From the NCBI RefSeq assembly GCF_000735605.1, contig NZ_JPKG01000006.1:248001-312000 (forward strand): a stretch of 64,000 nucleotides of DNA, given 5' to 3'. The translations under genes were made by a program, and so were the position numbers. This DNA is from Allobosea sp. LC85. Lineage in GTDB: Bacteria; Pseudomonadota; Alphaproteobacteria; Rhizobiales; Beijerinckiaceae. Below are positions 1-64,000 of the stretch, piece after piece. Under the pieces are notes generated by a model. It saw only the letters and a list, made by a program, of their open reading frames with translations, was not told the DNA's origin and ran no database searches. Positions within the stretch are counted from its first letter, which is position 1. Each line of letters starts with the position of its first letter.

Positions 1-1618
1 CCTGGGCAACATGGTCGGGCGTCACCGCCTCTTCCACCATGCCGGAGGTATCGCCAATCGCCTCGACCTCGGCGAGCCGCTTCTCCAATTGCGGGATCTC
101 GCCATAGGCGAGCTCGCCCGCACGCTGATATTCGCCCTTGCGCTGCGCCTGGGCCAGTTCGTTGCGCGCATTGTCGAGCTTGGTCTTGATCTCCGCCGCC
201 TGGCCGAGCTTGTCCTTCTCGGCCTTCCAGCGGGCCGTGATCGTGGCCGAACGCGTTTCAAGGTCGGCGAGCTCGGATTCCAGCCGCTTCAGCCGCTCCT
301 TCGAGCCGCTGTCGCTCTCCTTCTTGAGGGCCTCCTGCTCGATGCGCAGGCGCACGATCTCGCGGTCGATCGAATCCAGCTCCTCGGGCTTGGAATCGAC
401 CTGCATGCGCAGGCGCGCCGACGCCTCGTCGACAAGGTCGATCGCCTTATCGGGCAGAAAGCGGTCGGTGATGTAGCGATTCGACAGGGTCGCGGCCGAG
501 ACCAGCGCCGAGTCCGTGATGCGGACACGGTGATGCTGCTCGTATTTCTCCTTGAGGCCGCGCAGGATCGAGACCGTATCCTCGACCGTCGGCTCGTCGA
601 CAAAGACGGGCTGAAAGCGGCGAGCGAGCGCAGCGTCCTTCTCGACATATTTGCGGTACTCGTCGAGCGTGGTCGCGCCAATGCAGTGCAGTTCGCCGCG
701 CGCGAGCGCCGGCTTCAGCAGGTTCGAGGCATCCATGGCGCCGTCCGTCTTGCCGGCGCCGACCAGCGTGTGCATCTCGTCGATGAACAGGATGACGCCG
801 CCATCGGAGCTCGAGACCTCGTTGAGCACCGCCTTCAGGCGCTCCTCGAACTCGCCACGATATTTCGCACCGGCAATGAGCGAGCCCATGTCGAGCGCCA
901 GCAGTTCCTTGTCCTTCAGGCTCTCCGGCACGTCGCCATTGACGATGCGCAGCGCGAGGCCCTCGGCGATGGCGGTCTTGCCGACGCCGGGCTCGCCGAT
1001 CAGGACGGGATTGTTCTTGGTGCGGCGGCTGAGCACCTGGATGGTACGGCGAATCTCCTCGTCGCGGCCAATGACCGGGTCGAGCTTGCCCTCGCGGGCA
1101 GCAGCGGTGAGATCCCGCGCATATTTCTTCAACGCGTCATAAGCCTGTTCGGCCGAAGCCGAGTCGGCGGTGCGGCCCTTGCGGATCGCCTCGATCGCGG
1201 CGTTCAGCGCCTGCGGCGTTACACCGGCCTTGGCCAGCACCTTGCCTGCCTCGGACTCCTTCTCCACGGCAAGCGCGAGAAGGAGGCGCTCGACCGTGAC
1301 GAAGGAATCGCCGGCCTTGTCCGCAGCCTTCTCCGCCGTGTCGAAGACACGGGCGAGGCCCGGCGTCAGATGCAGGCCACTGGCGCCACCGCCGCTGACC
1401 TTGGGCAGCTTCGCAAGCGCCGCATCGGTCAGCTGCAAGGCGAGTTTCGACTGACCGCCCGATCGATCGATCAGGCCGGCTGCCATGCCCTCGCTGTCAT
1501 CAAGCAGCGCTTTCAAAAGATGTTCGGGCGTAAACTGCTGGTGCCCCTCGCGCAGCGCAATTGTCTGCGCCGCCTGCAGGAAACCCTTGGCCCTGTCGGT
1601 GTATTTCTCGATGTTCAT
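1..1618 (-). CDS. clpB: ATP-dependent disaggregase ClpB (C-terminal part outside window)
   Basis: This is the first 539 codons of the Hsp104/ClpB chaperone, which works with DnaK to pull proteins out of aggregates in the cytoplasm. The start is the ATG at 1618-1616 ([14 protein letters not shown]). Visible parts in order are the Clp N-domain (about 1-145), AAA+ domain 1 with Walker A GEPGVGKT near residue 206 and Walker B ILFIDEMH near 280, and most of the long M-domain coiled coil (about 410-535). The second AAA+ domain lies beyond base 1. It is the last member of a minus-strand housekeeping block running from ptsP, but it is separated from DUF4167 by two plus-strand genes, so it probably has its own promoter. 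Family identification is secure. Confidence 0.97.
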
Positions 1619-1752
1619 ATCGTCGCTCCGCCCGCCGGCGCGCCCCGTGGCGACGCATCCGGCTGCCTTTCATCAGGATAGGGCTCCCGAGGGACACCCT
1701 TCGCAACCAAAGATAGTGTGACATCCGCGCAACGGAAGGGGCGCCCTCGCGA

Positions 1753-2115
1753 ATGATTGACGGCGCCCTTCCGACAGGCTCAGCCTTGGCCATGGCGGGA
1801 ACAAGGCGACAGCAGGCGATTCGCAAAGCGTTGAGGGCGCTGGCCCCCGGCATTCCGCTCGCCGACGCCGAAGCGGTCCTGGCGCTCGCCGAGCGCCGCC
1901 ACATGAAGGACCTGCCGCCTTCGACGGCGCTTTGGCTCGCTCTCGGCAGCCATGTCCGCCACGTCCATACCGATTATGAGCGGCTGCTGGCGGAGGGGTA
2001 CGATCGCGATGCGGCGCGCTTCTTCGTCGTCGAGGACACCGATGCCGTGCTCTCCGCCTGGGGCTGCCAGCGCTCGGTGGATGAGAACGAAGAGGCCGAG
2101 GCCGAGGAGGCCTGA
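1753..2115 (+). CDS. DUF2293 domain protein
   Basis: This is a 120-residue cytoplasmic protein matching the alphaproteobacterial DUF2293 family from memory: a basic start (RRQQAIRKALRAL), then PSTALWLALGSHVRH and the run HTDYERLLAEGYDRDAAR typical of that family, then a very acidic tail (NEEAEAEEA). No enzymatic motif is evident and the function is unknown. It is divergent from clpB, with 134 bases between the starts. An AAGGGG ribosome-binding sequence about 11 bases upstream supports the ATG at 1753. A second in-frame ATG at 1792 would remove 13 residues. Confidence 0.8.
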   Translation: MIDGALPTGSALAMAGTRRQQAIRKALRALAPGIPLADAEAVLALAERRHMKDLPPSTALWLALGSHVRHVHTDYERLLAEGYDRDAARFFVVEDTDAVLSAWGCQRSVDENEEAEAEEA

Positions 2116-2213
2116 GCCAGCATGATCGAACCGATGCAAGGATTTGATCGGTCCCGCGTCTCGAAACCCGCTATATCACCCCTGCCCGATCAGCCTGCGG
2201 ACTGAAAACCTCC

Positions 2214-3005
2214 ATGCGCGTCGCCTCGCTCTATCGCTACCCCGTCAAGGGCCTCTCTCCCGAACCCGTGCAGTCGGCTTCGCTAAGCACCGGCGGCTAT
2301 TTCCCTGGAGACCGGCTTTTTGCCATCGAGAACGGCCCTTCCGGCTTCGACCCGGTTGCGCCCGTGCATCAGCCGAAGATCAAGTATCTGATGCTGATGC
2401 GCAATGAATCGCTGGCGCGGCTGCAGACGCGCTATGACGACGAGAGCCGGGCGCTGGTCATCAAACAGGGTGGGCGCGAGACCTTGCGCGCCGACACGAC
2501 GACGCAGGACGGCCGCGCAGCCCTTGCCGCCTTCTTTGAGGGCTTCATGCCGGACGAGCTGCGCGGCAAGCCGCAGTTGCTCACGGCCCCGCAAAGCTAT
2601 CGCTTCACCGATTCGCGCTTCGGCTTCATGTCGATCATCAACCTCGCCAGCGTCGCTGATCTCGGCAAGCACCTTGGCACGACGCTCGATCCGCTGCGCT
2701 TCCGCGGCAATGTCATGGTCGAGGGGCTGGCCGCCTGGGCCGAGAACGATCTGGTCGGGCAGGAACTGTCCACGGCGTCGGGGCTGCGCCTGCGTGTGAT
2801 CAAGCGAATCGAACGCTGCGCGGCGACCAATGTCGACCCGCAGACCGGAGCCCGCGATCTCCAGATTCCGAAGGCGCTGATGACGACGTACGGCCATGTC
2901 GACTGCGGAATCTACTGCGAGATTCTGACGGGCGGCACACTGACCGCTGGTGTGCACGTCGAAATCCAGCCCCCGCAGACCACACTCGGCCTCGGCGTGG
3001 CCTGA
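2214..3005 (+). CDS. MOSC domain-containing protein
   Basis: This 263-residue protein has an N-terminal MOSC beta-barrel domain (MRVASLYRYPVKGLSPE; the YPVKG motif is typical) followed by a C-terminal MOSC domain (about 120-255) with RFRGNVMVEG, RCAATNVDP and a Cys near residue 202 in the RCAATN motif. MOSC proteins bind the molybdenum cofactor or sulfur carried on it. Relatives include YcbX and the mitochondrial amidoxime-reducing component, but YcbX has an extra ferredoxin domain that is absent here. The substrate is unknown. It lies 98 bases after the DUF2293 gene and converges on the DUF4167 gene. Confidence 0.9.
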   Translation: MRVASLYRYPVKGLSPEPVQSASLSTGGYFPGDRLFAIENGPSGFDPVAPVHQPKIKYLMLMRNESLARLQTRYDDESRALVIKQGGRETLRADTTTQDGRAALAAFFEGFMPDELRGKPQLLTAPQSYRFTDSRFGFMSIINLASVADLGKHLGTTLDPLRFRGNVMVEGLAAWAENDLVGQELSTASGLRLRVIKRIERCAATNVDPQTGARDLQIPKALMTTYGHVDCGIYCEILTGGTLTAGVHVEIQPPQTTLGLGVA

Positions 3006-3006
3006 A

Positions 3007-3036
3007 CAAAAAAACAGGGGCCCGCTGGGCCCCTGT
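3007..3036 (-). terminator. Rho-independent terminator of the DUF4167 gene
   Basis: On the minus strand a GC-rich stem, CAGGGGCCC paired with GGGCCCCTG around a short loop (3015-3035), is followed directly by a run of T (seen as AAAAAAA at 3008-3014 on the plus strand). It lies 26 bases past the stop of the DUF4167 gene. The same stem could stop the convergent MOSC transcript, but on that side there is no T run. Confidence 0.8.
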
Positions 3037-3060
3037 CATATCCGGTCAAACCGGAGCGTC

Positions 3061-4101
3061 TTACTCGGCAGCGCTATCGGTTTCCGAACCCAGCGCGTCC
3101 ATCACTTCACGTGGCGAGCGGCGACGGCGCGTGCGCTTCGGAGCGGCCGTCTCTTCGGCAGCCGGAGCTTCGGCGGCCGGCGCTTCGGCAGGAGCAGCCT
3201 CGACCGGCGCAGCAACACGCTCCTCGGCGACCGCGATCGGAACCCTGACCGGATTGGTCAGGAAGGACGGAAGCGCGGCGGCGACATCGTTCGCCTCGCT
3301 TTCAGGCTCGACCTCCCGGCGCGGACGACGCTCGCTGCGCTCGGGACGCGGCCCGCGCTCCGGCCGGTCGCCGCGCTCGAAGCGGCGCTCGGGCTGGCTC
3401 TGCGCAGGGGCATTGTCGCCCTGCTCCGCGGTAGCCGGTTGCTCGGAACGCGGCACGAAGCCGCCGGGCTGGCCGTTCTGCCCGCCTTCGGGACGGTCGA
3501 AACGGCGCTCACCACGATCCGGGCCACGATCTTGGCGATCATTGCGATCGAAACGGCGGTTGTTGCGATCGTTGAAGCGATCGTTGCGACCCTGGCGGTC
3601 GAAGCGCTGGCCGTTGTTCTGCTGGCCATCCTGCCCCTCGCCGTCCTGGCGGGGAGCAGCATTCTGGCCATAGCCGTTCACGCCGCCCTGAGCCTGATGC
3701 CGCAGCTCAGGCTGAGGCGATCCCTGCGGGAAGGCAGCGTTCTCTTCGCCCTCACCCTCATCCTCGCCATCATCGCCGTCCTCGCCGAAGGCACGGTTCG
3801 GCGGGAAGCTATGGCCGAATTGCTGGGCCATCTGCTCCTGCGCCGCGAGAAGGATGCGGTAATAGTGCTCCGCGTGCTGGAAATAGTTCTCCGCAGCAAC
3901 GGGATCACCTGACGACTGAGCATCGCGCGCCAGTTGCAAGTACTTCTCCGCGACATGCTGAGCGGTACCACGAACTTTGACGTCCGGCCCGTTCGACTCG
4001 TAGCTGCGTTGCAACGGGTTGGGCGACTTTCGATTGCCGTTGTTGCTATTGTTATTGTTGTTGTTACGGCCGCGCATACGCCGGTTCTGACCTGGTCTCA
4101 T
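3061..4101 (-). CDS. DUF4167 domain protein with asparagine- and acid/arginine-rich low-complexity tail
   Basis: This 346-residue protein starts MRPGQNRRMRGR, then an asparagine run (about 13-25), then the conserved DUF4167 core (about 28-110: NPLQRSYESNGPDVKVRGTA, a helical segment with AENYFQHAEHYYRI). The rest is disordered: Gln/Gly-rich, then many RFDRND/RPERGPR-type repeats, an acidic Ala/Glu stretch and a basic end (KRTRRRRSPREV). The mix resembles RNA-binding or condensate-forming proteins, but no biochemical role is established that I know of. The gene is conserved next to prmC and clpB in Rhizobiales. The upstream gap of 378 bases suggests its own promoter. Confidence 0.88.
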   Translation of the reverse strand: MRPGQNRRMRGRNNNNNNSNNGNRKSPNPLQRSYESNGPDVKVRGTAQHVAEKYLQLARDAQSSGDPVAAENYFQHAEHYYRILLAAQEQMAQQFGHSFPPNRAFGEDGDDGEDEGEGEENAAFPQGSPQPELRHQAQGGVNGYGQNAAPRQDGEGQDGQQNNGQRFDRQGRNDRFNDRNNRRFDRNDRQDRGPDRGERRFDRPEGGQNGQPGGFVPRSEQPATAEQGDNAPAQSQPERRFERGDRPERGPRPERSERRPRREVEPESEANDVAAALPSFLTNPVRVPIAVAEERVAAPVEAAPAEAPAAEAPAAEETAAPKRTRRRRSPREVMDALGSETDSAAE

Positions 4102-4479
4102 TCGCGTCTATCTCGCGCTCTGTCTGTTCAAAGCAACCGGGTCACTGTCATGCGCGTACCGGCACGCGGCGGGTTGCGGCGCCGTGCCGGAGGGAGTCGA
4201 CCTGAAGGAGCAATGCGCCGTTCTTGGTCTTCACGCGCTCGTTTCCAAAAGGGGCGGTAACTCGCCCCATGAGCCGAATGGCACATCCATGCCATCGGAA
4301 TTCCGATCTTGCTTTGTCAGTTCCGTCAAACTTCGGACGTGTCCGGAGGCAAACCCTCGTCAATCAGGAGGAGGCTGCCCTAGGCTCGGCGCTGACGACA
4401 CCAGCTTCGGCTGATACCTCCATAGCGGCTTTTGCGTCCGGTTCCAAGCAAATTCGCACAATCTCTGTGCGTATCCCAT
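4102..4479. other. Intergenic region between prmC and the DUF4167 gene
   Basis: No convincing gene is seen here. It holds a terminator-like stem for the prmC side (4247-4268) and a perfect 14-base palindrome, ATCGGAATTCCGAT, at 4294-4307. It should also contain the promoter of the DUF4167 gene on the minus strand, which I cannot place with confidence. A 71-codon open frame across 4148-4363 has no recognisable protein features. Confidence 0.6.
4247..4268 (-). terminator. Possible terminator downstream of prmC
   Basis: On the minus strand GGGGCG, a 6-base loop, CGCCCC and then TTTT form a short, strong stem with a brief T run, about 210 bases after the prmC stop. The stem is only 6 bp, so the call is tentative. 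Confidence 0.4.
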
Positions 4480-5376
4480 TCAGCGGGAGAAGATCAGCGC
4501 GCGCTCGTGTCCGCCAAGATCCTTGCGCGCTCCATGATAATGGAACCCTTCGGACCGCATCAAGGCCGAGACATCCGGCTCCTGCCCGGCTCCGATCTCG
4601 AAGACGACGATGCCGCCCGGCGCCAGGAATTGCGGCAGGTCGCGCGCGAAGCGTCGATAGGGATCGAGCCCGTCGACCCCGCCATCCAGCGCCAGGAGCG
4701 GGTCATAGTCGCGCACCCCGACGTCCAGCCCGGGAATCTCAGCGCCCGGAATATAGGGAGGATTGGAGACGATCAGATCGAAGCGGCCATCGAGGCCCTT
4801 CACCCAGTCGCCCTCCCGAAACGCCGCGCGATCACCGACGCCATTTGCAAGAGCATTCGCGGCTGCGACCTCGCAGGCCTCTCCCGACAGATCGATGCCA
4901 AGGCCCTTCGCCTGCCTGAGCTCACTCAGGATCGCGATGAGGAGGCAGCCCGTACCAGTCCCCAGGTCCAGTATCGACAACGCCTCCCCGCGCCTTTCGC
5001 GAAGGGAATCGAGCGCGGCCTCGACCAGCGTCTCGGTATCGGGGCGCGGCTCGAGCGTCGCGGGCGAGAGCTTGAAGGTCAGCCCCCAGAACTCCCGCTC
5101 GCCAAGGATCCGCCAAACGGGCTCTCCTGCAAGCCGCCGCGCGGCGAAACTGTCCAGATCCGCGGCGGCCTGATCACCGATCAGGGCGTCATCCTCCGTG
5201 CGCCCGCCCTCGATCACCGCTTCAACGAGAAGGCGGGCATCAAGAACCGGCGTATCGCAGCCCGCAGCGCGCAGACGCTCCGCGAGCTGCCGCCGCGCTT
5301 CCCGAATCGTCAGCGCGCCGGCAGCTCGCGGCGACGGCGTTGCAGCGTCGCCACCGCTTTGCAGTGGCGACGTCAC
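4480..5376 (-). CDS. prmC: Release factor glutamine N5-methyltransferase
   Basis: PrmC methylates the glutamine of the GGQ motif of class I release factors using S-adenosylmethionine, which speeds termination. The 298-residue protein has an N-terminal helical domain (about 20-95), a SAM-binding motif DLGTGTG at 137-143 and the catalytic NPPY at 205-208, all typical of the family. It sits downstream of prfA, whose product is its substrate, with one small gene between. The N-terminal 20 residues are Ala/Pro-rich and may be part of a start that is too long; an internal start is possible. Confidence 0.95.
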   Translation of the reverse strand: MTSPLQSGGDAATPSPRAAGALTIREARRQLAERLRAAGCDTPVLDARLLVEAVIEGGRTEDDALIGDQAAADLDSFAARRLAGEPVWRILGEREFWGLTFKLSPATLEPRPDTETLVEAALDSLRERRGEALSILDLGTGTGCLLIAILSELRQAKGLGIDLSGEACEVAAANALANGVGDRAAFREGDWVKGLDGRFDLIVSNPPYIPGAEIPGLDVGVRDYDPLLALDGGVDGLDPYRRFARDLPQFLAPGGIVVFEIGAGQEPDVSALMRSEGFHYHGARKDLGGHERALIFSR

Positions 5377-5398
5377 GGCGCTGATGCCCGTATCGAAA

Positions 5399-5647
5399 TC
5401 AATTATTACCCTGCATCTTATGGTCCATGCAGATCTTCATCTTCTGATTGATGGAAGATTTGCTCTCGCGCGCCCCGCGCATTTCCATTGAACACGCCCT
5501 GCGCGCCTGCGATTGCGTCATTGCGTTTTGCAAAGGCGCAGGCTGTCCTTGGACGATGCGGCCGAAGGTCTTCTCCTGCGCTTCGGCTGCACCTGCCGTA
5601 GCCAGAGCCATCAGACCGCTCATTGCAATCACAGATGCAAGCTTCAT
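5399..5647 (-). CDS. Small predicted secreted protein between prfA and prmC
   Basis: I do not recognise the family. From the ATG at 5647 the product is 82 residues and starts with a classic signal peptide (MKLASVIAMSGLMALATAGAAEAQE, cleavage expected after AEA). The mature part is about 58 residues, basic, rich in Gln, Met and Lys, with two Cys (in RRACSMEM and KICMDHKM) that could form one disulfide or bind metal with the nearby Met and His. The frame is open 13 codons further upstream (to 5686), but the signal peptide fixes the likely start. Spacing to prmC is 22 bases, so it probably shares the ptsP-prfA-prmC transcript. Confidence 0.7.
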   Translation of the reverse strand: MKLASVIAMSGLMALATAGAAEAQEKTFGRIVQGQPAPLQNAMTQSQARRACSMEMRGARESKSSINQKMKICMDHKMQGNN

Positions 5648-5707
5648 GGCTTCCTCCAGCCTGTTTTCACATTGATCCGAGAACAACGCCGTTTCAGGAA
5701 AAAGGTT

Positions 5708-6793
5708 TCACGCCCCGCTTTGTGCTGCGAGCAATGTCGCCTGGTGCTCCGCCGTAAGGGCATCGATGATCTCGTCGAGCGCCAGTCCCTGCATCATCTC
5801 GTCGAGCTTGTAGAGCGTCAGGTTGATGCGGTGGTCCGTCACACGGCCTTGCGGGAAATTATAGGTACGGATCCGCTCGGACCGGTCGCCGGAGCCGATC
5901 TGCGAGCGTCGGTCCGCCGCGCGCTCGGCGTCGGCCTTCATCCGCTCCATGTCGTAGAGCCGGGCGCGCATCAACTCGAAGGCACGGGCCTTGTTCTTGT
6001 GCTGGGAACGCTCATCCTGGACCACGACCACGATCCCGCTCGGGATATGGGTCAGCCGGACGGCCGATTCGGTCTTGTTGACGTGCTGGCCGCCGGCGCC
6101 CCCGGCACGCATCGTGTCGATGCGCAGATCGTTGTCGTTGAGCGCGACGTCGACCTCGCTCGCCAAAGGCAGCATCGCCACCGTTGCGGCGGAGGTGTGA
6201 ATGCGGCCGCTCGCCTCGGTATCCGGCACACGCTGGACGCGGTGAGCTCCGGATTCAAATTTCAGCTTGGCATAGACGCCACGGCCTGAAATCTCGGCGA
6301 TGACCTCCTTGTAGCCACCAACCGTGCCTTCGCTCTCCGAGATGATGTCGACGCTCCACCCCTTCTGCGAGGCGTAGCGCTGATACATCCGCAGCAGATC
6401 CCCGGCGAAGAGCGAGGCCTCGTCACCGCCGGTGCCTGCCCGGATTTCCAGGATGACACCGCGTTCGTCGGCCGCGTCCTTGGGCAGGAGGGCGATCAGG
6501 ATTTCGCGGGCGCGCGCGTCGATCTCGGTTCGAGCAGTGTCGCGCTCCTCATAGGCCAGATCACGGAATTCGCTGTCGGTCGTCGGATCGTCGATCAGCC
6601 CCTGCGCCTCATCAAGGGACGCCTGGGCATTGCGCCAGGAGGTTATCGCAGCAACGACAGGTTCGAGCTCCGCCAACTCCTTGGCGAGTTCGACCGTACG
6701 CACGGCATCGGTCGAGCGGTTGATCTCGTCGGTCGCAACGGCGTGGCGTGCGACGATGCTGTCGAGACGATCTTGAGGAAGCTGAAGGGACAT
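5708..6793 (-). CDS. prfA: Peptide chain release factor 1
   Basis: RF1 recognises UAA and UAG in the ribosomal A site and triggers peptide release. The 361-residue protein has the expected length, the catalytic GGQ at 234-236 (within [12 protein letters not shown]) and the RF1-type tripeptide P-x-T at 190-192 (PDT rather than the common PAT), followed by [10 protein letters not shown]. That motif separates it from RF2. It follows ptsP by 51 bases and is cotranscribed with it by arrangement. Its modifying enzyme PrmC is encoded two genes downstream. Confidence 0.97.
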
Positions 6794-6844
6794 CAGGAAC
6801 TCTGGAACACTGTTTGGGGACCGGTGAAGCGCGCTTCAGCGTCG

Positions 6845-9112
6845 CTAGACCGGCACTTTCAATTCGGTCGCCAATGCCGAAAGCTGCGAACGCAGGCTCG
6901 ATGCACCATCGGACGAGGCGAGCATCCAATCCATACGCTCGCGCAGCTTCCTGACGTCAAGCGCGCGCAGCATCGCCTTGACCGGCCCGAATGACGCAGC
7001 CGACATCGAGAAGGAGCGGTAGCCCAGGCCGATCAGCGCCATCGTCTCCAGCGGCTTGCCACCCATCTCACCGCAGACCGAGACGGGGCAACCTGCCTCG
7101 CCCGCAGCCTCGACGATGGTGCGCAGCGCACGGAGCGCAGCAACGCAAAGCGGGTCGAAGCGTTCGGACACCCGGCGATTCTCACGATCGGCTGCGAACA
7201 GGAACTGCATCAGATCATTGGTGCCGATCGACAGGAAGTCGGCCTCGCGCGAGATCTCCGCCAGCTCGAACAGCAGCGACGGCACCTCGACCATGACGCC
7301 GAGCTCGAGATTGGTCGGTGCCGGACGCTCCTGCTTCTCCATCATGGCGAGTTCGCGGCGCACGATGAAGCGTGCACGCAGGAACTCGTCCACGGTCGCG
7401 ACCATCGGCAGCATGATGCGCATGTCCTGGCCGGCTCCAGCCCGCAGCATCGCCCTGATCTGGCCGCGCAGCAGGCGCGGCTTGTCGAGGCCGATCCGGA
7501 TCGCGCGCCAACCGAGCGCCGGATTCTCCTCCTCGACGCGCTCCATGTAGGGCAGCACCTTGTCGCCGCCGATATCGAGCGTCCGGAAGACCACCGGCCT
7601 GCCTTGCGCCGCCTTGAGCACGGCCCCGTAGAGCGACTGCTGCTCGGTCGTCGTCGGCATGTGCTGAGCGACCATGAACTGGAGTTCGGTGCGGAACAGT
7701 CCGATCCCCGCGGCGGCCGTCTCGTCGAGACTGTGCATGTCGACCAGAAGGCCGGCATTGATCTGGAGGTTGATCTCGAGACCGTCCTTGGTGACGGCAG
7801 GCAGATCCTTGAGCTTGCGGTATTGCTCCTGCTTGCGAGCGCGCAGGCGGGCCTTGTCCTTGTAGGCGTTCTCGACGTCCGGCTGCGGACGGATCTGAAC
7901 CTCGCCAGCCTGGCCATCGACGATGACGGCGTCGCCCGATTGGATCAGCGCCGTCGCGTTGACGACCTCGCCGACGGCCGGAATGCCAAGCGCTCGCGCC
8001 ACGATGGCGATGTGGCTGGTCGGCCCGCCTTCCTCGAGGATGAGCCCACGCAGACGGGCCCGGTCATAATCGAGCAGTGCCGCCGGCCCCATCGAGCGGG
8101 CGATCAGGATGGCGTTCTCGGGCAATTTCTCATGGGCGACGCCATTCGCCTTGCCCATCAGGGTTCGCAGCAGCCGATTCGCCAGATCATCGAGATCGTG
8201 CAGCCGCTCCCTGAGATAGGGGTCGGTCTGGCGCAGCATCTTGGCGCGGGTGTCAGACTGCACGCGCTCAACCGCCGCCTCGGCGGTGAGGCCGGTCATC
8301 ACCACCTCGCGCATCCGCCTGAGCCAGCCCTGGTCATGGGCGAACATGCGGAAGGTTTCGAGGACGTCGCGATGCTCGCCGGTATGAGCCACGTCGCCGC
8401 GCTCGATCAGTTCATCGATCGCAGTGCGCATCTCGGCGATGGCGGCTTCGAGCCGCTTCACCTCGCGGGCCGGATTCTCGGCGATCAGATTGGTGATCGC
8501 GACCCGCGGTTCGTGCAGAACGGCGTAGCCGAGCCCGACACCATCCGCCAGCTTGACACCGACACCGTGAATCGGCCGGTCGAGACCAATCATGCTGCCG
8601 GGCGGCGCCAGCGACTTCAACCCGCCGGCCGCGATCATCTCCGCCATGATCATGGCGGTGGTTTGCAGCGTCTCGACCTCTTCCTCGTTGTAGAGCCGCG
8701 ACGCGCGGTTCTGGATGACGAGGACGCCCATGACCGCGCCGCCCCGCAGGATCGGGACGCCGAGGAAGGAATGGTAAATCTCTTCGCCCGTCTCCGGACG
8801 GTAGGAGAAGGCCGGATGCGACTGCGCGTCGGAAAGGGCGACTGGCTCGGCCTCGCTCGCGATCAAACCGACCAGACCTTCGCCGGCGCGCATCCTGGTG
8901 AGGTGCACGGCCTCGCGATTCAGGCCCTCGGTCGCGTAGAGTTCGAGCGAACCGTCCTCGAGCAGGACATAGACGGAACACACTTCGGCGACCAGATTGC
9001 CGGCGATCAGGACGACAAGCCGATCCAGCCGCTCCTGCGGGCTGACGGGCGCTGCCATGACCTCGCGGAGACGGCGCAGCAGAACGCCCGGTCCTCCGAG
9101 AGCGCCTCGCAT
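6845..9112 (-). CDS. ptsP: Nitrogen-PTS enzyme I (PEP-protein phosphotransferase PtsP)
   Basis: This is EI-Ntr, the first enzyme of the regulatory nitrogen phosphotransferase chain: it takes phosphate from PEP and passes it to NPr. The 755-residue protein has an N-terminal GAF domain (about 20-165), the EI helical domain (about 170-310), the phosphohistidine domain with GGPTSHIAIVARALGIP (His 367 is the expected phosphorylation site) and a C-terminal PEP-binding barrel ending with the catalytic Cys in SVCGEMGG. The frame stays open upstream to 9487, but that extension has non-protein-like composition and the ATG at 9112 gives the usual length. In many Rhizobiales lysC precedes ptsP; here otsA does. 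Confidence 0.95.
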   Translation of the reverse strand: MRGALGGPGVLLRRLREVMAAPVSPQERLDRLVVLIAGNLVAEVCSVYVLLEDGSLELYATEGLNREAVHLTRMRAGEGLVGLIASEAEPVALSDAQSHPAFSYRPETGEEIYHSFLGVPILRGGAVMGVLVIQNRASRLYNEEEVETLQTTAMIMAEMIAAGGLKSLAPPGSMIGLDRPIHGVGVKLADGVGLGYAVLHEPRVAITNLIAENPAREVKRLEAAIAEMRTAIDELIERGDVAHTGEHRDVLETFRMFAHDQGWLRRMREVVMTGLTAEAAVERVQSDTRAKMLRQTDPYLRERLHDLDDLANRLLRTLMGKANGVAHEKLPENAILIARSMGPAALLDYDRARLRGLILEEGGPTSHIAIVARALGIPAVGEVVNATALIQSGDAVIVDGQAGEVQIRPQPDVENAYKDKARLRARKQEQYRKLKDLPAVTKDGLEINLQINAGLLVDMHSLDETAAAGIGLFRTELQFMVAQHMPTTTEQQSLYGAVLKAAQGRPVVFRTLDIGGDKVLPYMERVEEENPALGWRAIRIGLDKPRLLRGQIRAMLRAGAGQDMRIMLPMVATVDEFLRARFIVRRELAMMEKQERPAPTNLELGVMVEVPSLLFELAEISREADFLSIGTNDLMQFLFAADRENRRVSERFDPLCVAALRALRTIVEAAGEAGCPVSVCGEMGGKPLETMALIGLGYRSFSMSAASFGPVKAMLRALDVRKLRERMDWMLASSDGASSLRSQLSALATELKVPV

Positions 9113-9261
9113 CAATTCGGCCCTCCGCCCGCCTCCCCTGACACCTGCTCGCGATGAGTCGGCAGCATGCCCCGGTTCTTGTCGCCTTCTAGCGAGCGAA
9201 AGGAGTGTTCGGCAAGGCCGCCGTTGCAACCCCGAGGTGAAATCGGCGGCAGCGCTCGTCA

Positions 9262-10821
9262 CTAATGTGGCAAACGCCCGTTTCCAGCCGTGATTTGTGA
9301 CAGATCCGACAATGCCGGAACGGCAGTTGCGACGCCGGTTGCGGATTTGGCCGGAGCACGCGAAGCGGCCGGTCGCTGCTTGACCCCGGCTGCCGGCTTG
9401 GCGCGAACCGCTCTCTTGGCAGCAGGGCGTGTCACGGGAAATCCGGCCTCGCCCTCGGAGAGCACAGCAAGGTAGGCTTCGGTCCACCAGCCGATATCGG
9501 TTGCAGCGATGGTGGCATAGAGCTTCTCGAAACGCCGGATTCGTTCCGGCTTCGGCATGACCAGCGCCTGCTGGATCGCCTCCGACATCTCCGAGAGATC
9601 GTAGGGATTGACGATCAACGCATCCTTCATCTGGCGCGCGGCGCCGGCAAAGCGCGAGAGAACCAGCACGCCGGGATCGGCGGGGTCCTGTGCCGCTATG
9701 TACTCCTTGGCGACCAGGTTCATGCCGTCGCGCATCGGGGTCACGAGCCCGACTTCGGCACGTCGATAGAAGCCGGCCAGGACATTGCGGGAATAGGCCT
9801 TCTTGACCACGCGGATCGGCGTCCAGTCGAATTCGCCCAGCGCTGCGTTGATGCGGCCGGCCGTCTCGTCCGACTGGCGATCGAGCTCGGCATATTCGGG
9901 AACATCGGAGCGGGAGGGTGGCGCGATCTGCAGCATGCCGACACGGCCGCGCTGCTCGGGATTTTCGAGCAGGAAGCGCTCGAAGGCCTCCAGCCGCTGG
10001 ACGATTCCCTTGGAATAGTCGAGGCGATCAACGCCGATGACCAGCTTGCGGTCGCCAAAGGCCTCTGTCGCCCGCCGGATCGACACCGAGGTCGTGCGCG
10101 CGGCGCTCGTCGCAAGCTTGCGAAAGCCCTCGACATCGATGCCGATCGGGAACGATTTGACCTGGATCGAACGCCGACCCAGGCGAACCCCATCGCCGTC
10201 GGCCCTTGCGCCGCACAGATTGACCAGACCGCTCACCACATTGCGCGCATCGATCTCGGTCTGGAGCCCAACGAGGTCATAGGCGCCGACCGTCTTCATC
10301 AGGGTGATGCTCGACGGCAGAGCGCCGAATACCTCGGAGGGCGGCCAGGGGATGTGGTGGAAATAGCCGATCCGGTTCTTCACCCCGAGCCGCCGGAGTT
10401 CCGCGGCGAAGGGGATCAGATGATAATCGTGAACCCAGATCAGGTCGTCCGGCCGCAACATCGCAGCAAGCGCCTTGGCAAACCGGCGATTGACCGCCAG
10501 ATAGCCGGCGTAATCGGCACGCGAAAACTCGGTCAGACCGAGGCGGTAATGCATGTTCGGCCAAAGGGCCCGATTCGAGAAGCCGAGATAGTAGGTCTGC
10601 CGCTCGTCCTCGCTCAGATCGGTCACCGCATAGGTAACCTTGCCACGCTGGAGCGTCCGCACCGCGCGGGTCTTCTCCTCGCTGACATGCCCGCTCCAGC
10701 CGAACCAGAGGCCGCCATGTTTTTCCAACGCCTCACGCAACGCCACTGCAAGGCCGCCGGCGGCGACCTTTTCGCTGCGATCGGGAATGGTGACGCGATT
10801 GGAAACGATGACGAGACGCAT
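9262..10821 (-). CDS. otsA: Trehalose-6-phosphate synthase
   Basis: OtsA joins UDP-glucose and glucose-6-phosphate to trehalose-6-phosphate in the cytoplasm. The GT20 fold is clear: [10 protein letters not shown] at the start, the GGLAVAL loop near residue 22, [10 protein letters not shown], and [11 protein letters not shown] in the C-terminal half. Length is 519 residues because of an Ala/Lys/Pro-rich tail of about 55 residues (from about 463) that most OtsA proteins lack. It is transcribed divergently from otsB, with about 280 bases between them holding possible general-stress promoter elements. Confidence 0.95.
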
Positions 10822-10872
10822 GTCCGGGAATACTCCGATCAGCCGGCTGCCCGAATTTCGACACCGGAAGCG

Positions 10873-10905
10873 GGAACAGAACGCGCCGGCGCACGTAATG
10901 TTTCC
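10873..10905. promoter_or_regulatory. Possible EcfG-type (general stress) promoter elements between otsA and otsB
   Basis: On the minus strand GGAAAC (10905-10900), a 16-base spacer and CGTT (10883-10880) resemble the alphaproteobacterial EcfG consensus GGAAC-N16/17-CGTT and sit about 55 bases upstream of the otsA start. On the plus strand GGAAC (10873-10877), 16 bases and CGTA (10894-10897) form an overlapping, imperfect candidate for otsB. Each has one deviation from consensus, so this is an inference from sequence and from the known link of trehalose genes to this regulon. Confidence 0.35.
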
Positions 10906-11101
10906 GAGGGGCTTCGGATGTCAGATGGCGAAGCCGCGTCAGGCTCGCGTTGAAATCATGATGGCTGTGGCAAACTGAAAGCAGAATGTGGCAAGTTCAC
11001 TAACATCCGCCCATCGTGCGGATGATGCAAGAACCCTCGCTCAGGCTTCTGACAACTCACCTGTCCTTCTTTCGCCCGTTTCGTCACGCAAACAGAACGA
11101 G

Positions 11102-11899
11102 ATGATGGAACTGATCGACTCGGAATCTACCAACGAATCCCGCGACTTCACCAAATCGGCGAAGCAGGTCGCTCTGTTTCTCGACTTTGACGGAACGCTG
11201 GTCGAAATTGCGCCAGCGCCTGACGACGTCAAACTCGACAGGCAGGTCGCTCCGGCGCTTGAGGCCCTGCGTGCGACGCTCGGCGGCGCATTGGCGCTCG
11301 TCTCCGGACGCCCTATCCCCGATCTCGATGGGTTTCTCGCCCCCTATCATTTCGACGCTGCCGGGCTCCACGGCGCACAGATCCGCATCGACGGAGCCAT
11401 CCGCAGCCAGGCGGACGCTCCCGAGACACTTCGCGAGGCGCTTCGGGAACTCGTTCGTTTCGCCAACAGCCATGTCGGTATCCTCGTCGAGGACAAGCGA
11501 ATCTCGGCCGCCCTGCATTGGCGCATGGCGCCGCTACTCGAGGATGAGGCGCTCTCGCTGGTCCGGAGCCTCGCTGCCAGGATGGGCCCTTCCGTCCGCC
11601 TGCAGGAAGGCAAGTCGGTCGCCGAACTGGTGCCGGCCGGTGCCAGCAAGGGCAGCGCCATTTCCTGGCTGATGCGGGAAGTACCCTATAGCGGCCGGAC
11701 ACCGGTCTTCATCGGCGACGACATAACCGACGAGGCGGGCTTTGCTACGGTGAACGCGTTGGGGGGGCTGTCGATCCGCATCGGTGCGGGCGAGACCTGT
11801 GCCGGCCGGCGCCTTGCCTCCCCGACAGCACTCCGCACCATCCTGCTCGCCGCCGCGGAAAGCGGCAGCCTGACGACTGACGCTTTCTGCCAAGGTTGA
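11102..11899 (+). CDS. otsB: Trehalose-6-phosphate phosphatase
   Basis: OtsB removes phosphate from trehalose-6-phosphate. It is a HAD-superfamily enzyme: motif I LFLDFDGTLVEI (nucleophile Asp 28, acid Asp 30 from this start), motif II Ser in LVSGR, a lysine in the KGSAISWLM segment and FIGDDITDE near the C-terminus. From the ATG at 11102 it is 265 residues, the usual size. The frame is open to 10988, but the extra 38 residues look unlike the family. It overlaps the region of the next start, so otsB and the GH15 gene form one operon. Confidence 0.93.
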   Translation: MMELIDSESTNESRDFTKSAKQVALFLDFDGTLVEIAPAPDDVKLDRQVAPALEALRATLGGALALVSGRPIPDLDGFLAPYHFDAAGLHGAQIRIDGAIRSQADAPETLREALRELVRFANSHVGILVEDKRISAALHWRMAPLLEDEALSLVRSLAARMGPSVRLQEGKSVAELVPAGASKGSAISWLMREVPYSGRTPVFIGDDITDEAGFATVNALGGLSIRIGAGETCAGRRLASPTALRTILLAAAESGSLTTDAFCQG

Positions 11900-11901
11900 T
11901 C

Positions 11902-13743
11902 ATGACAGTAGAAACCACCACCACGGCGCGGCATTCCGCCTCGCTTGATCTCGGCGTGATCGGCAACTGCTCGATCGCCGCACTCATCGACCGGCGTGCC
12001 CATATCGTCTGGGGCTGCTTTCCCCGCTTCGACCGCGACCCGGTTTTCTGTTCGCTGATCGACAACAAGCCCGATGACGGCGGGACCATGCCCGAGAAGG
12101 GTGTTTTCGCGATCGAGCTCGTCGGCATGACCCGGTGCGAGCAGAGCTATCTCGACAACACCGCGATCCTCTCCTCGGTGCTCTCCGACGACCAGGGCAA
12201 CGCCATCGAGATTCTCGATTTCGCGCCTCGTTTCGTGCGCTACGAGCGCTCCTTCCGGCCGCCACTGCTGGTGCGACGCGTGCGCCGACTTTCAGGCCGG
12301 CCGCGCATCCGGGTCGTGCTGAAGCCATGTCTCGGGCTCGGCGAGCTGCCGGACGAGATCACGCGCGGCTCCAACCATGTCCGCTATGTCGGCGCCGACC
12401 AGACGATCCGCCTGACGACGGATGCGCCGATCTCCTATGTGATGGACAGCGTCCCTTTCGCGGTCGACCGGACCTTCTCCTTCTTCATCGGCTCGGACGA
12501 GGCGCTACGCGCCGAGATCGAGACGACCGCGCGCGAGTTCCTGGACAAGACGACGGATTACTGGCGCGACTGGGTGCGCTCGCTCTCGATCCCCTTCGAG
12601 TGGCAGCAGGAGGTCATTCGCGCGTCGATCACGCTGAAGCTCTGCAGTTTCGAGGAGAGCGGCGCCATCGTCGCCGCGCTGACCACCTCGATTCCGGAAG
12701 CACCCGGCACCCAGCGCAACTGGGACTACCGCTTTTGCTGGCTGCGCGACGCCTATTTCGTCGTGCATGCGCTCAATCGGCTGGGCACGACGCGGACGAT
12801 GGAGGATTATCTCGGCTTCATCACCAATATCGTCGACACCTTCTCGGAAAGCGGTGCGGAGCACCTGCCGCCGCTCTACCCGATCACGCGCGGTGGCGTG
12901 CTGACCGAATTCGAGGTGCCAAACCTGTCAGGCTATCGCGGCCACCAGCCGATCCGCGTCGGCAATGGCGCAGCGAGCCAAATCCAGAATGACGGCTACG
13001 GCGCCGTGGTGCTCGCGGCGACACATTCCTTCTTCGACCGCCGCCTGATCCAGCCCGGCAAGGACGCACTCTTCGGGCAGCTCGAACGCATGGGCGAGCT
13101 TGCCATCGCGGTCTTCGACAAGCCCGATGCCGGGCCGTGGGAGCTGCGCGAGAAGCAGGTGGTGCATTCCTTCTCAAGCGTGATGTGCTGGGCTGCCTGC
13201 GACCGGCTCGCCCGTATCGCCGGCACGCTCGGCCGGGCGGACCGCAAGGACTATTGGCGCGGCGAGGCCAAGCGCCTCAAGGGCGTCATCACGGACAAGA
13301 TCTGGAACCAGGAGAAGGGCACATTCGTCTCGACCTTTGGCGGCAGCGAACTCGATGCGACGCTGCTGCTGATCGCGGAGCTCGGCTTCGTCAAGGCGGA
13401 GGATCCGCGCTACATCGCAACCGTCGAGGCCATCGGCCGCGAACTCGGCCGCGGAGACCTCCTGCTGCGTTACGGCACGGAGGACGATTTCGGCTTCATG
13501 CATACCGGGTTCCTGATTTGCGCCTTCTGGTATGTCGACGCGCTGCATGCGATCGGCCGGCGCGACGAAGCCAAGGACCTGTTCTGCCGCATCCTGAAAC
13601 GGCGCAACAGTTTTGGCCTGCTCTCTGAGGATGCTGACTTCGAAACCGGCGAGCTCTGGGGCAATTTTCCGCAGACCTATTCCATGGTCGGACTCATCAA
13701 CTCGGCAATGCGGCTCAGCCGGAATTGGGAAGAAGCGTTCTGA
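11902..13743 (+). CDS. Glycoside hydrolase family 15 protein (glucoamylase- or trehalase-like)
   Basis: This 613-residue cytoplasmic protein (no signal peptide) starts with the DLGVIGNCSIAALIDRRAHIVWGCFPRFD region typical of bacterial GH15 proteins and has the (alpha/alpha)6-barrel landmarks NWDYRFCWLRDA near residue 274 and GSELDATLLLI near 480. GH15 covers glucoamylases, glucodextranases and the actinobacterial trehalases. Its position directly after otsB makes trehalose, or another alpha-glucoside linked to it, the likely substrate, but the sequence alone does not decide. AAGG 6 bases upstream supports the ATG at 11902 over the TTG at 11896, which would overlap otsB by 4 bases. Confidence 0.88.
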   Translation: MTVETTTTARHSASLDLGVIGNCSIAALIDRRAHIVWGCFPRFDRDPVFCSLIDNKPDDGGTMPEKGVFAIELVGMTRCEQSYLDNTAILSSVLSDDQGNAIEILDFAPRFVRYERSFRPPLLVRRVRRLSGRPRIRVVLKPCLGLGELPDEITRGSNHVRYVGADQTIRLTTDAPISYVMDSVPFAVDRTFSFFIGSDEALRAEIETTAREFLDKTTDYWRDWVRSLSIPFEWQQEVIRASITLKLCSFEESGAIVAALTTSIPEAPGTQRNWDYRFCWLRDAYFVVHALNRLGTTRTMEDYLGFITNIVDTFSESGAEHLPPLYPITRGGVLTEFEVPNLSGYRGHQPIRVGNGAASQIQNDGYGAVVLAATHSFFDRRLIQPGKDALFGQLERMGELAIAVFDKPDAGPWELREKQVVHSFSSVMCWAACDRLARIAGTLGRADRKDYWRGEAKRLKGVITDKIWNQEKGTFVSTFGGSELDATLLLIAELGFVKAEDPRYIATVEAIGRELGRGDLLLRYGTEDDFGFMHTGFLICAFWYVDALHAIGRRDEAKDLFCRILKRRNSFGLLSEDADFETGELWGNFPQTYSMVGLINSAMRLSRNWEEAF

Positions 13744-13774
13744 AGGCGCGCTGAAACCGCGGCCCATACCCGGC

Positions 13775-13805
13775 ATCGATGCTCGCCCCAGGAGCGAGCA
13801 TCGAT
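13775..13805. terminator. Hairpin between convergent GH15 and M20 genes
   Basis: ATCGATGCTCGC and its complement GCGAGCATCGAT form a 12-bp perfect stem with a 7-base loop, 32 bases after the GH15 stop. There is no T run on either side, so it may be a weak bidirectional terminator, an mRNA 3' end stabiliser, or a repeat. Confidence 0.4.
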
Positions 13806-13895
13806 CGCGTTATGTGCTCGCCCCGTCAGCGGCGGTGCCATACGTGGATAGTCGGCCCGCGGCCGAGCATCCGCGTTGGGCAATGCGCGCAAACG

Positions 13896-15104
13896 TCATT
13901 CCATGCGGGCGGCTGTGCGCATCACGGCAAGCGCCAGCACCTGTGCAGCCGGCACGATGCTCTCGACTTCGAGGAATTCGTCGGGAGTATGCGCCATTCC
14001 GCCGATCGGGCCGACGGAGCACAGCGTCGGGCACCCCTGTGCCGCAGTGAACCCGGAATCCGCACAACCGCCGGTGAACTCGGCGCTGACGCTGATCCCG
14101 AAACTCGCGGCCGCGTCACGATAGGTATGGTAGAGTGCAGCGGCTTCGGGGGTTTGCTCCAGCGGCACGAACTCGCCCTTGATGGTCAGTTTGGCACTCG
14201 AGCCTTCGACGATGGGCGTCTCGATGATGCCGCGGATCGCGCCGACCAGTTCATCGCGTTGCGCAGTGGTGACATAGCGCAGGTCGATTTCGCACCAGGC
14301 ATGGGGCGCAACGGTATTGACGGTCTGGCCGCCGCCGATCAGCCCGACATTGACGGTGACGCCGCGCTCGAGATCGGTCAGCCCCTGCAGCTTCGGGATC
14401 TTGTGGCCGAGGTCGACAATGGCTGAGACGCCCTTCTCGTAATTCGCACCGGAATGCGCGGCCTTGCCGACGAATTCGGCGCGCATGAAGACGCCGCCCT
14501 TGCGACCGCTGGTGATCGACTGCTTGTGATCGCGCAGGAATTCGGTGCCGGGCGGCAGCCGGCTCGGCTCGGCATTGAAGACACAACGTGATTCACGCGC
14601 CGCCGCCTCGATGATCGGGCGTGAAGAGGGCGAAGCGATTTCCTCGTCGCTCGTCGTCAGCATGGTGAGCGGGGCGGAAAGGCCACCGCATTCGGCAAAG
14701 GCGGCGGCGACGAAGGCCTCGATGACGAGACCTGCCTTCATGTCCGCGACACCCGGACCATAGGCTCGGCCCGCCTTGATGGTGAAGGGTCGGCGCGTCG
14801 GCTCGCCCTCCGGGAAGACGGTGTCGCGATGTCCCAGCAACAGCACCGGGCGCTGGTCGTTGGCGGCCGGGTTCGGCAGCCGCGCCTTGACGGCATCGCC
14901 ATAGCGGGCATCCGGGATGATCTCGACGTTGAGCCCGTTCGCTTGGTGGAACCGGGCGAGCACCTGGCCCGCCCTGTCGACGCCCGCCTTGTCATAGGAG
15001 CCGGAGTCGGTGTCGACCATCTCGCGCAGGAGCGCGACCATGGCGTCCTTGCGGCTGGCAAGCCACGCCGTCACCTTGGTTTCGTCCGGGGTCAACTCAC
15101 TCAT
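13896..15104 (-). CDS. M20 family metallopeptidase (carboxypeptidase G2 / ArgE-DapE type)
   Basis: A 402-residue zinc hydrolase. Metal ligands are visible in order: His and Asp in LLLGHRDTVFP, the bridging Asp in GVADMKAG, the catalytic pair in TSDEEIAS, an acidic residue in FNAEPSR and the C-terminal His in GGMAHTPDEF. A dimerisation domain (about 180-290) interrupts the catalytic domain as usual. The closest described group is glutamate carboxypeptidase (CPG2-like), which removes C-terminal Glu from folate or acyl-amino acids. No signal peptide is seen, so it is probably cytoplasmic. The true substrate cannot be read from the sequence. Confidence 0.88.
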   Translation of the reverse strand: MSELTPDETKVTAWLASRKDAMVALLREMVDTDSGSYDKAGVDRAGQVLARFHQANGLNVEIIPDARYGDAVKARLPNPAANDQRPVLLLGHRDTVFPEGEPTRRPFTIKAGRAYGPGVADMKAGLVIEAFVAAAFAECGGLSAPLTMLTTSDEEIASPSSRPIIEAAARESRCVFNAEPSRLPPGTEFLRDHKQSITSGRKGGVFMRAEFVGKAAHSGANYEKGVSAIVDLGHKIPKLQGLTDLERGVTVNVGLIGGGQTVNTVAPHAWCEIDLRYVTTAQRDELVGAIRGIIETPIVEGSSAKLTIKGEFVPLEQTPEAAALYHTYRDAAASFGISVSAEFTGGCADSGFTAAQGCPTLCSVGPIGGMAHTPDEFLEVESIVPAAQVLALAVMRTAARME

Positions 15105-15252
15105 GGCCTGCGCTCGCTTGGTTCCGAATGGGACCGTGAAGCTAGATCAGGACGGCAAAGCCTGGGAACGGGCATTTGCGCCGGACTGCCCTGCTTTTGC
15201 CGAGCAGACCTCTCCACGGAAAAGGTCCGCCGCAGAGCGGCAAGCCTCAGCC

Positions 15253-15295
15253 GCCAGATCATCTGACCGGATAATCTCCGGTCAGATGATCTGGC
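15253..15295. repeat. Perfect 19-bp inverted repeat
   Basis: GCCAGATCATCTGACCGGA (15253-15271) is followed by a 5-base loop and its exact reverse complement (15277-15295). It lies between the start of the M20 gene and the end of the aminotransferase gene, 11 bases from another palindromic element. There is no T run, so it is not a standard terminator. It could be a protein-binding palindrome, an mRNA-stabilising stem or part of a dispersed repeat. Confidence 0.85.
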
Positions 15296-15306
15296 CTTCT
15301 GTGTTT

Positions 15307-15351
15307 GCATCGGCTTTCCCGAAAACCGCAATCCACTTTTCGGGCCGATGC
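15307..15351. repeat. Dispersed palindromic element, copy 1
   Basis: A 45-base segment begins GCATCGGC and ends GCCGATGC, with inner arms CCCGAAAA and TTTTCGGG, so it folds into an interrupted hairpin. A copy with one difference is at 41817-41861. Both lie within 15 bases of a stop codon. This looks like a REP-type intergenic repeat. Confidence 0.85.
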
Positions 15352-15364
15352 CCAAACTGCCCGC

Positions 15365-16540
15365 TTACGCGCCCTGGGCGAGATGCGTGATGGCTGCGGC
15401 AACGCCGCCGGCTCCATGCGGTATATTCTGCGCCTGCAAGGCCATTTCGACGGCGCTCAGGCTGCCAAGCACCATCGGCGCATTGACATGGCCCATATGG
15501 GCAATGCGAAAGGCCTTGCCGGCGAGATCCCCGATAGCGAGCCCGAGCGTTACGCCACAGACCGATCGCGCATAGTCGGTGATCGAACTCGAATCGCCCT
15601 GAACCAGGATGGTCGTGACCGAGGCCGCCCGCTGCGATGGTTCCTCGACATTGCAGGTCAAGACCTGGCCTTCGGCCCATCTGGACATCGCGGCGTGAGT
15701 TGCCCCGGCAAGCAGGGCATGGCGGCGCCAGACAGCCTCCAGCCCCTCCTCGAGGATCATGTCGACGGCGGCGCGCAGGCCGAACATCAGGTGCTCGGGC
15801 GGAGTGCCGAAATGCTTCATGTAGAGGAGCGGGCTCAGCCTGGAGGTCCAGTCCCAATAGGGCGTCCGCATCATCGCCTGCGGGTGCGCATGCAGCGCCT
15901 TCCCGTTCGCCGCGACGAAGGCCAGCCCGGGCGGCGTCATCAGCCCCTTCTGCGAGGCCGACATGGCGATGTCGACCCCCCATTCGTCCATCTCGAACCG
16001 CATACAGCCGAGCGAGGCGACGCCATCGATCATGTACAAGGCCGGATGGCCCGCGGCATCGATTGCCTTGCGCACGGCCTGCACATCGTTGACGACGCCG
16101 GATGCCGTATCGATCTGCACCATGAGAACGGCCTTGATCTCATGGCTCGTATCGCGCCGCAGACGCTCCTCGACGGCCACCGGATCGACCGCCGCGCGCC
16201 ATGACCCGGCCAGGATCTCGACATCTGCTCCCAGGAAACGGGCCATCTCGCCCCAGCCGATGGCGAAGCGCCCGCTCGCGAGCACGAGAATCTTGTCGCC
16301 GCGGGAGAGCACATTGGTCAGCGCCGCCTCCCAGCCTCCATGCCCGTTGGCGGCATAGATGAAGGTCTCGCCCTTGGTGCGGAAGACCTTCCGCAGATCG
16401 CTCAGCAGCGTCTCGGTCAGATCGAGGATCGGCTTGGAGCTGAGTTCCTCGGCAGGCCGCATCATCGCCTGCAACACGCGATCGGGAATATTGGTCGGGC
16501 CGGGGATTGCGAGCAAAGCCCGGCCGTTGGCGACACTCAT
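15365..16540 (-). CDS. Serine-glyoxylate / alanine-glyoxylate type aminotransferase
   Basis: A 391-residue fold-type I PLP enzyme of class V. It starts MSVANGRALLAIPGPTNIP, and the Schiff-base lysine is expected at Lys 198 in SASQKGLMTPP. The family transfers amino groups from serine or alanine to glyoxylate (SgaA in the serine cycle or photorespiration) and also includes other small-substrate transaminases. No serine-cycle genes are adjacent, so the substrate is open. AGGAG about 7 bases upstream fixes the ATG at 16540, although the frame is open to 16603. It is on the same strand as the LysE exporter, 102 bases downstream of it. Confidence 0.88.
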   Translation of the reverse strand: MSVANGRALLAIPGPTNIPDRVLQAMMRPAEELSSKPILDLTETLLSDLRKVFRTKGETFIYAANGHGGWEAALTNVLSRGDKILVLASGRFAIGWGEMARFLGADVEILAGSWRAAVDPVAVEERLRRDTSHEIKAVLMVQIDTASGVVNDVQAVRKAIDAAGHPALYMIDGVASLGCMRFEMDEWGVDIAMSASQKGLMTPPGLAFVAANGKALHAHPQAMMRTPYWDWTSRLSPLLYMKHFGTPPEHLMFGLRAAVDMILEEGLEAVWRRHALLAGATHAAMSRWAEGQVLTCNVEEPSQRAASVTTILVQGDSSSITDYARSVCGVTLGLAIGDLAGKAFRIAHMGHVNAPMVLGSLSAVEMALQAQNIPHGAGGVAAAITHLAQGA

Positions 16541-16642
16541 GAAAAACTCCTGCTGGCCTTGCTGCGCTGCATCTCCACGCCCGGCTGGCGGCCCGGAGTG
16601 CAAGGCGTGATCTCTGGCACGATGTGCGGGATGGGATGCGCG

Positions 16643-17275
16643 CTAGCGCTGCGCTTCCGTCGCCATTTTGACCGCAAGGCCGGCGAGCATGGTGCCCATC
16701 AGCCAGCGCTGTACCACCGACCAGAACGGCCGCGTGCGAAGGAAGAGCGCAATGCTGCCGGCGGTGAAGATGATCAGCGCATTGACGCTGCCACTGATCA
16801 CGATCTGGATCGCGCCGAGCACCAGCGACTGCGTCAGGACATTCCCCGCCGCGGGATCGATGAATTGCGGCAGCAGCGCGAGATAGAACATCGCGATTTT
16901 GGGATTGAGCAAGCTGGTCAGGAAGCCCATGGCGAAGAGCTTGCGCGGCCCGTCGGGCACCAGTTCACGAACCTGGAACGGCGAGCGCCCGCCCGGCCTC
17001 AGCGCCTGCCAAGCGAGATACAGAAGATAGGCCGCGCCGCCGAAGCGCAGCGCATCATAGGCATAGGGCACGGCGAAGAGCAGCGCCGTGATGCCGAAGG
17101 TGGCGCAGAGCATGTAGATGACGAAACCGAGCACGACGCCGATGAGCGAGATCAGCCCGGCAGCGTGTCCCTGCGAGATCGAGCGCGAAATCAAATAGAC
17201 CATGTTCGGTCCGGGCGTCAGCACCATGCCGAACGCGATCAAGGCGAAGGCAAGCAGGCTCGAGAGCTCAGGCAT
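16643..17275 (-). CDS. LysE/RhtB family amino acid exporter
   Basis: A 210-residue inner-membrane protein with about six hydrophobic segments and the family signature near the N-terminus (LIAFGMVLTPGPNMVYLISRS, where PGPN is characteristic) plus GFLTSLLNPK. Members export lysine, arginine, homoserine, threonine or their analogues. The ATG at 17275, preceded by GGAGA, gives the normal family length; the open frame begins at 17329. It lies among amino-acid genes, but I cannot tell its substrate. Confidence 0.9.
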   Translation of the reverse strand: MPELSSLLAFALIAFGMVLTPGPNMVYLISRSISQGHAAGLISLIGVVLGFVIYMLCATFGITALLFAVPYAYDALRFGGAAYLLYLAWQALRPGGRSPFQVRELVPDGPRKLFAMGFLTSLLNPKIAMFYLALLPQFIDPAAGNVLTQSLVLGAIQIVISGSVNALIIFTAGSIALFLRTRPFWSVVQRWLMGTMLAGLAVKMATEAQR

Positions 17276-17407
17276 GGCGGGTCTCCGAAACGGCGCCGGC
17301 AACCTGCATCGAACCGGGACAATCGACAAGCCGCGTGGAACAGCGGGCCGCCATGCCCGTTTCTCACGCCAACCGCCCGAATTTCTTCGGACAGACAGCG
17401 CCGCCCC

Positions 17408-17926
17408 ATGTTGCTCTTCAGCCGCATCCTCTACAGCGCCATTGCAGGCTCCCTGCTCGCCGCCTCGGTGGTGCTGATGGTGGTTGCGGTGTGGCGCACC
17501 TTCACCGGCTTCCGGACCGGCGACGGCGCACTTGAGACCATGCTCGACGGGATCGGCCTCGTGATCATTGCGGTCGCGGTCGCGGATGTCGGCAAATTCC
17601 TGTTCGAGGAAGAGGTGGTCAGCGATCGCGAATTGCGGCGCCCGGCCGAGGCGCGCGGTTCGCTGACCAAGTTCATGACGATCATCATCATTGCGCTCAG
17701 CCTGGAATCGCTGGTGCTGATCACCAAGGCGTCGCGGACCACGATGAGCGATGTGGTCTATCCCGGCTTGCTGGTCCTGCTCGCAGTGCTGGCGATGGTC
17801 GGACTCGGACTGTTCCAGAAGCTGAGCCAGAACACGACGGTTACCATCCCGGAAACCAGGGAGGACGGCGACAAGCCTGACCCGACGAAGACGCCGCCTC
17901 GAACGAAGCGGACCGAGCAGGCCTGA
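17408..17926 (+). CDS. Predicted integral membrane protein, unknown function
   Basis: From the ATG at 17408 this is a 172-residue protein with three or four membrane segments (about 8-28, 45-65, 89-107, 119-137) and a hydrophilic, Lys/Thr/Pro-rich C-terminal tail (about 142-172). Between segments 2 and 3 is an acidic/basic cytoplasmic loop (FEEEVVSDRELRRPAEARG). No catalytic motif is visible and I do not recognise a named family. The frame runs much further upstream (to 16340) antisense to lysE, but that part is not protein-like. It converges on the DinB gene 13 bases away. Confidence 0.7.
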   Translation: MLLFSRILYSAIAGSLLAASVVLMVVAVWRTFTGFRTGDGALETMLDGIGLVIIAVAVADVGKFLFEEEVVSDRELRRPAEARGSLTKFMTIIIIALSLESLVLITKASRTTMSDVVYPGLLVLLAVLAMVGLGLFQKLSQNTTVTIPETREDGDKPDPTKTPPRTKRTEQA

Positions 17927-17939
17927 ACTGGGGGGCCGT

Positions 17940-18446
17940 TCAGCGTGGCTCGTCGACGAGAAGAAGGTCGGTATCTTCCGGCCTGGCTCCGGCCGCCGTC
18001 AGCATGGCGTGGAGCTGCCCGCGATGATGCGTCTGGTGGTTGAACATGTGCATGACCGCAAAAGCGCGCGGCTTGCCGAGTTCGCGGCCCGCCGCCCCCG
18101 AATACCAGATCAGCGTCCCGCGCAGCCAGTTGGCATCGACCGTGGCGGCCCAGGCCAGGATCGCCTCGTCGCGCTCGGCGCGCCGGCGGCGAAATTCGGC
18201 CCAGTCTTCGACATAGGTCGGCGCATCGCGGCCGCTGATCGGCGGTTTTGGTGTTCCGATCAGCCGGTGCAGCCAGGTTTCATCAGCCCAGAGGACATGG
18301 TTCAGCGTGCCATGGATCGACCGGAAGAAGGCGCCGCGATCCCGACGGCGACCTTCCTCGTCAAGCGTATCGGCTGCATCGCACAGGCTCCGGTTTTGCC
18401 AGGCGTTGTAGCGCGCCATGGTCTGAACATAAGCCGGATCGACCAT
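17940..18446 (-). CDS. DinB family metal-dependent protein
   Basis: A 168-residue four-helix-bundle protein of the DinB/YfiT type. The usual metal-binding histidines are visible: one in the first half (HGTLNHVLWAD) and two in HMFNHQTHHRGQ. Characterised relatives include mycothiol- and bacillithiol-dependent transferases, but most, including this one, have no assigned reaction. It is not the DinB DNA polymerase IV. It follows the FAD oxidoreductase by 10 bases and is probably cotranscribed. Confidence 0.88.
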   Translation of the reverse strand: MVDPAYVQTMARYNAWQNRSLCDAADTLDEEGRRRDRGAFFRSIHGTLNHVLWADETWLHRLIGTPKPPISGRDAPTYVEDWAEFRRRRAERDEAILAWAATVDANWLRGTLIWYSGAAGRELGKPRAFAVMHMFNHQTHHRGQLHAMLTAAGARPEDTDLLLVDEPR

Positions 18447-18456
18447 GCGGGCCTCC

Positions 18457-19677
18457 TCAGATGATATTGGCCTCCGTCAGCGGCCGCCCCGCGACGATGC
18501 GCTCATGGCCGAGATCGGCAAGATCGAGCGTGCGATAGCCGCCATGCACGATCTGCTCGGCAAGGCCCCGTCCCACAGCCGGGGACTGCTGCAGGCCATG
18601 CCCCGAGAAACCGTTGGCAAGATAGAGGTTCGCCACGCCGACGGCCGGGCCGAGGATGGCGTTGCCGTCGAGTTCGTTCATGTCATAGGGACCGGCCCAG
18701 GCGCGACCGGGCTTGATCGCCTCGAAGGCGGGCACACGATGGGCGAGCGGCGCCCAGACATGTTCCTCAAAGAAGGACCAGTCGACATCCTCGACATCGG
18801 CATCGGTCTCGATCCATTCGCGATCGAGTTCAGCCGGCGGGGAGGCGCCGCAAATGAACATCTGTCCCTCGCTGCCGCGCTTGCCCTCAGGCCGGCAATA
18901 GGCGCCGGAGGTGTCGATCAGAAGCGGGCAATTGTCGACCTCGCCCTTGCAGGTGAAGCTGAAAACGTAGCGCTTCATCGATCTGACGGGGATCGCGATG
19001 CCGGCCGTTGCCGCCAGCCGCGCGCCATGCGTACCCGAGGCGTTGACGACGGCGCCGCAGCCGATGCGGCTACCATCGCCAAGCTCGACACCGACGATGC
19101 GTCCGCCTTCCACGATATAGCGCGCCGCCTCGCCCTGCCGGTACTCGACGCCGAGCGCGCGGGCCTTCCTGCGAAAGGCCTGGAGCAGGGCCCAGCCGTC
19201 GAACCAGCCCTCCCCGCTGACCCCAAAGGTGCCGCAGGCGAGATCCTCGACATTGAGCCAGCTGAATTTGCTGCGCAATATATCTGCAGCATAAAGCGCA
19301 ATATCGGCGCCTTCTTCCTGCTGCAGTTTCTGGTTCGAAGCGAGGACCGGGGCTCCCTCGCCGCTCGCGACATAGAGGTAGCCGCCCTCATGCAGATCGA
19401 TGGCCGGAACCTCGCCATCGACGGCAAGATGCGTCCCGATATTGCGCAAGAATTCGATACCATGGAGCGAGATGCGGATGTTCACCGAACTCGAGAACTG
19501 CTGCCGGATCGAAGCCGCCGAGAGCGCCGAGGCGGAGTAGCGGTAGGTGGGATCCTTCTCCAGAACCACCACCTTGCCCTTGAAGCCAAGGTCGGAAGCG
19601 AGATGATAGGCGACGGAAGAACCGATGGCGGCGCCTCCACAGATCACGACATCGGCGGTCTCGGAAAAGGACGGCAT
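18457..19677 (-). CDS. FAD-dependent oxidoreductase of the DAO family (FOXRED1-like)
   Basis: A 406-residue flavoprotein with the dinucleotide-binding start DVVICGGAAIGSSVAYHLA and an adenine-ribose Glu in VVVLEKDPTYRYSAS. The segment SAASIRQQFSSSVNIRISL is very like the FOXRED1 subgroup of amine/amino-acid oxidoreductases, which also contains sarcosine- and pipecolate-oxidase-like enzymes. A near C-terminal NGFSGHGLQQSPAVGRGLAE closes the FAD site. The ATG at 19677 starts at the FAD fold; a GTG at 19734 is an alternative. Beside a LysR gene and a lysine/glutarate-type operon, oxidation of an amino acid or imino acid such as pipecolate is plausible but unproven. Confidence 0.85.
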   Translation of the reverse strand: MPSFSETADVVICGGAAIGSSVAYHLASDLGFKGKVVVLEKDPTYRYSASALSAASIRQQFSSSVNIRISLHGIEFLRNIGTHLAVDGEVPAIDLHEGGYLYVASGEGAPVLASNQKLQQEEGADIALYAADILRSKFSWLNVEDLACGTFGVSGEGWFDGWALLQAFRRKARALGVEYRQGEAARYIVEGGRIVGVELGDGSRIGCGAVVNASGTHGARLAATAGIAIPVRSMKRYVFSFTCKGEVDNCPLLIDTSGAYCRPEGKRGSEGQMFICGASPPAELDREWIETDADVEDVDWSFFEEHVWAPLAHRVPAFEAIKPGRAWAGPYDMNELDGNAILGPAVGVANLYLANGFSGHGLQQSPAVGRGLAEQIVHGGYRTLDLADLGHERIVAGRPLTEANII

Positions 19678-19770
19678 GTCAGCCCTGCGCAGTTCAGGCC
19701 GCGACGCTCTGCGGCCGGGGTTGGTGAATTTCACGCATGAATGACGCGACTGCGCCGGCTTGTCGAGTGC

Positions 19771-20685
19771 TCAGGCGCTGAGCCCGCATTCGCCGAGCAG
19801 CCAGTCGCGAAAGGCGATCACCGCGGGCAGCGCCGCCCGGGTCTCGGGATAGACCAGGTAGTAGCCCTCCGTGCCGCTGACCGGCCGGTCGACCGGGACG
19901 ACGAGCGCTCCGGACCGCAACTCCTCCTCGATCAGGAAGCGCGGCACGATCGCAAGGCCCAACCCGGCCACGGCCGCCTGCGAGACCATGGCAAACTGCT
20001 CGAAGCGTGGCCCCATCAGCGCCCGCTCTGGTGGCAGCCCCTGTTTTTCCAGCCAGTTCGCCCAGGCGCGGGGCCGCGTCGCCTGCTGCAGCAACGGCGC
20101 GCGCAGCATGTCCGCCGGCTCCTTCAAGCCCAGACGTTCGACCAGCGAGGGCGCCGCCACAGGAACGACCTCCTCTCCCATCAAGCGATGCAGCACTGCG
20201 CCAGGCCAGACCGGATCGCCGAAATGAACCGCGGCATCGATCGGCTCGCGCCCGAAATCGAAGGGCACCAGCTTGGTCGTGAAGTTGATGGTGACGCCGG
20301 GATGAGCCTCGATGAAGCGCGGCAGGCGCGGGATCAGCCAGCGAGTCCCGAAGGTCGGCAGAATCCCGAGATGCAGCACGCCGGCCGCGCCACGAAAGGC
20401 CATGGCCGAGACGGTTGCGGCAGCAAGGCGCGAGAGCCCATCGCGGATTTCGGTCGCATAGGCACTGCCGGCCGGCGTCAGGCTGACGCGCTTCTTGACG
20501 CGCTGGAACAGGCTGACGCCGAGCACCTGCTCGAGATGCGCGACCTGGCGGCTGACCGCCCCCTGGGTCAGGTTCAGTTCCTCGGCCGCGCGCGTGAAAC
20601 TGCCATGGCGCGCAGCCGCCTCGAAGGCAGCGAGCGCCGACAGGGAGGGCACCGAAAGGCGACCGGGAACGAGATCAAAGGTCAT
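19771..20685 (-). CDS. LysR-type transcriptional regulator (GcvA-like)
   Basis: A 304-residue regulator. The winged helix-turn-helix is at about 12-70 (LSALAAFEAAARHGSFTRAA, LTQGAVSRQVAHLE), followed by the periplasmic-binding-like effector domain. The spacing and motifs match the GcvA/AmpR subgroup. It is divergent from the aldehyde dehydrogenase operon with 136 bases between starts, the classic layout for a LysR protein controlling its neighbour. The FAD oxidoreductase downstream on the same strand may be cotranscribed. Confidence 0.92.
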   Translation of the reverse strand: MTFDLVPGRLSVPSLSALAAFEAAARHGSFTRAAEELNLTQGAVSRQVAHLEQVLGVSLFQRVKKRVSLTPAGSAYATEIRDGLSRLAAATVSAMAFRGAAGVLHLGILPTFGTRWLIPRLPRFIEAHPGVTINFTTKLVPFDFGREPIDAAVHFGDPVWPGAVLHRLMGEEVVPVAAPSLVERLGLKEPADMLRAPLLQQATRPRAWANWLEKQGLPPERALMGPRFEQFAMVSQAAVAGLGLAIVPRFLIEEELRSGALVVPVDRPVSGTEGYYLVYPETRAALPAVIAFRDWLLGECGLSA

Positions 20686-20821
20686 GATCTATTCTCATCA
20701 ACTCGTGAGAACATATCGGTTGCCGAGCGTGGCTGGAAGAGGGCATTCTGCGCCCTTCCGGCGCGGCGGCTCTTTCCCGCGCCATTTGACATACTAGCAA
20801 TCGACAGGTCGGAACCAGGAC

Positions 20822-22342
20822 ATGGCTTCATCTTTGCCGAAGGATGCGCTCGCGCTGCTCAAGCGTCTCGGCGTGCCGGACACCGCCTTCGCTTCCGCGG
20901 GTATTGCCGCGCGCTCCCCCATTACGGGTGAGACGGTGGCGACGCTGCGTGAGACGAACGTTGCCGAAACCGAGGCGGCGATCGGCCGCGCGCAGTCCGC
21001 CTTCCTGGCCTGGCGCAAGGTCCCGGCCCCGCGCCGGGGTGAGTTCGTCCGCCTGCTCGGCGAGGAGCTGCGCAGCGCCAAGGCCGATCTCGGCCTTCTG
21101 GTGACGCTGGAAGCCGGCAAGGTCACTTCCGAGGGGCTGGGCGAAGTCCAGGAGATGATCGACATCTGCGATTTCGCGGTCGGTCTTTCGCGCCAGCTCT
21201 ACGGCCTGACCATAGCCACCGAGCGCCCGAGCCACCGCATGATGGAGACCTGGCATCCGCTCGGCGTCTGCGGCGTGATCTCGGCCTTCAACTTCCCGGT
21301 CGCCGTCTGGTCCTGGAATGCGGCGCTTGCCTTCGTCTGCGGCGACAGCGTCGTCTGGAAGCCCTCCGAGAAAACCCCGCTGACGGCGCTCGCCGTCCAG
21401 GCCATCGTCGAGCGCACCATGAAGCGTTTCGGTCCCGAGGCTCCGGTCGGCCTGTCGGAAGTCCTGATCGGCGGCCGCGAGATCGGCGATGCGCTGGTGC
21501 AGGATCACCGCGTGCCGGTTCTCTCCGCCACGGGCTCGACCCGGATGGGCAAGGAAGTCGGCCAGAAGCTCGCCGCCCGCTTCGCCCGCGCCATTCTCGA
21601 GCTCGGCGGCAACAATGCCGCGATCGTCGCGCCTTCGGCTGATCTCGATATCGCGCTGCGCGGCATCGCCTTTGCTGCAATGGGCACGGCCGGCCAGCGC
21701 TGCACCACGCTGCGCCGCCTGATCGTCCACGAGAGCGTCTACGACGCGCTGATCCCGCGCCTGATCAAGGTCTATGGCTCGGTGAAGATCGGCGATCCCC
21801 GCGAGGCCGGCGTGCTGGTCGGCCCGCTGATCGACGAGGCTGCCTATGAGGGCATGCAGAAGGCGCTTGGCGAGGCCAAGGCCGCCGGCGGCAAGGTTCA
21901 GGGCGGAGAGAAGGTCGATGTCGGCACTGGCGGCTTCTATGTCCGCCCGGCGCTGGTCGAGATGCCCGAGCAGACCGGCCCGGTCGGGCGCGAGACCTTT
22001 GCGCCGATTCTCTATGTCATGAAGTACAAGACGCTGGACCAGGCGATCGCGCTGCAGAACGCGGTTGGCGCTGGCCTCTCCTCCTCGATCTTCACCCTCG
22101 ACATGCGCGAGGCCGAGACCTTTGTTTCCGGCGAAGGTTCGGATTGCGGCATCGCCAACGTCAATATCGGCCCCTCGGGCGCCGAGATCGGCGGAGCCTT
22201 CGGTGGCGAGAAGGAGACCGGCGGCGGCCGCGAGGCCGGTTCGGACGCCTGGAAGGCTTATATGCGCCGCGCCACCAATACGCTGAACTACGGCACGACA
22301 TTACCGCTGGCGCAGGGCGTCAGCTTCGACGTCGACGCCTGA
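20822..22342 (+). CDS. Aldehyde dehydrogenase of the ALDH7 type (alpha-aminoadipate semialdehyde dehydrogenase-like)
   Basis: A 506-residue NAD(P)-dependent dehydrogenase. Catalytic Cys 294 (AGQRCTTLRRL) and general base Glu 260 (LELGGNN) are present, and the sequence around them and GGAFGGEKETGGGREAGSDAWK matches the antiquitin/ALDH7 group. Those enzymes oxidise L-aminoadipate semialdehyde (in equilibrium with piperideine-6-carboxylate) to 2-aminoadipate in lysine and pipecolate breakdown; AmaB of Pseudomonas is an example. It opens an operon with glutaryl-CoA dehydrogenase 18 bases downstream, which supports a lysine role. Confidence 0.9.
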   Translation: MASSLPKDALALLKRLGVPDTAFASAGIAARSPITGETVATLRETNVAETEAAIGRAQSAFLAWRKVPAPRRGEFVRLLGEELRSAKADLGLLVTLEAGKVTSEGLGEVQEMIDICDFAVGLSRQLYGLTIATERPSHRMMETWHPLGVCGVISAFNFPVAVWSWNAALAFVCGDSVVWKPSEKTPLTALAVQAIVERTMKRFGPEAPVGLSEVLIGGREIGDALVQDHRVPVLSATGSTRMGKEVGQKLAARFARAILELGGNNAAIVAPSADLDIALRGIAFAAMGTAGQRCTTLRRLIVHESVYDALIPRLIKVYGSVKIGDPREAGVLVGPLIDEAAYEGMQKALGEAKAAGGKVQGGEKVDVGTGGFYVRPALVEMPEQTGPVGRETFAPILYVMKYKTLDQAIALQNAVGAGLSSSIFTLDMREAETFVSGEGSDCGIANVNIGPSGAEIGGAFGGEKETGGGREAGSDAWKAYMRRATNTLNYGTTLPLAQGVSFDVDA

Positions 22343-22360
22343 GCGAAGGGGAGAGAAACC

Positions 22361-23578
22361 ATGGCCGAAGCCGCACGCAGCCACTCCGCCAGCCACAAGC
22401 TCGCGGAATTCCAGTGGGACGATGCCTTCCTGCTCGACGACCAGCTCAGCGAGGACGAGCGCCTGATTCGCGACACCGCCCGCCAATACGCGCAGGAGAA
22501 GCTGCTCCCGCGCGTCTCGGAGGCCTATCTCGAGGAGAAGACCGACCGCTCCATCTTCAACGAGATGGGCGAGCTCGGCCTGCTCGGCGTGACGGTGCCG
22601 GAGGAGTATGGCTGCGCCGGCGCCAACTACGTCTCCTACGGGCTGGTGGCCCGCGAGGTCGAGCGCGTCGACTCCGGCTATCGCTCGATGATGAGTGTTC
22701 AGTCCTCGCTCGTGATGTATCCGATCTACGCCTATGGCGACGAGAACCAGCGCAAGAAGTACCTGCCCAAGCTCGGCTCCGGCGAGTGGATCGGCTGCTT
22801 CGGCCTGACCGAGCCCGACGCCGGCTCCGACCCGGCCGGCATGAAGACCCGCGCCGAGAAGGTGGCCGACGGCTACAAGCTGACCGGCTCGAAGATGTGG
22901 ATCTCGAACTCGCCGATCGCGGATGTGTTCGTGATCTGGGCGAAGTCGGCTGCGCATGACAACCAGATCCGCGGCTTCATCCTCGAGAAGGGCATGAAGG
23001 GCCTGAGCGCGCCGAAGATCGGCGGCAAGCTCAGCCTGCGCGCCTCGATCACCGGCGAGGTCGTCATGGACGGCGTCATCGTGCCGGAAGAGAACCTGCT
23101 GCCGAACGTCTCCGGACTGAAGGGGCCGTTCGGCTGCCTCAACCGCGCCCGCTACGGCATCTCCTGGGGCGTGATGGGCGCCGCCGAGGACTGCTTCCAC
23201 CGCGCCCGCCAATACGGGCTCGACCGCAAGCAGTTCAACAAGCCGCTGGCCCAGACCCAGCTCTACCAGAAGAAGCTCGCCGACATGCTGACCGAGATCA
23301 CGCTCGGCCTGCAGGGCTCGCTTCGCGTCGGCCGCCTGCTCGACGACGGCAGGATGGCGCCCGAGATGATCTCGCTGGTGAAGCGCAACAATTGCGGCAA
23401 GGCGCTCGACATCGCCCGCCAGGCCCGCGACATGCATGGCGGCAACGGCATCTCGATCGAGTTCCATGTCATGCGCCACTCCGCCAACCTGGAGACGGTC
23501 AACACCTATGAGGGCACGCATGACGTTCATGCGCTGATCCTCGGGCGCGCCGTCACCGGGCTGCAGGCGTTCTTCTGA
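22361..23578 (+). CDS. gcdH: Glutaryl-CoA dehydrogenase
   Basis: GcdH oxidises and decarboxylates glutaryl-CoA to crotonyl-CoA using FAD and electron-transfer flavoprotein. The 405-residue protein has the acyl-CoA dehydrogenase fold; the catalytic base is Glu 384 in [16 protein letters not shown], which is the diagnostic GCDH sequence, and the N-terminal half carries [15 protein letters not shown]. It follows the ALDH7 gene closely and precedes a CoA-transferase that could supply glutaryl-CoA. Confidence 0.95.
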
Positions 23579-23587
23579 TCGCGACCT

Positions 23588-23660
23588 CATGCCTGGGGCT
23601 TGCCCCGGGCATGTCCTTACCGCGCATCCTTCCAGAGATGGCCAGGTCACGCCCGGCCAT
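23588..23660. repeat. Imperfect palindromic intergenic segment between gcdH and the CoA-transferase gene
   Basis: CATGCCTGGGGC and GCCCCGGGCATG (23588-23613) form a stem with one mismatch and a two-base loop. A second imperfect palindrome (ATGGCCAGG near 23638, CCCGGCCAT near 23652) follows. This tandem of GGGC-rich palindromes resembles dispersed intergenic repeats common in Rhizobiales, but no second copy lies in this window. Confidence 0.5.
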
Positions 23661-23689
23661 GACGGCAGCCTCGAAGCCGGAATGACCTG

Positions 23690-24877
23690 ATGACGACTCC
23701 TCCCCTCGCCGGCCTGCGCGTCCTCGAACTCGCGCGCATCCTTGCCGGCCCCTGGATCGGCCAGTTGCTGGCCGATCTCGGCGCCGATGTCGTCAAGGTC
23801 GAAAGCCCCGAGGGCGACGACACCCGCAACTGGGGTCCTCCCTTCGTCGAGAGTGTTGATGGCGGCACGCTCTCGGCGGCCTATTTCCACAGCGCCAACC
23901 GCGGCAAACGCTCGATCACAGCCGATTTCCGCACCGAGGAAGGCCGCGCCCTGGTGCGCAAGCTCGCCGGTCATGCCGATGTGGTGATCGAGAACTTCAA
24001 GGTCGGCGGGCTCGCCAAATACGGGCTCGACGCCGCCTCGCTGCGCAAGCTTCATCCGAACCTGATCTATTGCTCGATCACCGGCTTCGGACAGGACGGC
24101 CCCTATGCCGAGCGCGCCGGCTACGACTTCCTGATCCAGGGCATGGCCGGCTCGATGTCGATCACCGGCCAGCCCGACGGCCAGCCGACCAAGGCCGGCT
24201 ATGCCAAGACCGACATCTTCACCGGGCTCTATGCGACTGTCGGCATCCTGGCGGCGCTGCGGCGACGCGATGCCACCGGCGAGGGCGCGACGCTCGACCT
24301 TGCCTTGATGGACACGCAGGTCGCCGTGCTCGGCAACCAGGCGCTGAACTATCTGGTTTCAGGAAAAGCCCCAGCCCGGCTCGGCAACGCCCATCCCAAT
24401 ATCGTGCCCTACGAAGTCTTCCCGGTCGCTGACGGGCACATCATCATCGCGACCGGCAATGACGGGCAGTACCGCAGGCTCTGCGACGTGCTCGGCCGAT
24501 CCGATCTCGGCAGCCATGGCGACTATGCCGACAACAAGGGCCGCGTTGCCAACCGCGCGATCCTGATCCCGATGCTGGCCTCGCTGACCGCCCGCCGCCA
24601 CAAGGCCGAGCTTCTGGCTGCGCTGGAAGAGGCTGGGGTTCCAGCCGGTCCGATCAACATGATCGACGAGGTCTTTGCCGATCCGCAGGTGATGGCACGC
24701 GGCATCAAGGTCGACCTGCCTTCCGAGGCCGCGGCCAAGGGCGCGATCCCGACCGTCGCCTCGCCCATCGTCATCGACGGCGAACGGCAGGTCGCGTCGC
24801 GGCCAAGCCCTCGGCTCGGCGAACATCAAGACGACATCCTCAACGACCCCGCCTGGGGAGGACATACACATGGCTGA
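23690..24877 (+). CDS. CaiB/BaiF family CoA-transferase (probable dicarboxylate such as glutarate)
   Basis: A 395-residue class III CoA-transferase. LAGLRVLELARILAGPW at the start and VVKVESPEGDDTR are typical, and Asp 175 in YAKTDIFTGLYA matches the catalytic Asp that forms the acyl-enzyme anhydride. Members move CoA between carboxylic acids. In this operon, after gcdH, a succinyl-CoA:glutarate CoA-transferase (as human SUGCT) is the best fit; formyl-CoA:oxalate transferase is the alternative because a TPP enzyme follows. The stop overlaps the next start by 8 bases, so the two are translationally coupled. Confidence 0.88.
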   Translation: MTTPPLAGLRVLELARILAGPWIGQLLADLGADVVKVESPEGDDTRNWGPPFVESVDGGTLSAAYFHSANRGKRSITADFRTEEGRALVRKLAGHADVVIENFKVGGLAKYGLDAASLRKLHPNLIYCSITGFGQDGPYAERAGYDFLIQGMAGSMSITGQPDGQPTKAGYAKTDIFTGLYATVGILAALRRRDATGEGATLDLALMDTQVAVLGNQALNYLVSGKAPARLGNAHPNIVPYEVFPVADGHIIIATGNDGQYRRLCDVLGRSDLGSHGDYADNKGRVANRAILIPMLASLTARRHKAELLAALEEAGVPAGPINMIDEVFADPQVMARGIKVDLPSEAAAKGAIPTVASPIVIDGERQVASRPSPRLGEHQDDILNDPAWGGHTHG

Positions 24878-26540
24878 ACGGACTGGCGGGCAGATCCTCG
24901 TCGACCAACTGCTGATTCATGGCGCGACCGACGCCTTCTGCGTGCCCGGCGAGAGCTATCTTGCCGTACTCGACGCGCTGCATGATGCAAAGCTGAAGGT
25001 CACCATCTGCCGCGCCGAAGGCGGCGCCGCGATGATGGCCGAGGCTGCCGGCAAGCTCACCGGCAAGCCCGGCATCTGCTTCGTCACCCGCGGCCCCGGC
25101 GCGACCAATGCCTCGCCGGGCATTCATATCGCCGACCAGGACTCGACCCCGATGATCCTGTTCGTCGGCCAGATCGAGCGCGGCATGCGCGAGCGCGAGG
25201 CGTTCCAGGAACTCGACTACCGCGCCGTCTTCGGCACCATGACGAAGTGGGCGACGGAGATCGACGACGCCGCCCGCATTCCCGAGATCATCAGCCGCGC
25301 GTTCCATGTCGCGACCGCCGGCCGTCCCGGCCCGGTCGTGATCGCGCTGCCCGAGGACGTGCTGACCGACCTCGCCGATGTGGCGGATGCGGAACCCTAT
25401 CAGGTCACCGAGACGCATCCCTCGCTGCTGCAGACGATCGACCTGCAGAAGCGGCTCTGGGCCGCGAAATCGCCAATCGCAATCCTCGGCGGCTCGCGCT
25501 GGAACCCGCAGGCGATCGAGCGCTTCCAGCGCTTTGCCGAGCGTTTCGACCTGCCGGTCGCGGTCTCCTTCCGCCGGCAGATGCTGTTTCCGGCCGACCA
25601 TCCGAATTTTGCCGGCGATCTCGGCATCGGCCCCAATCCGAAGCTTTTGAAGCGCATCCAGGACAGCGATCTCGTGCTGCTGGTCGGCGGGCGCCTGTCC
25701 GAGATGCCGAGCCAGTCCTACACGCTGTTCGGCATCCCCAATCCGGGCCGGCCGCTGGTGCATGTCCATCCCGACCCGGAAGAACTCGGCCGCGTCTACC
25801 GGCCGACGCTCGCGATCAATGCCTCGCCGACCGCCTTCTGCGCAGCCCTGGAGACGGTTCATCCGCCGCAGACGATTAACTGGGCGGGCGCCGCCGCGGA
25901 GGCCCATGATGCCTATCTCGGCTGGAGCGAGCAGCCAGCACCGGTCCCCGGCGCCTTCCATCCGGGCGAGGCCGTCACCTGGCTGCGTCGCTACCTGCCC
26001 GACGACGCGATCCTCTGCAATGGCGCCGGCAACTACGCCACCTGGGTGCATCGCTTCCACCGCTTCACCAAATTTGCGACGCAGCTCGCGCCGACCTCCG
26101 GCTCGATGGGTTATGGCGTGCCGGCGGCAATCGGCGCCAAGCGGCTGTTTCCCGAGCGAACGGTGGTTGCCTTTGCTGGCGATGGTTGTTTCCTGATGAA
26201 CGGCCAGGATTTCGCAACGGCGGTCCAGTATGAGCTGCCGGTGATCGTCGTCGTGGTCGACAACGGCATGTACGGCACGATCCGCATGCACCAGGAGAAG
26301 CACTATCCAGGCCGCGTCTCGGCAACGACGCTGAAGAACCCGGATTTTGCGGCTTACGCCAAGGCTTTCGGCGGCCATGGCGAGCGCGTCGAGACGACGG
26401 CCGAGTTTGCACCGGCCTTCGAGCGTGCGGTCGCCAGCGGCAAGCCCGCGATCATCCACTGCCTGCTCGATCCGGAAGCGATCACGCCGGCAAAGTCGCT
26501 CTCCACGATCCGCGAGGAAGCCTTCGCCGCTCAGGGCTGA
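24870..26540 (+). CDS. Thiamine diphosphate-dependent enzyme, acetolactate synthase-like
   Basis: A 556-residue TPP enzyme with the three-domain plan of acetolactate synthase, oxalyl-CoA decarboxylase and benzoylformate decarboxylase. The activating Glu 50 is in CRAEGGAAMM, and the TPP/Mg motif runs from FAGDGCFLMNG to VVVDNGMYG near residues 430-465. I see no clear oxalyl-CoA or FAD signature. The 8-base overlap with the CoA-transferase links it to the same pathway. If that pathway is lysine to glutarate, decarboxylation of 2-oxoadipate to glutarate semialdehyde is a reasonable guess; otherwise the reaction is unassigned. Confidence 0.82.
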   Translation: MAERTGGQILVDQLLIHGATDAFCVPGESYLAVLDALHDAKLKVTICRAEGGAAMMAEAAGKLTGKPGICFVTRGPGATNASPGIHIADQDSTPMILFVGQIERGMREREAFQELDYRAVFGTMTKWATEIDDAARIPEIISRAFHVATAGRPGPVVIALPEDVLTDLADVADAEPYQVTETHPSLLQTIDLQKRLWAAKSPIAILGGSRWNPQAIERFQRFAERFDLPVAVSFRRQMLFPADHPNFAGDLGIGPNPKLLKRIQDSDLVLLVGGRLSEMPSQSYTLFGIPNPGRPLVHVHPDPEELGRVYRPTLAINASPTAFCAALETVHPPQTINWAGAAAEAHDAYLGWSEQPAPVPGAFHPGEAVTWLRRYLPDDAILCNGAGNYATWVHRFHRFTKFATQLAPTSGSMGYGVPAAIGAKRLFPERTVVAFAGDGCFLMNGQDFATAVQYELPVIVVVVDNGMYGTIRMHQEKHYPGRVSATTLKNPDFAAYAKAFGGHGERVETTAEFAPAFERAVASGKPAIIHCLLDPEAITPAKSLSTIREEAFAAQG

Positions 26541-27115
26541 TCGCCGCGAAGCTCAACCCATCTGCGCCCGAACGACATGCGGCGCAGCAGGCCGTCGCGC
26601 CAGACCAGGGCATGAACCAGCGCCGCCGCGACATGGATCGCGGCGAGCGCAAGGAGCAGGTTGCCCAGCCAATAGTGCAGGCCGCGCATCAGCTCATAGG
26701 TCGCCTTGTCCGGACCGATGGGGTGCGGCACAGCGAACCAGCCGAAATACAGCGTCGGGATCTGCAGCGGCGCCGAAGAGACCATCAGGAACCCGGTCAC
26801 CGGCAAGACGATCAGGCAGAGATATAGGCCCGCATGGACCGTGTCGCTCGCAACCCGCAGCCATCGCCCCGGATTTGCGGGCGGCGGAGCGGCGACAGTC
26901 AGGCGCAGGACAAGCCGCAGGACGATCAGGCCCGCGACCGTCAATCCCACCGATTTATGCAGCTGGTAATACTCGAAACGCTCAACAAGATTGCGCGTCT
27001 CGTCGCGCATCGGCGAGGCGACAACGAACTGGGTCACGACCAGCAGCAGCGTCAGCCAATGCAGGGTGACGAGGGCCGGGTGCCACCGTATCGGCCGGCC
27101 CGCCGCTTCGCTCAT
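26531..27115 (-). CDS. Cytochrome b561 family protein
   Basis: A 194-residue integral membrane di-heme cytochrome with four main membrane segments (about 14-32, 53-71, 92-110, 144-168). Candidate heme-ligand histidines are in ALVTLHWL, YQLHKSVG, SDTVHAGL and AIHVAAALVH. Such proteins move electrons from quinol or other donors and are often paired with YceI proteins, as here: its start overlaps the stop of the yceI-like gene by 4 bases. The last 10 bases overlap the convergent TPP-enzyme gene. Confidence 0.9.
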   Translation of the reverse strand: MSEAAGRPIRWHPALVTLHWLTLLLVVTQFVVASPMRDETRNLVERFEYYQLHKSVGLTVAGLIVLRLVLRLTVAAPPPANPGRWLRVASDTVHAGLYLCLIVLPVTGFLMVSSAPLQIPTLYFGWFAVPHPIGPDKATYELMRGLHYWLGNLLLALAAIHVAAALVHALVWRDGLLRRMSFGRRWVELRGDQP

Positions 27116-27672
27116 CGAGACAATTGCCCCTTGATCGCCAATTCCACCAGATCGTCGACCACATTCACCTCGCGCCCAAGCTCGAAGTCAGGACGCATGA
27201 AGGTGCCGCTGGCATGAAAGGCCAGTTTTGCCCCACGGCGCGCCCGCTCGACGTCGCCATCCACGACTGCCCTAACCGTGAACGGGCGGGTGATGGAGCG
27301 GATGGTGAGCTGCCCCCGAATCTCGAGGCTGCGTTCGCCGGTGCGCGTCACGGCAGCGGAGGTAAAGCTCGCGGTCGGGTACCGCCCGGTATCCAGCATG
27401 CTCTCGCCCTTGATAAACCCGTCCATCGTGGCAGAGCCGGCCTGGAGCGAAGCCGTCTCGATCGTGACCTTGATGCGGCTCTTCTCGGGCTGGTCGAAAT
27501 CGAGCGCGAGTGTCCCGTCATAACGCCCGAAACGACCGGTCGCGACCACTGCACCGAAGCGGCGGGTGACGAAGCTGATATCGGCGGCTCCGCGCTCGAT
27601 GCGCCAGGTCGTTTGCGCCGCAGCAGGCTCGGCGACCAGGACGGTGATCACGAGGGCGACAAAACGGAGCAT
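27112..27672 (-). CDS. YceI family periplasmic protein
   Basis: A 186-residue secreted lipocalin-like beta-barrel protein. From the ATG at 27672 it has a signal peptide (MLRFVALVITVLVAEPAAAQ); the frame runs open to 27726, but the extra residues lack sense. The YceI core shows ISFVTRRFGAVVATGRF, MDGFIKGESMLDTGRYP and the closing MRPDFELG. Members bind polyisoprenoids such as ubiquinone and are linked to base or acid stress. It forms a coupled operon with the cytochrome b561 gene (ATGA overlap), a frequent pairing. Confidence 0.9.
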   Translation of the reverse strand: MLRFVALVITVLVAEPAAAQTTWRIERGAADISFVTRRFGAVVATGRFGRYDGTLALDFDQPEKSRIKVTIETASLQAGSATMDGFIKGESMLDTGRYPTASFTSAAVTRTGERSLEIRGQLTIRSITRPFTVRAVVDGDVERARRGAKLAFHASGTFMRPDFELGREVNVVDDLVELAIKGQLSR

Positions 27673-27744
27673 TCCGCAATTTGTCGCGCCCATGATGGCC
27701 GGGCCGTGGCATGTGGCCCCGCACACGCAAAGGTGATGGCGGCC

Positions 27745-27798
27745 TTAGAGCATGCTGCGAAAACGTGGCAACGGTTTTTCGCATCAAGCATGCTCTAA
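27745..27798. repeat. Palindromic intergenic element downstream of the HdeD gene
   Basis: TTAGAGCATGCT (27745-27756) pairs exactly with AGCATGCTCTAA (27787-27798), and GCGAAAA (27757-27763) pairs with TTTTCGC (27776-27782), giving a long interrupted hairpin. The inner GCGAAAA...TTTTCGC core recalls the CGAAAA...TTTTCG core of the elements at 15307 and 41817, so they may be relatives. Confidence 0.75.
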
Positions 27799-27811
27799 AC
27801 GATGAGACGCG

Positions 27812-27857
27812 ATCACGTTTTCTGCGTTTGGACGATTTCGTCCAAACGCAGCGTGAT
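27812..27857 (-). terminator. Nested hairpin at the 3' end of the HdeD gene
   Basis: TGCGTTTGGACGA (27823-27835), a 2-base loop and TCGTCCAAACGCA (27838-27850) form a perfect 13-bp stem, extended by ATCACG (27812-27817) and CGTGAT (27852-27857) outside it. It touches the TAA stop of the HdeD gene. No T run follows, so it may act as an mRNA end or be the second half of a composite repeat with 27745-27798. Confidence 0.5.
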
Positions 27858-28474
27858 TAGCCCGTCTGCACCGTAGCTCTCCTGGCGGCGGCACCATCGA
27901 AGGTCGAACGGATCGCCTTGGCCAATGCGATGCAGGCCCAGCCCTGAAATATCAGCTCGATCGCGAGGAAGGTGCCGAGGACCCAGAAGCTCGAGGCCGG
28001 CCATTGCGCCAGGATCATCACCCCAAGCGCAAGTGAAAGCAGCCCGGAGACCAGAACCCAGATCCAGACCGGCGTCGGCCGCGTCTGGAAGGCAACGATG
28101 ATGCGGAAGATGCCGGCCGCGACCAGGGCGCACCCTGCCAGAAGCGTCAGCGACGCCGTCGCCACAACCGGATTGATGAAGGTCATGATGCCGACGCCGA
28201 GATAGAGCAGGCCGATCAGCACATGCATCAGCAGGCTTTTCCAGCCGCTGTGCCGGAAGGCGTCGATCAGCATGACCATACCGCCGGCGAACATCATCGC
28301 CCCGAACCAGATGGCGCTGGCAACGCTGAGCAAGGCGGAAGCGCCAAGCCCGAGCACGCCGAGAATGACCAGGGCAATCCCGGCTGCGAGAAGCCAGCCC
28401 CAGTTACGTCGCAAAGGCAGAAGATGCGTACCGAGAGAAGGTGGTTGATGCTCCGGTGCGTCCGACATGGCCAT
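27857..28474 (-). CDS. HdeD family membrane protein (DUF308)
   Basis: A 205-residue inner-membrane protein with six closely spaced hydrophobic segments (from about 25 to 185), starting MAMSDAPEHQPP in this reading. The repeated three-helix pattern with GVLGLGASALLSVASA and the FQTRPTPVWIWVLVSGLLSL region fits the HdeD/DUF308 family. HdeD in E. coli helps acid resistance at high cell density, but the mechanism is unknown. The start at 28474 follows a G-rich ribosome-binding sequence; 28468 is a second ATG. Confidence 0.85.
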   Translation of the reverse strand: MAMSDAPEHQPPSLGTHLLPLRRNWGWLLAAGIALVILGVLGLGASALLSVASAIWFGAMMFAGGMVMLIDAFRHSGWKSLLMHVLIGLLYLGVGIMTFINPVVATASLTLLAGCALVAAGIFRIIVAFQTRPTPVWIWVLVSGLLSLALGVMILAQWPASSFWVLGTFLAIELIFQGWACIALAKAIRSTFDGAAARRATVQTG

Positions 28475-28560
28475 GCCCCCCGTGGAACTTCGCGAAGGCT
28501 CCCACCACCAGGGCGCGCAGTCAACTCCGGGCACTCCCCAAGGGCGAACCGCGGCTGTTC

Positions 28561-29271
28561 TCAATAGGTTGCCCGGCCACCCGAAAGGTCGAAAACCGCA
28601 CCGGTGGAGAAACTGCAACGTTCGCTCGCCAGCCAGGCGACGAGTTCGGCCAGCTCATCGACCGTGCCCAGTCGCCCGAGCGGGCTCTTGGCGATCATCG
28701 TCGCAACGGTCTGCTCGCTCATCTGCTGCAGCAGGTCCGTCTCGATCGCAGCCGGCGCGACCGCGTTGACCAGCACGCCCGTACCGGCCAGCTCCTTGCC
28801 GTGTGCCTTGGTCAGCGCGATGACGCCCGCCTTCGCAGCGCTATAGGCGGCAAGCGTCGGCGTGCCCTCCTTGCCGGCCAGCGAAGCGATGTTGACGATG
28901 CGGCCAAAGCCGCGCGGCAGCATCGCCGCGGCAACGATGCGCGAGCATAGGAAGGTGCCGGTGAGATTGACCGTCTGAACCTTCTGCCATTGCTCAAGCG
29001 GCGTCTCCGCAACGCTCGTCGAGGGACCGGTGAGGCCCGCATTGTTGACGAGCACCGCGATCGGACCGTGCCTGGCCTCCGTTTCAGCCGTTGCGGCGGC
29101 GACATCGGCTTCATTCGCGACATCGCAGGGGATGTACGGGCGGGTGCCCGGTTCCGGCCTGGCGAGGTCCCAGACGACCGGGCTCAGTCCGTCCCGCTCC
29201 AGCCTGTCGGCGACGGCCCGGCCGATACCCTTGGCACCTCCGGTGACGACAGCGATGCGCCGGGTCGCCAT
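28561..29271 (-). CDS. Short-chain dehydrogenase/reductase
   Basis: A 236-residue classical SDR. The cofactor motif TGGAKGIGR starts near residue 10, NNAG is near 77, and the catalytic Ser, Tyr and Lys are in NIASLAGK and YSAAKAG. The pattern resembles FabG-like 3-oxoacyl reductases and dehydrogenases of sugars or hydroxy acids; the substrate cannot be read. Its ATG follows the stop of the isochorismatase-like gene directly, so it is the last gene of a tight tal-hydrolase-SDR operon. Confidence 0.9.
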   Translation of the reverse strand: MATRRIAVVTGGAKGIGRAVADRLERDGLSPVVWDLARPEPGTRPYIPCDVANEADVAAATAETEARHGPIAVLVNNAGLTGPSTSVAETPLEQWQKVQTVNLTGTFLCSRIVAAAMLPRGFGRIVNIASLAGKEGTPTLAAYSAAKAGVIALTKAHGKELAGTGVLVNAVAPAAIETDLLQQMSEQTVATMIAKSPLGRLGTVDELAELVAWLASERCSFSTGAVFDLSGGRATY

Positions 29272-29823
29272 TCAGGCGAACGCGACCTGAGCCAACGGCT
29301 TGACACGGATCGTCGCGGAACCGGCGTCGAAACCATCGAGCAGGGCGTTGTGATGCGCCACGATCTGCTCGACCTGCAGCATGTCGCTGTCGGCGGTCGT
29401 GTGCGCATCGGCGACGAGCGTGACATCGAAGCCCAGGCTGACAGCGCGTCGGCAGGTGGTGTCGACGCAATACTGCGTCATCAGCCCGCCGATCACGAGA
29501 TGGCCGATCCTCCGTTCCGCGAGCACGGCCTGCAGGGCCGTGTCGTGAAAGGAATCGCAGGCCGTCTTGTGAACGACGATGTCGCCCGGCCGTCGCGGCA
29601 GGTCGGGATGAAGGTCCCAGCCTGGTGTCCCCGTTTCGAGACGGTGCCCGGCCGGGCCATCATGCTGGATGAAGATCACCGGGCGGCTGGCGGCATGCGC
29701 GCGCCCGATCAGTTCTGCCAGGCGCTCGCGCACCCTGGCAAAGCGCTCGCCGACGACCGCGCGCGCTGCTCCAGGCACGGCCAGGATGTCGCGCTGGACG
29801 TCGATGATGACAAGTGCCGACAT
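29272..29823 (-). CDS. Isochorismatase-like cysteine hydrolase
   Basis: A 183-residue hydrolase with the expected catalytic triad: Asp 8 (IIDVQRD), Lys 86 (VVHKTACDSF) and Cys 119 (GLMTQYCVD). The family hydrolyses amides such as nicotinamide, ureidoacrylate or N-carbamoyl compounds, or isochorismate, and specificity cannot be read from this sequence. The start overlaps the transaldolase stop (TGATG), and the SDR begins immediately after, so all three are translationally coupled. Confidence 0.9.
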   Translation of the reverse strand: MSALVIIDVQRDILAVPGAARAVVGERFARVRERLAELIGRAHAASRPVIFIQHDGPAGHRLETGTPGWDLHPDLPRRPGDIVVHKTACDSFHDTALQAVLAERRIGHLVIGGLMTQYCVDTTCRRAVSLGFDVTLVADAHTTADSDMLQVEQIVAHHNALLDGFDAGSATIRVKPLAQVAFA

Positions 29824-30797
29824 CAGGCAGCCTTGGCGCCTTCGAGACGGGCATCGACCAGCTTGCGCAGGCTGCGCAGATCCTTGACGAAGCCGCGAAT
29901 GCCTTCGGCGAGCTTCTCCGTCGCCATGGCATCCTCGTTCAGCGCGAAGCGGAACGCCTTCTCATCGAGCAGCAGCTTCGCGGGTGCCTTCCCGGAATTG
30001 TCCGGCGACAGCCTGCGCGGCAGATCGCCCTGCGCTGCAGCGAGTTCGTCGAGCAGGCCGGGGCCAATGGTCAGCCGGTCGCAGCCCGCCAACGCCTCGA
30101 TCTCGCCCGTGTTGCGGAAGGAGGCGCCCATCACCACCGTGTCGATGCCGTAGGCCTTGTAATAGGCGTAGATGGTGCGCACCGAGACCACGCCGGGATC
30201 CGTTTCCGCCGTGTAGGGGCCGCCGCCCGCCTTGACGTGCCAATCGAGGATTCGACCGACGAAGGGGGAAATCAGGAAGGCCTTCGCGTCGGCGCAGGCA
30301 ATGGCCTGCGGCAGCGAGAAGAGCAGGGTCAGGTTGCAGTCGATGCCCTCCCCCTGCAGCACCTTGGCCGCCTGGATCCCCTCCCAGGTCGAGGCGACCT
30401 TGATCAGGATGCGCTCCCGTCCGATGCCGCGCTCCTTGTAGGCGGCGATGATGGCGCGGGCCTTGTCGATGCTCGCCTGCGTGTCGAACGAGAGATCGGC
30501 ATCGACCTCGGTCGAGACCCGTCCGGGGACGATCCCGGCGAGTTCTGCACCGAAGGTCACGGCAAGCCGGTCGCAAACCGCGTGCACGCGGGCTTCGCTG
30601 GAACCAGCCGCCTTCCGGCCCCAGGCAATCGCCTCATCGACGAGATGAGCATAAGCCGGAGTTTCGACGGCCTTGAGCAGCAAGGTCGGATTCGTCGTGC
30701 AATCGACGGGCTTCAGACGACGCACCGCTTCGATATCACCGGTATCGGCGACGACGGTGGTCATCTTGCGGAGCTGGTCGAGCTTGGAAGCGGTCAT
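29823..30797 (-). CDS. tal: Transaldolase
   Basis: A 324-residue class I aldolase of the non-oxidative pentose phosphate pathway, which moves a dihydroxyacetone unit between sugar phosphates. Family marks are [21 protein letters not shown] and [14 protein letters not shown], whose Lys forms the Schiff base. The length matches TalB-type enzymes. The frame extends 13 codons beyond the ATG at 30797, but the family starts at [13 protein letters not shown]. It heads an operon with a cysteine hydrolase and an SDR. Confidence 0.95.
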
Positions 30798-30907
30798 GGC
30801 GATCCTGCCGAAATCTGTGTCTTGAACAATGGTCAAACCTGCGGCGCTCTTCCGGCGCGGTCAAGCGAGCGAGCCGGAAGGGCGGCTGCGCGCGCGGCGC
30901 AGATGGG

Positions 30908-31744
30908 TCAGCTCTTGACCGCCCCCGATGTCAGGCCCGCGACCATGTTCTTGCGGAAGCCATAATAGATCACGGCGGGCGGGATGGCGTAGAGCAGGCC
31001 GGCAGCCATCAGCAGGTTCCAGGGTGCATCATCCGCCGAGAGGAAGAGCCCAAGGCCGACAGCGAGAGGCACCGCCCTTTCGCTCGAGAGCAACAGGAAG
31101 GCGTAGAGATACTCATTCCAGGCGAGCAGCAGCGCGTAGATGCCGATGACCACCATCGAAGGCTTCATCAGCGGCAGATAGACCATGCGGAAGAGTTGCA
31201 GCGAGGTCGCGCCATCCATGATCGCCGCCTCGTCGAGCTCTTTCGGCAGCTTGTCGGAGGCCTGTTTCAGGACCCAGATCGCATAGGGCGAAGCCAGCGC
31301 GACCATGGCCAGGATCAGCGCAGTCTGCGTGTTGAGCAAGCCATAGGAGCCCATCGCCTTGTACATCGGGATGGCAAGGAAGGCGGCCGGGATGAGGTAG
31401 GTCGCCAATGCCAGGTTCATGATGGTGCGCCCGCCCTTGACCTGCAGCCGGGCGATGGCGAAGGCGGCGCAGGTCGCAACGAAGAGCGTCAGCAGCCCCG
31501 TCGCCACAGCGATGAAGAAGCTGTTGAACATCTGCAGCCAGAAATTGGTCAGATAATAATGCTGCTGCTTGAAGACGATCTGGAAGTTCTGGAGCGTCGG
31601 CTGGTCGGGCCAGAGCTTGCCGGCCAGCATCGACTCCTGGTTGGAGATCGACAGCACGAAGAGATGGTAGATCGGCAGCAGGGTCCAGAGCAGGACCGGA
31701 ATGGCGATCAGGATCAGCTTGCCCTCGTCGAGAACCTTTTTCAT
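30908..31744 (-). CDS. Carbohydrate ABC transporter permease (MalG-like)
   Basis: A 278-residue inner-membrane permease with six hydrophobic segments. The EAA loop that contacts the ATPase is visible as ELDEAAIMDGATSLQLFRMVYLPL near residue 190. It is the second permease of a sugar importer: it overlaps the stop of the first permease (31744) by one base, and a binding protein precedes them. A GTG at 31747 is an alternative start. No ATP-binding gene follows. Confidence 0.92.
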   Translation of the reverse strand: MKKVLDEGKLILIAIPVLLWTLLPIYHLFVLSISNQESMLAGKLWPDQPTLQNFQIVFKQQHYYLTNFWLQMFNSFFIAVATGLLTLFVATCAAFAIARLQVKGGRTIMNLALATYLIPAAFLAIPMYKAMGSYGLLNTQTALILAMVALASPYAIWVLKQASDKLPKELDEAAIMDGATSLQLFRMVYLPLMKPSMVVIGIYALLLAWNEYLYAFLLLSSERAVPLAVGLGLFLSADDAPWNLLMAAGLLYAIPPAVIYYGFRKNMVAGLTSGAVKS

Positions 31745-32631
31745 CACTCGGCTCCCTTGGACAGACGCTTCACCATCACGAAGACCATCGGCAGGATCAG
31801 CGGCATCGCGACGATGATGGAGGCGATGCCGAGATCCAGGTTGTTGTTGCGCATGTAGCGGATGCCGAGCGTCGCCAGCACATGGTTCAAGTCGCCCGGC
31901 CCACCGCCGGTGAGCAGGTAGACGCTGTTGAAATCACCCAGCGTCCAGATCATCGAGAGCATGGTCGAGGTGACATAGAGTGTCGCCAGGGACGGCCAGG
32001 TGATGAAACGGAACTGCTGCCACCTGTTGGCTCCGTCGACGCTCGCCGCTTCATAGAGATCCTGCGAGATCGCCAAGCGCCCGGTGACCAGGATCAGCGT
32101 CCAGAACGGCAGCGACTTCCAGATGTGAACCATGATCGAGCTCGCGAAGGCGAGTGTCGGGTCGGTAAGCCAGCCCGGCCCCTCGACGATGCCGAACCAG
32201 TGGAAGAGTTGCTGGTTGAGCATGCCGTTCTCCGGGTTCAGCATTACCCGGAAGGACAGGATGGTAGGGATCGAGGGCACTGCCCAGGGCAGGATGAACA
32301 GCACCAGCACGATGCGCACCCAGGCGCGCTGCTGCACGAAGAAGCCCGAGAGCCAGAGCGCGAGCAGGAACTTGAGGTTCACCGCCACGAACAGGAAAAT
32401 GATGGTGTTGACCACCGTGCGCAGGAAGATCGGATCCGCGAACAGCGCGCGATAGGACTGCCAGTTGAGCCCCAGCCAGAGACCGTAACCAACCGGGTAG
32501 ACCACCATCACGGCGAAGACGAGGATATAGGGCATCAGCATCAGCGCGCCCCAGAGCGCCCTGTCTCGCGTGTGGCCCGAGGTCATTTCGGCCGATACCG
32601 TTGCCGGCGCTGACATGGTGGTGGCGGTCAT
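31744..32631 (-). CDS. Carbohydrate ABC transporter permease (MalF-like)
   Basis: A 295-residue permease with six hydrophobic segments and an EAA loop (QDLYEAASVDGANRWQQFRFI) near residue 200. Together with the downstream MalG-like protein it should form the membrane pore of a sugar or polyol importer. The start at 32631 (MTATTMSAPATV) is preferred; the frame is open to 32655. The upstream binding-protein gene is 99 bases away. Confidence 0.92.
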   Translation of the reverse strand: MTATTMSAPATVSAEMTSGHTRDRALWGALMLMPYILVFAVMVVYPVGYGLWLGLNWQSYRALFADPIFLRTVVNTIIFLFVAVNLKFLLALWLSGFFVQQRAWVRIVLVLFILPWAVPSIPTILSFRVMLNPENGMLNQQLFHWFGIVEGPGWLTDPTLAFASSIMVHIWKSLPFWTLILVTGRLAISQDLYEAASVDGANRWQQFRFITWPSLATLYVTSTMLSMIWTLGDFNSVYLLTGGGPGDLNHVLATLGIRYMRNNNLDLGIASIIVAMPLILPMVFVMVKRLSKGAE

Positions 32632-32730
32632 CAGTCGTCCTCCGAGGCCCCGCATTGATTCGACGGGTCGGCATCCCGCGGCGCGTTCGGCCGCAGGATG
32701 CCGTTTTCGTTGTCGTTCAGGTCGTCGGGA

Positions 32731-34113
32731 TCAGCCGGCGATCTGCTTGATGCGGGCGATCATCTCATCCACGGCCTGTTCAGGCGAGATCTTGTCCTGG
32801 ACGACCCGGTTCACCGCCTTGGCCCAGACGTTCTCGGCATTCACGGTCGTGAAATTGTAGTTGTAGACGAACTGGAACGGAACCGTGCCGTCCTTGTACT
32901 GCTTGTAGACAACCGCGCGGTGCGGGTCCTTGCCATCGGACCAGAACGGGGCTTCGATGCCCTTCAGCGTCGTCGACACCCAACGCCCGGCCGAGCCCTC
33001 GACGAAGGGACGCAGGTTCTCGTCCTTCATCAGGAAGGCCATGAACTCCTTGCCGCGCTTCTTGTTCTTGCCATCGGCGAAGACCACGGCCGTCTTGACC
33101 GCCGCCAGGTTCGTCATCGAGCTGCCGTCGGGCTTCTTCGGGAACTCCGCCGTACGGATATTGTCCTCGTAATTCTTCTTGGCCGTGGCTCGCTGCTCGG
33201 CGGTCAGCGCCGGATTGTTCATGTCGTCCATGTGCTTGCCGGCGATCGAGATCGTGGCGTTATGCGTCGCGACGGTCGTGCGGTTGTGGAACGCGACGTT
33301 ATTGTCGGGGTCGAGCCAGTTCACGGACGAAGGCGGCGTGCAGCCGCGCTGGAAGATGTTCGAATAGGCCTTGATCGCCTCGATCATCCCGGCCCGGTTC
33401 TTGGGCTGGTCGAGAACGATCTTGCCATTCTCGTCCACGACCTGCGCGTTGAAGGCGTTGGCGAAGGTCAGAAAGCTGTAGAAGGTGTCGGAGGCAGCGA
33501 CGCCCATCGGATGGCCGACGCCGTAGATGCGCTTGCCCTTGGCACGCAGCGCGCCCTGGACCTTGTCGCACCAGAAATCCCAATAGCCGTTCCAGCCGGT
33601 GGGAATGTCCGATTCCTTGAAGCCGGCCTCCTCCAGCATGTCCTTCCAGTAGGTGACATGCATCATCTGCTGTTCAACCGGAAAGGCGTAGTAGGATTTC
33701 TTGCCGGCCTTGTTGTTCATCAGGAAGGTCGTCGCCAGCGCCTGCGGCTGGAACTCGGCCTTCATCGGCTCGATCACGTCGGTGACGTCCTCGAGCTTGC
33801 CGTCGAAGGCCCATTTGCCGGTCGTGCGGAAATCGTATGTGGTGCAGAAGCCGACATCGGGAGGCGTTCCGGCCTCGACAGCGCCGACCGACTTGGTCAC
33901 GCAATCCTCAGTCGCATAGAGCGAGAGGTCGACCTTGACGCCCGTCGCCTTCTGGAACTTGTCGACGACCGCGAGCAGGGCATCGTCCTCGCCCTTGTAG
34001 AAGCCCTTGGTGAACCAGACCGTCACCGTTTCCTGCGCAACGGCGGCGCCGGACCAGCCGGCGGCGATCGCGGCGAAGGCAGCGCCGGTCACGAGATAAC
34101 GCATGGATTTCAT
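32731..34113 (-). CDS. Extracellular solute-binding protein of a carbohydrate ABC transporter
   Basis: A 460-residue periplasmic protein with a signal peptide (MKSMRYLVTGAAFAAIAAGW, cleavage after AVAQ) and a two-lobe binding fold of the family 1 (MalE/UgpB-like) type. Trp- and Tyr-rich stretches (TGWNGYWDFWCDK, YNYNFTT) are usual for sugar-stacking pockets. It is the first gene of the minus-strand importer operon and is preceded by GGGAGG and a possible operator. The ligand cannot be predicted. Confidence 0.92.
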   Translation of the reverse strand: MKSMRYLVTGAAFAAIAAGWSGAAVAQETVTVWFTKGFYKGEDDALLAVVDKFQKATGVKVDLSLYATEDCVTKSVGAVEAGTPPDVGFCTTYDFRTTGKWAFDGKLEDVTDVIEPMKAEFQPQALATTFLMNNKAGKKSYYAFPVEQQMMHVTYWKDMLEEAGFKESDIPTGWNGYWDFWCDKVQGALRAKGKRIYGVGHPMGVAASDTFYSFLTFANAFNAQVVDENGKIVLDQPKNRAGMIEAIKAYSNIFQRGCTPPSSVNWLDPDNNVAFHNRTTVATHNATISIAGKHMDDMNNPALTAEQRATAKKNYEDNIRTAEFPKKPDGSSMTNLAAVKTAVVFADGKNKKRGKEFMAFLMKDENLRPFVEGSAGRWVSTTLKGIEAPFWSDGKDPHRAVVYKQYKDGTVPFQFVYNYNFTTVNAENVWAKAVNRVVQDKISPEQAVDEMIARIKQIAG

Positions 34114-34130
34114 TGAGAACCTCCCATTTC

Positions 34131-34138
34131 AAACGTTT
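34131..34138. promoter_or_regulatory. Possible LacI/PurR-type operator core upstream of the sugar-binding protein gene
   Basis: AAACGTTT is a perfect 8-base palindrome just upstream of the ribosome-binding sequence of the binding-protein gene. It matches the central core of many LacI/PurR/GalR-family operators. The flanks are not clearly symmetric and no such regulator gene is nearby, so this is weak. Confidence 0.3.
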
Positions 34139-34380
34139 AAATCCGACGTTTTCGTACGCCTTCGTCGAGGAGACTAGTCGAAAACCCATTCGACAAACAA
34201 GCCGGGCAGATGCGGGAAATTCGGGCAGATCGGGCAGCCAGAGCGCCGGCGCACCAGCACCTTGTGGAGCAGTTGCGTTGCCATGTGCGGCCCCGATGAT
34301 GACAGGTCACGGATGTGTCATATACGCGGTCTACCGCGAGTGCCTGAGGCCGGCCGGCCGACGGACAGGAGAGAAAGACA

Positions 34381-35367
34381 ATGCATTCGAAGGCGATGAT
34401 CGCTCTGGTTGCGACGGGCCTTGCCCTTTGCCTGGCCCCTCTCCCTGTCCAGGCCGCCGAGGGCAAGCTGGTCCTCTACACCAGCCAGCCCAATACGGAC
34501 GCACAGCAGACCATCGATGCCTTCAAGGCGAAGTACCCCAAGGTCGAGATCAGCTTCGTGCGCGACGGCACGCCGCGCATCATGGCCAAGCTCAGGGCCG
34601 AGATCGAAGCCGGCGCGCCTCAGGCCGACATTCTTCTGATCGCCGATTCGGTGACGGTGGAGGGGCTGAAGCAGGAAAACCGGCTGCTGGCGCATGAAGC
34701 CGCCGCGACATCGGCCTATCCCGCCGGCATTCACGACCCGCAGAAGATGTGGTTCGCGACCAAGCTGATCACCACCGGCATCGTCTACAATACCAAGGCG
34801 GGACTGAAGCCGACCAGCTGGCTCGACCTCGGCAAGCCGGAGGTCAAGAACCTGCTGGCGATGCCGAGCCCGCTGAACTCCGGGGCAGCTCTGATCCACA
34901 CCATGACGCTCGCGGGCAGCTTGCCCGGCGGCTGGGGTTATTATGAAGCCCTCAGGAACAACGGAGCGCTGGCGGCAGGCGGCAATGGTGACATTCTGAG
35001 GCAGGTCGCCACCGGCGAGAAGCTCTACGGCATGATCGTCGACTTCATGCCGATCCGCGAGAAGGCCAAGGGCGCGCCGGTCGAGTTCGTGTTCCCGAGC
35101 GAGGGCGTCTCGGCCGTCAGCGAACCGGTCGCGATCCTGAAGAGCACCAGGAATTCGGAAGCCGCCAAGGCGTTCGTCGATTTCCTGATCTCTAGGGATG
35201 GCCAGGAACTGGCCCTGAAGCAGGGCTATGTCGCGGCCCACCCGGACGTCGCGCTGCCGGCGGGCTATCCTGAGCGTGCCGCAATCAAGCTGATGCCGTT
35301 TGATGCGGCCAAGGCGCTGGCCGACGAGACCGCGGCGCGCAAGCGCTTCAGCGCGATCTTCGAGTAA
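34381..35367 (+). CDS. ABC transporter substrate-binding protein (iron/small-ligand FbpA-like class)
   Basis: A 328-residue periplasmic binding protein with a signal peptide (about 1-25, ending in VQAAE). The sequence GKLVLYTSQPNTDAQQTIDAF and ADILLIAD matches the type II binding proteins of the ferric-ion, thiamine and phosphonate importers. The usual tyrosine pair that binds iron in FbpA is not evident, so the ligand could be another small molecule. A two-domain permease follows after 23 bases; no ATPase gene is present. Confidence 0.85.
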   Translation: MHSKAMIALVATGLALCLAPLPVQAAEGKLVLYTSQPNTDAQQTIDAFKAKYPKVEISFVRDGTPRIMAKLRAEIEAGAPQADILLIADSVTVEGLKQENRLLAHEAAATSAYPAGIHDPQKMWFATKLITTGIVYNTKAGLKPTSWLDLGKPEVKNLLAMPSPLNSGAALIHTMTLAGSLPGGWGYYEALRNNGALAAGGNGDILRQVATGEKLYGMIVDFMPIREKAKGAPVEFVFPSEGVSAVSEPVAILKSTRNSEAAKAFVDFLISRDGQELALKQGYVAAHPDVALPAGYPERAAIKLMPFDAAKALADETAARKRFSAIFE

Positions 35368-35390
35368 GCGCAAGCAAGGCCGGACGTAGC

Positions 35391-37133
35391 ATGACCCTCG
35401 TCGCCCGCTCCGACCGGCCGCACCTCGGGCAGCCTCGGCTCCTCTCGGGGTTGCACCTGCCTGCAGGGATCGGGCTGCCCGTGCTGGTGGCGCTTTGCGT
35501 CCTGATCTTCGGTGGCCTTCCGTTCCTGCGTCTCCTGCTCGCCGCTTTCGCACCCGGCGGTCGGTTCATGCCGGACGCAGCCTTCGCCGAAATCGGCAGC
35601 CGGGCCGCTCTCACCGCGACGCTGCATAGCATCGAGACCGCTGGGCTCTCTGCGCTCGGCGCTTTCGCCATTGGCGGCACTGTTGCGATCCTGCTCGCGG
35701 TGACGGATATGCGCGGCAAGCGCCCGCTCGCCTTCGCCTTCGTCTTCTCAATGATGATCGCGCCGCAAGTGGCGGCGCTCGCGTTCCTCAGCCTGACCGC
35801 ACCCCACTCTCCCATTCTTGGCGCGCTGGGACTGACACCGGCGCCGGGGACGCCCAATCCCCTGCTGGGCCGCGCCGGGATCATCCTGGTGATGGCGCTG
35901 CATCACGCGCCGCTGGTCGCGATCACACTCTGGAGCGGGCTGCGCAGCGTTCCACATTCGCTGGTCGAGGCGGCGCAGCTCGAAGGTGCGGCCCCTCCGA
36001 CGATCATCACGCGCATCCTGCTGCCGGTCCTGCGCCCGCAGATCGTCGCAGCCGGGTTAATCGCCTTTGTCGCCGGCATCGGCAATTTCGGCATTCCTGC
36101 GCTGCTCGGACTGCCGGTGAACTATCTCACCCTGCCAACCCTCATCTACCGGCGGCTATCGAGCTTTGGACCGGCGGGGCTGCCGGATGCCGCCGCCCTG
36201 TCGCTGCTCGTCGCGCTCGTTGCCGGCCTCGGCATCCTCGCAAGCATCTTCGCGACGCGCCGCGGCGGCAAGGTCGAGATCGAGCGCCCCTTGCAGCCCT
36301 TCTGGTCTCTCGGCAGCGCCCGCCCCTTCGTCACGGCCGGCCTTTGGCTCCTGATCGCCCTCAAGCTCGGCCTGCCCTTCCTTGCCTTGCTCAGCGAGGC
36401 GCTGACACCGGCGCTCGGCGTCGCGCTGTCCTGGCAGAGCCTGACCTTCGACAAGTTTACCGAGGTGCTGCTGCGCCAGGACGTCACAGCCCGCGCCTTC
36501 CGCAACTCCTTCCTGTTCGCCGGCACCGCAGCGGTGATCCTTGCGCTGACATCGATCGCTTTCGCCTATGCGCTGGAGCGCCGGATGGGCAAGGCAAGGC
36601 GTGTCGTCGAGCTCGTCATCGAGCTGCCCTATGCGCTGCCTGGCGTGGTGCTCGCCATCGCCTGCATCCTGATGTTCCTGAAGCCGCTGCCGCTGGTCGG
36701 CGTCAGCATCTATGCGACACCGTTCATCATCCTCTTCGCCTATCTGGCGCGCTTCCTGCCGCTGGCGCTGAAAGCCCCGATCGCGGCGATGGCGCAGATC
36801 GAGGCGCATCACGAGGAGGCGGCGAAACTCGACGGTGTCACGCTCTGGCAGATGCTGCGCTTCATCGTTGCGCCCATCCTCGCCCCGGCTGCGACGGTCA
36901 GCGCGCTGATGGTGTTTCTCGTGGCCTTCAACGAGCTCACCGTCTCGGCGCTGCTCTGGTCCTCGGGAACCGAGACGCTCGGCGTCGTGCTGTTCAGCCT
37001 GAAGGAAGCCGGGCTCGCCGGCGAAGCGGCCGCGGTGGCGATCAGCGCCTCGGCCGTGATCCTCTGCGTGATGCTGTTGCTCGACCTTTGCGCCAAACGC
37101 CTGCCGGAGAATGTCCTGCCCTGGCGGATCTGA
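35391..37133 (+). CDS. ABC transporter permease, fused two-domain type (FbpB-like)
   Basis: A 580-residue membrane protein with about twelve hydrophobic segments in two homologous halves, each with an EAA loop (SLVEAAQLEGAAPPTIITR near residue 185 and HHEEAAKLDGVTLWQMLRF near 475). Such fused permeases serve ferric iron, spermidine or 2-aminoethylphosphonate importers. It ends 3 bases before the convergent LysR gene, so no ATP-binding subunit follows. The ATPase must come from elsewhere, or the importer is incomplete. Confidence 0.9.
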   Translation: MTLVARSDRPHLGQPRLLSGLHLPAGIGLPVLVALCVLIFGGLPFLRLLLAAFAPGGRFMPDAAFAEIGSRAALTATLHSIETAGLSALGAFAIGGTVAILLAVTDMRGKRPLAFAFVFSMMIAPQVAALAFLSLTAPHSPILGALGLTPAPGTPNPLLGRAGIILVMALHHAPLVAITLWSGLRSVPHSLVEAAQLEGAAPPTIITRILLPVLRPQIVAAGLIAFVAGIGNFGIPALLGLPVNYLTLPTLIYRRLSSFGPAGLPDAAALSLLVALVAGLGILASIFATRRGGKVEIERPLQPFWSLGSARPFVTAGLWLLIALKLGLPFLALLSEALTPALGVALSWQSLTFDKFTEVLLRQDVTARAFRNSFLFAGTAAVILALTSIAFAYALERRMGKARRVVELVIELPYALPGVVLAIACILMFLKPLPLVGVSIYATPFIILFAYLARFLPLALKAPIAAMAQIEAHHEEAAKLDGVTLWQMLRFIVAPILAPAATVSALMVFLVAFNELTVSALLWSSGTETLGVVLFSLKEAGLAGEAAAVAISASAVILCVMLLLDLCAKRLPENVLPWRI

Positions 37134-37136
37134 GCG

Positions 37137-38063
37137 TCACTCCGCTGCCTGCGTCTCGATCCTGGGCTCGCCCATCAGCAGCGAGCGCGCCGCCTTTGCC
37201 TCGCGAACTATGAAATCGACGATGGCGCGCACGCGGGCGACATCCTTGAGATCGGCATGGACCAGCAGCCAGAAGGAACGCGTGATCGACACCGTATGCG
37301 GCAGGACGGGCACCAGGCGCGGCTCTGCCGCCGCCATGAAATGATGGATCACGCCGATGCCGGCTCCGGCAACGACCGCATTCATCTGGGCCAGCACATT
37401 CGAGCTCTGCACCTGCGCCCGCAAGCCCTTGGCGACCTCGTCGAGATAGTCGAGCTCCGGCGTGAAGATCAGATCGTCGATATAGCCGACGATCCGATGC
37501 TCGAAGAGGTCATCCGGCTTCGCCACCGCCGGCATGCTGTCGAGATACTCGCGCGTCGCATAGAGGCCGAGCCGGTAATCGCAGAGCTTGCGCGCGACGA
37601 CCTTGCCCTCCTTGGGCGGCGCCAGCGTGATCGCGACATCGGCCTCCCGCTTGGAGAGTGACAGCAGCCTCGGCATGGCGATCAGCTGCAGCTCGAGCCC
37701 GGGATAGGCCTTGGCAAGGCCGGCCAGGCGCGGCGCCAGGAAACAGGTGCCAAAACCGTCCGGCGCGCCGATCCGCACAGTGCCGGCCAGCGCCATGTCG
37801 GCACCGCCGATATCGCTCTGGATCGCGAGCGCCTCGGTCTCCATGCTCTCGGCCTTGGCGAGCAACCGCTCGCCATGGGCTGTGAGGGTGTAGCCCTGCG
37901 GCCGGCGCTCGAAGAGCTTGGCCTTGAGCGATTCCTCCAGCGAGGTGACACGTCGCGAGACCGTGGCATGATCGGCGCCCAAACGCCGGGCCGCGGCCGT
38001 CAGCCGGCCGGAGCGGGCAACGGCGAGAAAGAAGCGCAGATCATCCCAGTCGAACCTCTCCAA
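37137..38063 (-). CDS. LysR-type regulator divergent from mmsA
   Basis: A 308-residue regulator whose HTH spans about 7-65 (DLRFFLAVARSGRLTAAARRLGADHATVSRRV). It begins at a TTG (38063), preceded by GGAGAG 6 bases upstream; this is the only start that keeps the whole DNA-binding domain. The divergent layout and an inverted repeat in the 124-base gap make it the probable regulator of the valine operon mmsA-acad-mmsB. Confidence 0.9.
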   Translation of the reverse strand: MERFDWDDLRFFLAVARSGRLTAAARRLGADHATVSRRVTSLEESLKAKLFERRPQGYTLTAHGERLLAKAESMETEALAIQSDIGGADMALAGTVRIGAPDGFGTCFLAPRLAGLAKAYPGLELQLIAMPRLLSLSKREADVAITLAPPKEGKVVARKLCDYRLGLYATREYLDSMPAVAKPDDLFEHRIVGYIDDLIFTPELDYLDEVAKGLRAQVQSSNVLAQMNAVVAGAGIGVIHHFMAAAEPRLVPVLPHTVSITRSFWLLVHADLKDVARVRAIVDFIVREAKAARSLLMGEPRIETQAAE

Positions 38064-38085
38064 GACGCTCTCCCCGATATTTGCT

Positions 38086-38130
38086 TTTGCGCACGACGTT
38101 CACTTGATAGTTGCTATAGCCGTGCGCAAA
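38086..38130. promoter_or_regulatory. Inverted repeat, likely LysR binding site
   Basis: TTTGCGCACG (38086-38095) and its exact reverse complement CGTGCGCAAA (38121-38130) are separated by 25 bases, in the gap between the LysR gene and mmsA. Each half contains TGCGCA, itself a palindrome. A LysR tetramer could bridge both, but the spacing is an inference. Confidence 0.6.
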
Positions 38131-38187
38131 CGAGAATGGTAGGGGTGAAGCCAATCAAGACACCACACCATTCGTAGGGAGGGCGCG

Positions 38188-39684
38188 ATGCGTCAGGTCG
38201 GTCATTTCATCGGTGGCAAGCACGTCGCCGGAACCTCGGGTCGCGCGGCCGACATCTACCAGCCGATGGACGGAACCGTGATCGGCAAGGTCGCGCTCGC
38301 CTCTCCCGCCGAGATGCGCGCCGCTGTCGAAAACGCACTGGCGGCGCAGCCGAAATGGGCGGCGGTCAACCCGCAGCGCCGCGCCCGCGTGCTGATGAAG
38401 TTCCTCGACCTCATCGCGCAGAACAATGACGAGCTGGCCGAGCTGCTCGCCCGCGAACACGGCAAGACCATCGCCGATGCCAAGGGCGACATTCAGCGCG
38501 GCGTCGAGGTCGTCGAATTCTCGCTCGGTATCCCGAACCTGATGAAGGGTGAGTTCACCGACGGCGCCGGCCCCGGCATCGACATCTATTCGATGCGCCA
38601 GCCTCTCGGCGTCTGCGCCGGCATCACGCCGTTCAACTTCCCCGCAATGATCCCGCTCTGGAAGCTCGGCCCCGCCATCGCCTGCGGCAATGCCTTCATC
38701 CTGAAGCCGTCCGAGCGCGACCCCGGCGTGCCGATGCGTCTCGCCGAGCTGTTCATCGAAGCCGGCGGCCCTCCCGGCATCCTCAATGTTGTCAATGGCG
38801 ACAAGGAAGCGGTCGACGCCATCCTCGACGATCACGACATCAAGGCCGTCGGCTTCGTCGGCTCGACCCCGATCGCCGAGTACATCTATGCCCGGGGCTG
38901 CGCCAACGGGAAGCGCGTGCAGTGCTTCGGCGGGGCGAAGAACCACATGATCATCATGCCGGACGCCGACATGGACCAGGCCGTCGACGCGCTGATCGGC
39001 GCCGGCTACGGCTCGGCAGGCGAGCGCTGCATGGCGATCTCGGTCGCGGTTCCGGTCGGCAAGGCCACCGCCGATGAACTGGTGAAGCGCCTCATCCCCC
39101 GCGTCGAGAGCCTGAAGATCGGCCCCTCCACCGACTCCTCCGCCGATTACGGCCCGGTCGTCACCAGACAGGCGCTCGACAAGATCAAGGGTTACGTCGA
39201 AACCGGCATCGATGAGGGCGCCAAGCTCGTCGTCGATGGCCGCGGCTTCAAGATGCAGGGCTACGAGAACGGCTTCTACATGGGCGGCTGCCTGTTCGAC
39301 CATGTGACGCCCGACATGCGCATCTACAAGGAAGAGATCTTTGGCCCGGTGCTCTCGGTCGTGCGCGCCAAGGACTATGAGGAAGGGCTCAAGCTCGCCA
39401 ACGACCATGAATACGGCAACGGTGTCGCGATCTACACCCGCGACGGCGATGCGGCGCGCGACTTCGCCTCACGCGTCCAGGTCGGCATGGTCGGCGTCAA
39501 CGTGCCGATCCCGGTGCCGCTGGCCTATTACACCTTCGGTGGCTGGAAGCGCTCGTCCTTCGGCGATCTCAACCAGCACGGCCCGGACTCGATCCGTTTC
39601 TACACTAAGACCAAGACGGTGACCTCGCGTTGGCCGTCCGGCGTCAAGGATGGAGCAAGCTTCGTCATCCCGACGATGGGCTGA
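38188..39684 (+). CDS. mmsA: CoA-acylating methylmalonate-semialdehyde dehydrogenase
   Basis: MmsA converts methylmalonate semialdehyde and CoA to propionyl-CoA and CO2, ending valine breakdown. The 498-residue protein has the catalytic Cys 281 (AGERCMAIS) and, as usual for the CoA-dependent members, no general-base Glu in the CFGGAKNH position. AGGGAGG lies 6 bases ahead of the ATG. It opens an operon with an acyl-CoA dehydrogenase and 3-hydroxyisobutyrate dehydrogenase. Confidence 0.96.
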
Positions 39685-39709
39685 GGTCCCGGACGACAAG
39701 GATCGCGAC

Positions 39710-40858
39710 ATGTTCTCCCTCACCGAAGACCAGATCGCGATCCGCGACATGGCGCAGGGTTTCGCCGCGGAAACCCTCGCCCCTCATGCCCTGCGCTGGG
39801 ATGAAGAGAAGCACTTCCCGGTCGAGGAGATGCGCCAGGCCGCCGCGCTCGGCATGGGCGGCATCTATATCGGCGAGGATGTCGGCGGCTCCGGACTCTC
39901 ACGGCTTGACGCGGCGCTGATCTTCGAAGCGCTGGCGACCGGCTGCCCGACGGTCGCAGCCTATATCTCGATCCACAACATGTGCGCCTGGATGATCGAC
40001 CGCTACGGCTCGGGGGATCAGCGCCATGCCTGGCTGCCGAAGCTCTGTACGATGGAGCATCTGGCGAGCTACTGCCTGACGGAGCCGGGCGCGGGGTCGG
40101 ACGCTGCCGCCCTGAAGACCAGGGCGGTGCGCGACGGCGATCATTACGTGCTCGACGGCCAGAAGCAGTTCATCTCCGGCGCCGGCGTCTCCGACATCTA
40201 TGTCGTGATGGTGCGCACCGGCGAGGCCGGTCCCTCCGGCATCTCGACGCTCGTCGTCGAGACCGGCACGCCCGGCCTCTCCTTTGGGGCCAACGAGAAG
40301 AAGATGGGCTGGAACGCGCAGCCGACGCGCGCAGTGATCTTCGAGAACTGCCGCGTCCCCGTGGCGAACCGCCTCGGCCCCGAGGGTATCGGCTTCAAGA
40401 TCGCCATGGCAGGGCTCGATGGCGGCCGGCTCAATATCGGAGCCTGCTCGCTCGGCGGAGCGCAAGGCGCGCTCGACAAGGCGCTGACCTACGCACAGGA
40501 GCGCAAGGCCTTTGGCGCACGCATCGCCGATTTCCAGGCATTGCAGTTCAAGCTTGCCGACATGGCGACCGAGCTGGAAGCGGCCCGGACGTTCCTGTGG
40601 CGGGCAGCCTCGGCACTCGACGAGAAGACCCCTGACGCGACCAAGCTCTGCGCCATGGCCAAGCGGGTTGCGACCGATACCGGCTTCGCGGTCGCGAATG
40701 AAGCGCTGCAGATCCATGGCGGCTACGGCTATCTCGCCGATTACGGCATCGAGAAGATCGTGCGGGACCTGCGTGTGCATCAGATCCTGGAAGGCACGAA
40801 CGAGGTCATGCGCATGATCGTGGCGCGCTCGCTGGTGGGGCGGGCGAAGGGGAACTAA
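39710..40858 (+). CDS. Acyl-CoA dehydrogenase, isobutyryl-CoA dehydrogenase type
   Basis: A 382-residue FAD flavoenzyme starting [16 protein letters not shown], with [15 protein letters not shown] at the FAD/substrate site and the catalytic Glu in [15 protein letters not shown]. From its place between mmsA and mmsB it should oxidise isobutyryl-CoA to methacrylyl-CoA in valine catabolism. AAGGA lies upstream of the ATG at 39710; the frame is open to 39650 inside the mmsA end. Confidence 0.92.
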
Positions 40859-40917
40859 CCTCAGAGCCGAGATATCCCTGTTCCACGGAAAAGCTTCTCA
40901 AACGACGAGGTTAGACC

Positions 40918-41805
40918 ATGACCAGCATCGCCTTCATCGGGCTCGGCAATATGGGCGGGCCGATGGCCGCCAATCTCGTCAAGGCCGGACATGAGGTCAG
41001 CGCCTTCGACCTGGTGCAGGCCTCGAAGGAGGCTGCGGCAGAACTCGGCGTACATATTGCCGGCTCGGCCAGGGAGGCCGTCGCCAATGCCGAGATCATC
41101 GTCACCATGCTGCCGGCGGGCAAGCATGTGCTCACGGTCTGGGCCGACATCCTGCCCGCGGTGAAGCCAGGCGCTCTGATCATCGATTCCTCGACGATCG
41201 ATGTCGAAAGCGCCCGCAAGGCGCATGCGCTGGCGACCGAACGCGGCTGCCTCTCACTCGATGCGCCGGTTTCCGGCGGTGTCGGCGGAGCAAAGGGCGC
41301 GACGCTGACCTTCATGGTCGGCGGCCCGAAGGAGGCTTTCGAGAAGGGCGACCCGATCCTCTCCGCCATGGGCCGGCGCGTCGTCCATTGCGGACCGGCC
41401 GGCAACGGCCAGGCGGCCAAGATCTGCAACAACATGATCCTGGGCATCTCGATGATCGGCGTCTCCGAGGCCTTCGTACTGGCCGAGAAGCTCGGCTTGT
41501 CGCATCAGGCCCTGTTCGATGTCGCATCGACCTCGTCCGGCCAGTGCTGGTCGCTGACCACCTACTGCCCCGTTCCCGGCCCGGTGCCGACATCGCCGGC
41601 CAATAACGACTACAAGCCGGGCTTCGCTTCCGCGCTGATGTTGAAGGATCTGAAGCTCGCGCAGGAGGCGGCCCAGGCGGCCGGCGCTTCGACGCCGCTC
41701 GGCGCGGCCGCCGCCCAGCTTTTCGGCCTGCACAATGCCTGGGGCGAAGGTGGTTCCGATTTCTCCGCGATCATCCATCTGCTGCGCGGACGCGGCGAGC
41801 GCTAA
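40918..41805 (+). CDS. mmsB: 3-hydroxyisobutyrate dehydrogenase
   Basis: A 295-residue NAD-dependent beta-hydroxyacid dehydrogenase that converts 3-hydroxyisobutyrate to methylmalonate semialdehyde, the substrate of MmsA. The Rossmann motif GLGNMGGPMAANL starts at residue 8, the substrate loop DAPVSGGVGGAKGATL is near 115, and the catalytic Lys 168 is in GQAAKICNNM. It is the third gene of the valine operon, 59 bases after the acyl-CoA dehydrogenase. The enoyl-CoA hydratase and 3-hydroxyisobutyryl-CoA hydrolase steps are not encoded here. Confidence 0.94.
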   Translation: MTSIAFIGLGNMGGPMAANLVKAGHEVSAFDLVQASKEAAAELGVHIAGSAREAVANAEIIVTMLPAGKHVLTVWADILPAVKPGALIIDSSTIDVESARKAHALATERGCLSLDAPVSGGVGGAKGATLTFMVGGPKEAFEKGDPILSAMGRRVVHCGPAGNGQAAKICNNMILGISMIGVSEAFVLAEKLGLSHQALFDVASTSSGQCWSLTTYCPVPGPVPTSPANNDYKPGFASALMLKDLKLAQEAAQAAGASTPLGAAAAQLFGLHNAWGEGGSDFSAIIHLLRGRGER

Positions 41806-41816
41806 CGTCGATGCTT

Positions 41817-41861
41817 GCATCGGCTTTCCCGAAAACCGCAGTCCACTTTTCGGGCCGATGC
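41817..41861. repeat. Dispersed palindromic element, copy 2
   Basis: This 45-base segment is identical to 15307-15351 except for one base (A to G in the centre). It starts 11 bases after the mmsB stop. The arms GCATCGGC/GCCGATGC and CCCGAAAA/TTTTCGGG fold into a hairpin. Confidence 0.85.
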
Positions 41862-41994
41862 TTCAAGGCACGACCAAACCGCCGGGAGCAGACCCGCCTC
41901 GCGCCTTCCGCCTCTGGCGCAGGCGGCACTTTGCCGCTAGCACATCCGCCTACGCGGCGGCTGCTTTCGAGCCGCCTGCCAGACGGGTGTGCGC

Positions 41995-42951
41995 ATGAAC
42001 GATGTCTCCTTTCGACGCGAACGCTCGGCCCTGACCGGCTTTGCCACGAACCCGCTCGATCGCCGCGGCGACCTGCGCGACCGCCCCGACGCGGTCGAAG
42101 GCTTTCGCGCTTCGCCGGGTACGCGCCACGCGGTCGTCTCCGGCGAGACGCCGATCCTGAAGCGCATCGACGCCGAGACCCTGACGATCTGGTTCGCCGA
42201 GAGCGAGGCCGACGCTATCGGCAAGGCGCATGAGGAGGTTTTCCTCGGGCTCGATCCACAAGGGACCGCCTGTTTCGGCCGACTGGTCGACAGGGAACTC
42301 GCCGAGCCGCTGCGCGAGCGCGACGATCTCATGGTCAGCGACCTGCGCTCGATCGCCCTGAATCGGCTCGTCCCGGCCGAAGAGGTCGGGCCCCTGGGCG
42401 AAGCCAAGGCGCTGCTCGACTGGCATGCGCGGCATCGCTTCTGCGCCCGCTGCGGCGGGCTCTCGCCGACAGTAAGCGGCGGCTGGCGGCGCGAATGCTC
42501 GCAATGCGGCGCGCTGCACTTCCCACGCACCGATCCGGTCGTGATCATGCTCGCGGTGCGCGGCGAGAAGTGCTTCCTGGCGCGTCAGGCCCGGTTCGCG
42601 CCGGGCATGTATTCCTGCATTGCCGGCTTTCTCGAGCCCGGCGAAACTTTTGAGGACGCAGTGCGCCGCGAAACCCTCGAGGAAGCGGGGCTGCACACCG
42701 GCGCCGTACGTTATGTCGCCTCGCAGCCCTGGCCCTTCCCCTCTTCCCTGATGATCGGTTGCATCAGCGAGGCGCTGAACGACGACATCACGCTGGACGG
42801 GAACGAACTCGAGGCGGGGCGCTGGTTCTCGCGCGAGGAGGCGCTGCAGATGCTGGATGGCAGGCATCCGGATGGTCTGTCCTGCCCGCCGCATATGGCG
42901 ATCGCGAACACAATCCTGAAGGCGTGGGCCGAGGACGGCGTCACGCCCTAG
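41995..42951 (+). CDS. nudC: NAD+ diphosphatase
   Basis: NudC cleaves NAD(H) to NMN(H) and AMP and can remove NAD caps from RNA. The 318-residue protein has a zinc ribbon (Cys 150, 153, 168, 171), the Nudix box (about 211-233, GFLEPGETFEDAVRRETLEE) and the NADH-pyrophosphatase signature SQPWPFPSS (243-251). A GTG at 41989 could add two residues; the ATG at 41995 is preferred. The element at 41817-41861 lies upstream. Confidence 0.95.
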   Translation: MNDVSFRRERSALTGFATNPLDRRGDLRDRPDAVEGFRASPGTRHAVVSGETPILKRIDAETLTIWFAESEADAIGKAHEEVFLGLDPQGTACFGRLVDRELAEPLRERDDLMVSDLRSIALNRLVPAEEVGPLGEAKALLDWHARHRFCARCGGLSPTVSGGWRRECSQCGALHFPRTDPVVIMLAVRGEKCFLARQARFAPGMYSCIAGFLEPGETFEDAVRRETLEEAGLHTGAVRYVASQPWPFPSSLMIGCISEALNDDITLDGNELEAGRWFSREEALQMLDGRHPDGLSCPPHMAIANTILKAWAEDGVTP

Positions 42952-42966
42952 CACGACGGGGCGTTT

Positions 42967-42994
42967 GCAGCCGACGCGGTTACCGGTCGGCTGC
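42967..42994. terminator. Hairpin between convergent nudC and pheA
   Basis: GCAGCCGAC and GTCGGCTGC pair around a 10-base loop in the 52-base gap between two convergent genes. No T run is present, so it may serve as a weak terminator for either. Confidence 0.35.
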
Positions 42995-43003
42995 TATCGG
43001 CCC

Positions 43004-43858
43004 CTATTCGCCCGGCTCGGCGAGACTCGCGCGGAACTCGTGCGCCGGGTAGACGCCGAGAATCTTCATCTCCTTGGAGAAATATTCGAGCTCCGTCAGG
43101 GCCCGCTTCAGATCCGGATCGTCCGGATGCCCTTCGACATCGCAATAGAACATCGTCGCGGAGAAATGGCCGTCGACCATGTAGCTCTCGAGCTTGGTCA
43201 TATTGATGCCGTTGGTGGCAAAGCCGCCCAGCGCCTTGTACAGCGCCGCCGGAATGTTTCGCACGCGGAACATCAGCGTCGTCACAGTCTGCTTCGTGCC
43301 CTGGCGGGCAAATTCCGGATACTTCGAAAGCACGACGAAGCGCGTGGTATTGTGCTTCTCGTCCTCGATGTCCTCCATCAGAATGTTCAACCCGTAGACC
43401 TCGGCCGCAATATGCGGCGCGATCGCTGCGCGGGTGACGTCGCCGGCTTCCGCAACCTGCCGGGCAGAGCCCGCGGTATCGGCCGCGACCTCGGCCTTCA
43501 ATCCCAGCTTCTTGATGATCTTGCGGCACTGGCCGAGCGCGTGGATATGGCTCTGCACGGTCTTCAGGGTGGCAAGCGTCGCGCCTTCGACCGCCATCAG
43601 GTGAAAGCGGATCGGCAGGAAATGCTCGCCGATGACGTGCAGGCCGGAGCGCGGCAGCAGATGGTGGATATCGGCAACGCGGCCGGCGATCGAATTGTCG
43701 ATCGGGATCATGCCATAGCGGGCCGCTCCGTCGCTGACCGCGGAAAGGGCATCCTCGAAGGTTGCGCAAGGCAGCAATTCGCAATCCGGAAAGACCTGTA
43801 GGGCGGCCTGTGAGGAGAAGGCTCCGGGCTCGCCCTGGTAGGACACGACGACAGACAT
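43004..43858 (-). CDS. pheA: Prephenate dehydratase
   Basis: This enzyme makes phenylpyruvate from prephenate, the committed step of phenylalanine synthesis. The 284-residue protein has the catalytic periplasmic-binding-like domain (about 4-180, YQGEPGAFSSQAA, IPIDNSIAGRV, NTTRFVVLS) and a C-terminal ACT domain (about 195-275, MVDGHFSATMFYCDV) for phenylalanine feedback. It lacks a chorismate mutase domain. It follows kdsB by 3 bases, a common pairing in Rhizobiales. Confidence 0.95.
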   Translation of the reverse strand: MSVVVSYQGEPGAFSSQAALQVFPDCELLPCATFEDALSAVSDGAARYGMIPIDNSIAGRVADIHHLLPRSGLHVIGEHFLPIRFHLMAVEGATLATLKTVQSHIHALGQCRKIIKKLGLKAEVAADTAGSARQVAEAGDVTRAAIAPHIAAEVYGLNILMEDIEDEKHNTTRFVVLSKYPEFARQGTKQTVTTLMFRVRNIPAALYKALGGFATNGINMTKLESYMVDGHFSATMFYCDVEGHPDDPDLKRALTELEYFSKEMKILGVYPAHEFRASLAEPGE

Positions 43859-43861
43859 GAT

Positions 43862-44605
43862 TCAGGCTCCGGGGCGGGATTTCAGGAGCGCGCGGGCGCG
43901 ATCCAGGTCAGGAGGAGTGTCGACGCCGCGCGGGACGTGATCGATGATCATCGCGTCGATCCGCATGCCGTCTTCCAGCGCACGGAGCTGCTCAAGCTTC
44001 TCGCGAAGCTCGAGCAGCGATTGCGGCAGGCTGACGAAGCGGTCGAGCGCGCGGCGGCGATACGCGTAGAGGCCGACATGGTGATAGAGCGGCCCCTCAC
44101 CGCTCGGCGCGGTGGCGCGGGTAAAGTACAGCGCGCGCATCCGGCCAGGGCTGATCTCGCTGCCGATCAGCTTGACGACGCTGGGCGCGGTCTTCTCGTC
44201 CTCATCGGTGATGACGCCGGCCAGGGTCGCGATGTCGACGGCAGCGTCCTCAAGCGGCTTCACCGCGGCAGCGATCGCGCTCGGATCGAGCGTGGGAAAG
44301 TCGCCCTGGACGTTGACGATGATGTCGTGGCGCCCCTGCGGGTCGACGATATCGGCCGCTTCCTTGATTCGATCCGAACCGGTCTGATGGTGGATGCTGG
44401 TCATCACCGCCCTGCCCCCGGCCTTCTCGACCGCCGCGACGATGCGCGGCTCGTCAGTGGCGACGACCACGGCGCCAACCCCCGATTCCATCGCGCGGCG
44501 CCAGACATGCACGATCATCGGCTCCCCGAGGATGTCTGCGAGAGGCTTGTCGGGCAGGCGGGTCGCCTGCATGCGGGCGGGAATCAGGATTAGTGGGTCC
44601 GACAT
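43862..44605 (-). CDS. kdsB: 3-deoxy-manno-octulosonate cytidylyltransferase
   Basis: KdsB activates KDO as CMP-KDO for lipopolysaccharide core synthesis. The 247-residue protein begins [20 protein letters not shown], with the CTP-binding loop, and has [10 protein letters not shown] and [14 protein letters not shown], all as in the family. A TTG at 44611 would add two residues. It is cotranscribed with pheA and divergent from the cytochrome c gene. Confidence 0.95.
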
Positions 44606-44802
44606 CGGCAACAGCTCTGGGGGAATGTCGCGAGACTGCGACGGGAGGCGTCAAAAGGTCTCAAAGAGGTGCGTGCTTATACGAGTTGCAATGAAGCGCG
44701 CAAAGCGGTTAAGCAACGCCCGTGTGTCGGCGCTCCCAGGCTCCGGCCGGAGCGCTGCTATGCCTTGCCTGTCCTGTGGCGAGGCCCAAGGGTTTCGATG
44801 CG

Positions 44803-45345
44803 ATGAATATCGAGCTGAACAAGATTGCCGGCGCGGGCCTGTCCACGCTGCTCGTGGTGATGGCCCTGAACATGGCCGCCGGCATTGTCTTCGCGCCGCA
44901 CAAGCCGGCCGTACCCGGCTTCGATCTGCCGAGCCCGGAGCCGAGTGCCGCCGCTGGCGCAAGCGCTGCCGCTCCGGTGGCGGACACGCCGATCGTGGAA
45001 CGTCTCGCCAAGGCCGATCCGGCCCGTGGCGAGAAGGCCGTCGGCGCGTGCAAGGCCTGCCACACCTTCGAGAAGGGCGGCGCCAACAAGGTCGGCCCGC
45101 ATCTCTTCGACGTCTATGGTCGCAACAAGGCTTCGATCGACGGCTTCGGCTATTCGGCCGCCATGAAGGGCAAGTCCTCCGAGAAGTGGGAGGCCGAGCA
45201 GCTCGACGGCTTCCTGAAGGGCCCGAAGGCCTATATGCCGGGGACGACAATGGCTTTCGCCGGCCTGACCAAGCCCGACGCCCGTGCCGACGTGATCGCC
45301 TATCTCAACACGCTCGCGGATGCGCCCAAGCCGCTGCCGAAATGA
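44803..45345 (+). CDS. cycM: Membrane-anchored cytochrome c (CycM-like)
   Basis: A 180-residue protein with one N-terminal membrane anchor (about 10-30), an Ala/Pro-rich linker (about 35-65) and a class I cytochrome c domain: heme motif CKACH (83-87) and a Met ligand in AYMPGTTMAF near 146. In Bradyrhizobium CycM passes electrons from the bc1 complex to the aa3 oxidase. No other heme gene is adjacent. The frame extends upstream to 44722, but the ATG at 44803 fits the anchor. Confidence 0.9.
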   Translation: MNIELNKIAGAGLSTLLVVMALNMAAGIVFAPHKPAVPGFDLPSPEPSAAAGASAAAPVADTPIVERLAKADPARGEKAVGACKACHTFEKGGANKVGPHLFDVYGRNKASIDGFGYSAAMKGKSSEKWEAEQLDGFLKGPKAYMPGTTMAFAGLTKPDARADVIAYLNTLADAPKPLPK

Positions 45346-45379
45346 GCCTTGCGTCGATTCGGCGCGCCTGAATGACTGC

Positions 45380-45405
45380 AAGCCGGGCCCTCGAGCCCGG
45401 CTTTT
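45380..45405 (+). terminator. Rho-independent terminator of the cytochrome c gene
   Basis: AAGCCGGGC and GCCCGGCTT pair around a 6-base loop and are followed by TTT and GCTT, 35 bases after the stop. The stem is strong and the T run short but clear. Confidence 0.75.
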
Positions 45406-45523
45406 GCTTGCTCCCGCCATGCTCTTGCCCTCACCATGGCGAGGAATCTCCTCTCCGCGCTGGTATCGACCTCACGGGTCGACATAATCGGCCAGCGAAT
45501 CAGTTGCAGGAGGACGAGGCACC

Positions 45524-47392
45524 ATGGCGATGCGCATCACACGCCGCAGGCTGCTCGAAGCCGCGGGAGCAGCGCTGGCGAGTGCGGGCCTGCCTGCCCT
45601 GCCCGGCCGGGCCCTGGCCGAGACCGGCGAGGTTCATGGCCTCTCGACCTTCGGTGAGCTGGCACTGCCCGCTGATTTTCCACATTTCGCCTATGTGAAC
45701 CCGAAGGCACCGAAGGGCGGCACGATCACGCTGCAGATCAAGCGGGCCGGCGGCAACCAGAACTTCGACACGTTCAACACGCTGAACACCTTCGTCCTCC
45801 AGGGCGATGGCGCCGCAGGCATGGATGCCTGCTTCGACAGCTTGATGTCCGGCTCCGGCGACGAGCCCGGTGCGCTCTACGGCTTGCTGGCGAAGAGCGT
45901 CGCGATCTCCGCGGACAGGCTGACCTACCGTTTTCGGCTCAGGCCGGAGGCGCGCTTCCATGATGGAAGCCGGGTGACAGCTTCCGATGTCGCCTTCTCC
46001 ATGGATATCCTGAAGAGCAAGGGACACCCTTCCTACCGACTGATCCTCAACGAGCTCGTCTCGTCGGTCGCGGAAGGCGACGATATCGTCGTCGTCACGC
46101 TTTCGCCGAAGCGCGGCCGCGACCTGCACCTCGTCGTCGCAGGCCTGCCGGTGTTCTCCGCGAAATACTGGTCGACGCGGAATTTCGAAGCCTCGACGCT
46201 GGAACCACCGCTCGGCTCCGGCCCCTACAAGGTCGGGCGGCTCGAGCAAGGCCGCTTCATCGAGTTCGAGCGGGTTCCCGACTACTGGGGCAAGGACCTG
46301 CCGGTGAATGTCGGCGTCAACAATTTCGACCGCACGCGTTGGGAGTATTTCCGCGATCGGCAGGTCGCCTTCGAGGCCTTCAAGAGCGGCGTCGTCACCT
46401 TCCAGGAGGAATTCACCTCCCGGATCTGGGCGACCGGCTATGACTTCCCGGCGATCAAGGAGGGCAAGGTCAAGAAGGAATCCCTGCCCAATACCGAGCC
46501 GACCGGCTCACAGGGCTGGTATTTCAACCTGCGCCGCGATGCCTTCAAGGATCCGCGCATCCGCGAGGCGATCGGGCTCTGCTTCGATTTCGAGTGGACC
46601 AACAAGAACATCATGTTCGGCTCCTTTGCCCGCATGACTTCGTTCTTCGAGAACTCGGATTCCAAGGCCGTCGGCACACCCTCGCCCGAAGAACTCGCTC
46701 TGCTCGAACCCTTCCGTGGCAAGGTGCCGGACGAAGTCTTCGGCGAGGTCTATCTCCCGCCGGTCAGCGACGGCTCCGGCAGCGATCGCGCCCTGCTGCG
46801 CAAGGCGGACGAAATGTTCCGCGCTGCCGGCTGCAAGCGGGATGGCAACGTGCTGAAGCTGCCGGACGGCAAGCCGTTCGAGATCGAGTTCCTCGATTTC
46901 CAGGCGGCCCTGCAGCCGCACACCCAGCCGTTCCAGGCCAATCTCAAGCGCCTTGGCATCAATGCGACCTCGCGCATCGTCGATGCCGCACAATATCAGC
47001 GCCGGCTCGACGAATTCGATTTCGACGTGGTCAGCCGCGCGCTGACGGGCAGCGCGATTCCCAGCGATTCCATGCGCATCGTCTACGGTTCCGAGGCGGC
47101 GAAGACGCGCGGCTCGCGCAACCTTGCCGGCATCGGCGATCCCGCCATCGATGCGATGATCGAGCGGATCGGCCAGGCCGGCAGCTACAAGGAGGTCGTG
47201 GTTGCAGCAAAGGCTCTGGACCGGCTGCTGCGCGCCGGCCGCTATTGGGTGCCGATGTGGTGGAACCCGAATGAATGGCTGGCCTATTGGGACATGTTCG
47301 ACCGGCCTGCAACCAAGCCGAAATACTCGTCCGGCGCTCCGGGGATCTGGTGGTTCGATGCCGAGAAAGCCAAGCGGATCGGGAAGGGATGA
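45524..47392 (+). CDS. yejA: Peptide/microcin C-type ABC transporter binding protein YejA
   Basis: A 622-residue periplasmic family 5 binding protein, in the Yej/oligopeptide importer group. The N-terminus has a twin-arginine-type signal (MAMRITRRRLLEAAGAALAS), so export by Tat is likely. The HFAYVNPKAPKGGTI motif and the LPNTEPTGSQGWYFNLRRDAF segment match YejA. It heads an operon with DUF4260, yejB, yejE and yejF. Confidence 0.92.
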   Translation: MAMRITRRRLLEAAGAALASAGLPALPGRALAETGEVHGLSTFGELALPADFPHFAYVNPKAPKGGTITLQIKRAGGNQNFDTFNTLNTFVLQGDGAAGMDACFDSLMSGSGDEPGALYGLLAKSVAISADRLTYRFRLRPEARFHDGSRVTASDVAFSMDILKSKGHPSYRLILNELVSSVAEGDDIVVVTLSPKRGRDLHLVVAGLPVFSAKYWSTRNFEASTLEPPLGSGPYKVGRLEQGRFIEFERVPDYWGKDLPVNVGVNNFDRTRWEYFRDRQVAFEAFKSGVVTFQEEFTSRIWATGYDFPAIKEGKVKKESLPNTEPTGSQGWYFNLRRDAFKDPRIREAIGLCFDFEWTNKNIMFGSFARMTSFFENSDSKAVGTPSPEELALLEPFRGKVPDEVFGEVYLPPVSDGSGSDRALLRKADEMFRAAGCKRDGNVLKLPDGKPFEIEFLDFQAALQPHTQPFQANLKRLGINATSRIVDAAQYQRRLDEFDFDVVSRALTGSAIPSDSMRIVYGSEAAKTRGSRNLAGIGDPAIDAMIERIGQAGSYKEVVVAAKALDRLLRAGRYWVPMWWNPNEWLAYWDMFDRPATKPKYSSGAPGIWWFDAEKAKRIGKG

Positions 47393-47796
47393 GGATGGTG
47401 GCGGCAGCCCGAGGTCAGGTCAGCGGAACTCCCAGGGTCATCCTGCGCCTCGAAGGATTCATGCTCGGCGCGCTGTGCATCTGGCTCTTCGCCGGCACCG
47501 GCGCCTCGTGGTGGCTCTTTGCTGCACTGATCCTGGCCCCGGATCTTGGCATGCTCCTCTATCTCGCCAATCCGAGACTGGGCGCCACCCTTTATAACGC
47601 TACTCACTCGCTGATCGGCCCGGCCTTGCTGGCAATCGCTAACCTTTCGCTGGCTTTGCCGATGGCCCTTGCGATTGCGCTGATCTGGGCCGGACATATC
47701 GCGTTCGACCGTGGGCTGGGCTATGGCCTGAAATATCCCTCGCTTTTTGCCGACACCCATCTCGGTGTGCTTGGTCCTCCCCGAAAGGCCGGGTGA
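47389..47796 (+). CDS. DUF4260 family small membrane protein inside the yej operon
   Basis: A membrane protein of 133-135 residues with about four hydrophobic segments (about 18-36, 43-60, 75-93, 95-110) and the conserved-looking block [24 protein letters not shown]. It matches the DUF4260 family from memory; function unknown. It starts in an ATGA overlap with the yejA stop, with a second ATG at 47395 that has AAGGG spaced 6 bases and may be the real start. It is 4 bases ahead of yejB, so it is part of the transporter transcript. Confidence 0.82.
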
Positions 47797-47800
47797 ACGG

Positions 47801-48892
47801 ATGCTCTCCTATATTGCCCGACGCCTCGCGCTGATGGTGCCGACCTTGTTCGGCATCCTGCTGATCTCCTTCGTCATCGTGCAGTTCGCACCGGGCGGCC
47901 CGGTGGAGCGCGTGATCGCACAATTGCAGGGCCAGGGCGGCAACGCCTCCGACCGCGTCGGCGGCAGCGCCGGCGGCGATGCCGGTGCGCAGCACGGCGA
48001 TGCGAGCTCATCCTACCGTGGCGCGCAGGGGCTCGATCCGGCCTTCATCAAGGAACTGGAGAAGCAATTCGGCTTCGACAAGCCGGCGCATGAGCGCTTC
48101 GGCAAGATGCTCTGGGACTATATCCGCTTCGATTTCGGCCGGTCCTATTTTCGCGATGCTCCGGTGCTGCAACTGATCAAGGAGAAGCTGCCGGTCTCGA
48201 TCTCGCTCGGCCTGTGGATGACGCTGCTCTCCTACGCGATCTCGATCCCGCTTGGCATCCGCAAGGCGGTGAAGGACGGCTCGCGCTTCGACACCTGGAC
48301 CAGCGCCGTGGTCATCGTCGGCTACGCCATTCCCGGCTTCCTGTTCGCGATCCTGTTGATCGTGCTCTTCGCTGGTGGCTCGTTCTGGCAGATCTTCCCG
48401 CTGCGAGGACTCCATTCCGAGAACTGGGAAGAACTCGGCCTGATCGGCAAGGCCACCGACTATCTCTGGCACATTGCCCTGCCGGTCACGGCGATGGCGC
48501 TGGGCGCCTTCGCGACCTCGACGCTGCTGACCAAGAATTCGTTCCTCGACGAGATCCGCAAGCAATATGTCCTGACCGCAAGGATGAAGGGTCTCAGCGA
48601 GCGCGGCGTGCTCTACGGCCACGTCTTCCGCAACGCCATGCTGATCGTGATCGCCGGTTTTCCCGGCGCATTCGTGCATGCGCTCTTCGCCGGATCGCTG
48701 CTGATCGAGACGATCTTCTCACTCGACGGCCTCGGGCTTCTCTCCTTCGAGGCCATCGTCAACCGCGACTATCCGGTCGTCTTCGCCAATCTCTACATCT
48801 TCTCGCTGATCGGCCTTTTCGTGCATCTCATCACCGACCTGACCTACACCTGGGTCGACCCCCGGATCGATTTCGAAACGCGGGAGGCCTGA
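47801..48892 (+). CDS. yejB: Yej ABC transporter permease YejB
   Basis: A 363-residue inner-membrane permease with six hydrophobic segments. It starts [20 protein letters not shown] and carries the OppB-like EAA region ([26 protein letters not shown]) near residue 265. The first periplasmic loop (about 50-80) is a long Gly/Ala/Ser-rich insertion. The frame is open to 47747, but the family begins at 47801. YejE follows after one base. Confidence 0.94.
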
Positions 48893-48893
48893 G

Positions 48894-50063
48894 GTGAGCG
48901 AAACGCTGATCGACCTGCCGCCAAGCACCCGCAGCGCGGCCATTGCACCGCCCGAGGCGGGCCAGGGCTGGCTCAAGCTCTCGCCGATCAACCGGCGCCG
49001 GCTCAACAACTTCAAGGCGAACCGGCGGGGCTGGTGGTCGCTCTGGATCTTCCTCGCGCTGTTCGTGCTCTCCCTGTTCGCGGAGTTCATCGCCAACGAC
49101 CGCCCACTCATCGTGCGCTACAAAGGCGAGTTCCTCTTCCCGATCGTGGTGAACTATCCCGAGGAGAAATTTGGCGGCTTCCTCGCCACCACCGACTATC
49201 GCGATCCAGTCATCGCCAAGGAGATCGATGCCAATGGCTACGCCATCTGGCCGCCGATCCGCTATTCCTACCGCACACATAACCTCGACCTGCCGGTTCC
49301 CGCTCCTGCCCCACCGACCTGGATGCTGAAGGACGAGGAGTGCCGGCCGATCGCCGAGCGGACTGGCGGCATGACCTGCCGCGAACTCGAATGGAACTGG
49401 CTCGGCACGGACGACCAGGGCCGCGACGTGGTGGCGCGCCTGGTCTACGGGTTCCGCATCTCGATCCTGTTCGGCCTGATTCTCTCCACGATCTCGTCGC
49501 TGATCGGCATCGCCGCAGGCGCCGTGCAGGGGTATTTCGGCGGTTGGACCGATCTGATTTTCCAGCGCGTCATCGAGATCTGGACCTCGATCCCGGCGCT
49601 CTATCTCCTGATCATCGTTGCGGCAGTGATCACGCCAGGCTTCTTCGTGCTGCTCGGCATCCTGCTGCTGTTCTCATGGGTTGCGCTGGTCGGCGTGGTC
49701 CGGGCCGAATTCCTGCGCGCCCGCAATTTCGAGTATGTCCGGGCGGCGCGTGCGCTCGGCCTTTCCAACGGCAAGATCATGGTGAAGCATCTGCTGCCGA
49801 ACGCCATGGTCGCGACGCTGACCTTCCTGCCCTTCATCCTGAACGGCTCGATCACGACGCTCACCTCGCTCGACTTCCTCGGCTTCGGCCTGCCGCCCGG
49901 CTCGCCCTCGCTCGGTGAGTTGCTGGCGCAGGGCAAGGCCAATCTGCAGGCGCCCTGGCTCGGGCTCTCCGGCTTCTTCGTCATCGCCCTGATGCTGTCG
50001 CTGCTGATCTTCATCGGCGAAGCGGTGCGCGACGCCTTCGATCCAAGGAAAACCTTCGCGTGA
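48894..50063 (+). CDS. yejE: Yej ABC transporter permease YejE
   Basis: A 389-residue permease with a GTG start. The N-terminal region (about 25-50) is the SPINRRRLNNFKANRRGW type, the first membrane segment follows, then a long periplasmic part (about 65-165) with WNWLGTDDQGRDVVARLVYG, then five membrane segments with an EAA loop (FEYVRAARALGLSNGKIMVKH) near residue 282. The stop overlaps the yejF start by 4 bases. Confidence 0.94.
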   Translation: MSETLIDLPPSTRSAAIAPPEAGQGWLKLSPINRRRLNNFKANRRGWWSLWIFLALFVLSLFAEFIANDRPLIVRYKGEFLFPIVVNYPEEKFGGFLATTDYRDPVIAKEIDANGYAIWPPIRYSYRTHNLDLPVPAPAPPTWMLKDEECRPIAERTGGMTCRELEWNWLGTDDQGRDVVARLVYGFRISILFGLILSTISSLIGIAAGAVQGYFGGWTDLIFQRVIEIWTSIPALYLLIIVAAVITPGFFVLLGILLLFSWVALVGVVRAEFLRARNFEYVRAARALGLSNGKIMVKHLLPNAMVATLTFLPFILNGSITTLTSLDFLGFGLPPGSPSLGELLAQGKANLQAPWLGLSGFFVIALMLSLLIFIGEAVRDAFDPRKTFA

Positions 50064-51688
50064 GCGCTTCCCTTCTCTCCGTCGAGGATCTGTCAGTCGC
50101 CTTCCGCCAGGGCGGCAGGGAGACGCTCGCCGTCGACCGCATCTCCTTCCATGTCGCGAAGGGCGAGACACTGGCGATCGTCGGCGAATCCGGCTCGGGC
50201 AAATCCGTCTCCGCGCTCGCGATCCTGAAGCTGCTGAACTATCCGGCAGCGCATCACCCTTCCGGCAAGGTGCTGTTCAACGGGCAGGACCTGATCGCGG
50301 CCGACGAGGATGCGATGCGCAAGGTGCGCGGCAACGACATCACCATGGTGTTCCAGGAGCCGATGACCTCGCTGAACCCACTGCACACCATTGCGCGGCA
50401 GATCGGCGAGATCCTCGAGCTGCACAAGGGCTTGCGCGGTGTGGCGGCTCGCGCCCGCACATTGGAGCTGCTGGCCCTGGTCGGTATCCGCGATGCCGAG
50501 AGCCGGCTTGAGGCCTATCCTCATCAGCTTTCCGGCGGACAGCGCCAGCGCGTGATGATCGCCATGGCGCTCGCCAACGAGCCTGACCTGCTGATTGCCG
50601 ACGAGCCGACGACTGCCCTCGACGTCACCGTGCAGGCGCAGATCCTGTCCTTGCTCAAGGATCTGCAGAACCGCCTCGGCATGGCGATCCTGTTCATCAC
50701 CCATGATCTTGGCATCGTGCGGCGGCTCGCTGACCGGGTCTGCGTGATGCTCAAGGGTCGAATCGTCGAGCAGGGACCGGTCGCCGAGATCTTCGACAAG
50801 CCGCAGCACAACTATACCCAACGCCTGCTCGCAGCCGAGCCCAAGGGGCGTCCCGCCCCGGTCGCCGCGGGCGCGGCGACGCTGCTCGAGGCCGGGCCGA
50901 TGAAGATCTGGTTTCCAATCAAGTCCGGCTTCCTGCGGCGGACCACCGGCCATGTGAAGGCCGTCGATGGCATCTCGATCAAGGTGCGGGAAGGAGAAAC
51001 GCTCGGCGTCGTTGGTGAGTCCGGCTCCGGCAAGACGACGCTCGGCCTCGCCATCCTGCGGCTGATCGCGTCGGAGGGGCCTGTCGTATTCCTCGGTGAC
51101 CGCATCGACGGGCTGACCAGCGCCGCCGTCCGCCCGAAGCGCAAGGATCTTCAGGTCGTCTTCCAGGATCCCTATGGCTCGCTGTCACCGCGCCTCTCGG
51201 TCGCCGGCATTGTCGAGGAAGGGCTGACGGTCCAGGACAAGGGGCTGAGCTATGAGGCCCGCCGCGAGATCGTCGCCAGGGCGCTCAGCGATGTCGGCCT
51301 CGATCCTGCGGCGATGGATCGCTACCCGCATGAGTTCTCCGGCGGACAACGCCAGCGTATCGCGATCGCGCGCGCCATGGCGCTCGACCCGAAATTCGTG
51401 GTGCTGGACGAGCCGACCTCGGCGCTCGACATGTCGGTGCAGGCGCAGATCGTCGAGCTCCTGCGCGAACTGCAGAGCCGCCGCAAGCTCGGCTATCTCT
51501 TCATCAGCCATGACCTCAAAGTGGTACGGGCGCTGTCGCACCGGGTCGTGGTGATGCAGAACGGCAAGGTCGTCGAGGAAGGGCCTGCCGAGGAGATTTT
51601 CGCACATCCCCGCGAGGCTTATACCCAGGCACTGCTCGCTGCCGCGCTCAATCTCGAACCCGTCGGCAACGCCGCGGTGAAGGACTGA
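50060..51688 (+). CDS. yejF: Yej ABC transporter ATP-binding protein, fused double ATPase YejF
   Basis: A 542-residue cytoplasmic protein with two ABC domains: Walker [11 protein letters not shown] and [10 protein letters not shown], signatures LSGGQRQRV and FSGGQRQRI, and two D-loop/Walker B sets (DLLIADEPT and FVVLDEPTS). One polypeptide thus supplies both ATPase halves, as in YejF and other dipeptide importers. It begins with GTG overlapping yejE. It is followed one base later by deoB, which may share its transcript. Confidence 0.95.
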
Positions 51689-51689
51689 G

Positions 51690-52907
51690 ATGACGCGCGC
51701 CATCCTCATCGTTCTCGACTCCGTCGGCTGCGGCGGTGCAGGGGACGCGCATCTCTATGGCGATGCCGGCGCCGACACGCTGGGCCATATCGCGGAGAGC
51801 TGCGCGGCTGGCAAGGGCGACCGCGAGGGTCTGCGGCGCGGCGCATTGCAGGTGCCGAACCTCGCCCGGCTGGGCCTGGCCCATGCCTGCGAGGCTTCGA
51901 CGGGGACGCCGCTCGCGGGCCTCAGCAAGCCGATCGCGCCACAAGGTCAGTACGGCTATGGCGTCGAGACAAGCCAGGGCAAGGACACTCCCTCCGGCCA
52001 TTGGGAGATCGCTGGCTGTCCCGTTCCGTTCAAATGGGGCTATTTCACCGAGCTGGAAAACTCCTTCCCACCGGATCTGGTCGCGGCGATCATTCGCGAC
52101 GGCAGGCTGCCGGGCATTCTCGGCAACAAGCACGCCTCCGGGACCGTCATCATCGACGAGCTCGCCGAGGAGCATATCCGGACGGGCAAGCCGATCTGCT
52201 ACACCTCGGTCGACTCCGTCCTGCAGATTGCGGCGCATGAAGAGCATTTCGGGCTGGAGCGGCTCTATGAGCTCTGCCGCCAGGTGCGCGTCCTGGTCGA
52301 TCCGCTCAGGATCGGGCGCGTCATCGCGCGCCCCTTCGTCGGAACAGCGGCAACCGGCTTCACCCGGACGGCGAACCGGAAGGACTTCGCCATTCCACCG
52401 CCCCGCGACACGATCCTCGATCGGCTCGCGGTACTGGGCCGGAGCGTCATCACCGTCGGCAAGATCAGCGATATCTTTGCCCATCGCGCCACCGGAGAGG
52501 AGATAAAGCCATTCGGCAATGCGGCCATGTTCGAGGCCGCCCTCACCGCGCTCGACCGGCTGCCGGATGGCGGCTTCTGCTTCGTCAACCTCGTCGATTT
52601 CGATACCGAGTACGGCCATCGCCGCGATGTGCCGGGCTACGCGGCTGCGTTGGAAGCCTTCGATGCGATGCTGCCACGGCTCGAGGCGAAGCTGGGCCCG
52701 GACGACCTTGCCATCATCACGGCGGACCATGGCAACGACCCCACCTGGAAGGGCACCGACCACACGCGCGAGCATGTGCCGATCCTCGCCTTCGGGCCAG
52801 GTGTCGCGGCACGAGCGATCGGGCGGCGTCGGAGTTTTTCGGATGTTGCCGCGACACTCGGCAAATGGCTCGATCTCGGAGCGGTCGGACCCGGCCGCGC
52901 CTGGTAA
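51690..52907 (+). CDS. deoB: Phosphopentomutase
   Basis: DeoB converts (deoxy)ribose 1-phosphate to 5-phosphate in nucleoside salvage. The 405-residue alkaline-phosphatase-superfamily enzyme has metal-site motifs [32 protein letters not shown] and the C-terminal [11 protein letters not shown] with [11 protein letters not shown]. It begins one base after the yejF stop, so cotranscription with the importer is likely, which would tie nucleoside salvage to peptide uptake only by position. Confidence 0.95.
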
Positions 52908-52922
52908 CGGAGCCTCGCCCGA

Positions 52923-54380
52923 TCAGGCCGCCGCGACGCGGCCGCAGAACGCCGCGACCTCCTGACGGATGCTGTGCGCCTGCTTCGCCAACGCGTCGGC
53001 AGCATCCTGCAATTGCTCAGCGGCATCGTGTGTGCGAACGGTCATCGCCTCGAAATTGCCGACCGCACCGGCGCTGCGCCTTGCCCCCTCGAAGGAAAGC
53101 TGGACCTGCCGGGCGATCTCCATGGTCGCTCGATCCTGCTCGTGGACGGAGACGGCAATCGCCGCCGCCACGCCTTCGACCTCGGACATGGCCGTCACGA
53201 TATCGCGGATCGCCCTCAGCGAGCGCTGCGAAGCGACCTGCATCGCGTTGATCTGACCGGAGACCTCGTCAGTTGCTCGCGCGGTCTGGGCTGAGAGTGT
53301 CTTCACCTCGCTCGCAACGACGGCGAAGCCACGCCCCATCTCGCCAGCGCGAGCGGCCTCGATGGTGGCGTTGAGCGCCAGCATGCTGGTCTGCGCCGCG
53401 ATGCCGCGAATGATTTCGACAACAGCACCAACATTCTCGCTGCTGCGGGCGAGATCCTCGATTTCCGCGCTGGCGCGCCGGGCGAGTTCAGCAGCGCTCT
53501 TGGAGCCATCGGCAGAGTGCGACACGTTCTGGCCGATCTCGCCGATCGAAGCCGCGAGTTGCCCACTGGCAACCGCAAGCTGGTCGATACTGCGCGTCGT
53601 CGCCTCGGCAGCCTCGGAGACATGCCCCATCTGGTGACGCGCTTGGTCGGAGGTGCCGGTCAAGGCCCGCGACTCGCCCTGCATGGCCTCGGCCGAACGG
53701 TCGAGCACCGCCATCGCCTGCTCCATCTGCTGGCGAAAACTCAGGACGGTTTCGCGCAGCGTCTCGCTGCGGCGGCCGAGTTCATCGGCCAAACGCTTCT
53801 CCCGCTCTCCGGCCGCGCGCTCGCGCTCAGCGATCTCATTGGCACGGCGCAGGCTGTCCTGGTTCATGGCGAACATCCGCCCGAGAATCATGGCGAGCGC
53901 CGCCAGGAACGCAGTCTCGATCACCACGATCACGGCATGCAGCAGCACGCGCCAGATATTGCCGCCCTGGTAGAACACGGCCGAGGGGAGCAGGTACTGC
54001 AGCGCCAGATGGTGCAGCGCGGTCAACGCAGCCCCCATCATGATCGGGCGCCAGTCGCAAAACCCCGCCAACAGAGCGAGGACAGCGAAGTAATACATGT
54101 GCGTGTCAGGCTGCCAGGGATGGCCGGCGAAGCTGTAGACGAGCATCGAAACCTGGCCGATCAGCACAATCGCAATCACCAGTTGCGTGACGATGGCGAC
54201 GCCGAAACGGGCATAGAGCAGCAGGGCTCCAGCGGCGAGAACGAAGGCGAAGGAAGCAGCGATCAGCACCTCGCCACCGTGAAACCAGACGCTCAGCGCC
54301 AGCAGCGGAATATGAAGGAAGGCGAGCCCGAGCAGGAAGCGGGCCACACCGATGCGAATGCCGGTCAGGGTCCAGATCAT
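52923..54380 (-). CDS. Methyl-accepting chemotaxis-type signalling protein
   Basis: A 485-residue protein with an N-terminal multi-pass membrane domain (about five or six segments between residues 8 and 165) and a cytoplasmic MCP signalling domain: a coiled coil from about 180 and the hairpin tip near 345-365 ([20 protein letters not shown]). It lacks the large periplasmic ligand domain and an obvious HAMP of classical chemoreceptors, so it may sense membrane or cytoplasmic signals. Its ATG lies in an ATGA overlap with the small upstream membrane gene. Confidence 0.9.
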
Positions 54381-54757
54381 GAGGACGCCTCCGCCGGCGC
54401 AGGGGCGTCGAGACACCCGGCCAGACCCGAGAGCGCCAGCATCAGCAGGGCACCCTGCGGCTTCACCTGTTTGATGCCCGGATCCACGGACGGCGCCGTA
54501 ATGACGATGAAGCGTGAGATCCCACTGCGCAGGACGCGATGCCCGGCCGCCAGGGTCATCGCAAGCGCGTCCTGTTCAGAGGTCCATGGCGAAAAGACAA
54601 TCGCGCGCGATGGCGCGGCGAAATCCGCGCCCCGGGGCAGGCTGAGCGCTGCTGCAAGGCTGACTGCCACGAGCGCAATGGCGACGATGAGTGCGTCCCG
54701 CAGCATCGCGCCCCGGCCCTGAGCGGCCGGAATCTCGTTCGGGCATCCGGACGTCAT
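54377..54757 (-). CDS. Small membrane protein coupled to the chemoreceptor gene, unknown function
   Basis: A 126-residue protein with one clear N-terminal membrane segment (about 20-42, [20 protein letters not shown]) and a second hydrophobic stretch near the C-terminus ([12 protein letters not shown]). I do not recognise a family. It overlaps the MCP-like gene (ATGA), suggesting translational coupling and a joint role. An internal ATG at 54706 (MLRDALIVA) is a possible start. Confidence 0.6.
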
Positions 54758-54879
54758 AAAACTCGGTCTCTCCGCGCCATCCGGCAGGCCATATCGGGCC
54801 GAACGAACTCGCTCACCACCCGTAAAGTTTCACTTAAGAGCGGATGTCGCGCCTTTGGGGTCGTGTGTGTGAGATTCCG

Positions 54880-54944
54880 TTTAAACTTTTTTAAAAGATG
54901 CATATTACAAGTATAAGTAGCATTCACCTGCCCAAAGGCTAGAT
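54880..54944 (+). promoter_or_regulatory. AT-rich region upstream of the TadE-like gene
   Basis: This is the most AT-rich patch between the small membrane gene and the TadE-like gene, with GTTTAAAC and CTTTTTTAAAAG palindromes and TATAAG, unlike the GC-rich surroundings. It probably holds a promoter for the TadE-like gene and maybe for the divergent gene, but I cannot assign exact -35 and -10 boxes. AAAGG at 54934 is the ribosome-binding sequence. Confidence 0.5.
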
Positions 54945-55373
54945 ATGCTACAGGTGTGGACCCGCTTTTCACGAAGCCCCGACGCCACAAGCGCAATAGA
55001 ATTTGCGCTGGTCGCTCCGGTCCTCCTGCTGCTGCTCTTCGGCATCATCGGCTATGGTTACGTTCTCGGTGTCTATCACGGCGTCCAGCAGATCGCCGCG
55101 GAAGCTGCGCGTGCTTCGGTCTCTGGCTTGAACGATACCGAACGTGAGCGGATCGCCAGGGATTTCGTGATCGCCAATGTCGAGAGCTATGCCTTTCTCG
55201 ACCCCGCCAAGATCAGCGTGTCGACGACCGCAAGCGGCGCCCCGACGCCGACCTTCCAGGTCGCGATTCGATACGACTTCTCCGATTCCATCTTTCACAG
55301 GCTGGGCAGCATGATCGCGCTGCCCGACCCGGTCGTGGAGCGCCGCGCCGTCGTTCAGCGTGGTGGTTACTGA
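54945..55373 (+). CDS. TadE-like pilus/secretion-associated protein
   Basis: A 142-residue protein with a prepilin-like N-terminus: short basic leader, DATSAIEFALVAPVLLLLLFGI (about 14-36, with the conserved Glu that follows the processing position), then a periplasmic domain of mixed strands. This is the TadE pseudopilin pattern of the Flp/Tad pilus system. It forms a pair with the TadG-like gene 36 bases downstream, but no other tad/cpa genes are within the window. Confidence 0.85.
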   Translation: MLQVWTRFSRSPDATSAIEFALVAPVLLLLLFGIIGYGYVLGVYHGVQQIAAEAARASVSGLNDTERERIARDFVIANVESYAFLDPAKISVSTTASGAPTPTFQVAIRYDFSDSIFHRLGSMIALPDPVVERRAVVQRGGY

Positions 55374-55409
55374 TACGCGTTGCCTTCCCCGCATTGACGA
55401 GGCCATGTG

Positions 55410-57131
55410 ATGTTCAGGCGTTTCGACTCCTTCGTCCGCGACCAGCGTGGTGGGACCGCACTCCTGTTCGCCGCGGGCATATTCATGCTGCTCGGCTTCG
55501 GCGCGATGGCCATCGATGTCGGGAGTTTCTTCTACCAGAAACGACGCCAGCAGACGGCGAATGACCTGGCAGCCCTAGCCGCCGCAGCCGACCTGCCCAA
55601 GGCACGCGCCGCCGCGCAGGCGAGTGCCGGGAGCAACGGTTTCGCCGCGAGCAATGTCCAGGCGGTGGTGTTCGGTGTCTACACGCCCGATCCGGCCCTG
55701 GCGCCGGTCGACCGCTTCAAGGTCGGACCAGTTGCAAGCGCCAATGCCGTCAAGGTCGATATGGCTGCGGTCACTCCGATGTTTCTCGGTCGCATCTTCG
55801 CAGCCTCGGCCACCTCAAGGCAACCTGAGGGCGCGTCCAGCTCGAGCACGAGCGAGAGTGGCGGAGATGTGCCGATCGGAACGAGTGCGATTGGCGTCCA
55901 GGACGTCCAGGCTTCATTCGCGGTGGGTTCGCGGCTCCTGAAACTGGATGGCGGCGTCCTCAATGGACTGCTCAGCGGCCTGCTCGGAAGCAGCGTTTCG
56001 CTGTCGATCATGGATTATGAGGCCCTGGCGACGGCCCGGATCGATCTCTTCGACTTCTCAAGGCGACTGGCCACTCGGATGCGCCTGTCGGCCGTGAGTT
56101 TCAACGATGTGCTGAACGCCAATGTAAAGCTCCCAGATGTATTGGCAGCGGCAGCAGACGCCGCTCGCGACCACAGCACCAGCAATGGATCAGCCAATAG
56201 CGCCCTGTCGCGGATCGCTGCGGCGTCTTCCGGTTCGACGAACCCCGTCCCTCTGAAATCGCTCGTCTCCTTCGGGACACTTGGCGACAAGCCGCTCTCC
56301 GGCGCCAACCCGATCGCGGTCTCCCTGTCTGCCCTCGACATGGTCTCGGCCCTGGCCCAGATCTCGAACGGAGCCCGCCAGATCGACATCGGCCTTGCGC
56401 TCAATATCCCCGGCCTTGCGGCCGTGACCCTGAAGCTCGGGATCGGCGAGCGCCCGATCGGGACCAGCATGGTCAGCGTCGGGCGGAGCGGTTCGAGCGT
56501 CCACACGGCACAAACACGCCTGCTGCTGACGGTCGATCTCGTGGGCTCGGGACAGGCCTCCCTGGTGCGTCTGCCGCTCTATCTCGAACTCGCCTCGGCG
56601 ACAGCCAAACTGACGAATGTCCAGTGCAGTCCGGGCGATGTCACCACGTCGCGGGTGACGCTCGGCGTCCAGCCGGCCCTGATCGACGCCTGGATCGGCC
56701 AGGTCTCCAATGCCGAGTTCAACAATTTCACCAGCAAACCCAACCCACCGGCGGCGCCGCTCCTGAATGTCGTAGGACTGGCGAAAGTCACCGGGCGCGC
56801 CCATGCAACCATGACCAATCTCACGGACACGCCGGTGAACTTCTCCTATGCAGACATCCTGCGTTCGCAAAAGCGCACGACCTCGACGCAGAATTTCGTT
56901 GCCACGCTGCTTTCGCGGCTGGTCGGCGATCTCGACCTCAAGGTCGAGGCATTGGGGCTGGGGTTGCCGCTACCGGGTCTCGGCGACCTGGTCAGTGGCG
57001 TCATCTCCGGTGCGGCAACACCGATCGACCAGTTGCTGAACTCCGTCCTCGGCACGCTCGGCATCGGCTTGGGTCAGGCAGACAGTTGGGTCAGCGGCGT
57101 GCGCTGCGGCGGATCCGTTCTGGTGAACTGA
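55410..57131 (+). CDS. TadG-like protein
   Basis: A 573-residue secreted or membrane-anchored protein. It begins RFDSFVRDQRGGTALLFAAGI, the Tad-family N-terminal segment, with a hydrophobic helix (about 15-37) and then QKRRQQTANDLAALAAAADL, the TadG-like continuation. The rest is a large, low-Cys periplasmic region rich in Ser, Ala, Gly and Val, with a Cys near residue 415 and one near the C-terminus (VRCGGSVLVN). No von Willebrand domain is evident. An upstream GTG at 55407 is an alternative. Confidence 0.82.
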   Translation: MFRRFDSFVRDQRGGTALLFAAGIFMLLGFGAMAIDVGSFFYQKRRQQTANDLAALAAAADLPKARAAAQASAGSNGFAASNVQAVVFGVYTPDPALAPVDRFKVGPVASANAVKVDMAAVTPMFLGRIFAASATSRQPEGASSSSTSESGGDVPIGTSAIGVQDVQASFAVGSRLLKLDGGVLNGLLSGLLGSSVSLSIMDYEALATARIDLFDFSRRLATRMRLSAVSFNDVLNANVKLPDVLAAAADAARDHSTSNGSANSALSRIAAASSGSTNPVPLKSLVSFGTLGDKPLSGANPIAVSLSALDMVSALAQISNGARQIDIGLALNIPGLAAVTLKLGIGERPIGTSMVSVGRSGSSVHTAQTRLLLTVDLVGSGQASLVRLPLYLELASATAKLTNVQCSPGDVTTSRVTLGVQPALIDAWIGQVSNAEFNNFTSKPNPPAAPLLNVVGLAKVTGRAHATMTNLTDTPVNFSYADILRSQKRTTSTQNFVATLLSRLVGDLDLKVEALGLGLPLPGLGDLVSGVISGAATPIDQLLNSVLGTLGIGLGQADSWVSGVRCGGSVLVN

Positions 57132-57140
57132 GCAGGGCGC

Positions 57141-57587
57141 TCAGGCCCGCAGGCGTTGCTTGATCCGCCGCATCAGGCCGTCCCGTACATCGCGATAGGC
57201 GTCGAGCACCTGCTCGCGCGAGCCCTGGACGATGGTCGGATCCGGCGTCGGCCAGTACTCGACATCGGCAGCGAGCGTTCTGGTCAGTTCAAGGGCCTTG
57301 TGGTGCGCTTCCGGCGAGAGGGAGATGATGAGGTCGAAGTTCAACCCTTCCCACTCCTCCAGTTCCTCAATCGATTTTGGCTTGTGGCGATGAGCGTCGA
57401 TGCCGATCTCGTCGAGCACGGCAAGCGCGAACTTATCGACTTCGCCCCTCCTGGCTCCGGCCGACTGGACATAGATCGACTTGCCGAAGAAGTGTTTCGC
57501 CATGGCTTCCGCCATCGGGGAACGCACGGCATTATATGCGCACATGAAGAGCACGCTGTGGATCTTGCGCGGCGGCGCTCCCTCCAC
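57141..57587 (-). CDS. Low molecular weight phosphatase family protein (arsenate reductase-like)
   Basis: A protein of about 148 residues with the C-x5-R loop (FMCAYNAVRSPMAEA) and an acidic PTPDPT region that supplies the general acid, as in low-molecular-weight tyrosine phosphatases and ArsC-type reductases. It follows UPF0262 with overlapping ends. The start is unclear: the frame is open to a TTG at 57605, while a GTG at 57587 has GGAAGG upstream; I used the GTG. No ars genes are adjacent, so a phosphatase role is as likely as arsenate reduction. Confidence 0.85.
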   Translation of the reverse strand: MEGAPPRKIHSVLFMCAYNAVRSPMAEAMAKHFFGKSIYVQSAGARRGEVDKFALAVLDEIGIDAHRHKPKSIEELEEWEGLNFDLIISLSPEAHHKALELTRTLAADVEYWPTPDPTIVQGSREQVLDAYRDVRDGLMRRIKQRLRA

Positions 57588-57592
57588 CGAGC

Positions 57593-58066
57593 CTAGCCCT
57601 TCCAATGCAGGGCATAGATCAGCGTGAAAAGGCGACGCGCTGTGTCGTGGTCGATCTCGACCTTGCTCGCCAGGCGCTCGACCAGCATGTGGGCCGCCTC
57701 GTCATGCAGGCCGCGCCGACCCATGTCTATCGCCTCGATCTGCGCAGGCGTCGCCGCCCGGATGGCGGCGTAATAGCTTTCGCAGACCAGCCCATAATCC
57801 TTGATGATGCGCCGCAGCGGCGTCAGCGAGAGGTGATGCGTAACGACAGGCGCTCCGTCGGCACCCTTGATCTCGAATACGAGGCGGCGCTCGACCAGCG
57901 CGAGATGGGCCAGATAGGGACCGCCATCATGCCCGGGTAACGCGAAATGGTTGCGCTCGACGAGGTCATAGACCGCAACCGCGCGCTCATGTTCCTGATC
58001 CGGATTGCCACGCCCCAGCGACGCTTCGTCAAAAGTCACACCAACCAGGCTTTGGCTTTCCGACAT
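57593..58066 (-). CDS. UPF0262 family protein
   Basis: A 157-residue cytoplasmic protein of the uncharacterised UPF0262 family, recognised by [23 protein letters not shown], the [17 protein letters not shown] block and the C-terminal [14 protein letters not shown]. No catalytic motif is apparent. It sits between hisD and the phosphatase gene, as in other Rhizobiales. Its 3' end lies close to, or overlaps, the phosphatase start. Confidence 0.9.
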
Positions 58067-58095
58067 GCAGCCTCCGGACTCAGGGCGCGCGGGAC

Positions 58096-59388
58096 TCAGA
58101 GATTGAGCCTGATCGTCACGGACCGGCCATGGGCCTGCAAGCCCTCGGCTTCGGCCAGTTGCGTCGCGGCCGGCGCCAAGGCGCGAAGCCCGTCGACGCC
58201 GCATTTCAGCAACGAGGTTCGTTTCATGAAATCGGCGACGCCGAGCCCCGAGGAGAAACGGGCAGAGCGGGCGGTCGGCAGAACATGGTTGGGGCCGCCG
58301 ACATAGTCGCCGATCGCCTCCGGAGTGTGGCCGCCAAGGAAGATCGCGCCGGCATTGCGAACCTTGCGCGCCAGGCTGTCGGGATCGGCGGTGACGATCT
58401 CGAGATGCTCTGGCGCCAACCGGTCGACCAGCGGGAGTGCGCGTTCCAGGTCCTCGACCAGCAGGATGGCGCCGAAATCCTGCCAGCTCTTGCCGGCGAT
58501 CGCGGCGCGCGGGAGCACTGCCAGTTGGGCGATCAGCGCCTTCTCAACCCCGGATGCGAGCGCTGCATCATTGGTGAGCAGGATCGACTGGGCGGATTCG
58601 TCATGCTCTGCCTGCGCCAGAAGATCGGCCGCGACCCAATCCGGGTTCGCACTCGAATCCGCGATCACCAGAACCTCGGAAGGACCGGCGATCATGTCGA
58701 TACCGACCTGTCCGAAGACCCGGCGCTTGGCGGCTGCCACATAGGCATTGCCCGGCCCGACGATCTTGGCCACCGGCGCGATCGACGCCGTTCCATAGGC
58801 CAATGCCGCCACCGCCTGGGCACCGCCAATCCGATAGACCTCGTGGACGCCGGCGAGGCGCGCTGCCGCCAGGACCAGCGGGTTGGTCTCCCCGCGCGGG
58901 GTCGGCGCCACCATGACGATGCGTTCGACGCCGGCAACCCTGGCCGGCACCGCGTTCATCAGCACGGAAGAGGGATAGCTCGCGGTCCCACCGGGAACAT
59001 AGAGCCCGACCGTCTCGATCGCGCTCCAGCGCCAACCGCTCTCGACACCAAGCGCATCGCGCGCCCAGGAATCCTGCGGCTTCAAACGGAGATGAAAGGC
59101 CTCGATGCGCCCGCGTGCCGTTTCCAGCGCAGCCAGCAGATCGGCGGAGCAGGCCGCGACGGCCGCATCGATCTCGGCTTCGCTGACCCGAAGGGTCGAG
59201 GGGGTCAGATCGAGCTTGTCGAAGCGGGAGGTGCAGGCGATGACAGCCTCGTCCCCCCTGGCGCGAACATCTGCGATGATGTCGGCGGCTACGCGGTCAA
59301 CGTCCTCGGACACCTCACGCTTGGTCGTCAGCAGCGCGGCAAAGGCCTGCTCGAAGCCTGCGTCTCGTTGATCGAGCCTGATCGGCAT
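58096..59388 (-). CDS. hisD: Histidinol dehydrogenase
   Basis: HisD makes histidine from L-histidinol in two NAD-dependent oxidations, the end of histidine synthesis. The 430-residue protein has the [20 protein letters not shown] core, [12 protein letters not shown], the zinc-site region around [11 protein letters not shown] and the C-terminal GGPNHVLPT. Length is normal. It lies 29 bases upstream of UPF0262 and 27 bases downstream of the DUF2948 gene in a compact cluster. Confidence 0.96.
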
Positions 59389-59415
59389 CGCGAATCCTGA
59401 AGCTGAAAGAAGAGG

Positions 59416-59862
59416 TCAGGCGCCGTTCGGGTGGTCAGGCTTGGCGACCGCCTCCCAGACCGGGCCGAGGTCCTTCATCTGGGCCTCGATGCACTCGACG
59501 CCCAGGCGGATCGCGGCACCATCGGAGAAATGCAGCGTGACCTCTCCCGCCGGCGCCGCGGACTCGGTGAAGGTGATGGCAAGGAGGTTGAGAACGGCCC
59601 CTGTCGCCGTCGGATCAACCTTCGTGCTCTTCGCGTGCACGACGCGTTCGAAATGCAGGGCGGCGAGGCGCCGGCGCTTCTGGCCGTGCGGCACGCCTTC
59701 CCAGTCGAAGCGTCGCGCAGCCAGCGCGAAGCGCTTCTGCGCAGGAAGATAGGCGACATCGCCGACGCGCAGGACGGCATCCTGCAAATGTGCGGAGATG
59801 ATCGCGAGATCCTCCGCGTCGAGCGCGATCAGCTTCAGTGGGTCTGCGGTATCGTCCGACAT
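59416..59862 (-). CDS. DUF2948 family protein
   Basis: A 148-residue protein of the DUF2948 family, typically encoded between murA and hisD. It has LKLIALDAEDLAIISAHLQDAVLRVGD near the start and a Trp/Arg-rich middle (RFDWEGVPHGQKRRRLAALHFERV). Its function is unknown. The frame is open to 59925; the ATG at 59862 gives the family length. Confidence 0.9.
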   Translation of the reverse strand: MSDDTADPLKLIALDAEDLAIISAHLQDAVLRVGDVAYLPAQKRFALAARRFDWEGVPHGQKRRRLAALHFERVVHAKSTKVDPTATGAVLNLLAITFTESAAPAGEVTLHFSDGAAIRLGVECIEAQMKDLGPVWEAVAKPDHPNGA

Positions 59863-59893
59863 GGGCCTGTTCTGGCGAGCGGACGGTTCGGCG

Positions 59894-61183
59894 TCAACCG
59901 CTGATCCGCTCGACCTGGGCGCCACACCGCGTCAGCTTGGCTTCCAGCGCCTCGAAACCGCGATCGAGATGGTAGACCCGGTTGATCATCGTGTCGCCCT
60001 CGGCCGCGAGACCACCAATGACGAGCGATACCGATGCACGCAGATCGGTGGCCATGACCGGCGCTCCGGTGAGCTTGCTCACACCCTCGACATAGGCGAC
60101 GTCACCATCCAGCCGGATCTTCGCGCCGAGGCGGACGAGTTCCTGGACGTGCATGAAGCGGTTCTCGAAGATCGTCTCGCGAATGCGCGACGTGCCCTTG
60201 GCCCGTGTCATCAGCGCCATGAACTGCGCCTGCAGATCGGTCGGGAAACCCGGGAACGGATCAGTGTCCACATCGACGGCCTCCAGTGCCGCGCCGTTGC
60301 GGCGCACGCGGATGCCTTCATTGGTCTCGCTGATATCGACGCCGGCCTTGACGAGGATATCGAGCGCCGATTGCAGCAGATCGGCTCGCGCTCCTTCGAG
60401 CAGCACGTCGCCGCCGGTCATCGCGACAGCCATTGCATAGGTGCCGGCCTCAATCCGGTCCGGCAAGACCGCATGGTGCGCGCCACCGAGCCGCGAGACC
60501 CCCTTGACCACGATGCGAGAGGTGCCGGCGCCTTCGATCTTGGCCCCCATCTTGATGAGGCAGGCGGCAAGGTCCGTGACTTCGGGCTCACGCGCCGCGT
60601 TCTCGATCATTGTCGTACCGTCAGCGAGAACCGCGGCCATCAGGGCCGTATGGGTGCCGCCAACCGTTACCTTCGGGAAGACGATCTCGGCGCCCTTCAG
60701 GCCCTTCGGCGCGCGCGCCAGCGCATAGCCGTTCTCGATGGTGATCTCTGCGCCGAGCCGCTCCAGCGCCATCAGCAGGAGGTCGACCGGCCGCGTACCG
60801 ATCGCGCAGCCACCAGGCAGGGAGACCTTCGCCTCGCCCATCCGGGCCAGGATCGGAGCAATGACCCAGAAGCTCGCGCGCATGGTCGAGACGAGCTCGT
60901 AAGGTGCGCAGGTATCGACGATCTGGCGCGCGGTAAGCGCGATGGTCTGGCCCGTCTCAGCGGACTGACCGATACGCTTGCCGGCGATGGAACGATCGAC
61001 GCCGTGGTTCGAGAGGATGCGCGACAGCGCCGTCACGTCCGACAGTCGCGGAACATTGACCAGAGTCAGCGTCTCATCCGTGAGGAGGCTCGCGATCATC
61101 AGCGGCAACGCGGCATTCTTCGCGCCCGAGATCGGGATCGTGCCATTGAGGCGCTGGCCACCGGTAATGCGGATACGGTCCAT
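59894..61183 (-). CDS. murA: UDP-N-acetylglucosamine 1-carboxyvinyltransferase
   Basis: MurA transfers enolpyruvate from PEP to UDP-GlcNAc, the first committed step of peptidoglycan synthesis and the target of fosfomycin. The 429-residue protein has [16 protein letters not shown] at the start and the catalytic Cys 126 in [15 protein letters not shown]; that Cys means fosfomycin-sensitive chemistry is expected. It is followed by DUF2948, hisD, UPF0262 and the phosphatase. Confidence 0.96.
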
Positions 61184-61240
61184 CTGGATGTCCTGCTGGA
61201 GATCGCGGCTATCGGCCGCGCGGCGCGATTGAGGGCGGAA

Positions 61241-61405
61241 TCAGGACCGGGGAGTTTCGGCCTGGGCAGGCGGCGCTTCGTCTTCCCGCTCCGCGTCATC
61301 CGCCCGACGAGCGCGCGCCTGCGCCTTGCGGCGCTTGAGGTTCTCGCGCAGGGCGGCTGCGAGGCGCGCCCTCTTCTCGTCGTCTGCGGTTGGTTGGCGA
61401 CTCAA
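61241..61405 (-). CDS. Small basic protein upstream of murA
   Basis: A 54-residue open frame (TTG at 61405 to TGA at 61243-61241) with a clear amphipathic, Arg/Lys-rich helix: DDEKRARLAAALRENLKRRK, then QARARRADDAEREDE and an Ala/Pro-rich end. The first half resembles small conserved proteins I recall from the murA neighbourhood in Rhizobiales, with the same EKRxRLAAALRxNLxRRK pattern. The ribosome-binding site is weak and the start codon is TTG, so the N-terminus is uncertain. It could lie in the murA operon. Confidence 0.55.
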   Translation of the reverse strand: MSRQPTADDEKRARLAAALRENLKRRKAQARARRADDAEREDEAPPAQAETPRS

Positions 61406-61917
61406 TGGATCAAACTCGGCTTACGCGGTTCAACGCTGGGATCGCGGCGAAATCGCGGCGCATGGTTAGCTCTGCAGCGCGCTTTGGACAAGTTTCTCCC
61501 GCTGCCGAACATCAATCGACGACGCCCCCGCGCTCCAGGCTGAGACGAAACTGTGCCGCGGCGAGGCGTTGTCCCTTCGACCTTCGCCCTCGCATCTCGC
61601 TCTTCGAGATTCCAGCCGCTGCACCCGCGCGCTCCTGTGCTGAAACTGCCTGCATTTTCCGTCTCTTGCCGTGTGTTGACGTTCGCAAGTGCTGCATGGT
61701 CCGGCGTCTTCCGTAACGGCACAGCCTTTGCTCTGCCGGCTCGTCGCGCCGCCACAAAAGCCCACATCGTTGCATTGCGCCAGGCTTTCCAGCAGCACAA
61801 CTTAGGCAACAAAGCTTAATGAAATTAACCATTTCCGCCGGTTATCGTTTACAGTTCATTAACTTCTTCTACCCTGCGGAGGCTTTCCAAATTGTCTGAC
61901 CTGACGGGATTTGCGGC
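61406..61917. other. Intergenic region between the small basic ORF and the RpfF-like gene
   Basis: I see no convincing gene. The open frames here on both strands are Arg/Ser/Ala-rich and lack protein features. The last 110 bases (about 61800-61910) become AT-rich, with TTAATGAAATTAAC, TTTACAGTTCATTAAC and a CGGAGG, so the promoter of the RpfF-like gene is likely there. The murA-side promoter should lie at the left end. Confidence 0.6.
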
Positions 61918-62880
61918 ATGTTCCAGGCCTTCGCTTCACACACCCAATCGGTGCCCGCCGTCGCTCTGGAATGTTGCGAGGTCATCGACGCATTGCGGCA
62001 CAAGGCGGGCTTCCTGCCCGAGGTGCAGCTGGCCTACGAAGCCGAAATCAAGACGCTGTGGGTGACGATCAAGCCGGAGCTGAAGCCGGTCTTCACGCTT
62101 CAGCTGCTTGACAGCCTCGGCAAGATCCAGAAGGCGATCTATGCTCTTTGGGGAGCGCCGGATCAGTATCACGGCGCGCCGGTACGCTTCCTCGCCTTCC
62201 GCGGGACCGGCCCATTCTTCACCCTCGGCGGCGATCTCGATTTCTATCTCGATTGTCTCGCCAAGAATGACCGCGCCGCGTTGGCGGAATATGCACGCCT
62301 TTCGATCGAGGGCGCCGTCTGGAACGCCAGCGGTCTCAACGGCCTGGTGATCACGCTCTCGACCATTCACGCCAAGGCGATCGGCGGCGGCATCGATGCA
62401 CCGCGCTCCTGCAATGTCATGATCGCCGAGGAGCAGGCCTCCTTCGTCTACCCCGAGATCAAGTTCAACCACTTCCCGATCACGGCGGTGGCGGTGTTGT
62501 CACGCCGCATGGGCTCGCGTGCAGCAGAGCGCCTGCTGCTCTCCGGGGAGGAGATGAGTGCCGCCGATTTCCTGGCGGCCGGCGCACTCGAAGCGGTGGT
62601 GCCGACCGGCACCGGCGAAGACTGGATCCGCAAATATGCCAGCGACTCCCTGCCGGTGCACGCGGCCAAGACCGCACTGTTCTCTGCGTTCAACCGCCGG
62701 GCCGGCGACCTGCGCGAGGAACTGGAGCATCTTGGCGAGATCTGGACGGATTGCATGCTCCGCCTCAACCCAAGCGCCATCTCGAAGCTGCAGCGCATCG
62801 CCCAGACCCAGGACCGCATGCTGACCCGCGTCTACCAGCGGCCAGCGAGCCCGATCCTGGCCAGCGCGGCGGCACTCTGA
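61918..62880 (+). CDS. RpfF-like crotonase (possible DSF-type fatty acid signal synthase)
   Basis: A 320-residue enoyl-CoA hydratase superfamily protein. The layout matches RpfF, the bifunctional thioesterase/dehydratase that makes cis-2-unsaturated fatty acid signals: YEAEIKTLWVTIKPELKP near the start, an oxyanion loop TLGGDLDFYLD (about 102-112), and the second active-site loop AIGGGIDAPRSCNVMIAEEQ followed by YPEIKFNHFP. The second acid is Glu 180; the first, usually Glu, is Asp 160 here. A membrane sensor gene follows, as in rpf-type loci. A different acyl-CoA hydratase role remains possible. Confidence 0.75.
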   Translation: MFQAFASHTQSVPAVALECCEVIDALRHKAGFLPEVQLAYEAEIKTLWVTIKPELKPVFTLQLLDSLGKIQKAIYALWGAPDQYHGAPVRFLAFRGTGPFFTLGGDLDFYLDCLAKNDRAALAEYARLSIEGAVWNASGLNGLVITLSTIHAKAIGGGIDAPRSCNVMIAEEQASFVYPEIKFNHFPITAVAVLSRRMGSRAAERLLLSGEEMSAADFLAAGALEAVVPTGTGEDWIRKYASDSLPVHAAKTALFSAFNRRAGDLREELEHLGEIWTDCMLRLNPSAISKLQRIAQTQDRMLTRVYQRPASPILASAAAL

Positions 62881-63028
62881 TCCTGCGAGAACGCCTTCGC
62901 GGAGACGCAAGGCGGTTGCAGCCCCCCTCACGAAACATTTACCTGTTCCGCCTAAAGGGTTTATCTGGCGCGAACTCGGGCTAGTGAAAAGCTCGTCGCG
63001 CGCCAGAGGCCTTGCAAGGCGGGACTGG

Positions 63029-64000
63029 ATGGCGGGTGTTTTCAAAGGGCTTCCCAGCGACAGATCGGGCGATGTCCGCGAGGATTTCGACCTGCCGGAC
63101 TATCGTCTGCTGGTCAGCTCGCTGTTTTCCTCGCCCGGCTCGATCATTCCGGGTGGCATTGCTGGTATCCTGACCCCCTATCTGTGCTGGCTCTCGACGG
63201 GTGCCAGCATTTTCATGACCCTGACCGCGCTGGTAACTCTGGTCGTCGCGCTCCGGATCATGACCGTCATCCGCTATCGCAGGCGCGATCATTCGGATGA
63301 CAGTGTTGCCGAGACACGGCGCTGGGACCGGGAATACTTCCTCGGTGCAACGGTTTTCAGCGCGGTCCTTGGCTACAGCTGCTACATCGCACTGACGCAG
63401 ACCGAAGACGCAGCCGCCCATATCACCTCGGTCGCCTCAACCATCGCGCTGGCCTCCGGCTATGTCTCGCGAAACGCCGGCCGGCCGAAATTCGTCGCCG
63501 TACAGCTCCTGACCTTTTGCGTGCCTATGGCCGTCGGCCTCGTCCAGGCCTCCAACGATTACTATCACTATATCGGCTATTTCGCGTTCCTGTACGTGGC
63601 GGCCAACATCGCCATCACCAATTCGCTGCACCGGAATCTCCTCGCGCTCAGCGAGGCGACCAAGCAGTCACGAGGGTTGGCATCGGCGCTGCACTCGCAG
63701 AACCTGACGCTCGATGCCGCCCTCAACACGATGATCCATGGCCTCGCCATGTATGATCGCAGCCTGAAGCTGGCGATCTGCAACGCACCGCACCGCACGC
63801 TCTTCGGGATACCCGAGACACTTGCCCTCCCCGGCACGCCTCTGACGGCGATCGCCCGCTTTCTGATCGAGCGTCAGGTCATCAGCGCCGACCAGGTTCG
63901 CGACATCAGAAGCGCGCTTGGCGAGGTCCAGCAGTCGCAACAGGCGGTCACTCGCGAATTGCAGACCCGCGGCGGGCGGCTGCTGGTCGTCACCATCGCA
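63029..64000 (+). CDS. Membrane PAS-domain sensor protein (cut by window end)
   Basis: The first 324 codons are seen. From the ATG at 63029 there are about six hydrophobic segments (about 32-52, 57-80, 103-122, 130-146, 155-172, 178-196), a short linker (200-225), and a PAS-like domain from about 227 (LDAALNTMIHGLAMYDRSLKLAICNAPHRTLFG pattern). In Rhizobiales such a PAS sequence usually precedes GGDEF and EAL domains, which I would expect past the window edge. An in-frame GTG at 62984 is an alternative start. It lies about 150 bases after the RpfF-like gene, so they may be cotranscribed. Confidence 0.75.
   Translation, partial: MAGVFKGLPSDRSGDVREDFDLPDYRLLVSSLFSSPGSIIPGGIAGILTPYLCWLSTGASIFMTLTALVTLVVALRIMTVIRYRRRDHSDDSVAETRRWDREYFLGATVFSAVLGYSCYIALTQTEDAAAHITSVASTIALASGYVSRNAGRPKFVAVQLLTFCVPMAVGLVQASNDYYHYIGYFAFLYVAANIAITNSLHRNLLALSEATKQSRGLASALHSQNLTLDAALNTMIHGLAMYDRSLKLAICNAPHRTLFGIPETLALPGTPLTAIARFLIERQVISADQVRDIRSALGEVQQSQQAVTRELQTRGGRLLVVTIA

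Follow-up and report, generated by a model that had tools for sequence, protein, structure and literature searches.

Introduction

In the passages of the reviews PMC4504480 and PMC13220807 (2026) that deal with DSF-type signalling, two core routes of perception are described, the RpfC/RpfG system and the soluble receptor RpfR, both of which end in c-di-GMP, and this form of signalling is attributed to Xanthomonas and its kin, to Burkholderia and its kin, and to some enterobacteria. RpfC is presented in part of PMC5391125 as a membrane-bound fatty-acid receptor, and the FI domain, which is the N-terminal part of RpfR, is described in an excerpt of PMC6361424 as an inhibitor of RpfF.

Here we analyse a gene pair at the end of a window of 64,000 nucleotides (the window being the whole stretch of DNA under analysis, positions 248001-312000 of contig C6 in the genome of a soil bacterium of the genus Bosea), in which an earlier note had seen an RpfF-like crotonase beside a membrane protein with a PAS domain. 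We call an RpfF-like crotonase D-type when it carries Asp at the position of E141 of Xcc RpfF, and E-type when it carries Glu there; the window enzyme is D-type. As in the RpfF/RpfR pair of Burkholderia and Cronobacter (BDSF synthase and receptor), an RpfF-family crotonase gene lies beside a PAS-GGDEF-EAL gene. RpfR, however, is soluble and begins with the FI domain, where the structure model of the window partner has a membrane helix bundle, and rpfR is convergent with rpfF, whereas D-type genes and their partners are codirectional (for RpfR, parts of PMC6361424 and PMC4504480). The difference from soluble RpfR that the earlier note expected of a membrane-bound sensor is seen in the membrane domain, which stands where RpfR has its FI domain. 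D-type partners, moreover, can be devoid of PAS, and the D-type enzyme has Asp in place of the first catalytic Glu. With RpfF/RpfC/RpfG of Xanthomonas the pair has in common an RpfF-family enzyme, a candidate membrane receptor and a c-di-GMP output, but the window partner has no histidine kinase domain and would unite receptor and output in one protein. The same membrane-domain family and the same kind of pairing are found in the E-type pairs of f201 (loci L178-L182) and at nine other loci; these E-type membrane pairs keep both catalytic Glu residues, L178-L182 keep the FPGMGAY loop too, and their crotonases share 30-33% identity with the window enzyme. The pair is not a canonical RpfF/RpfR pair, from which it departs in one of the two catalytic residues, in its score on the equivalog profile and in having no FI domain, although by analogy it most likely works like one. 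Titles and the beginnings of abstracts in an open-access library yielded no description of RpfF in Bosea or of a membrane partner of this kind, which is no proof of novelty; PMC7554724 contains the words RpfF and Bosea once each, and nine papers mention both RpfF and Methylobacterium.

Results

Layout of the locus

The features of the pair, in window coordinates, are the following.

61918..62880, plus strand: RpfF-family crotonase of D-type, 320 aa (open reading frame, profiles, fold and tree)
62395..62397, plus strand: codon of Asp160, which aligns with catalytic Glu141 of Xcc RpfF (3m6m)
62455..62457, plus strand: codon of Glu180, the retained counterpart of catalytic Glu161 of Xcc RpfF (alignment)
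62881..62983: intergenic gap of 103 bases, both flanking genes on the same strand
62984..64000, plus strand: 5' portion of the 790-aa membrane-PAS_7-GGDEF-EAL gene, its open reading frame running on past the window end
63089..63718, plus strand: membrane domain with six long helices, residues about 36-245 (structure model)
63470..63487, plus strand: RNAGRP motif inside the membrane domain (alignment of 29 rows)
63722..64000, plus strand: PAS_7 domain, residues 247-360, truncated by the window edge (profile match)

Read beyond the window, the partner gene extends over 62984-65356 and encodes 790 aa; its GTG start at 62984 is putative, being mechanically the first start codon. Around the intergenic gap, a scan of L003 from 4100 to 6100 found no consensus sigma-70 promoter or terminator. 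Elsewhere in the window, at 54945-57131, the products of two genes resemble, by eye, TadE- and TadG-type pilus proteins.

Family and position of the crotonase

The landmarks LGGDL, GGG and YPEIKFNHFP, on which the open reading frame at 61918-62880 had been called RpfF-like, can all be read in the 320-aa protein, and the resemblance in motifs stops short at two places, where GGGFE of RpfF has become GGGID and FPGMGAY has become FP-ITAV. Against the PRK08788 profile (NF006452, curated cut-off 177 bits) the crotonase scores 174.2 bits and its D-type relative L167 scores 207.4 bits, and the best other hydratase profile gives the window enzyme 52 bits. The NCBI RpfF equivalog NF053515 gives it 109.1 bits, so that the cut-off of 550 is not reached; two E-type alphaproteobacterial rows, at 233.7 and 241.1 bits, also fall below this cut-off. 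Matches to RpfF among PDB sequences range from E 1e-24 to 4e-21. In the fold search of the PDB the top 12 matches are all RpfF (of Xcc, B. cenocepacia, the 7zq7 protein and Cronobacter), with E 1.6e-19 to 6.6e-17, the best enoyl-CoA hydratase following at E 1.2e-13. A tree of 98 rows separates 83 RpfF-like proteins from 15 ordinary crotonases (14 from the host genome, one from Enterovirga) with support 100, this being SH-aLRT support alone in a tree whose outgroup branches are long and whose outgroup frames come from tblastn. We conclude that the window crotonase belongs to the RpfF family, because of this split and because RpfF proteins fill the 12 first places of the fold search. We rejected an ordinary enoyl-CoA hydratase: on PRK08788 the 14 further crotonases that the genome yields reach at most 72.5 bits, against 174, and the tree sets them apart. 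The RpfF-like reading of the earlier note holds as to family, by tree and fold; that the enzyme is an ordinary DSF synthase is not supported, given the change of Glu to Asp, the loop loss and 109 against 550 bits.

The position of the enzyme within the family is unsure. D-type crotonases form one clade with support 100 in three trees, and the neighbours of this clade vary with the outgroup: a tree with one outgroup row places it with f201, L175 and L194 (support 95), one with no outgroup places it with f201 (85), and with 15 outgroup rows it lies near the base of the RpfF family, the next fork having support 64. In the 98-row tree the three reference RpfF rows do not form one group. A single clade of all membrane-paired crotonases was weakly rejected (AU p 0.035). 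The crotonase trees were built without rows L172, L174, L217 and L199, and L175 and L194 were also left out of the 98-row tree and of the tree and AU test without outgroup.

Altered active site

Over 85 RpfF-like rows, the first catalytic position (Xcc E141) is Asp in 21/21 D-type rows and Glu in all 64 others, which include the three reference RpfF; further Bosea rows outside this count likewise carry Asp. In the FPGMGAY loop, each of the 21 D-type rows lacks the glycine of Xcc position 169, which 63/64 others have. At least 95% of the 85 rows taken together retain the second catalytic Glu, the GGD loop and the GGG loop. Some active crotonase-fold isomerases have Asp at the position of the first catalytic Glu. 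As aligned here, one catalytic and one loop residue split D-type from E-type almost perfectly, a clean natural experiment. In Xylella, the RpfF double mutant E141A/E161A makes no DSF (part of PMC4958263). Compared with three relatives, the crotonase gene has a dN/dS of about 0.03-0.10 and the partner gene one of about 0.03-0.12, and both genes are therefore maintained.

The membrane partner

The neighbouring gene had been read as a six-segment membrane protein with a PAS domain whose part beyond the window would hold a GGDEF/EAL output, and both readings proved right. Residues 1-245 are modelled as two short helices followed by six long ones (mean pLDDT 87.5), and on the extended sequence Pfam places PAS_7 at 247-360, GGDEF at 368-522 and EAL at 544-775 of the 790 aa; the GGDEF and EAL motifs were judged present by eye. 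A domain search of the 790 aa found no HisKA, HATPase or REC. Searched with 29 rows, the membrane domain had no Pfam match better than E 0.009 (PAS and GGDEF aside); its best match among PDB sequences was E 0.045, and a Foldseek search of the PDB gave no match at E <= 0.001. Across the 29 aligned membrane-domain rows, an alignment that leaves out L159, L163, L179 and L181, the first Arg and the Asn of RNAGRP are invariant.

The PAS domain of the partner had no phmmer match among PDB sequences at E <= 1, in a PDB copy that may lack the RpfR PAS and for a domain that diverges widely. PAS is missing from partners in two genera, by Pfam at L163, L165, L169 and L171 and by tblastn alone at L166 and L170, six PAS-less partners altogether. 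A PAS_7 domain is thus present in the window partner, as the earlier note had it, and yet PAS is unlikely to be the constant sensor of D-type partners; because partners of two genera do without it, what stays constant on the input side is the membrane domain with RNAGRP.

In the partner tree 19 D-type partners group with support 92, and L257, L259 and L261, labelled unpaired, fall inside this group. L259 begins at a contig start in the same genome as L172, with which it probably makes up a single locus cut in two. L258, also labelled unpaired in this tree, in fact adjoins an E-type crotonase.

Conservation and distribution of the pair

The pairing seen in the window recurs in relatives, and none of the three refuting conditions named in the earlier note (on the tree, the output domains and the pairing) applies. 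The partner adjoins the crotonase in 29/29 other Bosea loci examined (loci were available for 29 of the 33 other D-type Bosea genomes, four being without a locus) and in 39/39 loci of named records, where identity is 79-98% and the genomes overlap with the 29-locus set; the close relatives of the crotonase among named records are mostly Bosea. Outside Bosea the partner is adjacent at 14 of 15 D-type loci, and the fifteenth, L172, lies at a contig end; these 15 loci, like the 63 flanked E-type loci described below, were picked from search matches and are not random. The crotonase precedes the partner in Bosea, L158, L162, L163 and L165-L171, and follows it in L159-L161 and L164, the two genes pointing in the same direction in both orders. 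The surroundings of the pair differ, by eye, among Bosea, L096 and L098.

D-type genes occur in 34/37 Bosea genomes of the relatives search. In the family sample, with matches below 1e-100, they are found in 59/397 genomes (44 of them Bosea, the remaining 15 from five further genera), in the order sample in 3/397, all three Bosea, and in the class sample in 1/385, the genome of the window itself. Presence and absence of the membrane domain were counted in 62 chosen genomes: at E <= 1e-15 it is present in 32/32 D-type genomes, in 5/11 genomes having only an E-type crotonase and in 1/14 family members with no RpfF-like match at E <= 1e-35, and it is found in 0/5 Bosea genomes without a D-type crotonase even at E <= 1e-5. 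Thirty-nine of the 41 membrane-domain matches at E <= 1e-15 adjoin an RpfF-like crotonase, the two exceptions being G825 and a match of G996 at a contig start.

The crotonase and its membrane partner are functionally linked, because they are conserved together in Bosea and five other genera, in both orders, and are jointly absent from five Bosea genomes. Adjacency by chance was rejected on the linkage (29/29, 39/39 and 14/15), on the joint absence in Bosea and on the scarcity of EAL genes, such adjacency being rare because there are just nine of them in the host genome of 6.56 Mb.

The linkage has its gaps. A second D-type copy, L173 in genome G024, is about 66% identical and has no partner within 5 kb, and eight related membrane-GGDEF-EAL loci (L253-L257 and L260-L262) have no RpfF-like crotonase in the flanks examined. 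Genome G024 also has two E-type copies. At L174 (G1044), about 5000-5940, the crotonase match is split into two overlapping pieces that lie in different reading frames, which looks like a frameshift, and the partner shows each of its four domain matches.

E-type relatives in Alphaproteobacteria

Of the 63 E-type loci with flanks, 36 lie near an RpfC-like hybrid kinase, 14 near a membrane-GGDEF-EAL protein, and 13 near neither or are undecidable. We observed that RpfF near an RpfC-like kinase is common among the alphaproteobacterial E-type loci examined (L183-L193, L197-L206, L208-L211, L213, L215, L222 and L235-L237). At L184, for example, the kinase has HisKA, HATPase, REC and Hpt by Pfam, and the regulator has REC, PAS, GGDEF and EAL; in the regulators matched at RpfC-like loci, REC is combined with GGDEF-EAL or with a kinase region. 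Five Bosea genomes, of 3.2-3.9 Mb, do not have the D-type pair and carry in its place an E-type RpfF with an RpfC-like kinase and a REC-GGDEF-EAL regulator, as if, judging by gene content, one DSF-type system had replaced the other. The Bosea loci with this module are the following.

L176: genome G793
L177: genome G1086
L218: genome G031
L219: genome G026
L220: genome G034

Since E-type loci lie near either RpfC-like kinases or membrane-GGDEF-EAL proteins, alphaproteobacteria have two layouts, one like that of Xanthomonas and one with a single membrane protein, and the window pair belongs to the second, in a form whose enzyme is altered.

Discussion

We consider it somewhat probable that the pair is a variant membrane-receptor DSF-type module controlling c-di-GMP, in which the crotonase makes a signal that the partner detects. 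The crotonase, with its rebuilt active site, would make a fatty-acid signal from acyl-ACP or acyl-CoA; the partner, anchored by its six-helix membrane domain, would detect the product (or its enzyme) in or through the membrane and would change c-di-GMP through its GGDEF and EAL domains. What we observe is the family of the enzyme, its altered catalytic pair, the GGDEF and EAL motifs, the linkage, the joint presence and absence, and gene trees that broadly match, the partner tree grouping the D-type partners (92) as the crotonase tree groups the D-type enzymes (100). What we infer is a DSF-like fatty acid as the product, the membrane domain as the sensor, and the direction in which c-di-GMP changes. 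Counting against such a module are the change of E141 to Asp together with the glycine loss, the miss on the equivalog profile, the lone copy L173, the eight crotonase-less loci, the 13/63 E-type loci with neither kind of neighbour or undecidable, and the lack of a promoter or terminator signal of an operon in the scanned region. A bolder form of this reading, possible although we hold it to be rather doubtful, is that the D-type enzyme makes a chemically new acyl signal (not cis-2-enoic), because Asp for the first catalytic Glu and the loop deletion would have changed its chemistry, and that the RNAGRP domain would be a receptor fold for fatty acids that is new and directly wired to c-di-GMP, which would add a third mode of DSF-type perception to those of RpfC/RpfG and RpfR.

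The same changes in the active site, fixed as they are in the D-type clade, would also suit a crotonase that is no longer a synthase and has become an acyl-binding regulatory subunit, docking on the partner and reporting the state of acyl-ACP or acyl-CoA. RpfF does bind receptors, since according to their titles structure 3m6m shows it with the REC domain of RpfC and structure 6dgn with the FI domain of RpfR, and the Xylella strain with E141A/E161A RpfF is described in part of PMC4958263 as being without DSF and yet still sensing it. We nevertheless regard a regulatory subunit as unlikely: nearly all rows have kept the second catalytic Glu as well as the GGD loop and the GGG loop, and purifying selection suits an enzyme equally. 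Asp, moreover, is able to serve as acid or base. Little credence can be given, too, to a metabolic enzyme (a hydratase, isomerase or thioesterase acting on membrane or storage lipids) that is co-regulated with a c-di-GMP protein and exports no signal. The crotonase fold is catalytically versatile, and the NCBI name of the broad family is just 'crotonase/enoyl-CoA hydratase family protein', both of which would accommodate it; however, no further lipid gene, by eye, is common to the loci of Bosea, L096 and L098 beside the pair, and more than half of the E-type relatives (36/63) adjoin an RpfC-like kinase. That the two genes are chance neighbours held together by genus-level synteny is very improbable, even though the Bosea genomes are close relatives of one another, because the linkage extends outside Bosea, where the order is partly reversed and the surroundings differ, and the pair is jointly absent from five Bosea genomes.

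For the membrane-receptor module that we favour, the question of the receptor is directly testable, because the sole constant part before GGDEF is a small, well-predicted membrane domain. The pair may be an undescribed signalling system, since its genes stay together across relatives and the active site of its enzyme has changed. Our data point to a third, membrane-bound, one-protein DSF-type receptor in Alphaproteobacteria (Bosea, Enterovirga and kin), a candidate receptor that has been kept with a synthase-like partner through reversal of gene order and loss of PAS.
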